IMG/VR virus record: IMGVR_UViG_3300028275_000046 | Coordinates: 1 to 30,091 of that record | Reading direction: 5' to 3' (one strand) | Length of the DNA: 30,091 bases | Source: a virus | Shown: positions 1-30,091 of the stretch, in pieces | Position numbering within the stretch: the first letter of the stretch is position 1 | Layout of the letters: each line of letters starts with the position of its first letter | Translations under genes and position numbers: made by a program | Notes under the pieces: generated by a model | Databases searched by the model: none | Seen by the model: the letters and a program-made list of their open reading frames with translations, nothing else | Told to the model about the DNA's origin: nothing

Positions 1-666
1 GCCAAGAGCATAAAAATCTAATTCTGCACCAGTATTACTATAGTTTTCAATGTTTCCACGCTCTCCAATTGCTCCAACTGCTACAGCCTCCGAGATACAG
101 GCTGGGTAGTCTACACGAGTTTTATCATAACGATTTCCAGCAGCAAATAAAGATGCTACTCCCATTGACTGCAATGTAACAATTGTATTACGAAGATTTT
201 GATTTACAGGACAATAGTGCCCCTTCTTTGTAAATCTATTTGATCCAAATGAAATAGATGTTGCAACAATATTAAACTTAGTTTTATTTGCAATAACCCA
301 CTTCATTGCTTCATTAATAGTATTGTCTGTATAAATACCAAGAGTTCCACTATTTGTTGCTGGAACAATACGAATAAAAATAATATCCATATTTGGATTT
401 ACCTTTTGTGCAATAGCAGACATATGTGTACCATGCTCAAATCCATTGATTGGATTGATCATTGTTGCAGATCCAGGACCTTCCTGAAAAGTCTGCTTAT
501 TTGGGCAACGCTTTTCTTCCATAATACATACTTCATATGCAACATTTACTTTGGTTGTATCTACTGCTGTATCTAGAATTGCAATTGCTGGTTTTTGGTT
601 TGCACTTACCGCTGGCAAAAACGCAGCAGTAAATAGAATTACTAGTAGCCCCACTACCTTTTTCAT
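1..666 (-). CDS. Secreted subtilisin-like serine protease (S8), 3' end outside window
   Basis: Partial gene: 222 residues are visible and the frame is open at the window edge. The ATG is preceded by AAAAGGAG at good spacing. Residues 1-22 form a signal peptide (MKKVVGLLVILF, cleavage near AVSA), so the enzyme should be exported. Two members of the S8 triad are readable: Asp32 in AILDT and His78 in HGTHM. Asn178 in AAGN fits the oxyanion position, and SNTGAELDFYALG at the edge matches the motif that comes before the catalytic Ser in subtilases; that Ser would lie outside the window. Four cysteines (47, 54, 152, 190) could form disulfides, as in exported enzymes. There is no room for a long propeptide between signal and catalytic domain. 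It lies last in a lysis/protease gene run. Likely roles are cleavage of host surface or virion proteins; the substrate is unknown. Family assignment is firm, activity is inferred. Confidence 0.9.
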   Translation of the reverse strand, partial: MKKVVGLLVILFTAAFLPAVSANQKPAIAILDTAVDTTKVNVAYEVCIMEEKRCPNKQTFQEGPGSATMINPINGFEHGTHMSAIAQKVNPNMDIIFIRIVPATNSGTLGIYTDNTINEAMKWVIANKTKFNIVATSISFGSNRFTKKGHYCPVNQNLRNTIVTLQSMGVASLFAAGNRYDKTRVDYPACISEAVAVGAIGERGNIENYSNTGAELDFYALG

Positions 667-681
667 TTTTCTCCTTTTATA

Positions 682-885
682 TTAGATGAATATTCTAATA
701 ACGTGTTCGCATGGGTCGCCTCCTGCTTCCCATTCTTCTATCTCTTCTTCACTCATATACTGATATCCACCGTCATGTGTATGACAGTATGGCTCACTAA
801 TCCAACCTTTTTCAATGCCGTTAGATAGCCAAATACCAAACTCCTGTTCTTCAGGAGAAAGATTTTCTTCACTAATATGATTCAT
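682..885 (-). CDS. Small acidic protein of unknown function
   Basis: A 67-residue protein rich in Glu, ending in a compact region with a Cys-His pair (YCHTHDGG), an EEEIEEWEAGGDPCEHVIRI segment, and two further spaced Cys/His residues (CEH). The pattern of two Cys and three His could bind a metal, but no known finger is recognised. I know similar short acidic proteins with a GGDPC motif only as hypothetical phage proteins. No Shine-Dalgarno sequence precedes the ATG; a strong promoter sits so close that the transcript would begin at the ATG itself. It lies between the Ntn hydrolase and the subtilase gene, 15 bases from each. Confidence 0.75.
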   Translation of the reverse strand: MNHISEENLSPEEQEFGIWLSNGIEKGWISEPYCHTHDGGYQYMSEEEIEEWEAGGDPCEHVIRIFI

Positions 886-891
886 ATATAA

Positions 892-920
892 AGTATATCC
901 CTACTTGCTAAGAAAGTCAA
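892..920 (-). promoter_or_regulatory. Sigma70-type promoter TTGACT-N17-TATACT, apparently leaderless
   Basis: Read on the minus strand, the -35 TTGACT is at 915-920 and the -10 TATACT at 892-897, with a 17-base spacer. It overlaps the end of the Ntn hydrolase gene. Seven bases below the -10 is position 885, the A of the ATG of the 67-residue gene, and there is no ribosome binding site in between. This predicts a leaderless mRNA. Confidence 0.7.
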
Positions 921-1422
921 TTGGATATAAACAATGTGGACTATATAAAATAGCAGCATCTAATGCTTGAGTCAGCCTACGCTTTGGATCTTTATAGTTT
1001 TGGGTGGCATGTAAAGAACCCATTGCGTAGGCTGAACCTGAACCTATGGCAGCAAAATTTGTGTCATAGGATATCATGGTTAAATTGGCAGATTCATGTT
1101 CATACATTCTGCCTTTAACACATATAAGTAATGTTAAATCAGACTCTTTTTCAGCAGGCATTCCCCACTTATCATAAAATAACTTAATTGATTCAAGAAA
1201 TTTACCACGCATAAATTTATCTATATTACCTTCAACTTTAGGTGGTATAAAATTATTTTGAATTATTTGACCTTCTAAGGTGCCACAATAGCCAAATAAA
1301 TAATCTCCAGACTTCCATATTTTAGGAATGTCTGATTTCATTTGTTGTGATTCATCTACAACGGCTCTTTCTCCAGCCATATAAGACTTTCCATCTTTAA
1401 TTATTGCAGCAATACAAGTCAT
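901..1422 (-). CDS. Proteasome-beta/HslV-like Ntn hydrolase
   Basis: A 173-residue protein beginning MTCIAAI. Removal of Met would expose Thr2 as the N-terminal nucleophile, as in HslV and proteasome beta subunits. Counting from Thr2, Lys34 falls where the catalytic Lys33 sits, and GSGSAYAMGSLHA (127-139) matches the GSG.yA segment of HslV. The position of catalytic Asp17 is Glu18 here (AGERA instead of the usual GD). The length matches HslV (about 175). Phages are known to carry orphan proteins of this family without an ATPase partner; none is seen in this window. AAGGGG precedes the ATG, and a strong promoter lies just upstream. Possible roles are maturation of phage proteins or interference with host proteolysis. 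The fold call is firm; activity with Glu in place of Asp is uncertain. Confidence 0.88.
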   Translation of the reverse strand: MTCIAAIIKDGKSYMAGERAVVDESQQMKSDIPKIWKSGDYLFGYCGTLEGQIIQNNFIPPKVEGNIDKFMRGKFLESIKLFYDKWGMPAEKESDLTLLICVKGRMYEHESANLTMISYDTNFAAIGSGSAYAMGSLHATQNYKDPKRRLTQALDAAILYSPHCLYPIDFLSK

Positions 1423-1450
1423 GCCAACCCCTTAGTTTTCTTGTCTTTCT

Positions 1451-1479
1451 AGTATAGCAGACAGATTTTTATACGTCAA
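1451..1479 (-). promoter_or_regulatory. Sigma70-type promoter TTGACG-N17-TATACT
   Basis: On the minus strand, -35 TTGACG is at 1474-1479 and -10 TATACT at 1451-1456, 17 bases apart, in the 63-base gap below the endolysin gene. The start point would be near 1444, leaving a leader of about 22 bases that contains the AAGGGG of the Ntn hydrolase gene. It would transcribe the Ntn hydrolase and perhaps the genes after it. Confidence 0.75.
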
Positions 1480-1485
1480 ATACCG

Positions 1486-2067
1486 TTATTTTACAGTTTG
1501 TCCGCAGGTTGGGCAGGTTTTTGTATTTTTAGCAGTACTATCAGTCTTTACCTTAGCCTTAGTGTCACCTTTAAATTTTGGACGACCAAAACCTACGATA
1601 GAAATCATTTCGCCTTGTTTATTTTTTCTAAATGCACGAAGTTTTTTTGAAACCTGTCCACCATTACGCTGGCTACCCTTTTTATCTGGGCTAGTATTTC
1701 CTTCAATGCACCAAACAGTTCCGTCTTCATTATCTTTAATAACAATTCCAACGTGAGAAATTCTATCGACACCATCTGAGGGGAAATCGAAATAGGCAAT
1801 ATCTCCTGGTTCTGGATCTGCTAAATCTCCATCGATCCATGCTCCAGCCTTCTTAAATGCTTGTGCTCCACCTGGAGTATAAACAGTATTAGGAACTTTT
1901 ACACCCGCTTCATTTGCACACCACATAACAAACGAACCACACCATGGTTGAAAGTTTGCTTTAGTAAAAGCACCGTACTTTGTTTCGTTATCTTTTGGAC
2001 CCTCAATGGTTCCTAGTTCTGCTGTAGCAACCTCAATTAAACGTGCTGCCGTACCTTGCTCTGCCAT
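1486..2067 (-). CDS. CHAP-domain endolysin with C-terminal Cys pair
   Basis: A 193-residue peptidoglycan-cleaving enzyme. The CHAP/NlpC-P60-type catalytic region is at residues 5-165: Cys43 in PWCGSFVMWC, His105 in SHVGIV and Glu122/Asn124 in IEGN. The N-terminal AELGTIEGPKDNETKYG is typical of phage CHAP amidases or endopeptidases. After a Lys/Thr linker the protein ends in CPTCGQTVK (Cys185, Cys188), half of a zinc-ribbon-like knuckle; a complete site would require dimerisation or other ligands. There is no signal peptide, so it would depend on a holin. The ATG is three bases from the end of the candidate holin gene, which supports a lysis cassette. Confidence 0.92.
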   Translation of the reverse strand: MAEQGTAARLIEVATAELGTIEGPKDNETKYGAFTKANFQPWCGSFVMWCANEAGVKVPNTVYTPGGAQAFKKAGAWIDGDLADPEPGDIAYFDFPSDGVDRISHVGIVIKDNEDGTVWCIEGNTSPDKKGSQRNGGQVSKKLRAFRKNKQGEMISIVGFGRPKFKGDTKAKVKTDSTAKNTKTCPTCGQTVK

Positions 2068-2069
2068 AA

Positions 2070-2480
2070 TTAATCCTTATCCCAATCTGTATCTACTGGT
2101 TGTGGCTCTGGCATCTGACCATCTGGTTTTGCTGCAAGCCTTGCCATAGTAGCATCAATTTCTGCTTCAAGTTTTTTATCTGCTTGAGTGTTCTTTGCAT
2201 CCATCTCTTTATTATCAAGTTGTGCCTTCATAATATCTTTAGCACCAGATTGACCAATCAATAGACCAGCAAGTGTTCCTGTAATAAATGTTGCAACTGA
2301 TCCAAGCACGTTGAAGAACATTTTGTCATTCTCTGACTGTGCTCCAATTGGTTGAGTTACAAACAGTAGTCCATAAAGAATTCCTACTGCTGTTAAAAAT
2401 AAAATTGATCCAAGTGTAATGCCTAGAATAAATTTTAATCTAGCATCTAGTTCTTGTGGAGTTAATCGTTCTTTGCTCAT
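2070..2480 (-). CDS. Candidate holin: two membrane helices and a charged tail
   Basis: A 136-residue protein with two hydrophobic helices (about 16-41 and 54-77) followed by a hydrophilic, probably helical tail (KEMDAKNTQADKKLEAEIDA) and an acidic end. The layout and position directly before the endolysin suggest a holin that permeabilises the host membrane. AAAGGG precedes the ATG. The tail is longer than in most class II holins, so another membrane function in the lysis cassette is possible. No family was recognised by motif; the call rests on topology and context. Confidence 0.6.
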   Translation of the reverse strand: MSKERLTPQELDARLKFILGITLGSILFLTAVGILYGLLFVTQPIGAQSENDKMFFNVLGSVATFITGTLAGLLIGQSGAKDIMKAQLDNKEMDAKNTQADKKLEAEIDATMARLAAKPDGQMPEPQPVDTDWDKD

Positions 2481-2483
2481 TCT

Positions 2484-2687
2484 CTACCCTTTACTTTTTT
2501 GATATTCTTCCCATGTTGTTTTGCTAACTAGGTCTTTTGAGCATGTTCCACTTGTTTCACAAACAGGTGGATTACATTCTGCTTTATCCCAATTGGCTGA
2601 ATCTTGACAAGGATAACGATAGTGACCATCATAGCCACATCCTGTTAACAATAGCCCTAGGAGGGCTACTCCAATTATCCTGATCAT
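2484..2687 (-). CDS. Small lipoprotein with conserved Cys pattern
   Basis: A lipoprotein of 67 residues when started at the ATG at 2685-2687. The N-terminus MIRIIGVALLGLLLTGC is a lipoprotein signal peptide with lipobox LLTGC, so the mature protein would be diacylated and membrane anchored, facing outward. The mature part has four further cysteines (YPCQD, AECNP, PVCET, GTCSK). A longer reading begins at an ATG at 2694-2696, but that ATG lies within a -10 promoter hexamer, so the inner ATG is preferred. Proteins with this YPCQD...CxPPxC...GxC pattern occur in other phage genomes, to my knowledge without assigned function. Within a lysis cassette it may act at the host surface or serve superinfection exclusion; both are guesses. 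Confidence 0.75.
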   Translation of the reverse strand: MIRIIGVALLGLLLTGCGYDGHYRYPCQDSANWDKAECNPPVCETSGTCSKDLVSKTTWEEYQKSKG

Positions 2688-2694
2688 ACCCACC

Positions 2695-2707
2695 ATTATA
2701 TCAGTTA
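2695..2707 (-). promoter_or_regulatory. Extended -10 promoter, TAACTGATATAAT
   Basis: On the minus strand the TAA stop of the preceding 69-residue gene runs directly into an extended -10 element (TGA plus TATAAT; hexamer at 2695-2700). No clear -35 is visible. The predicted start point (about 2687-2688) coincides with the inner ATG of the lipoprotein gene, which has only a weak ribosome site. The identical 13-mer occurs at 10999-11011. Confidence 0.55.
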
Positions 2708-2914
2708 TTCCTTTTCTTCACGAAGGGGAATTGTAACCAGCCATAGCACTATAGATACTAGTGTGGCTAATCCCACGATTTGTTGAGCAGTACCTGTAAG
2801 GGTAAGCCAAGCAATAAAAAAGCCCAAAATGGTAAATACCTGAGCAATACTTTCAATAATTGCAGCCTTAAACCATTTAAGTAGACCTTTAACTATCTTA
2901 CCTATCATGTTCAT
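2705..2914 (-). CDS. Small protein with two membrane helices
   Basis: A 69-residue membrane protein. After a basic amphipathic N-terminus (KIVKGLLKWFK) come two hydrophobic segments, about 17-40 and 45-62, and a charged end (PLREEKE). The start is supported by AAGGAGG seven bases before the ATG; that ribosome site lies inside the last codons of the upstream gene, where it encodes its final Arg-Arg. The size and topology would suit a second holin, an antiholin or a membrane anchor working with the lysis proteins below it. No family is recognised. Confidence 0.7.
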   Translation of the reverse strand: MNMIGKIVKGLLKWFKAAIIESIAQVFTILGFFIAWLTLTGTAQQIVGLATLVSIVLWLVTIPLREEKE

Positions 2915-2915
2915 A

Positions 2916-4529
2916 TTATAACCTCCTTATTGACATAACAGAACTAACTATATTTCCTACTAAAATAACAGGGACTACCACCTCTTGAACCTTTTCTCTT
3001 TGGTCATCTGTCATATCTTTACCCCATTCAGATGGGCTAAATACCTTATCAAAATCTATATTTGTTAATGTTCCTAACGGATCAGATAAAAATTGATCAG
3101 CCTGTGCTTCTGTAATAGCATCTGCTACAGTGTATGGCATTGGAGCATCTGCATTTTGTTCTGCCTTGTCAGCAAATGTTGCAATAGCAATAGCAACTGC
3201 TGGGTTATCTTTTGCTGATTTTGCAAGAATTTCTACTTCATTTGACTTTACACCAAGATTTTTTGCAACCTCAGCCTTTGCTTCTTCTGTTAATGCCAAC
3301 AATGTATTTCCAATTGCAGCCATTTGATCCGCTGTTAGTTTAACTATCTTGTTATCTTTGCTTGTAAGATTAGCAATAACTCTGCTTAAATCTTCAGTGG
3401 TACCCTCGCCTTGTTCTGGAACAAGATTTATGATAGTATCTTCTTGTGATGGTTCTTCAGAAGGTTCGTCAAGAGTTGGCTCTGGTTCAGGAGTTGAATT
3501 TAGATCTGTATCCGTTGGCTGAGGTAAAGGCTCTTGTGAAGGCTCTGGAGTTGGATCAGTCTCTTCATCTACCCCATCTGTTATATCAGGGCTTGGAGAA
3601 GGATTGGGATTTTCTGGTTCAGTTTGTTCTATATCATCAGGGAATCTTGGATCCTCTGGAGTAATTATTTCTGGCTCAATCTCTATATCTGGTTCTTGTG
3701 TTGGTTCTGGAGTTGGTTCTGGTGTTGGAATTATAACCTCTGGAGTTGGATCTGGCTCAGGCACTACAGTTGACTGAGCAGCAGCAATAGCATTTGCAAT
3801 TAATGATGCAGTTACTCTAGCCTCTTCTTGAAATGCTATTTCTTCTTGAGTTGGTCCAGTTGGTGTTGGGCTAGGCTCTGGAATAGGTTCTGCAGACAAA
3901 GTTGGGATTGGTTCTCCTGCTTGTATTTGTGTAGCACCCCACTCTTCAAGAGAAACTATTTGACCACTATGAAGCCTTACTCCTGTTCTTAAGTTAGGAT
4001 ATTCTGGACCTTGATAACTATAGGCTACAGAAATACCACCAGTATTTGTAATAGCAACAATAATATTAATATTACTTGGAGTAGGGGCAGACCATTGTCC
4101 AAATGGAATTACTTCTAGATCTAATTGAAATCCGCCTTCAGAATAAGATATGTTAAGAGTGTCTGGTGCGTTATACCATCCTGAAACCCAATCCATAGAA
4201 TAAAGAGATATAGATGGGGTATTTGGATACTGCCAATACGTATTGTCTGGTTGTCCAAATGTAATTACAGAATTAGTTGTTGCATAAATATTTGAGTATT
4301 GAACTCCATCAAACGTAATTGTTGTTGCTATAGGTATTTGATAAGAGGTATCATCTCCACCGCAAGTATCCATTGTGTGTACAGTCGGAACTTCATCACC
4401 ATTATACGCTGCTGCAATAGTTTGTGATTCAATATAATTTACACAGGTTGCATATGCGTTTTCTGGAAATGTTAGCAAACCACTTAAAGCAATCCCTGCC
4501 ACTGCAATTATGCGTAGGAATTTATTTAT
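2916..4529 (-). CDS. Large secreted surface protein with Pro/Glu linker and C-terminal membrane segment; probable AUA start
   Basis: The first conventional start (GTG at 4500-4502) would cut a signal peptide in half. Nine codons upstream in frame lies ATA at 4527-4529, seven bases below a perfect AGGAG. From there the protein (537 residues) begins with a full signal peptide, NKFLRIIAVAGIALSGLL, cleaved near NAYA. Residues 29-205 look like a beta-rich globular domain with a Cys pair; about 205-365 is low-complexity Pro/Glu/Thr with many PEP and PTPEP units; about 370-510 is helical. A hydrophobic stretch (VVVPVILVGNIVSSVM) followed by IRRL ends the protein and looks like a membrane anchor. This is the layout of an exported protein tethered to the membrane that spans the wall with a stiff linker. 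No known family is recognised. It has its own candidate promoter. Alternative: the ATA is an ATG altered by mutation or assembly error. Confidence 0.75.
   Translation of the reverse strand: MNKFLRIIAVAGIALSGLLTFPENAYATCVNYIESQTIAAAYNGDEVPTVHTMDTCGGDDTSYQIPIATTITFDGVQYSNIYATTNSVITFGQPDNTYWQYPNTPSISLYSMDWVSGWYNAPDTLNISYSEGGFQLDLEVIPFGQWSAPTPSNINIIVAITNTGGISVAYSYQGPEYPNLRTGVRLHSGQIVSLEEWGATQIQAGEPIPTLSAEPIPEPSPTPTGPTQEEIAFQEEARVTASLIANAIAAAQSTVVPEPDPTPEVIIPTPEPTPEPTQEPDIEIEPEIITPEDPRFPDDIEQTEPENPNPSPSPDITDGVDEETDPTPEPSQEPLPQPTDTDLNSTPEPEPTLDEPSEEPSQEDTIINLVPEQGEGTTEDLSRVIANLTSKDNKIVKLTADQMAAIGNTLLALTEEAKAEVAKNLGVKSNEVEILAKSAKDNPAVAIAIATFADKAEQNADAPMPYTVADAITEAQADQFLSDPLGTLTNIDFDKVFSPSEWGKDMTDDQREKVQEVVVPVILVGNIVSSVMSIRRL
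3438..3905 (-). repeat. Coding low-complexity Pro/Glu/Thr region
   Basis: This is the DNA for the Pro/Glu/Thr/Ser-rich linker of the large secreted protein. On the plus strand it shows as many imperfect copies of words such as GGCTCTGG, GTTGGTTCTGG and GGAGTTGG. The copies are irregular in spacing, and the repetition is explained by protein composition. Such regions often vary in length between relatives. Confidence 0.7.
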
Positions 4530-4563
4530 GGGGGCACTCCTATTTAATTGTTTAATTATACAT

Positions 4564-4572
4564 ATTATATCA
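4564..4572 (-). promoter_or_regulatory. Extended -10 promoter, TGATATAAT
   Basis: On the minus strand TGA-TATAAT (hexamer 4564-4569) lies just below the terminator of the preceding gene. The start point would be near 4557, giving a leader of about 28 bases with AGGAG before the proposed AUA start. A second TATAAT follows at 4554-4559. No convincing -35 is visible because the upstream side is occupied by the terminator T-tract. Confidence 0.5.
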
Positions 4573-4573
4573 T

Positions 4574-4607
4574 GATAAAAGAAAAGAGCGCAGATTTCTC
4601 TGCGCCC
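4574..4607 (-). terminator. Intrinsic terminator
   Basis: On the minus strand a perfect 7-bp stem GCGCAGA/TCTGCGC with a GAAA tetraloop (4588-4605) is followed by TCTTTTCTTTTATC. It lies 20 bases below the stop of the secreted Ig-like/coiled-coil gene and is the only clear terminator found in the window. A T-rich tract also lies on the plus-strand side, so it might act in both directions. Confidence 0.85.
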
Positions 4608-4627
4608 TAATCTTTTTTAATTGTTAA

Positions 4628-5758
4628 TTACTTAACAAGTGCAACTTTTGCTTTTGGATTAGCCTTATTCCACTTAACAATAAGTGCATTGAATGACTTC
4701 TTTAGTGCAGCAAGAGCCTTAGCGTTTTCTGCCTTAACTGCATCTAGTTCTGTCTTAGCAGCAGCCTGTGCATCAGCAAGAGCCTTGTCTGAAGCAACCT
4801 TAGCGGTTACGGCTTCAGCCTTTAACTTTGCAATTTCTGCGTTAGCCTTCAATAGTTCTGCATCAGAAAGAGCCTTTGCATCAGCAAGAGCCTTTGCAGA
4901 AGCAGCCTTTTCTGCAGTAAGTGCAGCATTAGCAGCATCACGAGCAGCAGTCATTGATGCAAGTTCAGTTGCAAGATCACGATTTGCAACTACCTTTGAT
5001 GCTGTTAGAACTGGAGTAGCAAAACCTGCAATTGCAGACTGTGCTGTAACAGAAGAACCAAGACCAAAAATAGCAACAGCATTGCCAGAGGCAGCCATTG
5101 TTACCTTAAAGTCAGCAGTTCCAAAGTTTGTTAGTCCAGAACCAGTTGTTGCAGTTACTGTATCAAGTGTTCCATTAGAAACAGTTGCAGTAAGAGCAAC
5201 GCCAGTTACTTTATTACCAAACACGTCAGTAGTTGTAACTGTATAAGTTTTTTGTGTTCCTGATGCAGCGGTATCATCACCAGCAACAGATACTGTATTT
5301 ACGTTACCAGCAGTACCCTGAACATAATATGTTGTAGTTGTACCCTGATTTGTAATTACAACAGTACCAACAGCAGTAGTCTTTGTAAAAACAAAGAATG
5401 TTGCAGTTGTGCCTGTACCAGTTGCAATGGTTGCAGAAGCAGAACCAGCAGATGCTGTTACTGGAGCAGCAGATGTTGCAGTAGCAAGAATGATTGAAGC
5501 ATTAGTTGCTGAAACTGTAACTACTGTGCCAGTATCTACTGTAGCAACAAACTTAAGAGCGTCTGTTGCATCTACAGAGTTATCTGAAGGAACTGGAAGT
5601 GCTACGGCTGCTGTTGTTGACAAACCATTGTTTGTCGGAGCAGAACCATTAACCGTGATTGCCACTGTCATTGGGGCAGCACTTGCAGGTGTTGCGACAA
5701 TTGTGCTCAGTGACAGGGCTGCAACCACGCCAAGAGCGATCTTCTTAAATGAATTCAT
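4628..5758 (-). CDS. Secreted Ig-like and coiled-coil surface protein (moron-like)
   Basis: A 376-residue exported protein. Signal peptide: MNSFKKIALGVVAALSLSTI, cleavage near PASA (residue 27). The mature part is very rich in Ala, Thr and Val. About residues 165-225 resemble a bacterial Ig-like (Big_1/invasin) domain, with VTTTDVFGNKVTGVALTATV. Residues 259-355 form a long Ala/Lys/Glu coiled coil with repeated KALADAKALSDAE-type units, followed by a basic end (KWNKANPKAKVALVK). AAGGAG precedes the ATG. The gene stands alone between its own promoter (overlapping the terminase end) and an intrinsic terminator. It uses GCA/GCT-rich codons and looks less AT-rich than its neighbours. It resembles a host cell-surface protein more than a virion part, so an acquired accessory gene is likely. 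A virion decoration protein is the alternative, though the signal peptide argues against it. Confidence 0.82.
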   Translation of the reverse strand: MNSFKKIALGVVAALSLSTIVATPASAAPMTVAITVNGSAPTNNGLSTTAAVALPVPSDNSVDATDALKFVATVDTGTVVTVSATNASIILATATSAAPVTASAGSASATIATGTGTTATFFVFTKTTAVGTVVITNQGTTTTYYVQGTAGNVNTVSVAGDDTAASGTQKTYTVTTTDVFGNKVTGVALTATVSNGTLDTVTATTGSGLTNFGTADFKVTMAASGNAVAIFGLGSSVTAQSAIAGFATPVLTASKVVANRDLATELASMTAARDAANAALTAEKAASAKALADAKALSDAELLKANAEIAKLKAEAVTAKVASDKALADAQAAAKTELDAVKAENAKALAALKKSFNALIVKWNKANPKAKVALVK

Positions 5759-5781
5759 TTTTCTCCTTATAATTCATCGTA

Positions 5782-5810
5782 TTTATATTAGTTTATATTG
5801 ATTAAGGTAA
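5782..5810 (-). promoter_or_regulatory. Candidate promoter TTACCT-N17-TATAAA
   Basis: On the minus strand -35 TTACCT (5805-5810) and -10 TATAAA (5782-5787) are 17 bases apart. They overlap the last codons and stop of the large terminase gene. The leader would be about 17-20 bases and carries AAGGAG. The -35 matches the consensus at four of six positions. Confidence 0.45.
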
Positions 5811-7564
5811 TCCTCAACCTCGTCGGGGATTTCCTTAGTATCTAATTCTACCATAGCCCTTTGCTTCTCTGCAAGTCGGGTAGCAGAACTCCATGTATGA
5901 ACCTCAATCTCAAGATTAGAGTCCCTACTGGTGTGAGATATTGCTCCAAATACCGCCCCACAAACGGCATCTGCCAAGTCCTTAGATTTTTTTCTTGGGT
6001 GATCTACACGATTATTTTTCATAATCTTTAGTTCACTCATTTCCTCAAGAAGTAAAGGAATCATAGGCATTGCAATTCTTTCTTCATATATCATCATTGC
6101 TAGGTCTTCATAATGTTTTTTAGCAACAGAAACAGTATCAGTTCTCATTCCTACCGCTTTTAACTCCTGCTGAATATCAAATGATTGCCAACGGTCAAAA
6201 GAAACTGTACCAATATTAAATCCTTCTCTGCGTAAATTCATAATCCATTTTTTAACTTCAGATAGGTCTACTGGACCTTCAACCTTTGGTTCCCACCATG
6301 CAACTGCGTCCACAACAACAATTGGGGCAACCTGTTCGTAATCTTTAATTACCTGAATGTTCACCCAGCGTTCAACATGTGCAATTGCTACTGCACACTT
6401 ATCGTGCTTTTGTGCAAGGTCAGCATGAATATAATAAGTTTTTTCTGGATCTGGCTTAAAAGCAGGATCAAACCTCCTGTGAGAATCCAGTGGATTTCTC
6501 AATGTCATACATTTTTCTAACTTCTCTTTTTGTTTGAAGAAAGCATCAGATGAATATGTTGGGGTACATAGGAAACGCATCATGGCATCTCCTAAATCTG
6601 TTAAAAATGCAATCTTAAAATCATCAATCTTTCTAGTAGGATTTACTTCCCATGTAGGTCTTTTAAGGGCAAACATTCTAGGATATTTATAGGATAAAAT
6701 ATGATCTTCTTCCCATACTATTTCAAACTCATTGTCTGGTCCTTCTGGTAACTCTTCATTAATAACAAACTTATGTCGTCTTTCTATTACTTCTTTGTCC
6801 ATGATTACATCGTCATACCGTTTTGAAATAAAGTCACCGTTATAGCGGGGGAATGAAAGAAGAACTACCTTTCCTAAATCTGGAAAACGAGAATCTACTG
6901 TACCTCTAAATGCTTTGTATATATTGTCAGCAGTTTTACCTTGATCGTTTCCTGTTCCTACTTCTGTGGCAAAACCAGAAATTTCATCCAGTACCGCCAT
7001 GAATAAATTAAGACCTTCATGTGATTCACGCTCAGAGTGACCTGAGTAAACAGTAATAGACTTATCAAAACTAATAGAATTTACTTTTGGATCATATTTA
7101 CCAGCAAACCATGGAGACTTTTCAATCTTGGTTTTAAAGCCTTTAAAGAAAACATTTTTAGCCTGCTCTGCGTTAATTGCTACGTTAATAATGTCTATGG
7201 CATCTCCACTGGGTTTACCGTAATATCTTGCTGGGTCCTTAAGGCATAATAACTTATACACAACGTAAGCACAAGCAACAGTACTAACAAAATCTTTTCC
7301 ACTGCCTTTGCCAAGTTGGAGGATAATTTCATTTTTGGTATATTTAGCATAGTGTTTATCTCCTTGCTCTGTACCCATTAGCATTTGTAAATCTTCTTTG
7401 CGATATATCTGACTCATTGCCTCAACAATGTCATACTGGATATTAGACAATGGTGGTTGACCTAAATAATCTAGAGACTCAACAAATGTTTTTACATCTA
7501 CAGGTGTTTGTTCAAACTGATTATCCTGTAATGCCTCTAAAAAATCATTGAACATTGTGGACAA
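5783..7564 (-). CDS. terL: Terminase large subunit
   Basis: A 593-residue packaging motor that cuts concatemeric DNA and pumps it into the prohead. ATPase half: Walker A GKGSGK (85-90), Walker B AVLDE (Asp193, Glu194) and a coupling motif near LLSFPR (235-240). Nuclease half (RNase H-like): Asp382 in YIHADLA, Asp457 in VSFDRW and Asp529/Asp532 in KDLADAV. All expected motifs are intact. Two starts are possible: TTG at 7562-7564, with GGAG 12 bases away, or ATG at 7553-7555 three codons later; both overlap the preceding gene. The gene follows the replication block, far from the tail genes, so in this phage packaging genes are not next to the tail and presumably not next to the head genes. Confidence 0.95.
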   Translation of the reverse strand: MSTMFNDFLEALQDNQFEQTPVDVKTFVESLDYLGQPPLSNIQYDIVEAMSQIYRKEDLQMLMGTEQGDKHYAKYTKNEIILQLGKGSGKDFVSTVACAYVVYKLLCLKDPARYYGKPSGDAIDIINVAINAEQAKNVFFKGFKTKIEKSPWFAGKYDPKVNSISFDKSITVYSGHSERESHEGLNLFMAVLDEISGFATEVGTGNDQGKTADNIYKAFRGTVDSRFPDLGKVVLLSFPRYNGDFISKRYDDVIMDKEVIERRHKFVINEELPEGPDNEFEIVWEEDHILSYKYPRMFALKRPTWEVNPTRKIDDFKIAFLTDLGDAMMRFLCTPTYSSDAFFKQKEKLEKCMTLRNPLDSHRRFDPAFKPDPEKTYYIHADLAQKHDKCAVAIAHVERWVNIQVIKDYEQVAPIVVVDAVAWWEPKVEGPVDLSEVKKWIMNLRREGFNIGTVSFDRWQSFDIQQELKAVGMRTDTVSVAKKHYEDLAMMIYEERIAMPMIPLLLEEMSELKIMKNNRVDHPRKKSKDLADAVCGAVFGAISHTSRDSNLEIEVHTWSSATRLAEKQRAMVELDTKEIPDEVEDYLNQYKLI

Positions 7565-8081
7565 CAGTAATCACTTCTCCATCTTTTGCAATTGCAGATA
7601 GTCTTTGCATAATAAGATCTCTAATTTCTGGATGTTCAGATGCAATGTCTCTTAATATATTCATTAAAACTTCTTGTCTCTTTTCAATCTCAACCATCTC
7701 TTCTGCAAGTTCTTTATTTTCTAACAATCCAGCCTTCTGCAACATATCAATTCTTTTTGCCTCAATATCCATAACAAGTTTAATTGCTGTTGTTTTTGCA
7801 TTAAGATTGGCTGTGGTGGTTGCATCTTCAATAACCTCATAAGCCTGCTGAATTAGTTTTGTATAGTGTGCGTCTGCACCAACCAAAGCATCTTTTGCAC
7901 GAGCACGAATAGCATCATTAGCAGATGCCATAACTTTCCACTCATTAAGAAGTTCAACAACTTTTGTTCGTGGCATAGTAAGTTGTTTAGCAATTTTTGT
8001 AGGATCATTACCCTTTAAATATTCAGTAACAACATTATTCATTTCATCAAGATGTTTAACTAAATCTATTTCAGTTGACAT
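7545..8081 (-). CDS. terS: Probable terminase small subunit
   Basis: A 178-residue protein starting at the ATG at 8079-8081, preceded by AAAGGA; a longer reading from a TTG at 8099 adds six residues and lacks that support. Residues about 12-50 (EYLKGNDPTKIAKQLTMPRT) form a helix-turn-helix, followed by a long helical region. Its small size, N-terminal DNA-binding element and overlap of 11-20 bases with the large terminase gene match a small terminase subunit, which recognises the packaging site and regulates the motor. No sequence-specific family signature is visible, so the call leans on architecture and position. Confidence 0.72.
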   Translation of the reverse strand: MSTEIDLVKHLDEMNNVVTEYLKGNDPTKIAKQLTMPRTKVVELLNEWKVMASANDAIRARAKDALVGADAHYTKLIQQAYEVIEDATTTANLNAKTTAIKLVMDIEAKRIDMLQKAGLLENKELAEEMVEIEKRQEVLMNILRDIASEHPEIRDLIMQRLSAIAKDGEVITVVHNVQ

Positions 8082-8409
8082 TATCTTTTCCTTTAGCAAT
8101 TTTAAGCAAGACTAGGTATCCAATAAGATCATCAATATCATTGTCACCTGGATAATCTGTACCCTTCATAAGTCTATTTAGTTTATCATCAATACGGACA
8201 TGAAGTTGCTCTCTTGGTCCTGCCTTTGAAAATATGCGAACAGGATCCAGTGCTGAATTACCATAAGCAATATTCTTCTTAACAAGCATATGTGCAATTT
8301 CGTGGCAAGTTTCCCAAATTTCTTTACCCGCCTCTGTACCTACGGTTAAAAGATATAGGTCTTCACACCTAAAATCTTCTACATCTGGAAATACTGGATT
8401 AAGACTCAT
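8071..8409 (-). CDS. Nmad1/DUF1599-like, MazG-fold protein
   Basis: A 112-residue helical protein. KNIAYGNSALDPVRIFSK (45-62), VRIDDKLNRL (71-80) and DDLIGYLVLLKIA (93-105) match the DUF1599 family (nucleotide modification associated domain 1), which has a MazG-like all-alpha NTP-pyrophosphatase fold. Members often sit near thymidylate synthase or base-modification genes in phages; no such gene is visible here. It could hydrolyse a nucleotide or support DNA modification. AGGGGGA precedes the ATG; the gene overlaps both neighbours by about 11 bases. The family call is from motif memory. Confidence 0.72.
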   Translation of the reverse strand: MSLNPVFPDVEDFRCEDLYLLTVGTEAGKEIWETCHEIAHMLVKKNIAYGNSALDPVRIFSKAGPREQLHVRIDDKLNRLMKGTDYPGDNDIDDLIGYLVLLKIAKGKDNVN

Positions 8410-9169
8410 TGGTTCCCCCTACAACATTCTTTTTAATTTCTGTTAATATTGTATCAGCAAGGCGTGACTGCTTAAATTTATTGTATCGTTCGGCAAGTGG
8501 TTTAATTGGTCCAAACAAAACTTTATAAGCAATACAATGATCTATATATCCCCATAAATCATCATTTAAATTAAACCTATGTAACCTAATTTCTTTGTCT
8601 GTATTAAATTTAACATAAACAAGTGGTTCATTTTCTTTTAATTCAAAGGTACCTTTTTTATCCCACATTTGCATTTCCATAGTATATGGTCTAAACCACT
8701 GCCCAATATCAAACTCACCTGGAACTGGGGTACCATATTTAGTATATTCTGGCTTACTAAAAGTTGGATTTGTAAAGGTAGTAAGTAGTGGTTGGTCAGC
8801 AAATAAAACATAAGAAAGAGCAATCCTAATTAAAGGACCAGTAGTTATACTTGGTTCCCTATTAACAAATGAATGTAAAAATTCTTCTGTAAGAGGAGTA
8901 ATAATATTATTGTTACCGCTAAAATCATATTCATATTTACAGTTAATTACATTTTTAAATACGTAGGTTTTTTTAAACAAATCTTTTGTTGCTGGACAAA
9001 CTAAAAAAGAATCTGTTTTAGCAGCAAGATTTCTGCTTTTGGTTAAATCAGTATATAGATTAACTGGATCTGGATAAAGCATAGACCAGTCCTCTGGATT
9101 TTCAAATGTCTTTTTATATCCTGGCGCCCAGTAAACATTAATTATATCTTTATCTTTTTTATTTTTCAT
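8399..9169 (-). CDS. Conserved phage protein of unknown function
   Basis: A 256-residue soluble protein with no signal or membrane segment. Features: INVYWAPGY near the N-terminus, DWSMLYPDP (27-35), FLVCPA and KYEYDFSGN, then a mixed alpha/beta middle and a helical C-terminus. I recall a similar arrangement (YWAP, DWSLLYP, CPA) in marine phage genomes, always without a function. Its ATG overlaps the stop of the 51-residue HTH gene as ATGA, so the two are probably translationally coupled, and its end overlaps the Nmad1-like gene. No catalytic motif is recognised. Confidence 0.75.
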   Translation of the reverse strand: MKNKKDKDIINVYWAPGYKKTFENPEDWSMLYPDPVNLYTDLTKSRNLAAKTDSFLVCPATKDLFKKTYVFKNVINCKYEYDFSGNNNIITPLTEEFLHSFVNREPSITTGPLIRIALSYVLFADQPLLTTFTNPTFSKPEYTKYGTPVPGEFDIGQWFRPYTMEMQMWDKKGTFELKENEPLVYVKFNTDKEIRLHRFNLNDDLWGYIDHCIAYKVLFGPIKPLAERYNKFKQSRLADTILTEIKKNVVGGTNES

Positions 9170-9321
9170 CGCTTTGACTTTCTTAATCCAAATTTAGCAA
9201 GGTACACATAGATGGTTTCCACGCTTACCCCACACTCCTTAGCAATATCTTCTGGAGATTTTTTATCTAAAGTATAACGCTTACGAAGCCAAATCTCATT
9301 TGTATATAGTTTACCAGCCAT
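9166..9321 (-). CDS. 51-residue helix-turn-helix protein
   Basis: A short gene between the RuvC-like and YWAP genes. Translation from the ATG at 9319-9321 gives 51 residues: MAGKLYTNEIWLRKRYTLDK, then a helix-turn-helix with the pattern SPEDIAKECGVSVETIYVYL (residues 22-41), and a basic end KFGLRKSKR. It resembles the recognition part of resolvase- or sigma-type HTH domains. GGAG lies 15 bases upstream, which is rather far. The stop overlaps the next ATG (ATGA). It may be a small regulator or a DNA-binding partner of packaging or recombination proteins. Confidence 0.7.
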   Translation of the reverse strand: MAGKLYTNEIWLRKRYTLDKKSPEDIAKECGVSVETIYVYLAKFGLRKSKR

Positions 9322-9325
9322 GATG

Positions 9326-9916
9326 TTATTTGTCAACTCCTATAGCCTTGTCCCAGTTATGGATAGCCCAATGTCCAATACCACAGGCATCTGCTACATC
9401 ATTATCATCTATCGATCTATCATAGTTTATATTAATAAACTTAATAGTTCTTTGTTTACGAATACCACGTTCATATCCTTTATACCATGCTTGAGATTTT
9501 CCAGGATTTTGACTTCTAACAAGCAACTGTTCTTCTTTGGTTAATTTCTTATTGCCTATATAGTTTTGCCATGTTATAGGTGATACCTTGCCTATTACCT
9601 TTGTACCGCTTTGACCAGCAGCACCTAAGATAGCCCCTTGCACTAAAGCAAGATCTGCAGCAGTCTTTGGACTATTCATAAACACTGTATGCTCAATTAC
9701 GATTGCTTCAAAACCACCATAATAATCAAAAAATGCCTTAGTCTTTTGACCAGCGTCCATTACCTTTTCATAAATATTAGAACCTTCAAAATTAATTTTG
9801 CCTACTGTTCCTAAATCATTTTTAAATTTGCCTGAATCTGTAGTAAATAAAGCAAAGGCAAGACTATTGGTGCTGGCATCAATAGCACATAATACTTTTG
9901 GTTTAGTCTTGCTCAT
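9326..9916 (-). CDS. RuvC-like Holliday junction resolvase
   Basis: A 196-residue RNase H-fold endonuclease when started at the ATG at 9914-9916 (AAGGGG ten bases upstream; a TTG two codons earlier is less likely). Acidic residues typical of RuvC: Asp13 in VLCAIDAST, Glu75 in AIVIEHTVF, and an Asp cluster near the C-terminus in DDNDVADACGIGHWA (about 170-184). The length is slightly above RuvC (about 173). It would cleave branched DNA produced by recombination and replication before packaging. It overlaps the two-zinc-finger gene upstream by 14 bases. Confidence 0.87.
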   Translation of the reverse strand: MSKTKPKVLCAIDASTNSLAFALFTTDSGKFKNDLGTVGKINFEGSNIYEKVMDAGQKTKAFFDYYGGFEAIVIEHTVFMNSPKTAADLALVQGAILGAAGQSGTKVIGKVSPITWQNYIGNKKLTKEEQLLVRSQNPGKSQAWYKGYERGIRKQRTIKFININYDRSIDDNDVADACGIGHWAIHNWDKAIGVDK

Positions 9917-10199
9917 AATCAAAATACCCCTTAAGTTCTTTTAACATTTTATCTACTGCTTTTTTACTAACATTACAGTTAGAGCAAAATCCAGAATCAT
10001 TGTAGATAGAAAGTTTTACTCCACATCCACCAAGACACTTTCTATCTTTACCTTTTCGTTTTTGTCTGCGTGTTAATTGATATCTTTCAGCAATCTTTTC
10101 TTTTGTAGCCTCATCTCTACAAAATTCGCTGCAATATATCTGATAACTTACTTTTGGTTCAAAGTATGTATTACAGTCAAAACGACTACAAAGTTTCAC
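9903..10199 (-). CDS. Small protein with two four-cysteine zinc sites
   Basis: A 98-residue protein starting at GTG, supported by GGAGG six bases upstream. Two cysteine sets are visible: Cys4, Cys9, Cys23, Cys27 and Cys55, Cys59, Cys72, Cys75, joined by a very basic segment (ERYQLTRRQKRKGKDRKC). A nucleic-acid-binding role is likely. It sits between a Cas4-like nuclease and a RuvC-like resolvase, with its ends overlapping both, so it may help one of them bind DNA. No named family. Confidence 0.75.
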   Translation of the reverse strand: MKLCSRFDCNTYFEPKVSYQIYCSEFCRDEATKEKIAERYQLTRRQKRKGKDRKCLGGCGVKLSIYNDSGFCSNCNVSKKAVDKMLKELKGYFDYEQD

Positions 10200-10974
10200 T
10201 CAATTCCTCCAGAGAAGCAATCTTTATTACTCCTGGTTCGGCTTTTGCACAGTCAGCCTGTAGCGGACAGTGCTTACAGATCTTAGCATTTGATCTATAA
10301 TTTTTCATAGGAAGTTGCTTATCTTCCCAAGCCTTACGAACTTGTCGCATCCATTCAAACGCATTGTCAATCCATTGAATGTAATTATCATTAATGTTTA
10401 CTGGTATTGCTAACAACTCATGATTATTTTTATTTTCATAAACAATAACACCCTTAGCCTTCTTAAGAACTTTCATATATATTAATGTTTGAATAATATG
10501 ACCAGTCTTAGCCTTACCAGTTTTCTTACGATATTCAAATACTTGTTCGTTGGTAGTCTTTACTTCAACTACAACCTCATCATCTTTCCAGTTAACTAGC
10601 CCATCAACCTTGCCATAGATTGGTGGATCTTCATGCTTTAGTTCAAACTCATAGTCAATAAGAATTCCTGAGTTTTTAAATGCTGTTCCCAAAATTCTTT
10701 CATGCGAGAGCGTACCATTATCCATATTTGCAACATCATATGGACTAGCGTTATCTTCAAAGTTAGCCCCCTCAAATGCTAGATACCAGTATCTTGGACA
10801 TTCTCCTTCACCATAGGCAATCTTTGAAGGGCTGAACATCTTCTTTTTTTGAAACTTAGTACCACGTTCTGATACATATCCGCTTTCTACAGTTTTGATA
10901 AAGTCTGCTGCACCAAATTCATCATTTTCTTCTGTAGGCTTAAGCATTATCTGCTTTAGTAAATTTTTAGTCAT
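10186..10974 (-). CDS. Cas4/RecB-like PD-(D/E)XK nuclease with Fe-S cysteines
   Basis: A 262-residue nuclease. Motifs in order: His91 in LSHERIL, Asp124 in YGKVDGLV, Glu137-Val-Lys139 in VVVEVKTT, and Gln162/Tyr166 in IIQTLIY, the complete RecB-type PD-(D/E)XK set. Cys59 (ECPRYW) and Cys233, Cys236, Cys242 (KICKHCPLQADC) have the spacing of the 4Fe-4S cluster of Cas4 and AddB-like nucleases. There is no CRISPR array or cas gene nearby; phage proteins of this type serve recombination or DNA end processing. Next to RecA, resolvases and zinc-ribbon genes, it is probably the exonuclease of a phage recombination set. Confidence 0.9.
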   Translation of the reverse strand: MTKNLLKQIMLKPTEENDEFGAADFIKTVESGYVSERGTKFQKKKMFSPSKIAYGEGECPRYWYLAFEGANFEDNASPYDVANMDNGTLSHERILGTAFKNSGILIDYEFELKHEDPPIYGKVDGLVNWKDDEVVVEVKTTNEQVFEYRKKTGKAKTGHIIQTLIYMKVLKKAKGVIVYENKNNHELLAIPVNINDNYIQWIDNAFEWMRQVRKAWEDKQLPMKNYRSNAKICKHCPLQADCAKAEPGVIKIASLEELSETL

Positions 10975-10998
10975 TTGTCCGTTTTATCCTTTTTATCT

Positions 10999-11011
10999 AT
11001 TATATCAGTTA
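10999..11011 (-). promoter_or_regulatory. Extended -10 promoter, TAACTGATATAAT
   Basis: On the minus strand the TAA stop of the 105-residue gene continues into CTGATATAAT, an extended -10 with hexamer at 10999-11004. The start point would be near 10992, with a leader of about 18 bases carrying AAAGGAT before the Cas4-like gene. No strong -35. It is identical over 13 bases to the site at 2695-2707. Confidence 0.55.
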
Positions 11012-11326
11012 TCGCATTATGTACTTAAGCGCTGAAACTAAATTGTTGATTGCCTCTGCTGCAGTATAGTAAATATTTTTCTTTGATCTATCACTTTTAT
11101 CAACATTGGTTAACCATGTTGCTTTAAATGACATTTTGGCTGCTATAGCCTGTAATCTTACAATTTCAAGACTTGCTACTTGTGGAGGAATATCTGGTTT
11201 AATAATTAACTTAGCAATCATTGTAAGTGCTGTAGTCAATTCCTCATCTTTCATAAATTCTGCAATCTCAGATAGCCCATTGACCATCTCAAGCGTTGTC
11301 TGTTGTGGCTGTGCTTGTTCCGCCAT
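11009..11326 (-). CDS. Hypothetical helical protein
   Basis: A 105-residue, probably all-helical, cytoplasmic protein with no Cys, signal or membrane segment. The start is well supported by GGAGG six bases before the ATG. Its first 38 bases overlap the end of the Hjc-like gene in another frame. Recognisable stretches are LSEIAEFMKDEELTTALTMI and AAEAINNLVSALKYIMR. I do not recognise a family. The overlap and placement between two nuclease genes suggest a role in the recombination module. Confidence 0.65.
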   Translation of the reverse strand: MAEQAQPQQTTLEMVNGLSEIAEFMKDEELTTALTMIAKLIIKPDIPPQVASLEIVRLQAIAAKMSFKATWLTNVDKSDRSKKNIYYTAAEAINNLVSALKYIMR

Positions 11327-11618
11327 GATTTGCCTCCCATGTTAATTGATCTAATAAGTCAAACTCTATAATTGCTAAACGAGTCTTTTTATTACCTTCA
11401 CCAAGTATTACTACAATAGCAGGAGATTTATCTGTGCCAGATTTTATAGAATCTGTTACAGCCTTAGCCCAAACATCTTGATTCAATGTAAATGATTTAG
11501 CAGACTCTTTAAAATCAACCACAAAGTCTCTCCAGGTAGCATCACCTTTTTGAGTATTTCTACCTGAATTTTTGTGCTGTTTGGCACCTATTCTTTTACT
11601 CTCGTTCTTTTCGCTCAT
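11289..11618 (-). CDS. Hjc-like PD-(D/E)XK endonuclease, putative Holliday junction resolvase
   Basis: A 109-residue protein. The N-terminal basic part (KRIGAKQHKNSGRNTQKGDA) contains Asp26, followed by VVDFKESAKSFTL with Asp35-x-Lys37, giving a D...(D/E)xK nuclease core. KSPAIVVILGEG and TRLAIIEFDLL then fit two core beta strands. This order resembles archaeal Hjc and related phage endonucleases. A second junction-cutting enzyme beside the RuvC-like one would be partly redundant, so a nicking or mismatch role is also possible. The ATG lies only a few bases after AAAAGG. It overlaps the zinc-ribbon gene before it by 23 bases. Confidence 0.62.
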   Translation of the reverse strand: MSEKNESKRIGAKQHKNSGRNTQKGDATWRDFVVDFKESAKSFTLNQDVWAKAVTDSIKSGTDKSPAIVVILGEGNKKTRLAIIEFDLLDQLTWEANHGGTSTATTDNA

Positions 11619-11790
11619 AATCCTTTTTTGTTTTCTTTTGTGGTATTAAATTAACTTTTGATAAATGCTTTTTACTACACATCCAAGTTGCATCCCCTGT
11701 TTCAATCCATAGTCTTAAAGAAGTGGCTTCTTCTCCACATTCCTTACATGGAAACTTGCCAGAGTAAGTAGAGAATCTACTATCCGCCAT
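11596..11790 (-). CDS. Small zinc-ribbon-like protein
   Basis: A 64-residue protein: FPCKECGEEATSLRLW (Cys15, Cys18), then WMCSKKHL (Cys38 with His42 nearby), and a very basic end (KKTKKDYERKERE). The three Cys and one His fit a single zinc site, probably for nucleic acid or protein contact. It overlaps the RecA-like gene by 11 bases and the Hjc-like gene by 23, so translation is likely coupled to both. It could be an accessory factor of the recombinase or nuclease; no named family. Confidence 0.72.
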   Translation of the reverse strand: MADSRFSTYSGKFPCKECGEEATSLRLWIETGDATWMCSKKHLSKVNLIPQKKTKKDYERKERE

Positions 11791-12799
11791 TAGATAATTT
11801 GGTCTTTAAAGTTTCTTGCAAGTCCAAATCCTCTCTTACTCTATTGATAAATCCTTCACGACCCTGTACCTTTGTGCCATCTTCTAATTGATACCATGCT
11901 CCAGTTCTTGTAACAAGACCTGCTAATTCTGCAGTATCAACAAGATCACCAATAGAATCAATACCTACTTGGTCTCCTCTAAAATAAAAATCATATTCAC
12001 CTGATTGAAATGCTGGAGAAGTTTTAGAGAACTGTAGTTCCCATCTAACCTTTCTACCAATCTTTTCTTCAATTAACTTATCGCCAACATGGATCTTACC
12101 TTTGATAGCCTGATTATCTGACTCAGATGAAAATAATTTAATAACTGTAGATGAATAAAATTTAGTAGCCTGACCACCAGTAGGTTGCTGACTGGTGTAC
12201 ATAGCACTAATATTATTACGAGATTGGCTGATAAGAACAAGCATAGTTGGCTTAACTTTGTTATTTGCATAATTAAGCATTTTCCAAGCATTGCTAAAAT
12301 CTCTAGACTCTGCACCAATCTGCTTTGTATTTTCTAATTGTTTAAGTTCATCTGAATCTTTTTCAAAATAAATTGCTGGCAATAGGGATGTAATTGAGTC
12401 TACTACAATCATGTCTACCCCTGCTTCCATTAGATTTACCCCAACATCTACCATCTCATTAATAGTACGAGCCTTTGATACTATAAGTTTACTTGTATCA
12501 ACCCCCATATGCTCTGCCCATTTTTTATCGTATGACATTTCTGCATCAATCCAAGCACATACTTTTCCTTCTTTTTGTGCTAGTCCAATCATCTGAAGAC
12601 ATAAAGATGATTTAGCAGATGACTTAGAACCCCATATAAGTACCTGACGACCATATGGAAGTCCACCATTTAGTGCACGGTTTAATCCAAAACTTGGGGT
12701 AGCAGCATATTCAGTATCTGGAACAGAATCTCCAGACATAATTGCTTTACGTAGTTTTGGATCTAGTTGAGATAAAACATCTTCAATTGTCATTGTCAT
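11780..12799 (-). CDS. recA: RecA/UvsX-like recombinase with unusual Walker A
   Basis: A 339-residue strand-exchange ATPase. RecA-fold motifs: SFGLNRALNGGLPYGRQVLI (37-56), Walker A GSKSSAKSS (57-65), the glutamate of IDAE (Glu87, equivalent to Glu96 of E. coli RecA), Walker B MIVVDSITS (Asp134), and ISQSRNNI in the position of the motif before loop L2. The usual Gly before the P-loop Lys is Ala62. T4 UvsX also departs from the standard P-loop here, so this may be a phage-type variant. The short C-terminus lacks RecA's long acidic tail. Start ATG overlaps the MazG-like stop by one base. It acts with the Cas4-like nuclease and resolvases in repair or recombination-dependent replication. Confidence 0.93.
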   Translation of the reverse strand: MTMTIEDVLSQLDPKLRKAIMSGDSVPDTEYAATPSFGLNRALNGGLPYGRQVLIWGSKSSAKSSLCLQMIGLAQKEGKVCAWIDAEMSYDKKWAEHMGVDTSKLIVSKARTINEMVDVGVNLMEAGVDMIVVDSITSLLPAIYFEKDSDELKQLENTKQIGAESRDFSNAWKMLNYANNKVKPTMLVLISQSRNNISAMYTSQQPTGGQATKFYSSTVIKLFSSESDNQAIKGKIHVGDKLIEEKIGRKVRWELQFSKTSPAFQSGEYDFYFRGDQVGIDSIGDLVDTAELAGLVTRTGAWYQLEDGTKVQGREGFINRVREDLDLQETLKTKLSNGG

Positions 12800-13116
12800 T
12801 AGAATCTTACCCCATGCTTCTTTGGTCTATGAGAGTTTTTTTCCATCTTTTCTTTTACAGCATAATCAAGAGATTTTACAACATATCCTGCTTTTGCAAT
12901 ACCAGCATAAAGATCAAGTGTACGAATAATAATATCTGCAAACTCGTCTGATATTTCATCTGGATGCATATCTTTACGAAGTGCTTCCATAGCCTCAGAT
13001 ACTTCTGAGACAATCATCATCATCTGCTTTGCTATAAATATAGGGTCTACAGTCTTATCCCAAAATCCTTTATCTACCGCATTTTTATGTATTTCTTCTG
13101 CTATTTCATCAAACAT
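12799..13116 (-). CDS. MazG-like NTP pyrophosphohydrolase
   Basis: A 105-residue all-alpha protein. The metal-binding pattern of the MazG superfamily is visible: IVSEVSEAMEALR (Glu38, Glu41) followed by DEFADIIIRTLDL (Glu58, Asp61). Phage MazG-like enzymes hydrolyse nucleoside triphosphates and can shift the nucleotide pool or alarmone response. GGAGG lies eight to nine bases before the ATG. The gene sits between the polymerase and recombinase genes, overlapping both by a few bases, so it is made with the replication proteins. Confidence 0.87.
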   Translation of the reverse strand: MFDEIAEEIHKNAVDKGFWDKTVDPIFIAKQMMMIVSEVSEAMEALRKDMHPDEISDEFADIIIRTLDLYAGIAKAGYVVKSLDYAVKEKMEKNSHRPKKHGVRF

Positions 13117-16100
13117 TTACTACATCCTCCATTATCACTGTTCCATCTTTTGTTTTACCAAATTTAAATTTATATATGTTGCCTGCTTCAATATTCATAT
13201 ATGCTCTAGCAAAAGCGGTTGGAAACACAGTTACAGCATGTAGTTCTCTGCCAGCATCTGCTAATGTAAGAGATGCCATCTTTTTGCCAGTTTTTGTTAC
13301 TCTAGGTTTAAAAGATACTACAAACATTTCATCATCTTTAAATGGAAGCATTTTATAATTTAAAAACTTAATAAATGCATCTTTAGAATCTTTTATTTCA
13401 TCAGCAGGAACTGCAGATACAATCCTGTTATCATTTGCAAGAATAATATAAGTACGACCAGCCTCAATAGAGGTATTTTCTTCATCAAATATACCCACGC
13501 TTCCTGTCTTATCTAGCAACTCTACCCTTGACCATCCTTTTGATCTCTTAATTGATTTTACCATACCCATCAAAATGAATGCGCCCTTTTCTTCATATTC
13601 TTCAATATCATTTATATATGCATAATAATGTTGTGGTACTGGCATATTAAATTCAGGGAGGTTAAGATACTCATATAAGTTTTCTTTAACCTTTTCTGCA
13701 TCTGCTGGATTATCTGGGAATGTAAGTGCGCCAATAGCATTCATTGCTTGTAGTGCACGAGAATTTACTCCATTGCCTTTAGTAAATGTAAACTCTTCTA
13801 CTTCTTTGAAAGAAGCAAATGGTCTAGCAGCAATATAACGATCAGCAATGGTATCAGAAATAAACTTAATAGCGGAGAGTCCAAACCTGATGCCTTTACC
13901 TTCAATTTTAAAATCTTTATCCGAATCATTAATATGAGGCAATTTAATTGGAATGCCCATTCTTTTCGCTTCAATCAAATACTCCGTTCTAGTATCTTTA
14001 TCTTTTTCATTCTTAAGAAGAGCAAACATAAACTCTAGCGGATAGTGGTATTTGAGCCACGCCGTCCAATACGAGAGAGTACTGTAAGCAACGGCATGTG
14101 ATTTGTTAAATGAGTAACCCGCATGAGCCTCAAAGTCATGCCATAGATCAAGCGCATCATTAGGAGCAATATACTGAGAGGCACCCTTAATAAACTTGTC
14201 TTTGAATACATCAAACTCTTTAGCATCTTTTTTCTTTCCAATGATTTTTCTAACTTTATCTGCTTCCGACATGGACATACCGCCAAGGTGTACGCATGTT
14301 TGCATAACTTGTTCCTGGTAAAGAACGCAACCATAAGTGTCCTCCGTAAATGGTTTCATGATTTGGTGCTTATAATTAATATTTTGACGACCATGCTTAC
14401 GAGCAATATAGTCTTTACCAATTGTATTCATAGCACCAGGACGAACTAGAGCATTTGATGCAGCCAATTCATCAAGATTTTTTACCCCCATTTTAACAAG
14501 CAAGTTAGTATATGGGGTTGCTTCACATTGAAATACACCTTTAGTATATCCATCTGAAAGCATTTGATAAACATTTTTGTCTTTCATATCAATACTTAAT
14601 AGATCAATTTTTTTATCATGTCTTTGTTCAATAATGTCTAATGTGTCTTTAAGAACGCTCAAAGTCTTTAAACCAAGAGCATCAATTTTAATTAGACCAA
14701 TCTTCTCAGCCTCTTCCATATCGACTGCAACAACTGGAATCCTATCGTCACTTCCAGTAGAACTGCGAGTCTCCATCGGCGCATACCTAAAGATTGGATC
14801 TTTACTAGTAACAACTCCTGCAGCGTGAATACCAGTACCCCTAATTCGACCACGTAACTGTTCTCCATAAATTTCTACCTCTGGATATTTCTCTCTGAAC
14901 CAAGCAGAGTTTTTAGAAGTACAGTAGTCATCCCATGTATCTACTGTCTTCAATACTTTATTCACATCTGGCAATGGTATATTTAACGCTCTTGCAACAT
15001 CTCTAACAACACCCTTGTCTTTAAATTGTAAGAATGTAGCAATAGAAGCAACATGTCTATATTGTCTTACTAAATAATCTTTTACTTCATCACGACGAGA
15101 ATCTTGAATATCTGTATCAATATCAGGAAAATCATTACGCTCAGGATTAATAAAGCGAAAGAACAAAAGTCCATGCTCAATTGGATCAATATCAGTAATA
15201 CCTAAAGTATAACAAAGAAGTGAGCCTGCGGATGATCCACGACCTGGACCAACCATAATTCCTTCTTTCTTTGCCCAGTTAAGCATGTTACGAACAACTA
15301 GAAAATATGGTGCAAACTTTTTATCACGAATAATTTCTAACTCTTCCATTAATCTATTATCATATATGTCATTACCAAGCCAATTAGAGTTTAGCCTTTT
15401 TTCTTCTAATCCTGCAAATGCTAAGTTTGCTAACTCTTGGTCTGGATTTCTATATTGAACTGGAAGCAGATTCATGCCAGACTTAATATCGTATTCTTCA
15501 ACTTTGTTTGCAATCTCTATAGTATGATCATAAATATCAGTGCGTGTAATACCGTGAGATTCCATGGCACTTTTCATTTCGTCAAATGATAAAAGATGAA
15601 TATCAAACGATCTAAATGACATTTGTCTATCTGCACCATAAAGGTAATCTAATCTATCCATCATATCTTTATGCTTTTTAGATTTATCATATGTTGCGTC
15701 TTTTTGTAATTTAGCATGGGTATTTAAAATTAGCATCATTTCTTGAATAACCTTTTGGTCTTCATTAGAATGGTGGCAGTCTGGCGTTACTACAAGTTTT
15801 ACATTAAGAGAATCTGCAATATCACAAATAGTTTTATTTACCTCTGGAGGATTATGTGGCATAATTTCTACATAATAATCATCGCCAAACTCATCAGCAA
15901 ACCACTGTATATACTTCTTTGCTACTGCTAGTTCTCCAAGTTCTACCGCTTTTGCTACCCAACCACTCAGACATGCTGATGTAACAATTAAACCTTCTTT
16001 ATATTTTTTTAATGTGTCAAAATCAAATCTTGGCTTGCTAAAAAATCCTTCAGTCCAAGCAATTTCATTAATTTTATTTAAGTTGTCTAGACCAACTTGA

Positions 16101-16396
16101 TTCTTAGCAAGAAGGACTATATGATGATAATTTTGATCAAGAGGATCAGTACGATCTGCCTTTGCTCTCTTATCAGCCATATCTGTAGTCATATAGCCTT
16201 CTACGCCAAGTATTGGCTTAATACCCTTTGCTTTTGCAATACGGTGCAGTTCCCTATGCCCAGATAAAGTACCGTGATCTGTGATTGCCAATGCAGGCAT
16301 TCCCAGTTCAACTGCACGGTTCACGTATTCTTCTGGAGTAGCAACACCATCCATTAAGGAATAGTGTGTATGGACATGTAAGCCAACGTAGTTCAT
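13109..16396 (-). CDS. dnaE: DNA polymerase III alpha subunit (C family) with intact PHP domain
   Basis: A 1,095-residue replicative polymerase when started at the ATG at 16394-16396 (a TTG one codon earlier is possible). The N-terminal PHP domain (1-210) keeps all nine putative metal ligands: His7, His9, Asp16, His41, Glu66, His92, Cys142, Asp206, His208. Polymerase core: GPGRGSSAGS (383-392), catalytic Asp425 and Asp427 in FPDIDTD, and Asp572 in KIDALGLKTL. Toward the C-terminus are two OB-like stretches, about 940-990 and 1020-1085 (TKTGKKMASLTLAD). Length is close to bacterial DnaE (about 1,160-1,180). With no epsilon exonuclease gene in view, the PHP domain may proofread. The gene directly follows the SSB gene and precedes MazG. 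Confidence 0.96.
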   Translation of the reverse strand: MNYVGLHVHTHYSLMDGVATPEEYVNRAVELGMPALAITDHGTLSGHRELHRIAKAKGIKPILGVEGYMTTDMADKRAKADRTDPLDQNYHHIVLLAKNQVGLDNLNKINEIAWTEGFFSKPRFDFDTLKKYKEGLIVTSACLSGWVAKAVELGELAVAKKYIQWFADEFGDDYYVEIMPHNPPEVNKTICDIADSLNVKLVVTPDCHHSNEDQKVIQEMMLILNTHAKLQKDATYDKSKKHKDMMDRLDYLYGADRQMSFRSFDIHLLSFDEMKSAMESHGITRTDIYDHTIEIANKVEEYDIKSGMNLLPVQYRNPDQELANLAFAGLEEKRLNSNWLGNDIYDNRLMEELEIIRDKKFAPYFLVVRNMLNWAKKEGIMVGPGRGSSAGSLLCYTLGITDIDPIEHGLLFFRFINPERNDFPDIDTDIQDSRRDEVKDYLVRQYRHVASIATFLQFKDKGVVRDVARALNIPLPDVNKVLKTVDTWDDYCTSKNSAWFREKYPEVEIYGEQLRGRIRGTGIHAAGVVTSKDPIFRYAPMETRSSTGSDDRIPVVAVDMEEAEKIGLIKIDALGLKTLSVLKDTLDIIEQRHDKKIDLLSIDMKDKNVYQMLSDGYTKGVFQCEATPYTNLLVKMGVKNLDELAASNALVRPGAMNTIGKDYIARKHGRQNINYKHQIMKPFTEDTYGCVLYQEQVMQTCVHLGGMSMSEADKVRKIIGKKKDAKEFDVFKDKFIKGASQYIAPNDALDLWHDFEAHAGYSFNKSHAVAYSTLSYWTAWLKYHYPLEFMFALLKNEKDKDTRTEYLIEAKRMGIPIKLPHINDSDKDFKIEGKGIRFGLSAIKFISDTIADRYIAARPFASFKEVEEFTFTKGNGVNSRALQAMNAIGALTFPDNPADAEKVKENLYEYLNLPEFNMPVPQHYYAYINDIEEYEEKGAFILMGMVKSIKRSKGWSRVELLDKTGSVGIFDEENTSIEAGRTYIILANDNRIVSAVPADEIKDSKDAFIKFLNYKMLPFKDDEMFVVSFKPRVTKTGKKMASLTLADAGRELHAVTVFPTAFARAYMNIEAGNIYKFKFGKTKDGTVIMEDVVNV

Positions 16397-16399
16397 CAA

Positions 16400-17053
16400 T
16401 TACCAGTCAATATTAGTTGCTGTTACTGATGGAGTGTCAAACCCAAAGTAGAATGCTTCTTGCTCTGGATATGGAACTTCACGAACTACCTTTTCTAGAT
16501 TAAAGAACTCACGACCATCCCACTTGAATGGTTCTGAGTCTGGAGTGCTTGGAATAAGTGTGTAATTAGTTTCAGTTCCCTGACCATTACGCTTTAGTTT
16601 CCAAGTCAAATTTGAGATGCTTCCTGTTTCAAGTGCATACTCACGAATTGTATTAAATGCAGATTGCTTGCTGATACCTTGTGACCATACTGCAATGTAT
16701 GGATCTTCTGTGCCATCATCAACTAGTACATTTGTATAGAAGCGAAGACGTGCTCTCCAACCACTCTTTGGTTCTTTACGAGCCATCTCACAGCCAAAGC
16801 AACGACCTTCTGATTCTTGAGTACAAGCAGCCTTACGCTTGTAGTCTTTTGGATTAGTATGTTCAGAAACAACTACAGCCATACCACGATCTTCATTATA
16901 GTTTGCTGAGTCAGAATCTAATTCGTTAACAAAACGAATCTTTGCTGCTTGTCCATCTGCTAGTTTAACCCAGCGGACTTTTGTTCCTGTGCTTTCGTAT
17001 TTTGGTTTTTCGACTAGGGCGTTAATATTTTTTAGTCCCTTTACAATAGTCAT
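16400..17053 (-). CDS. gp32-like single-stranded DNA-binding protein
   Basis: A 217-residue protein. His65, Cys77, Cys85 and Cys88 (SEHTNP, AACTQ, GRCFGCEM) are spaced H-x11-C-x7-C-x2-C, very near the zinc site of T4 gp32 (H-x12-C-x9-C-x2-C). KVRWVKLADGQAAKIRFVNE before it and SGWRARLRFYTNVLVDD after it fit OB-fold strands rich in basic and aromatic residues. The position between primase and polymerase supports a replication SSB. It lacks the very acidic tail of gp32; it ends VTATNIDW. AAGGAG precedes the ATG, and a strong promoter sits just upstream. The function is inferred from the zinc pattern and context; no homology search was run. Confidence 0.8.
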   Translation of the reverse strand: MTIVKGLKNINALVEKPKYESTGTKVRWVKLADGQAAKIRFVNELDSDSANYNEDRGMAVVVSEHTNPKDYKRKAACTQESEGRCFGCEMARKEPKSGWRARLRFYTNVLVDDGTEDPYIAVWSQGISKQSAFNTIREYALETGSISNLTWKLKRNGQGTETNYTLIPSTPDSEPFKWDGREFFNLEKVVREVPYPEQEAFYFGFDTPSVTATNIDW

Positions 17054-17079
17054 ATTTTCTCCTTATATATAAGTTTTAT

Positions 17080-18003
17080 CTATTTTAGCATAGCATCAAT
17101 AACATTGTCAAATGAAAGTTTTAGTTGCCTAATTTCATCATCTGTCATATCACCAATGTCTTTATATTTTTTATCAGGTCGGATAACTGTAACTAAGTTT
17201 CCTAATTTTTCAATTAGTCTATCAGCCATAATTGATCCAGCCTCATCGTTGTCTGCTACAAGTACAATACTATTAAAGTATTTTTTCAAAAGTCCCATCT
17301 GGCTTGATGAAACATTTGCCCCTAGGGTAGCAACCGCAGGGAAACCTACTTGATCTAATCGAATTGCATCAAAAGATGATTCAACAACATAGATAGTCTT
17401 TGATGCTTTTACTCTATGCAAATTAAAAAGTATTTTACTCTTAGGTAAGCCTGGTGTATTTTTAAACTCTTTACCCTCAATAGTTCTAGCAACAAATCCA
17501 ATAGTCATACCTTCTGGAGACTGCATTGGAATTACCACTGAATCTTGTTTTTCTGAATATCCTAAATCAAACTTGGTAACAGAATCTTTTGTAATTCTTC
17601 TACCTTCAAAATATGTCATTGCCCTAGGAGATTCTAGTGCCTGCTTATTCAATCTTTTAATCAATAATTCATCATATTGAACAAAGTCAGGTGCTGCATA
17701 TAAAGTTTTATTAACAAGAGATTCAATATCTGTTTCTACTTCTTTGCTTTTAATATATCTAACAGATTCAAAATATGTTCTACCTGTCATATGCATAATT
17801 AATTCTATAAGGTTCTTAGTAGTTTGACAGCCAAAACAAAAGAATAGCCCAGAGTCTTTAGAAACTTCTCCAGCAGGAGTTCTATTATTGTTATGGTATG
17901 GACAAAATATAATATAGTCAGTGCCGTATTCTGCCTCTATATCTATTCCTGCGCCTGTTAGTACTCTATGTATCTGTTGTGTTGTATATATCTCTTTAAG
18001 CAT
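17080..18003 (-). CDS. DnaG-like primase
   Basis: A 307-residue primase started at the ATG at 18001-18003; a longer reading from a TTG at 18045 overlaps the helicase gene by 50 bases and is less likely. An N-terminal CHC2 zinc finger (Cys34, His37 in FCPYHN; Cys56, Cys59 in FFCFGC) is followed by the RNA polymerase core and TOPRIM motifs: Glu208 in YVVESSFDA and Asp251/Asp253 in VLVADNDEAG. It has no helicase-binding C-terminal domain of the DnaG type and is about half the length of DnaG. It would make RNA primers for the phage polymerase. Its start overlaps the helicase stop by eight bases, so the two are coupled. Confidence 0.92.
   Translation of the reverse strand: MLKEIYTTQQIHRVLTGAGIDIEAEYGTDYIIFCPYHNNNRTPAGEVSKDSGLFFCFGCQTTKNLIELIMHMTGRTYFESVRYIKSKEVETDIESLVNKTLYAAPDFVQYDELLIKRLNKQALESPRAMTYFEGRRITKDSVTKFDLGYSEKQDSVVIPMQSPEGMTIGFVARTIEGKEFKNTPGLPKSKILFNLHRVKASKTIYVVESSFDAIRLDQVGFPAVATLGANVSSSQMGLLKKYFNSIVLVADNDEAGSIMADRLIEKLGNLVTVIRPDKKYKDIGDMTDDEIRQLKLSFDNVIDAMLK
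17082..17111 (-). promoter_or_regulatory. Strong promoter TTGACA-N18-TAAAAT with extended -10
   Basis: On the minus strand a consensus -35 TTGACA (17106-17111) and -10 TAAAAT (17082-17087), preceded by TGC, are 18 bases apart. The site overlaps the last codons and stop of the primase gene. The start point would be near 17075, with a leader of about 22 bases holding AAGGAG. It would boost SSB, which is needed in large amounts, and the polymerase after it. Confidence 0.7.
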
Positions 18004-19222
18004 TTTTATCTTCGAAATCTTTATATCTGTAATATCCTTTATCAAAATCTACTTGTATTAAAAAGTCTCCCATAAATCCGTTACGATTTTTTCTGAATGC
18101 ACATTCAATTATATCACTGTTGGATGCACGACCCAATGCTAATACCCAGTCAGCATCGTAGGCAATCTGTCTTGACCATGCTGTTTGACCAAGTGTAGGT
18201 ACAGTAGAAAGATCTTTTACATCATCTGGAGTTGCAGAAGAAATTGCAATAATGGGCATTTCTTCACTAATAGCCATAAGTTTAAGTTCTCGTGAAAGGT
18301 TCTTCATTCTAACTGTTTCATTATCTGCTTTTTGATTTGGAGACATAAGTTGTAAATAGTCAACAATAACAAAGTCTGGTTTATATTGATCTATCTTTCC
18401 ACGAATAACTGATGGTGTAATCTCTCCGCCCTGATCGTTAGAAATAATATGAAAGTGTGGTCTACCTTCTACCTTATTTGAATGCCACTTCTTAAGCATA
18501 TCTGTTTCAACTTCACCATTGCTAAGTTTACGATGAGACCATAATCCCTCACCCATAATTGCAAATACACGGTTACGAACTTCTGTTTCAGACATTTCAA
18601 GACTGATAATCATAGGCGTTTTGCCTTGCTTCCATGCCTGTACCGCAAAATAAAGAGCAAGCCATGATTTACCAATACCTGGATAAGCAAGGAAAATACC
18701 TAGTTGACCTGCCGTAATACCAGAAGGTAGGTAGTTATCAAAACCTGGAAGACCAGTTTTAATTCCTATAGATCCAAGTTCTTGTTGCTTTCTTACATTT
18801 TCAAAATATGCAATTGCTGATTCTAAATCTGTAGCATCAACATCTCTAATTGTAGATGTATTTTTCTTTAATTCTGAAGTTTTAGTAATTAATTGCTCTA
18901 GTGCCTTTTGACCTTCTCCACCTTGAATTTCAGATGCAGCGTTACGAATAATATCTTTAAGGCTATCGTTTAAATATTCAACTTGAAGTTCATCTAAATG
19001 GTGCTTTGTTGCACCTACCTCTTGAACTGGAGTAAAATCTCTAAACTTTTCTACAACTAATGATAGTGGAGGAACTGTGCCATTATGCTCTGCGTAGTTT
19101 CTAATGAAAAGCCAAACATCATTATGCGTTCTAAGAATATTATCTACATTGGCTTGCAGGAGTACGTGAACCTGTTTATCTTGCAATACTGCTGATATTA
19201 GTTTTGCCTCTGTGTTATTCAC
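17996..19222 (-). CDS. DnaB-like replicative helicase
   Basis: A 408-residue hexameric helicase. The N-terminal domain (1-120) is helical; the RecA-like motor has TGLPGFDNYLPSGITAGQLG (156-175), Walker A PGIGKS (181-186), the ISLEMS motif (206-211), Walker B FVIVDYLQLM (Asp288) and AFRKNRNG near the C-terminus as arginine-finger region. Start codon GTG with GGGAG seven bases upstream. It unwinds DNA ahead of the polymerase and recruits the primase encoded just after it. The short gene before it may encode its loader. Confidence 0.94.
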   Translation of the reverse strand: MNNTEAKLISAVLQDKQVHVLLQANVDNILRTHNDVWLFIRNYAEHNGTVPPLSLVVEKFRDFTPVQEVGATKHHLDELQVEYLNDSLKDIIRNAASEIQGGEGQKALEQLITKTSELKKNTSTIRDVDATDLESAIAYFENVRKQQELGSIGIKTGLPGFDNYLPSGITAGQLGIFLAYPGIGKSWLALYFAVQAWKQGKTPMIISLEMSETEVRNRVFAIMGEGLWSHRKLSNGEVETDMLKKWHSNKVEGRPHFHIISNDQGGEITPSVIRGKIDQYKPDFVIVDYLQLMSPNQKADNETVRMKNLSRELKLMAISEEMPIIAISSATPDDVKDLSTVPTLGQTAWSRQIAYDADWVLALGRASNSDIIECAFRKNRNGFMGDFLIQVDFDKGYYRYKDFEDKNA

Positions 19223-19523
19223 TTAGCCACTCCCTTGCTAATTTTCTACGCTCTTCTCGTTCTTTAATATCTGCCTGCACTTCTAGTTTACCATTAAGAA
19301 TTTTTTCTGCATTATATGCAAAGAAGTTCCAATTTGGATCTTGAGCAACTAAAAAATAATAATCTAATAAATCATAACAGTCTTTTATCCCATAGGATTC
19401 AACAAGGGCATCTGCAGCCCATTGCTCAACATTAAGATTGAGATTAGACTTTTGCTCATATCTTTGCAAATATAATTTGTTGTATCGACTGAGCAAAGCC
19501 ATTCGGTCTTTGCGGTCAGCCAT
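19215..19523 (-). CDS. Small protein upstream of helicase, possible loader
   Basis: A 102-residue, mostly helical, charged protein: ADRKDRMALLSRYNKLYLQR, NLNVEQWAADALVESYG, a Tyr/Phe/Trp-rich centre (LLDYYFLVAQDPNWNFF) and a basic C-terminus (KEREERRKLAREWLSE). No ATPase motif. It overlaps the DnaB-like gene by eight bases. Phage helicase loaders of the T4 gp59 or SPP1 gp39 type are small, helical and encoded beside the helicase, so a loader role is plausible, but no sequence signature proves it. Confidence 0.62.
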   Translation of the reverse strand: MADRKDRMALLSRYNKLYLQRYEQKSNLNLNVEQWAADALVESYGIKDCYDLLDYYFLVAQDPNWNFFAYNAEKILNGKLEVQADIKEREERRKLAREWLSE

Positions 19524-19524
19524 A

Positions 19525-19737
19525 CTATTCTTCTACTAACTCTGTCTTTGCTTCTTGAACCTTTTCTACCACTTTGCTTTCAACAAAGGAGTAAACACGG
19601 TCCATAGCCTCATTTGTAGTTTCTCCATCACGGGTATAATCAACTACCCCAAGATCAACTCTTAAAGACTGGAAATTACCCAGATTAAGGGTATATCCAA
19701 GTGTTACTGATACTTTTGTGTCATTACGTTCTTCCAC
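19525..19737 (-). CDS. Conserved small phage protein
   Basis: A protein of 70 residues. A perfect AAGGAGG lies five bases before a GTG at 19735-19737, which is taken as the start; a TTG 15 bases further up overlaps that ribosome site. The protein has a beta-rich half, VSVTLGYTLNLGNFQSLRVD, then a helical acidic half (EAMDRVYSFVESKVVEKVQE). I recall similar short proteins beginning with a GYTLNLGN-type strand in other phages, without assigned function. It lies between the HTH/AT-hook gene and the possible loader. Confidence 0.7.
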   Translation of the reverse strand: MEERNDTKVSVTLGYTLNLGNFQSLRVDLGVVDYTRDGETTNEAMDRVYSFVESKVVEKVQEAKTELVEE

Positions 19738-19755
19738 CACTGCCTCCTTCAAAGG

Positions 19756-20301
19756 CTAATTAATGCTCTCTCCCCAAACAGGAATAAATCTACCATCTTC
19801 AGTTTTTGTATAAACCAGTATACCATCGCCAGTTCTTCGTGTCAACTCCTGAGATGTAGGAGTCATATTGTTTGTTATTAAATTATCTTTTCTTGGTCTA
19901 CCAATATGTATGCTTGCAAGTATATCACGTATCTCTTTTAATTGCGATTCAGAGTAGTACGCTCTTACTTGCCAATCTCTTGTACCGCCAACCTGTGCTC
20001 CTATTGGAGGCGGAATAACTCCACGTTTAATTAGATATGGAATATATTTACGATGCCTATTGACAAGTCTTGCAGTTTCTGCTACAGTATATGCCCTTTG
20101 TCTATTTTTTCTGAAGTCATTACGAAAACAAGTTTCTAGTCTATCTTTTGTAATATTGTAAAATGTAACCATACCAGTTGATCTAGAACTATGATATAGT
20201 CTAACTAAATCATTATTTAAAAACCAAATTTTTTGGTTACCTTTAATTATAGGCTGACTATTGTAGTCTTTGCTCTCAAGTTTTCTTGGTCCAAAAGCCA
20301 T
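19756..20301 (-). CDS. MerR-like HTH DNA-binding protein with AT-hook-like motif
   Basis: A 181-residue basic protein. Residues 69-125 (RAYTVAETARLVNRHRKYIP, then LIKRGVIPPPIG, W110 and YYSESQLKEI) have the layout of a MerR/excisionase-type winged HTH. It is followed at 133-139 by IGRPRKD, which contains the GRP core of an AT-hook. There is no integrase in the window, so a regulator or origin-binding role fits better than excisionase. AGGAGGG directly precedes the ATG. The gene lies exactly at the border between tail and replication modules, a place suited to a transcriptional switch. Confidence 0.75.
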   Translation of the reverse strand: MAFGPRKLESKDYNSQPIIKGNQKIWFLNNDLVRLYHSSRSTGMVTFYNITKDRLETCFRNDFRKNRQRAYTVAETARLVNRHRKYIPYLIKRGVIPPPIGAQVGGTRDWQVRAYYSESQLKEIRDILASIHIGRPRKDNLITNNMTPTSQELTRRTGDGILVYTKTEDGRFIPVWGESIN

Positions 20302-20438
20302 TTTCCCTCCTTGCTATCTGAAGGTGGATGATAAAAATTTCTAGATCCACAACGGATGCAATAGGTCTCTAAGTGTATTTGGCTAGAATATTGTCTATCA
20401 ACAAACATTCTACCTTTGCAGCGTCTGCAATGGATCAT
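20247..20438 (-). CDS. Small zinc-ribbon protein
   Basis: A 63-residue protein started at the ATG at 20436-20438, ten bases below AAAAGGGG; a TTG at 20471 would add 11 residues and overlap the previous gene. MIHCRRCKGRMF and YCIRCGSRNF give a four-cysteine zinc ribbon (Cys4, Cys7, Cys27, Cys30), followed by a basic tail. Its end overlaps the HTH/AT-hook gene by 55 bases, so the two are probably co-translated. A nucleic-acid-binding or transcription role is likely. Unnamed in my knowledge. Confidence 0.74.
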   Translation of the reverse strand: MIHCRRCKGRMFVDRQYSSQIHLETYCIRCGSRNFYHPPSDSKEGKWLLDQENLRAKTTIVSL

Positions 20439-20454
20439 GTACCCAATTCCCCTT

Positions 20455-20898
20455 TTAGTTTGGAATTCCAATAATAATTAGGTGAACAGCCAAGGACAGA
20501 TCTCCTGACGCTCCAAACCTAACCACTCCTTCTACTCTTGATGTAGTAACAGATTTTAAAATAACATTTACATTTTGTCCTGCTGGAGTATTTCCAATAT
20601 TAACTGCAGTAGCAGATGCTATTGGTGCATATTTAAAATCAGATGGGAAGTCATATGAAAATGTCTTTTCGTTTCCTGCGCTAACTGTTGAGTTATTTGC
20701 TACTTCAACATACCCACCAACTACTCTAGCCTCTGATGTTTTTACACTCTGCTTACCTGCAGAAACAGTATCTACAGTAGTATAGTTGTAGGTTGCAGAT
20801 GAAACCTGCGTAGAAATATCATTAATTGTATCTGCCAACTGATAAATGTATGTAACATCTAACGGTTGACCTCGTTCTGGTAGTGGTACTTTTGCCAT
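20455..20898 (-). CDS. Tail-associated protein with lectin-like C-terminal domain
   Basis: A 147-residue protein. The N-terminus (MAKVPLPERGQPLDVTYIYQ) forms a short adaptor and helix. The rest (about 52-147) is a beta sandwich with VEVANNSTVSAGNEKTFSYD, FPSDFKYAPIASATAVN and a hydrophobic last strand LAVHLIIIGIP, resembling H-type lectin domains found in phage fibres. A receptor-binding or fibre-tip role is likely. GGAGAG precedes the ATG, and a TGATATAAT promoter word lies directly upstream. It is the last gene of the tail module. Confidence 0.65.
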   Translation of the reverse strand: MAKVPLPERGQPLDVTYIYQLADTINDISTQVSSATYNYTTVDTVSAGKQSVKTSEARVVGGYVEVANNSTVSAGNEKTFSYDFPSDFKYAPIASATAVNIGNTPAGQNVNVILKSVTTSRVEGVVRFGASGDLSLAVHLIIIGIPN

Positions 20899-20907
20899 TA
20901 TCTCTCC

Positions 20908-20916
20908 ATTATATCA
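20908..20916 (-). promoter_or_regulatory. Extended -10 promoter, TGATATAAT
   Basis: On the minus strand TGA-TATAAT (hexamer 20908-20913) follows immediately on the TAA stop of the 177-residue tail gene. The predicted start point, near 20901, is only about three bases from the ATG at 20898, so the transcript would have almost no leader, and GGAGAG would be at its very 5' end. No clear -35. Confidence 0.5.
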
Positions 20917-21450
20917 TTAAACAGTCTCATTGAGCAGTCTATAAACTTTTAAAAATGGTGTTCCTGGAGCGCCATCTGCTCTTTCAATTGGTTCTCCTTT
21001 TAAATAAATCTCAACACTCATTCTATTTGGCGTGGTTGGTTGCACAACTCCATTAATTGTCCATGTATTTGGAATTGGTAAAGCAAGAGATGTTGTATCA
21101 ATTCTTTCTTTATATAGCCAATCACCATTTCCACCACCACGATCCCATCTTACCCAAATATCATATTCATGTGTTTTAGTTATTGAATAAGTATTTCCAC
21201 CATCAACTTTGGTTACTTCTACAGCATCCCAAACAATAGTAGCAATTGATCCTGCTTTATTAAATACAATATTTCCAGGCACAAATGTATAACCTGGTTG
21301 TATTAAATAGACAGGAGACCAATGAGATGTTCTGTTTCTATCTGAAGAAATAATCCTATATCTTACAGAATATCCCTCTGTATTAGAGTCAATGGCTGGT
21401 AAATTATTTGGAGAAGTTTTAAACTTTTTAATTGTTTCAGAAGTAGCCAT
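20917..21450 (-). CDS. Tail structural protein, fibronectin-III-like
   Basis: A 177-residue beta-rich protein. YSVRYRIISSDRNRTSHWSP and the later VWDAVEVTK, YDIWVRWDRGG and DWLYKERIDTTSL stretches resemble a fibronectin type III or similar Ig-like fold used in phage baseplates and fibres. The TAAT overlap with the upstream 383-residue gene and shared strand place it in the tail operon. It is likely a minor tail or fibre-linker protein; no exact family is recognised. Confidence 0.62.
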   Translation of the reverse strand: MATSETIKKFKTSPNNLPAIDSNTEGYSVRYRIISSDRNRTSHWSPVYLIQPGYTFVPGNIVFNKAGSIATIVWDAVEVTKVDGGNTYSITKTHEYDIWVRWDRGGGNGDWLYKERIDTTSLALPIPNTWTINGVVQPTTPNRMSVEIYLKGEPIERADGAPGTPFLKVYRLLNETV

Positions 21451-22601
21451 TATGTTACTCCAACTGAAAATCTAAATTCAATATAATTACTTGTATTGGG
21501 AGACTTGACAACTGTTTCTGCATTAGTAGTTTTGATAACTGAATAACCAGTAAGACCATATAATGGATTTGTAGTAGCAATATTTTCTAGTCTCATTGCA
21601 TCAAGTGCAACATAATAATCATCAGACGGAACATCTGAAACTAAAACACATGCATATATTTTTACAACTGTTACAGCATTCCACGTAAATCCTTGTGTCT
21701 GATATAGTTCTTGTAGTTGTTTTGTTATTACAAAATAGCGGTTAGTAGAAAAATCATATGTTCCTCCAGTACCGCTTCCATTATCAAGTTCAGCCTCAAA
21801 TCTAGCAAATTCTCCAGAACCTTCTGCATCTGTACTTGCAAAATCTACAAGAATGCGAACGGTGTCAGGAACTGCAGAAGAATCTCCATCCTTACTTACA
21901 AGAGAAAATGCAAGACGCAATTCGTCAATTGGAGAGTTACGTGTAAAATTAACATCAGCACCAGTTAAATGTATATGATTTGATCCAGCCTCAACAACAA
22001 AATGTCCTTCAGCACTACCTGTTGATGAGTCAATAGTTAGGTCTGAATCATTTCCACGAATTAAAATAATATTATTTAAAAATCTACAACGCTCATATCT
22101 TTCTGGGCGTGGTGATTTATAAAATATAGAGTTATCTGCATTTGTTTGAAATACTGGGTCTGTAGTAGCAATTACGTTATCGTCTAGCGGATCATCCAAC
22201 GGAGTTGTAATAGTTGGAATAGATGTTGCAGCAGATGCTGTATGATATTGCCAGTTTTCACCTTGAGTAAAAGCAAACACAGTTTTGCTATCATAGGCTC
22301 CAGCAGAAGGATTTGATCCTGCAGAGTACAAGCCAATCTCTGAAATTTCATATCTTTCTTCTGTTGGTAGTTCTGCTGTTAATACAATTTTTTCTGTACC
22401 AGCATCATTAACAAAGCCCCTAGATGAAATAGGCACTCTGAACATTTCAAAATCTAGGTTGTCTTTAGTTGAGTAGTCTCCATATGGATCAGTAGTATCT
22501 AGTGGCTGTGCTCCACATCCTATGGCAATATAAGAAGCATAGGCTGGTGCCTGACCAAGAAGATACTTACCAATGATAGATTTTCCAGTGTTTGTAATCA
22601 T
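21450..22601 (-). CDS. Tail fibre or baseplate protein
   Basis: A 383-residue protein. The N-terminal 120 residues resemble the attachment domain of tail-fibre or baseplate proteins: NTGKSIIGKYLLG, YIAIGCGAQPL, FRVPISSRGFVND and YEISEIGLYSAG. The remainder is beta-rich, with GHFVVEAGSNHIHLTGADVN and a jelly-roll-like region near 230-345. A collagen-like stretch is absent. GGCGGA precedes the ATG. Probably part of the host-recognition apparatus. Confidence 0.68.
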   Translation of the reverse strand: MITNTGKSIIGKYLLGQAPAYASYIAIGCGAQPLDTTDPYGDYSTKDNLDFEMFRVPISSRGFVNDAGTEKIVLTAELPTEERYEISEIGLYSAGSNPSAGAYDSKTVFAFTQGENWQYHTASAATSIPTITTPLDDPLDDNVIATTDPVFQTNADNSIFYKSPRPERYERCRFLNNIILIRGNDSDLTIDSSTGSAEGHFVVEAGSNHIHLTGADVNFTRNSPIDELRLAFSLVSKDGDSSAVPDTVRILVDFASTDAEGSGEFARFEAELDNGSGTGGTYDFSTNRYFVITKQLQELYQTQGFTWNAVTVVKIYACVLVSDVPSDDYYVALDAMRLENIATTNPLYGLTGYSVIKTTNAETVVKSPNTSNYIEFRFSVGVT

Positions 22602-23527
22602 AATTCCGCCTCATATATTGTACCACCTGTGGTAATTTCTACCTCTATCTGCTCATCTAGTTCTAAATTTACAGCCTCTACTACCAGTTCTCCAGTTTCT
22701 GGGTCTATATATACATGCGATCCATCTGGACCTGTTCCTTCTGTTGGAACTTTATTATCAAATCTAATAGAAAAATTTTGAAAATATTTATCGGAAGTAG
22801 CCTGTAAACTAACAATATTATTAGCGTTATATTGTTGTTGAATCTGTGTCAAATTTTTAATAGGCTGATAAATAATTTGTTGACCATTAACCGTATCATT
22901 TCTAGCAATATTAATTAACTCTTGTCCACCAATATTTTCAAAAATAAGGTCAGACATAATTTGAATTGGAACGGCGTCTTCGTCAAATAAAATAGTGTCA
23001 ATTGGAGCAGTTTTTACTGGTGGTGGCGGCGGCGCTTGTGTAACTGGGCTTATGTTAGACGGGGTAGAAGAGAGAGTAGAGGGTGTTAAAGGAATAGGGT
23101 TTGGAGAAGACTGTTGGTTAGATCCACTACCATTATTTGGTGATTGAGAACTTGCTTGAACAACACTCTGCGTTGTTGGTATGACTATTTGATTATTTTT
23201 ATCATATTCTGCTGCTTTTGCTGCTGATGCAGCATTAATTGCAGCACCTAAGTCTGTTCCTCTTCCTCCTGCTGCTTTTGCTGCATTAAGAGTATCAAAA
23301 TATTCTTTATCTGTTAAAGTTTTTCCAGGTGTATAAGAATCTCCGTAGTACCCTGCCTTATTAACTCCACCACGTAGATCATAGTATTGTTCTGGTGTTG
23401 GTCTTTCAAAAGTTTTTGTTTCAGGGTTAAATACACTATATCCAGCAGCGTTTGCCTGTATAACTCTTTTTGTTGTTGCATCTAATTGTTCAAATGGAAT
23501 TTTATTAAATGATTGATCGTCAGCCAT
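22598..23527 (-). CDS. Tail-associated protein with Pro/Ser/Gln linker
   Basis: A 309-residue protein in three parts: an N-terminal helical domain (1-110, PFEQLDATTKRVIQANAAGY and an Ala-rich NAAKAAGGRG region), a low-complexity linker of Ser, Asn, Gln and Pro (about 118-172, with a PPPPP run), and a C-terminal domain (173-309) containing MSDLIFENIGGQELINIARN and IIYQPIKNL. I recall the last part in other phage tail modules without a known function. It overlaps the following gene by four bases and directly follows the hub gene. Probably a baseplate or fibre-connecting protein. Confidence 0.68.
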   Translation of the reverse strand: MADDQSFNKIPFEQLDATTKRVIQANAAGYSVFNPETKTFERPTPEQYYDLRGGVNKAGYYGDSYTPGKTLTDKEYFDTLNAAKAAGGRGTDLGAAINAASAAKAAEYDKNNQIVIPTTQSVVQASSQSPNNGSGSNQQSSPNPIPLTPSTLSSTPSNISPVTQAPPPPPVKTAPIDTILFDEDAVPIQIMSDLIFENIGGQELINIARNDTVNGQQIIYQPIKNLTQIQQQYNANNIVSLQATSDKYFQNFSIRFDNKVPTEGTGPDGSHVYIDPETGELVVEAVNLELDEQIEVEITTGGTIYEAEL

Positions 23528-23528
23528 T

Positions 23529-26500
23529 TTATACCTCGCTTAAATAAATAGTCATTTGTGGACCATTATTTCCTCTAGAATAGTCTATATTATACACAAC
23601 AAACCTATCTGTATCTTCTGTAACTAAATCTAAATTTTCATTATTTTTATAATTAATTGTAACAATATCGCCTAGTTGTAACGTAGGAATGGAATATACA
23701 TTAAGACCAATTACCTTTTTAGGAATCATGACTTTATTAATAATCCAACCCATTAAAGCATCTGCATCATCTTGAGTTTGTATATATGGGGTATCTAGGC
23801 TAAACTCATTTTTTCCATAAATAAGTCTGCTTAGTTTAATGTCATCATATTTTGCTTTTTCTACCAAAGGAGAATAGATTAGTGCACTACCACTAAATGG
23901 TGGGTCGGACAGGTTGCTCTTTTTGCTAAAGTATTCATCTACTGTTAATTCATATGTTGTGTCTTGTGTAAAAGCAACACCCTGTATTCTTAAATAGTTA
24001 CCACTTGTTTCATCCAAAACAAGAGCCTTATCTGAAGCATTAAATATTAAGAATTCAGCACCATACGAGTCTGCTTGGAATCCAGATACTGAGTAGCCCT
24101 TGATACGATTAAATGTAGGAGAAAGTTGTGAATATAGTGCTGGATATGCACGATCATATCTAATATCAAAATAGGCACATTCACGCATAATTGTTCCAAA
24201 CTCATCAAAATACATATTATATTTTGGTGGTTGCTCTGAACTAATACCAGTTAAATAGGTACCTTGAATAATGCCATTCATTGCATATTTTCTAAATGAT
24301 TCATTTGCGTCAATTTGTTTATCACCAAATACTGCAGACAATGTTTCACCTGTTGTAAATACTGTATTTTGAGAATAGTTTTCAGACAAAGCATATACAT
24401 GTTCAAACATACAACGAGATGATCCACGAATAAACAAAGCCATATTATTATATATTGGAAGCGGATCTGGGTCATCAACAATTTTAATTAACTTATTATT
24501 AATATATAAATAAAATCTACGAGTCTTACCAATGTCTTGATATTCTACGGATAGATCATATACGGTAGGCTTGTCTTCTCCAGCCATTCTATATTGACCA
24601 GTAAAACGACCATCGTCAACAATAACATTTGTTATACCGCCCCATAATTTAATTGGAATAGCATTATCATTAGCAGATTCTTTTTTAACTTTATAAAAAA
24701 CAACATTATTAATGTTTACCGCAGCCTGTCCATTTTTATCTAATTTAAGATATGATTCTACATTAGTTTCAGTTAGTGCAACAATCTCAAAATAGTATCC
24801 ATTATTTGTTTCTGGATTAAGTAATACCGCTATACCGCCAGATCCTCCACCTATGCTAACATTTTGATTTGGCTGAACATTATTAACTTGATAGTATGCA
24901 CTAGATCCAATTGGAGTTTGTCCACGGGTTTCATTATTTTCAATTTTACCAATAATACGAATACGTGTACCAAAATTTTTATAAGCGCCATTTAAGTTTT
25001 TATAAACATATGAAACAAAGTTAAGTGGTGTTTCTGTAGTTTTAAATGACGGTCCATTCATAACTAGAGCAGAAGATTGAACAGTTCCTGTTTGTGTAGA
25101 TTTTAAGTTATTGATAGCAGTTTCAGTTAAATAGTTTGCAGACATGAAGTTTTTAATAATACCATTACGAGTTGTTTGACGAGCCAAAGTATTATTTACT
25201 CCAGCAGCGCCTACAGTGGTTGCTGGTCTTGTTACATCTTCATCTAGTGTTGTAGTAAATAAATATTGAGTTTGCATATTGCAGCCACGAACATAAGTAT
25301 TATCTGCCCAGTAGTCGCTGATCCCTGCAGTATGAGTAGTTACAGGTGTTCCAAATTGTCCTCTACCATGTTCATATACGGCACCTGGCTGCAATCTTGC
25401 TATACCATCAACTGTTTCATAAAAAGGCACTGAAAAAATTCTAACAAGACCTGTTGGATATATTTTTCCATTAAACGGAATAGACGCAAAGTATCTTTGA
25501 TATTCTTGATTGCTGCTAATCCAAACATTACCAGTGCCAGTTACGTTAAACTCTGCAGCATCATATTTAATAATTTCACCATTTGAATATAAAAATCCTT
25601 GATATCTTGTAAGCCAGTAAATATTTTCTCCAAGATCTAGCGTATTATTTACAACAACTCCGTTAACTACAGTTGGCAAATCTGCTGAAAGCGTTGCATT
25701 TAAAGGCATTGCACCTAAAACATAGTTACCCTGTTTTGCTGCTACTTCATTAATAGTTTTTGTTGCTTCATCTCCTGCAACTTCCCACAAAAGAACAGGT
25801 TTATAAATCCATGTTTTATCACGATCAACCATGCTTGCTTCTCTAATACTTCCATATGAACGCTGAATATATCTAGTTGTATAATTAATTTTTCCATCAT
25901 TATAAACACGCTTGTCTTCAGACGCAATAGATATAATATTAGGTAGGTTACCAGAGGATTGGTTTTCAATAACGCCTTCATCTGTTTGATTATTATTTCC
26001 CAATAGAACAAAATCTGTTGTTCTAGTATCTGCATCTGGCATTAAATAGTTTTTACTCATTACAATAAAATTATTGTATTCATCAAAAAACATTGCGCTT
26101 TGTGTTGATATTGCAAGTTGATTAAGTATTTCTGCAACATTTTGATCTGGTGCAACAAAGAAATACGGAATGATTGGGTCTGACTCTCCATCTATTCTTC
26201 TGAAAGAATAGTTTGTAAAACCAATATAATCAAGAATAGTACTTATAGCCATGCTTAAAGATGTTTGAGTCATCAATAATCTTGGAGCAGGCATTGATTC
26301 GAAAAAGAAATAAAAATCTCTTAGATTAATAGAGATTGTTCCAGCGGTAACGTCTGCTTGCGGAAAACCTTCTGAATATAAAGTTTTAAGAGGAATAAAA
26401 TAGTCAAACCCATCAACATCAATAATTGTTTCATAAAAATTAAATTTAATATTTTTTCTTGTATATCCTGCAATAATACTATTTGTATTATTAGGATTAA

Positions 26501-27839
26501 AAGCCTGATCATCATCAAAAATATTAATCTGACCCGTAGATGCAAGAAGTTGACCTACTGGTAAAGATGTAATTCCAACATCAGATAAAATTTTAGTAAC
26601 CTTATAATCAATTACTTTATCAGAAATATCTCCGACTAGCCTTGGAGAAATCTCAATTAAATCAAAAGTAGTATCAAACTTATTCATTGTTTCTACTACT
26701 ACTCTTAATCCTTGAATATATGCAAACTCTCTATATTCTGTACCGCCATTAATTTCGTCAGTAAATTGCTCTGGGTTTGTAAAATCAGTAACAAAACTTG
26801 TATTATTATCTATTTCTTCTGAACCTAAAGTCCATCCATATGTTGGAGAAAATGTTTCATAATCACTTCCAGTCCAAATATAAAATGTTCCACGGCTTCC
26901 TTCGTTTGCAATTACTAAATATGCATAGCCAGTTACAGATGTGTCTGGCAATAAAGTTGATGAAGAAAGTGTTTCTGCAAATATAAAAATATCTCTGTAG
27001 GCTTCTGGAACTATAAGTCCATAGTGAATTTCAACATATCCATCAGTGCCAATAATTGGAGTTCCGTCTGCTCTTGTTGTATTTTCATTAAATGAAATTG
27101 CATTAGACCAATTATTATTATAAAGATATTGTATCTTCCATCTTGCTGGAGTTGTCTTATTTGCAGTTCCGTATAGCGGATCTGGTATAGACCCAGACGC
27201 TGTTGTAAAGGGTCCAAGATCTACAGAGCCAACATTAGTTTGCATTTTAACAATAATTCTATTTGTTGGAACTTGATTTTTATATACAACAAAAGGAACT
27301 GCATCATCTATATAATTTAGTCCATTAGATAATTTATTTGATACGCCATATTCAACATTATCTTCTGTTCTATAAGAAGTCCAATATCTAAACTCATCAT
27401 ATCGTGATGGCATATAATATCTTGGTCGTTCTGCTATTGATGCACCAGAATTTGCTAAATATCGTCCGCCAAAATATAAAGGTTTATTAATTCCTGATCT
27501 TGGTCTAAATGGTTTTAAACAATCTTCTAAAGAATAAATCATCTTCATTTTGTCTTTTTGTAAAGTAAATTGTTGAGGGATGCCAGAATCAGTAAACCCA
27601 TTATCAATAACTACGTCTGCATCTGTAGCACCTGTATAATAATTTCCAGCATCTAAATTATCAAATGTATTTGGCAAAGTATAATATGTAGAGCCTGGGG
27701 TACTTGGACGATATCTATAGTTTCCTACTAAAAAAATATTATCTGGCATATTCATATTCCATTCAGCAAGAACTAGTGACTTTAACTGAACTGTTGCCGA
27801 TGTTTCTAAATGAGTCTTTAATGCTTCACTAACAAACAC
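23529..27839 (-). CDS. Large tail hub/baseplate protein
   Basis: A 1,436-residue protein started at GTG with GAGGT upstream. The position after tape measure and distal tail genes is that of the tail-associated hub (Tal/gp27-like). In the first half, VTAGTISINLRDFYFFFESM, SMAISTILDYIGFTNYSF and VAEILNQLAISTQSAMFFDE resemble hub domains of phage tails. Near residues 1010-1160 are signs of a LamG/concanavalin-like sandwich (NNGYYFEIVALTE, TRRFYLYINNKLIKIVDD). The C-terminus has LQLGDIVTINYKN and ends in beta strands. Roles would be closing the tail tip and binding or penetrating the host surface. No protease or lysozyme motif was seen. Exact domain borders need profile searches. Confidence 0.8.
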   Translation of the reverse strand: MFVSEALKTHLETSATVQLKSLVLAEWNMNMPDNIFLVGNYRYRPSTPGSTYYTLPNTFDNLDAGNYYTGATDADVVIDNGFTDSGIPQQFTLQKDKMKMIYSLEDCLKPFRPRSGINKPLYFGGRYLANSGASIAERPRYYMPSRYDEFRYWTSYRTEDNVEYGVSNKLSNGLNYIDDAVPFVVYKNQVPTNRIIVKMQTNVGSVDLGPFTTASGSIPDPLYGTANKTTPARWKIQYLYNNNWSNAISFNENTTRADGTPIIGTDGYVEIHYGLIVPEAYRDIFIFAETLSSSTLLPDTSVTGYAYLVIANEGSRGTFYIWTGSDYETFSPTYGWTLGSEEIDNNTSFVTDFTNPEQFTDEINGGTEYREFAYIQGLRVVVETMNKFDTTFDLIEISPRLVGDISDKVIDYKVTKILSDVGITSLPVGQLLASTGQINIFDDDQAFNPNNTNSIIAGYTRKNIKFNFYETIIDVDGFDYFIPLKTLYSEGFPQADVTAGTISINLRDFYFFFESMPAPRLLMTQTSLSMAISTILDYIGFTNYSFRRIDGESDPIIPYFFVAPDQNVAEILNQLAISTQSAMFFDEYNNFIVMSKNYLMPDADTRTTDFVLLGNNNQTDEGVIENQSSGNLPNIISIASEDKRVYNDGKINYTTRYIQRSYGSIREASMVDRDKTWIYKPVLLWEVAGDEATKTINEVAAKQGNYVLGAMPLNATLSADLPTVVNGVVVNNTLDLGENIYWLTRYQGFLYSNGEIIKYDAAEFNVTGTGNVWISSNQEYQRYFASIPFNGKIYPTGLVRIFSVPFYETVDGIARLQPGAVYEHGRGQFGTPVTTHTAGISDYWADNTYVRGCNMQTQYLFTTTLDEDVTRPATTVGAAGVNNTLARQTTRNGIIKNFMSANYLTETAINNLKSTQTGTVQSSALVMNGPSFKTTETPLNFVSYVYKNLNGAYKNFGTRIRIIGKIENNETRGQTPIGSSAYYQVNNVQPNQNVSIGGGSGGIAVLLNPETNNGYYFEIVALTETNVESYLKLDKNGQAAVNINNVVFYKVKKESANDNAIPIKLWGGITNVIVDDGRFTGQYRMAGEDKPTVYDLSVEYQDIGKTRRFYLYINNKLIKIVDDPDPLPIYNNMALFIRGSSRCMFEHVYALSENYSQNTVFTTGETLSAVFGDKQIDANESFRKYAMNGIIQGTYLTGISSEQPPKYNMYFDEFGTIMRECAYFDIRYDRAYPALYSQLSPTFNRIKGYSVSGFQADSYGAEFLIFNASDKALVLDETSGNYLRIQGVAFTQDTTYELTVDEYFSKKSNLSDPPFSGSALIYSPLVEKAKYDDIKLSRLIYGKNEFSLDTPYIQTQDDADALMGWIINKVMIPKKVIGLNVYSIPTLQLGDIVTINYKNNENLDLVTEDTDRFVVYNIDYSRGNNGPQMTIYLSEV

Positions 27840-27840
27840 T

Positions 27841-28479
27841 TTAGACCTCTTCCAGGCTTACCGATATATTCCAAAGGTCAAAATTATTGCCACCACGTTT
27901 TACAACAGAATAATTAAAGTCAGCAAAGTAAACTTCAACAATTTGGTTATACTGTGCTAGATGACCAAATGCAGCATTATCTGTACCAAAATTAGAATAT
28001 TTGTCATATGCTAAATACATCCAAAATGGACCTGTATGATTTTGATACCAATCTAAAATTTCTACACCTCCAGCACCACCGTCTGCTGTAAACTCTTGTG
28101 TATTATTTTGATATGGAGAAATTCCAGTATCTGGATCAAATTCTGCATTTTGATAAAATGCTCTTGATGGAAGTAAATTCCAAGACCAAGTAAAAATTAA
28201 CTTGTCAGCAATGTGGTACGATCTCATTCTTCCATTAATTGTTCTTTGACGCTGTTCTATTCTCTGTGGTGTAATAGAAATATCTCCACGATTATGGTCA
28301 GACAGAATTAAAAATTGATCAATTAAACTGGAATCAGTTCCTTCAGGAACATCTGCTCCAACTTCATAACCATTAGGAACATATAGCCCATTGCTCAGTG
28401 TTCCAGCATTATCGGACCATAAGACTGCTTGAGGACGCTGATATCTTTTTCTACCAGTTATATAACCAGACGTAGCCAT
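27841..28479 (-). CDS. Distal tail (Dit-like) protein
   Basis: A 212-residue beta-rich protein lying between the tape measure and hub genes, the usual place of the distal tail protein that forms the ring at the tail tip. Features: RYQRPQAVLWSD near the N-terminus, GDISITPQRIEQRQRTING (74-92), LIFTWSWNLLPSRAF, and VEVYFADFNYSVVKRGGNNF near the C-terminus, where the domain ends in strand-forming NISVSLEEV. The TAATG overlap with the tape measure stop indicates coupled translation. Function is inferred mainly from synteny. Confidence 0.68.
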   Translation of the reverse strand: MATSGYITGRKRYQRPQAVLWSDNAGTLSNGLYVPNGYEVGADVPEGTDSSLIDQFLILSDHNRGDISITPQRIEQRQRTINGRMRSYHIADKLIFTWSWNLLPSRAFYQNAEFDPDTGISPYQNNTQEFTADGGAGGVEILDWYQNHTGPFWMYLAYDKYSNFGTDNAAFGHLAQYNQIVEVYFADFNYSVVKRGGNNFDLWNISVSLEEV

Positions 28480-30091
28480 TATGCTCTCTGACTCCTAATT
28501 CTTTGTGAATCAATATATTTAATTTCATTTATTACTGCTCTTGCAATTCCATTTGGATTAGAGTTTGTACCGCCAACTGTAATACCAACATTATAATTAT
28601 ACACTGTGCTTGAGTTATCTGATACAGGGGCAACTACTGTGGCGGTAGGCATAGAAGAAATATTTACAGGATTAGAAACTGCATAAACTGGCTGATTCAT
28701 TTTATCCTTAATCATTGATGGATAAACAGCATCATTAATTGACCTTAAAAATGGACGAAAAGCCTTTGCACTATTTTTATTAACTACAAATTCTCCAGGA
28801 GTAAGCATTGCTGGGACTGTATCTGAACCTTTTGCTACAAAACCTCCATTAGGGAAATATCTAGGAACCATTCCACCAGAACTTAAATATCCTAGTATTT
28901 GCTTTCTAGCAGCAACTACCTGTGTAGAACTTAATTGAGTACCAGGTATTTTTGGATTTGCATCAACAGTTTGTTTTGCTGCTAAATCTTTCATTGCTTG
29001 AACCGCAATTGCTTCAGATCCTCCAGAACCCATTACGTTGCCTTTTGCTGCTTGCGTTGATGCCTTACTTGCTGCTGTATTTATAATAGATTGTTGCTGT
29101 GTACTGAATGAACCAGTTACGTTTCCACCACCGCCACCACCTCCGCCTCCTCCGCCCCCTGTAGAAGCAAGAGCAGCGGCAAGTTGCATAGCAGCCTGAA
29201 TAGCAGCCTGAATCTTAGAAATAATAGTATCAATTTTTCCAGCAGTACCAACTAATAAATCATTTGTCATTGTAATCACATCATTAAATTCACCCTGTTT
29301 AATTTTTTCTAAATCAAGGGCACGTTGTGCATCTGACCAAGCCTCACGCTGAACTCTAATCTTTTCCATTTCAGCAGCCTTCTGGTCGTTAATTTTTTGA
29401 AGATTAGCCTCATGTACAAGTTTTTGTTGTTCAAGATTATAAATTTGATTATTTTGAATATTATATATTAAATCTTCTGTATTTCTAATACTCAAAAGTC
29501 TTGCTTCACGCTGCTCTTCAAGAGCATAAATTTGATCTTCTTTAATGCGTATTTCTTCCTGCTTTAATGCCCTGGCTTGCTCTAATTGATAAATTTGATC
29601 TTGCTTAATAAGCATTCTTGCTTGTACCGCTTCACGCTGCTCTTCTAGGGCAAAAACTTGTTGACTAATCTGGAACTGTCTTGCTTCTACTTGTTCTCTT
29701 GTCAGACCACCTGCTGTACGTAATCCGCCTAGTTCTGCTTGACGTGCTGCATCTAATACTCCACTAGCACGTTGTGAAGCAGCCTCTGCTGACTGTGCCC
29801 TCATTTCTTGTGCAGCCTGTGCTGCTGCAGAAATATCACCTTGTGTTAAAGCATCTGCAAGACCAATTTGTTGTTTTTGTTGTGCAATAATTTGCTGATT
29901 AATTTCAGATACTTTATTAAGTGCCTCAGCCTGAGCATCATACTTTTGATTAATTCCTTCAGCAACCTTATCCATCAAGGTCATTTCATTAGCAAGATCT
30001 GAAGACTCTTCTTGAAGTGCTGCTATAGGACGTTCAAAATCAACTTCAATTCCACGCTGTAAGTCATCAATTGTCTTTTGAATATCTTCAA
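28479..30091 (-). CDS. Tape measure protein, C-terminal part (5' end outside window)
   Basis: The frame is open to the window edge: 35 residues (EDIQKTIDDLQRGIEVDFER...) precede the ATG at 29982-29984, which has no ribosome site and should not be taken as the start. At least 536 residues are visible. Upstream of the tail end is a long coiled coil with four 21-residue units, then a helix rich in Ala/Gln, a run of 12 Gly, and a C-terminal part with GGFVAKGSDTVPAMLTPGEF and VVNKNSAKAF, a signature often found near the C-terminus of phage tape measure proteins. The protein sets tail length and occupies the tail lumen. Total length is unknown. Confidence 0.86.
   Translation of the reverse strand, partial: EDIQKTIDDLQRGIEVDFERPIAALQEESSDLANEMTLMDKVAEGINQKYDAQAEALNKVSEINQQIIAQQKQQIGLADALTQGDISAAAQAAQEMRAQSAEAASQRASGVLDAARQAELGGLRTAGGLTREQVEARQFQISQQVFALEEQREAVQARMLIKQDQIYQLEQARALKQEEIRIKEDQIYALEEQREARLLSIRNTEDLIYNIQNNQIYNLEQQKLVHEANLQKINDQKAAEMEKIRVQREAWSDAQRALDLEKIKQGEFNDVITMTNDLLVGTAGKIDTIISKIQAAIQAAMQLAAALASTGGGGGGGGGGGGNVTGSFSTQQQSIINTAASKASTQAAKGNVMGSGGSEAIAVQAMKDLAAKQTVDANPKIPGTQLSSTQVVAARKQILGYLSSGGMVPRYFPNGGFVAKGSDTVPAMLTPGEFVVNKNSAKAFRPFLRSINDAVYPSMIKDKMNQPVYAVSNPVNISSMPTATVVAPVSDNSSTVYNYNVGITVGGTNSNPNGIARAVINEIKYIDSQRIRSQRA
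29124..29159 (-). repeat. Poly-glycine tract in the tape measure
   Basis: Twelve consecutive Gly codons, using GGT, GGA, GGG and GGC mixed, so it is not a pure trinucleotide slippage tract. It separates the coiled-coil part from the C-terminal domain and probably acts as a flexible hinge. Confidence 0.8.
29385..29660 (-). repeat. Four 21-residue coiled-coil repeats in the tape measure
   Basis: Three units follow one another without a gap: QVFALEEQREA...KQD, QIYQLEQARAL...KED and QIYALEEQREA...TED, each exactly 21 residues (63 bases). A fourth, QIYNLEQQKLV...IND, comes after an eight-residue insertion (LIYNIQNN). Each unit equals three heptads and has a conserved Q-[IV]-[YF]-x-[LI]-E start. 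The DNA copies have diverged, so the repeat is old or selected at protein level. Confidence 0.85.

Follow-up and report, generated by a model that had tools for sequence, protein, structure and literature searches.

Putative AUA, AUU, AUC and UUG starts, and no AUG among the relatives sampled, in a family of inferred phage surface proteins

How is translation begun on a gene whose ribosome-binding site is followed by no ordinary start codon? This question is raised by an open reading frame on the minus strand of a viral record of 30,091 bases, the whole of which was analysed and is called the window here. Few natural start codons are as rare as AUA, and single cases of AUA starts are easily dismissed as error. 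The original prediction was that a large secreted protein is either translated from AUA at this site, perhaps at low level, or has had its ATG mutated. The description of the site given there is exact. ATA lies 7 nt from AGGAG on the minus strand, the 29 codons from the upstream in-frame stop to ATA include no ATG, GTG or TTG, and the first ordinary in-frame start is a GTG nine codons after ATA, inside the hydrophobic core of the signal peptide. The codons after ATA are AAT AAA TTC CTA CGC ATA ATT GCA GTG, and the frame ends with a stop at 2916. Translation from ATA opens INKFLRIIAVAGIALSGLLTFPENAYA-TC, and the signal peptide claimed for it is present, judged by eye only and with no predictor. 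An out-of-frame upstream start, GTG at 4537, was rejected because it reads GTG-CCC-CCA-TAA and terminates immediately. It is argued here, with a probability of about 0.8, that the frame is translated from AUA, that its family keeps a non-AUG start behind its own promoter and Shine-Dalgarno (SD) sequence, and that weak initiation has been selected for a low, steady amount of a surface protein. AUA use, the level and the reason are all inferred, without expression data. The features concerned are collected in Table 1.

Table 1. Features at and around the 537-aa gene in the window
Feature	Position	Strand	Basis or remark
Whole ORF read from AUA, 537 aa	2916..4529	-	46-row alignment, many invariant columns
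Layout of the ORF: signal peptide, ectodomain, P/E/T-rich stalk, C-terminal helical domain, C-terminal anchor (RRL tail)			
AUA start codon (putative)	4527..4529	-	sequence and conservation in relatives
Shine-Dalgarno AGGAG	4537..4541	-	spacer to AUA 7 nt (4536-4530)
GTG, first canonical in-frame start, codon 10	4500..4502	-	judged not the start
Signal peptide, residues 1-27	4449..4529	-	cleavage after AYA, by eye
Ectodomain, residues 28-209, beta-rich, invariant cysteines C29 and C56	3903..4448	-	alignment; model pLDDT 74.9
Pro/Glu/Thr-rich stalk	3405..3902 (approximate limits)	-	mostly pLDDT under 50
EWGKDMTDDQREK motif before the C-terminal anchor	2991..3029	-	kept even where the ectodomain differs
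Hydrophobic helix at the C-terminus with RR tail, probably a membrane anchor	2919..2981	-	by eye; low-confidence model helix
RNA hairpin predicted across codons 1-15 of the ATA module, with the start codon at its base	4485..4528	-	folding
Extended -10 promoter-like TGATATAAT	4564..4572	-	motif conserved in the family
Terminator-like stem-loop GCGCAGA-GAAA-TCTGCGC with T-rich tract	4588..4605	-	between the upstream gene and the 537-aa unit
Upstream neighbour, 376-aa signal-peptide protein (control gene)	4628..5758	-	comparison with relatives

First, the start site was compared across relatives. Searching viral contigs with the protein read from ATA gave 295 relatives, of which the best 80 were used, and the intact relatives in a first comparison of the start site have ATA, ATT or TTG at the homologous position. 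With extra scans from other members (best 80 each) and a DNA pattern for the C-terminal motif EWGKDMTDD, at least 148 distinct ORFs were obtained. Of 149 rows screened, the window among them, 130 remained after the removal of 19; 18 of those removed have no 5' end in the available stretch, and the frame of the other (L074) breaks after the signal peptide, its contig having ATA at the start site too (as L478). A row was kept if it had an SD of at least 4 nt, a basic residue and a hydrophobic core, and ATG, GTG and CTG were allowed as candidates. At sites reading I-I (L036, L040, L050, L056 and L354), the second codon (ATT) was chosen over the first (ATA or ATC) by homology; either is non-AUG. 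The kept rows represent 106 distinct contexts (-20 to +60). The start codons of these contexts, among the matches listed, are TTG 54, ATA 28, ATT 22 and ATC 2, and never ATG, GTG or CTG. Thus, a non-canonical ATA, ATT or ATC is found in 52 of 106 contexts, window included, and the remaining 54 have TTG. The near-cognate start is maintained in relatives down to about 53-55% protein identity. All 106 have an SD of at least 4 nt at a spacing of 6-11, the SD itself being a selection condition; it covers at least 5 nt of AAGGAGGTGA in 96 and 4 nt in 10.

A second retrieval used patterns of the signal-peptide codons in DNA and left the start codon out. All 27 matches of the ATA module have ATA, and those of the ATT module have ATT in 40 of 41 and ATA in the other (L494). 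An ATG in relatives would have refuted the original prediction; it was seen in none of the 106 distinct contexts and in none of these 68 start-blind matches, which are all ATA or ATT and overlap the 106-context set. ATA is a single transition away from ATG, and the site varies among ATA, ATT and ATC, never reaching ATG in the sample. These contexts are related by descent and fall into about four leader modules by eye, so that independent cases are far fewer than 106, and rarer AUG members may lie beyond the matches listed. Within these bounds, the non-AUG start is, as far as can be read from DNA, the rule of the sampled family in every leader module seen. The original observation was right, but it concerns a trait of the sampled family and not a single odd gene; of its two alternatives, translation from AUA gains support from family conservation, and the mutated ATG is left without an ATG-bearing relative in the sample.

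Other genes of the same phages served as controls. The 376-aa upstream gene starts with ATG in 64 of 64 distinct relatives at the same loci, and in a 136-aa gene ATG coincides with aligned residue 1 in 94 of 103 cases and lies one to three codons earlier in the other nine. The start of the terminase large subunit (TerL) is TTG in 40, GTG in 15 and ATG in 2 of 57 relatives; with TTG or GTG in 55 of 57, non-AUG starts as such do occur elsewhere in these phages. No AUA, AUU or AUC was found at the aligned TerL start in these 57 relatives. The SD rule also calls near-cognate codons in some small neighbour genes (N69, 9/117; N70, 46/101; CHAP, 45/90; the 901-1422 gene, 8/71), and in the printed examples of these calls an ATG is close by. 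Since the rule is unreliable on such genes, only the 376-aa and 136-aa genes were used as controls, and since it is unsafe alone, the case for the 537-aa gene rests on conservation, stops and missing canonical codons.

What this gene encodes, and in which host, can be inferred only in part. It lies between the terminase and 376-aa genes on one side and small membrane- or lipoprotein-like genes (by eye) with a CHAP endolysin on the other. A surface-anchored protein is inferred from the signal peptide, the stalk and the hydrophobic C-terminal helix followed by RR. The signal peptide and the stop-transfer helix with its basic tail were recognised by eye and with no dedicated predictor, the basic residue and hydrophobic core had been pre-selected, and the helix (508-536) is modelled at low confidence. 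PHROGs and Pfam gave no family at 1e-3 for the window protein; DUF5438 stayed under its threshold in 48 of 56 members, the best E-value being 0.0062. The full-length fold is poor (pLDDT 55.5), and a structure search with it matched nothing. For the ectodomain model, no PDB match was found at E 0.001 and VIA-align returned middling rows only (best Z 4.4), and sequence matches in the PDB were none better than E 0.32. The ectodomain model does match two uncultured phage proteins in BFVD, A0A6J5NEV5 and A0A6J5P6J9.

The terminase large subunit of the window is 53.7% identical to a Streptomyces phage terminase, and the order of the RecA-like, Cas4-type exonuclease, RuvC-like resolvase and terminase genes is common with a Streptomyces phage. 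Riptide and Jay2Jay, Streptomyces phages of the BE type, resemble the window in terminase (about 54% identity) and in this shared gene order; Riptide differs in having HNH, tRNA and other genes after the terminase. No protein relative of the 537-aa protein and no DNA relative of the window were found in the phages collection, nor any relative of the 537-aa or 376-aa protein in genome contigs, where the scan from short exact peptides is a weak test. Thus, an uncultured phage with an actinobacterial host is likely, on the grounds of terminase similarity and gene order and not of host-genome matches.

The transcriptional context is conserved together with the start. TGNTATAAT ends 21-39 nt ahead of the start in 103 of 106 contexts, and TATAAT alone is present in 105, the exception being a stretch cut short; about 14% would be expected in shuffled sequence. 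A terminator-like stem occurs in all 28 ATA-class contexts and in 10 of the remaining 78. Judged by these predicted elements, the 537-aa gene has a promoter-like site of its own, followed by a short leader with a strong SD, but its start codon is weak; in the family, a local RNA hairpin often accompanies this arrangement.

The mechanism proposed is ordinary SD-guided initiation at AUA, in which the initiator fMet-tRNA would mispair at the third base of the codon. Selection is inferred to keep initiation on the 537-aa mRNA weak, so that a well-transcribed message with a throttled start would yield a low, even supply of an exported, stalked and C-terminally anchored surface protein. An excess of such a protein would burden the infected cell, by Sec or membrane load, or mistime its display. 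The low level supposed in the original prediction is an inference from Staphylococcus aureus reporters alone: in the part of that report available, AUA and AUU sites gave about 10% of AUG, with ccpN reaching up to 30% in rich medium (PMC13009471). If the host is actinobacterial, the AUA, AUU and AUC members would presumably be repressed by IF3, as is sigR of Streptomyces at its GTC start; infC there starts at ATC, according to the accessible portion of the source (PMC5472188). The same portion does not count UUG among the IF3-repressed codons (PMC5472188). With UUG, an ordinary start in bacteria, in 54 of 106 contexts, IF3 would then not be the logic shared by the family; weak initiation would be, and in the TTG-1 module a hairpin at the SD may serve the same end.

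A somewhat unlikely alternative is that the weak start is a switch: the near-cognate codon, together with a hairpin, would respond to the IF3/ribosome ratio, to temperature or to a phage or host factor, giving stage-specific display. Regulation of this kind has partial precedents, as far as the available text of the two sources goes, in the repression of the sigR GTC start by IF3 (PMC5472188) and in the medium dependence of ccpN AUA efficiency, about 10% rising to 30% (PMC13009471). RNA structure also speaks for it in one module. In TTG-1 leaders (43 rows), a hairpin lies directly before or runs into the SD, with a mean z of -2.70 and 38 of 43 below -2. For 33 of 37 distinct leaders, 96.1% of cells are paired (76.3% when shuffled), and covariation is 0.595 against 0.232 in shuffles, none of 500 reaching it; slid versions score far lower. 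The structure was derived from the same alignment used to score it, which favours it. Compensatory swaps are plain, as in one pair with U-A 16 times and A-U 15 times. Half of the SD stretch, AAG or TAG, is taken up in the outer three pairs. In some ATT leaders (L029, L258 and L429), the fold likewise pairs the SD. However, the nine SD-pairing ATT leaders as a group do not go beyond shuffles (mean z -1.50, 1/9 below -2), and other ATT leaders (L016-type) show no clear fold (mean z -0.86, 2/15 below -2). In the TTG-2 leaders L332 and L344, bases beside the SD pair with codons 4-6, and neither the TTG-2 leader alone nor the coding start alone gave a significant fold (0/10). The switch is proposed without conditional data, and the hairpins are unlike between modules.

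An improbable explanation is that a constraint on RNA or DNA, as hairpin base or operator, preserves the codon and that weak initiation is merely a by-product. The ATA module gives some reason to consider this, because AUA sits at the base of a predicted hairpin and codons 4-12 are nearly invariant, synonymous sites included. The hairpin itself, in coding positions +1 to +50, has a mean z of -2.56 with 23 of 29 below -2, and 90.2% of cells are paired in 17 sequences; its covariation is weak, with 12 of 500 shuffles as high. However, G in the third position would still be able to pair with U, and the ATT and TTG folds examined leave the start codon largely unpaired, yet AUG is absent there too.

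Initiation at the downstream GTG (4502-4500), with the upstream part untranslated or acting as RNA, is very unlikely. GTG is a legal start, and two ATA sub-classes conserve it, one at codon 10 (17 of 18) and the other at codon 11 (10 of 10). Such a start would, however, delete the conserved Lys/Arg N-region, and a canonical codon with its own SD within codons 2-36 exists in only 4 of 106 contexts. The start is bounded on the right in 9 of 22 ATT contexts, where no canonical codon occurs in frame before codon 50, and on the left in 39 of 54 TTG and 2 of 28 ATA contexts, where an in-frame stop immediately precedes it. Codons 1-22 of the ATT/ATC class evolve in a coding manner (48 synonymous and 32 nonsynonymous changes, omega-like value 0.25). 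The values in the two ATA sub-classes, 0.57 and 0.74 over 12 codons, are a weak signal because the DNA hardly varies. On the upstream side, in-frame canonical codons were rejected as starts, being present in 6 of 106 contexts and always without an SD; ATG in any frame lies within -15 to +6 in 8 of 106.

Special decoding is scarcely credible, whether through a phage initiator tRNA bearing a different anticodon, through editing of the AUA in the RNA or through an altered genetic code. tRNA genes do occur in 9 of 10 large relative records, two of which have a tRNA-Ile(TAT), the tRNA that reads AUA. Initiator tRNAs carry a G-C-rich anticodon stem. The 2 tRNA-Ile(TAT) and 6 tRNA-Met(CAT) genes found lack it and look elongator-like, so that a phage-coded AUA initiator was rejected; the scan covered 15 of 30 loci and the first 50 letters per gene, anticodon stem included. 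There is no tRNA gene in the window, and the AUU, AUC and UUG members would each require another device. Misassembly or a recent change from ATG to ATA in a single phage, which the closeness of ATA to ATG and the rarity of AUA starts might suggest, is ruled out by relatives, since the ATA site is identical, letter for letter over the printed stretch, in four further contigs (L002, L003, L004 and L023), ATA recurs in every one of the 27 matches found through downstream DNA alone, and the distinct family contexts hold no ATG.

Translation from a weak non-AUG start remains the preferred reading, and the leaders that carry this start appear, by comparison of trees, to be swapped between phages as modules. 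In a tree built from the C-terminal part (95 rows), the label for the start codon switches 11 times, and in one built from the mature ectodomain (64 rows) it switches 15 times. Leader and signal peptide thus seem to be mobile with respect to the remainder of the gene; the two trees are short, quickly made and in part unresolved. Exchange also affects the ectodomain. The window type is beta-rich with two invariant cysteines, and elsewhere a coiled coil and PA14 are found (in L356, PA14, Pfam PF07691, E 8.3e-6); these differing ectodomains share the same kind of stalk and anchor. A wider possibility, held only tentatively, is that such modules, each with an extended -10, a 5' or start-site hairpin, a strong SD, a non-AUG start and a signal peptide, are interchangeable throttles swapped before a variable surface protein. 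AUG would be selected against in every module for low-level or stage-set display, by IF3-sensitive near-cognate codons in some modules and by SD-occluding hairpins in others.

Non-AUG starts are known from other systems. T4 gene 26 has an internal AUU start, and pcnB is reportedly started at AUU. Among the systems closest to this one, infC starts at AUU in Escherichia coli, AUC in Streptomyces and AUA in S. aureus, according to the parts available of two papers (PMC5472188, PMC13009471). As far as those parts go, infC resembles the 537-aa gene in its non-AUG start and weak initiation, used there for control; it differs in that its product, IF3, autoregulates, whereas an exported phage protein is made here and AUA, AUU, AUC and UUG leader modules interchange. 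sigR of Streptomyces is, in the accessible sections of its report, similar as an actinobacterial gene with a conserved non-canonical start, an extensive ribosome-binding site and repression by IF3 (PMC5472188), but it encodes a cellular sigma factor with GTC, and for sigR the dependence on IF3 rests on experiment, here on expectation. The S. aureus genes ccpN (AUA), cvfC1 (AUU) and citZ (AUA) share the start codons, and ccpN and cvfC1 also an extended SD and conservation across species, with reporters at about 10% of AUG in poor medium, by the portion of the source at hand (PMC13009471). They are cellular genes, and that portion reports no exchange among non-AUG leader modules. In Borrelia, pncA/BBE22 (AUU) is a real non-canonical start that was missed, with a truncated protein listed in databases; it belongs to a plasmid-borne bacterial enzyme, and no family-wide avoidance of AUG is reported in the available part of the paper (PMC13398362). 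No report of a phage family with conserved AUA or AUU starts was found in the literature search, most subscription journals being outside its scope. Conserved weak starts are thus known in cellular genes (infC, sigR and ccpN), and their spread over interchangeable phage leader modules is new as far as the literature searched shows.

The finding bears on annotation as well as on biology. Tools that accept only ATG, GTG and TTG would clip part or all of the signal peptide from the AUA, AUU and AUC members, and the protein would then go unrecognised as exported. That the relatives examined never start at AUG suggests that evolution keeps production of the 537-aa protein slow. A family with AUA, AUU or AUC in about half of its distinct contexts and AUG in none is a natural test of why weak starts persist, with many near-cognate sites available beside AUG-started neighbours in the same contigs.

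Non-ATG starts are also found in the terminase large subunit gene. Among 57 distinct relatives of this gene, 55 start with TTG or GTG and only 2 with ATG. The copy in the window overlaps, at its start, with the 3′ end of the preceding gene. The 376-aa neighbour, which lies next upstream of the gene for the 537-aa protein, probably exported and anchored, had no match in Pfam or PHROGs, and no relative of it was found in genome_contigs.

Other genes of the window
Gene	Position	Strand	Remarks
Subtilase-like (Peptidase_S8) protein	1-666	-	Signal peptide by eye; gene incomplete at window end
376-aa neighbour, Thr/Ala-rich	4628-5758	-	Signal peptide and coiled-coil-like end, by eye
Terminase large subunit	5783-7564	-	

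In six related contigs (L356, L354, L332, L359, L392, and L429), a similar leader, stalk, and anchor carry a different ectodomain, which has a coiled coil and, as judged by sequence, a PA14-like domain (Pfam was run on L356 alone). In L429, an Ala/Lys/Glu-rich stretch precedes the Pro-rich one. Two large relative records, L448 (956-1108) and L452 (1501-1725), encode the AUA-reading tRNA-Ile(TAT) together with tRNA-Met(CAT) in tRNA clusters.

In the ATA module, the leader and signal peptide type of members with an ATA start, codons 4-12 (window 4494-4520) are nearly invariant, even at synonymous sites, whereas codons 13 onward are not. This near-invariance may be due to a hairpin or to the module having spread recently. 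One relative, L074 (3828-3890; on one contig with L478), has ATA at the start site, and its frame is broken after the signal peptide, which is either a real break or an assembly fault. Three ATT-class leaders (L036, L040, and L070) possess a short out-of-frame mini-ORF beginning with ATG, located between the Shine-Dalgarno sequence and the ATT start or overlapping that start. Coupling to this mini-ORF could aid the weak ATT start in these members.
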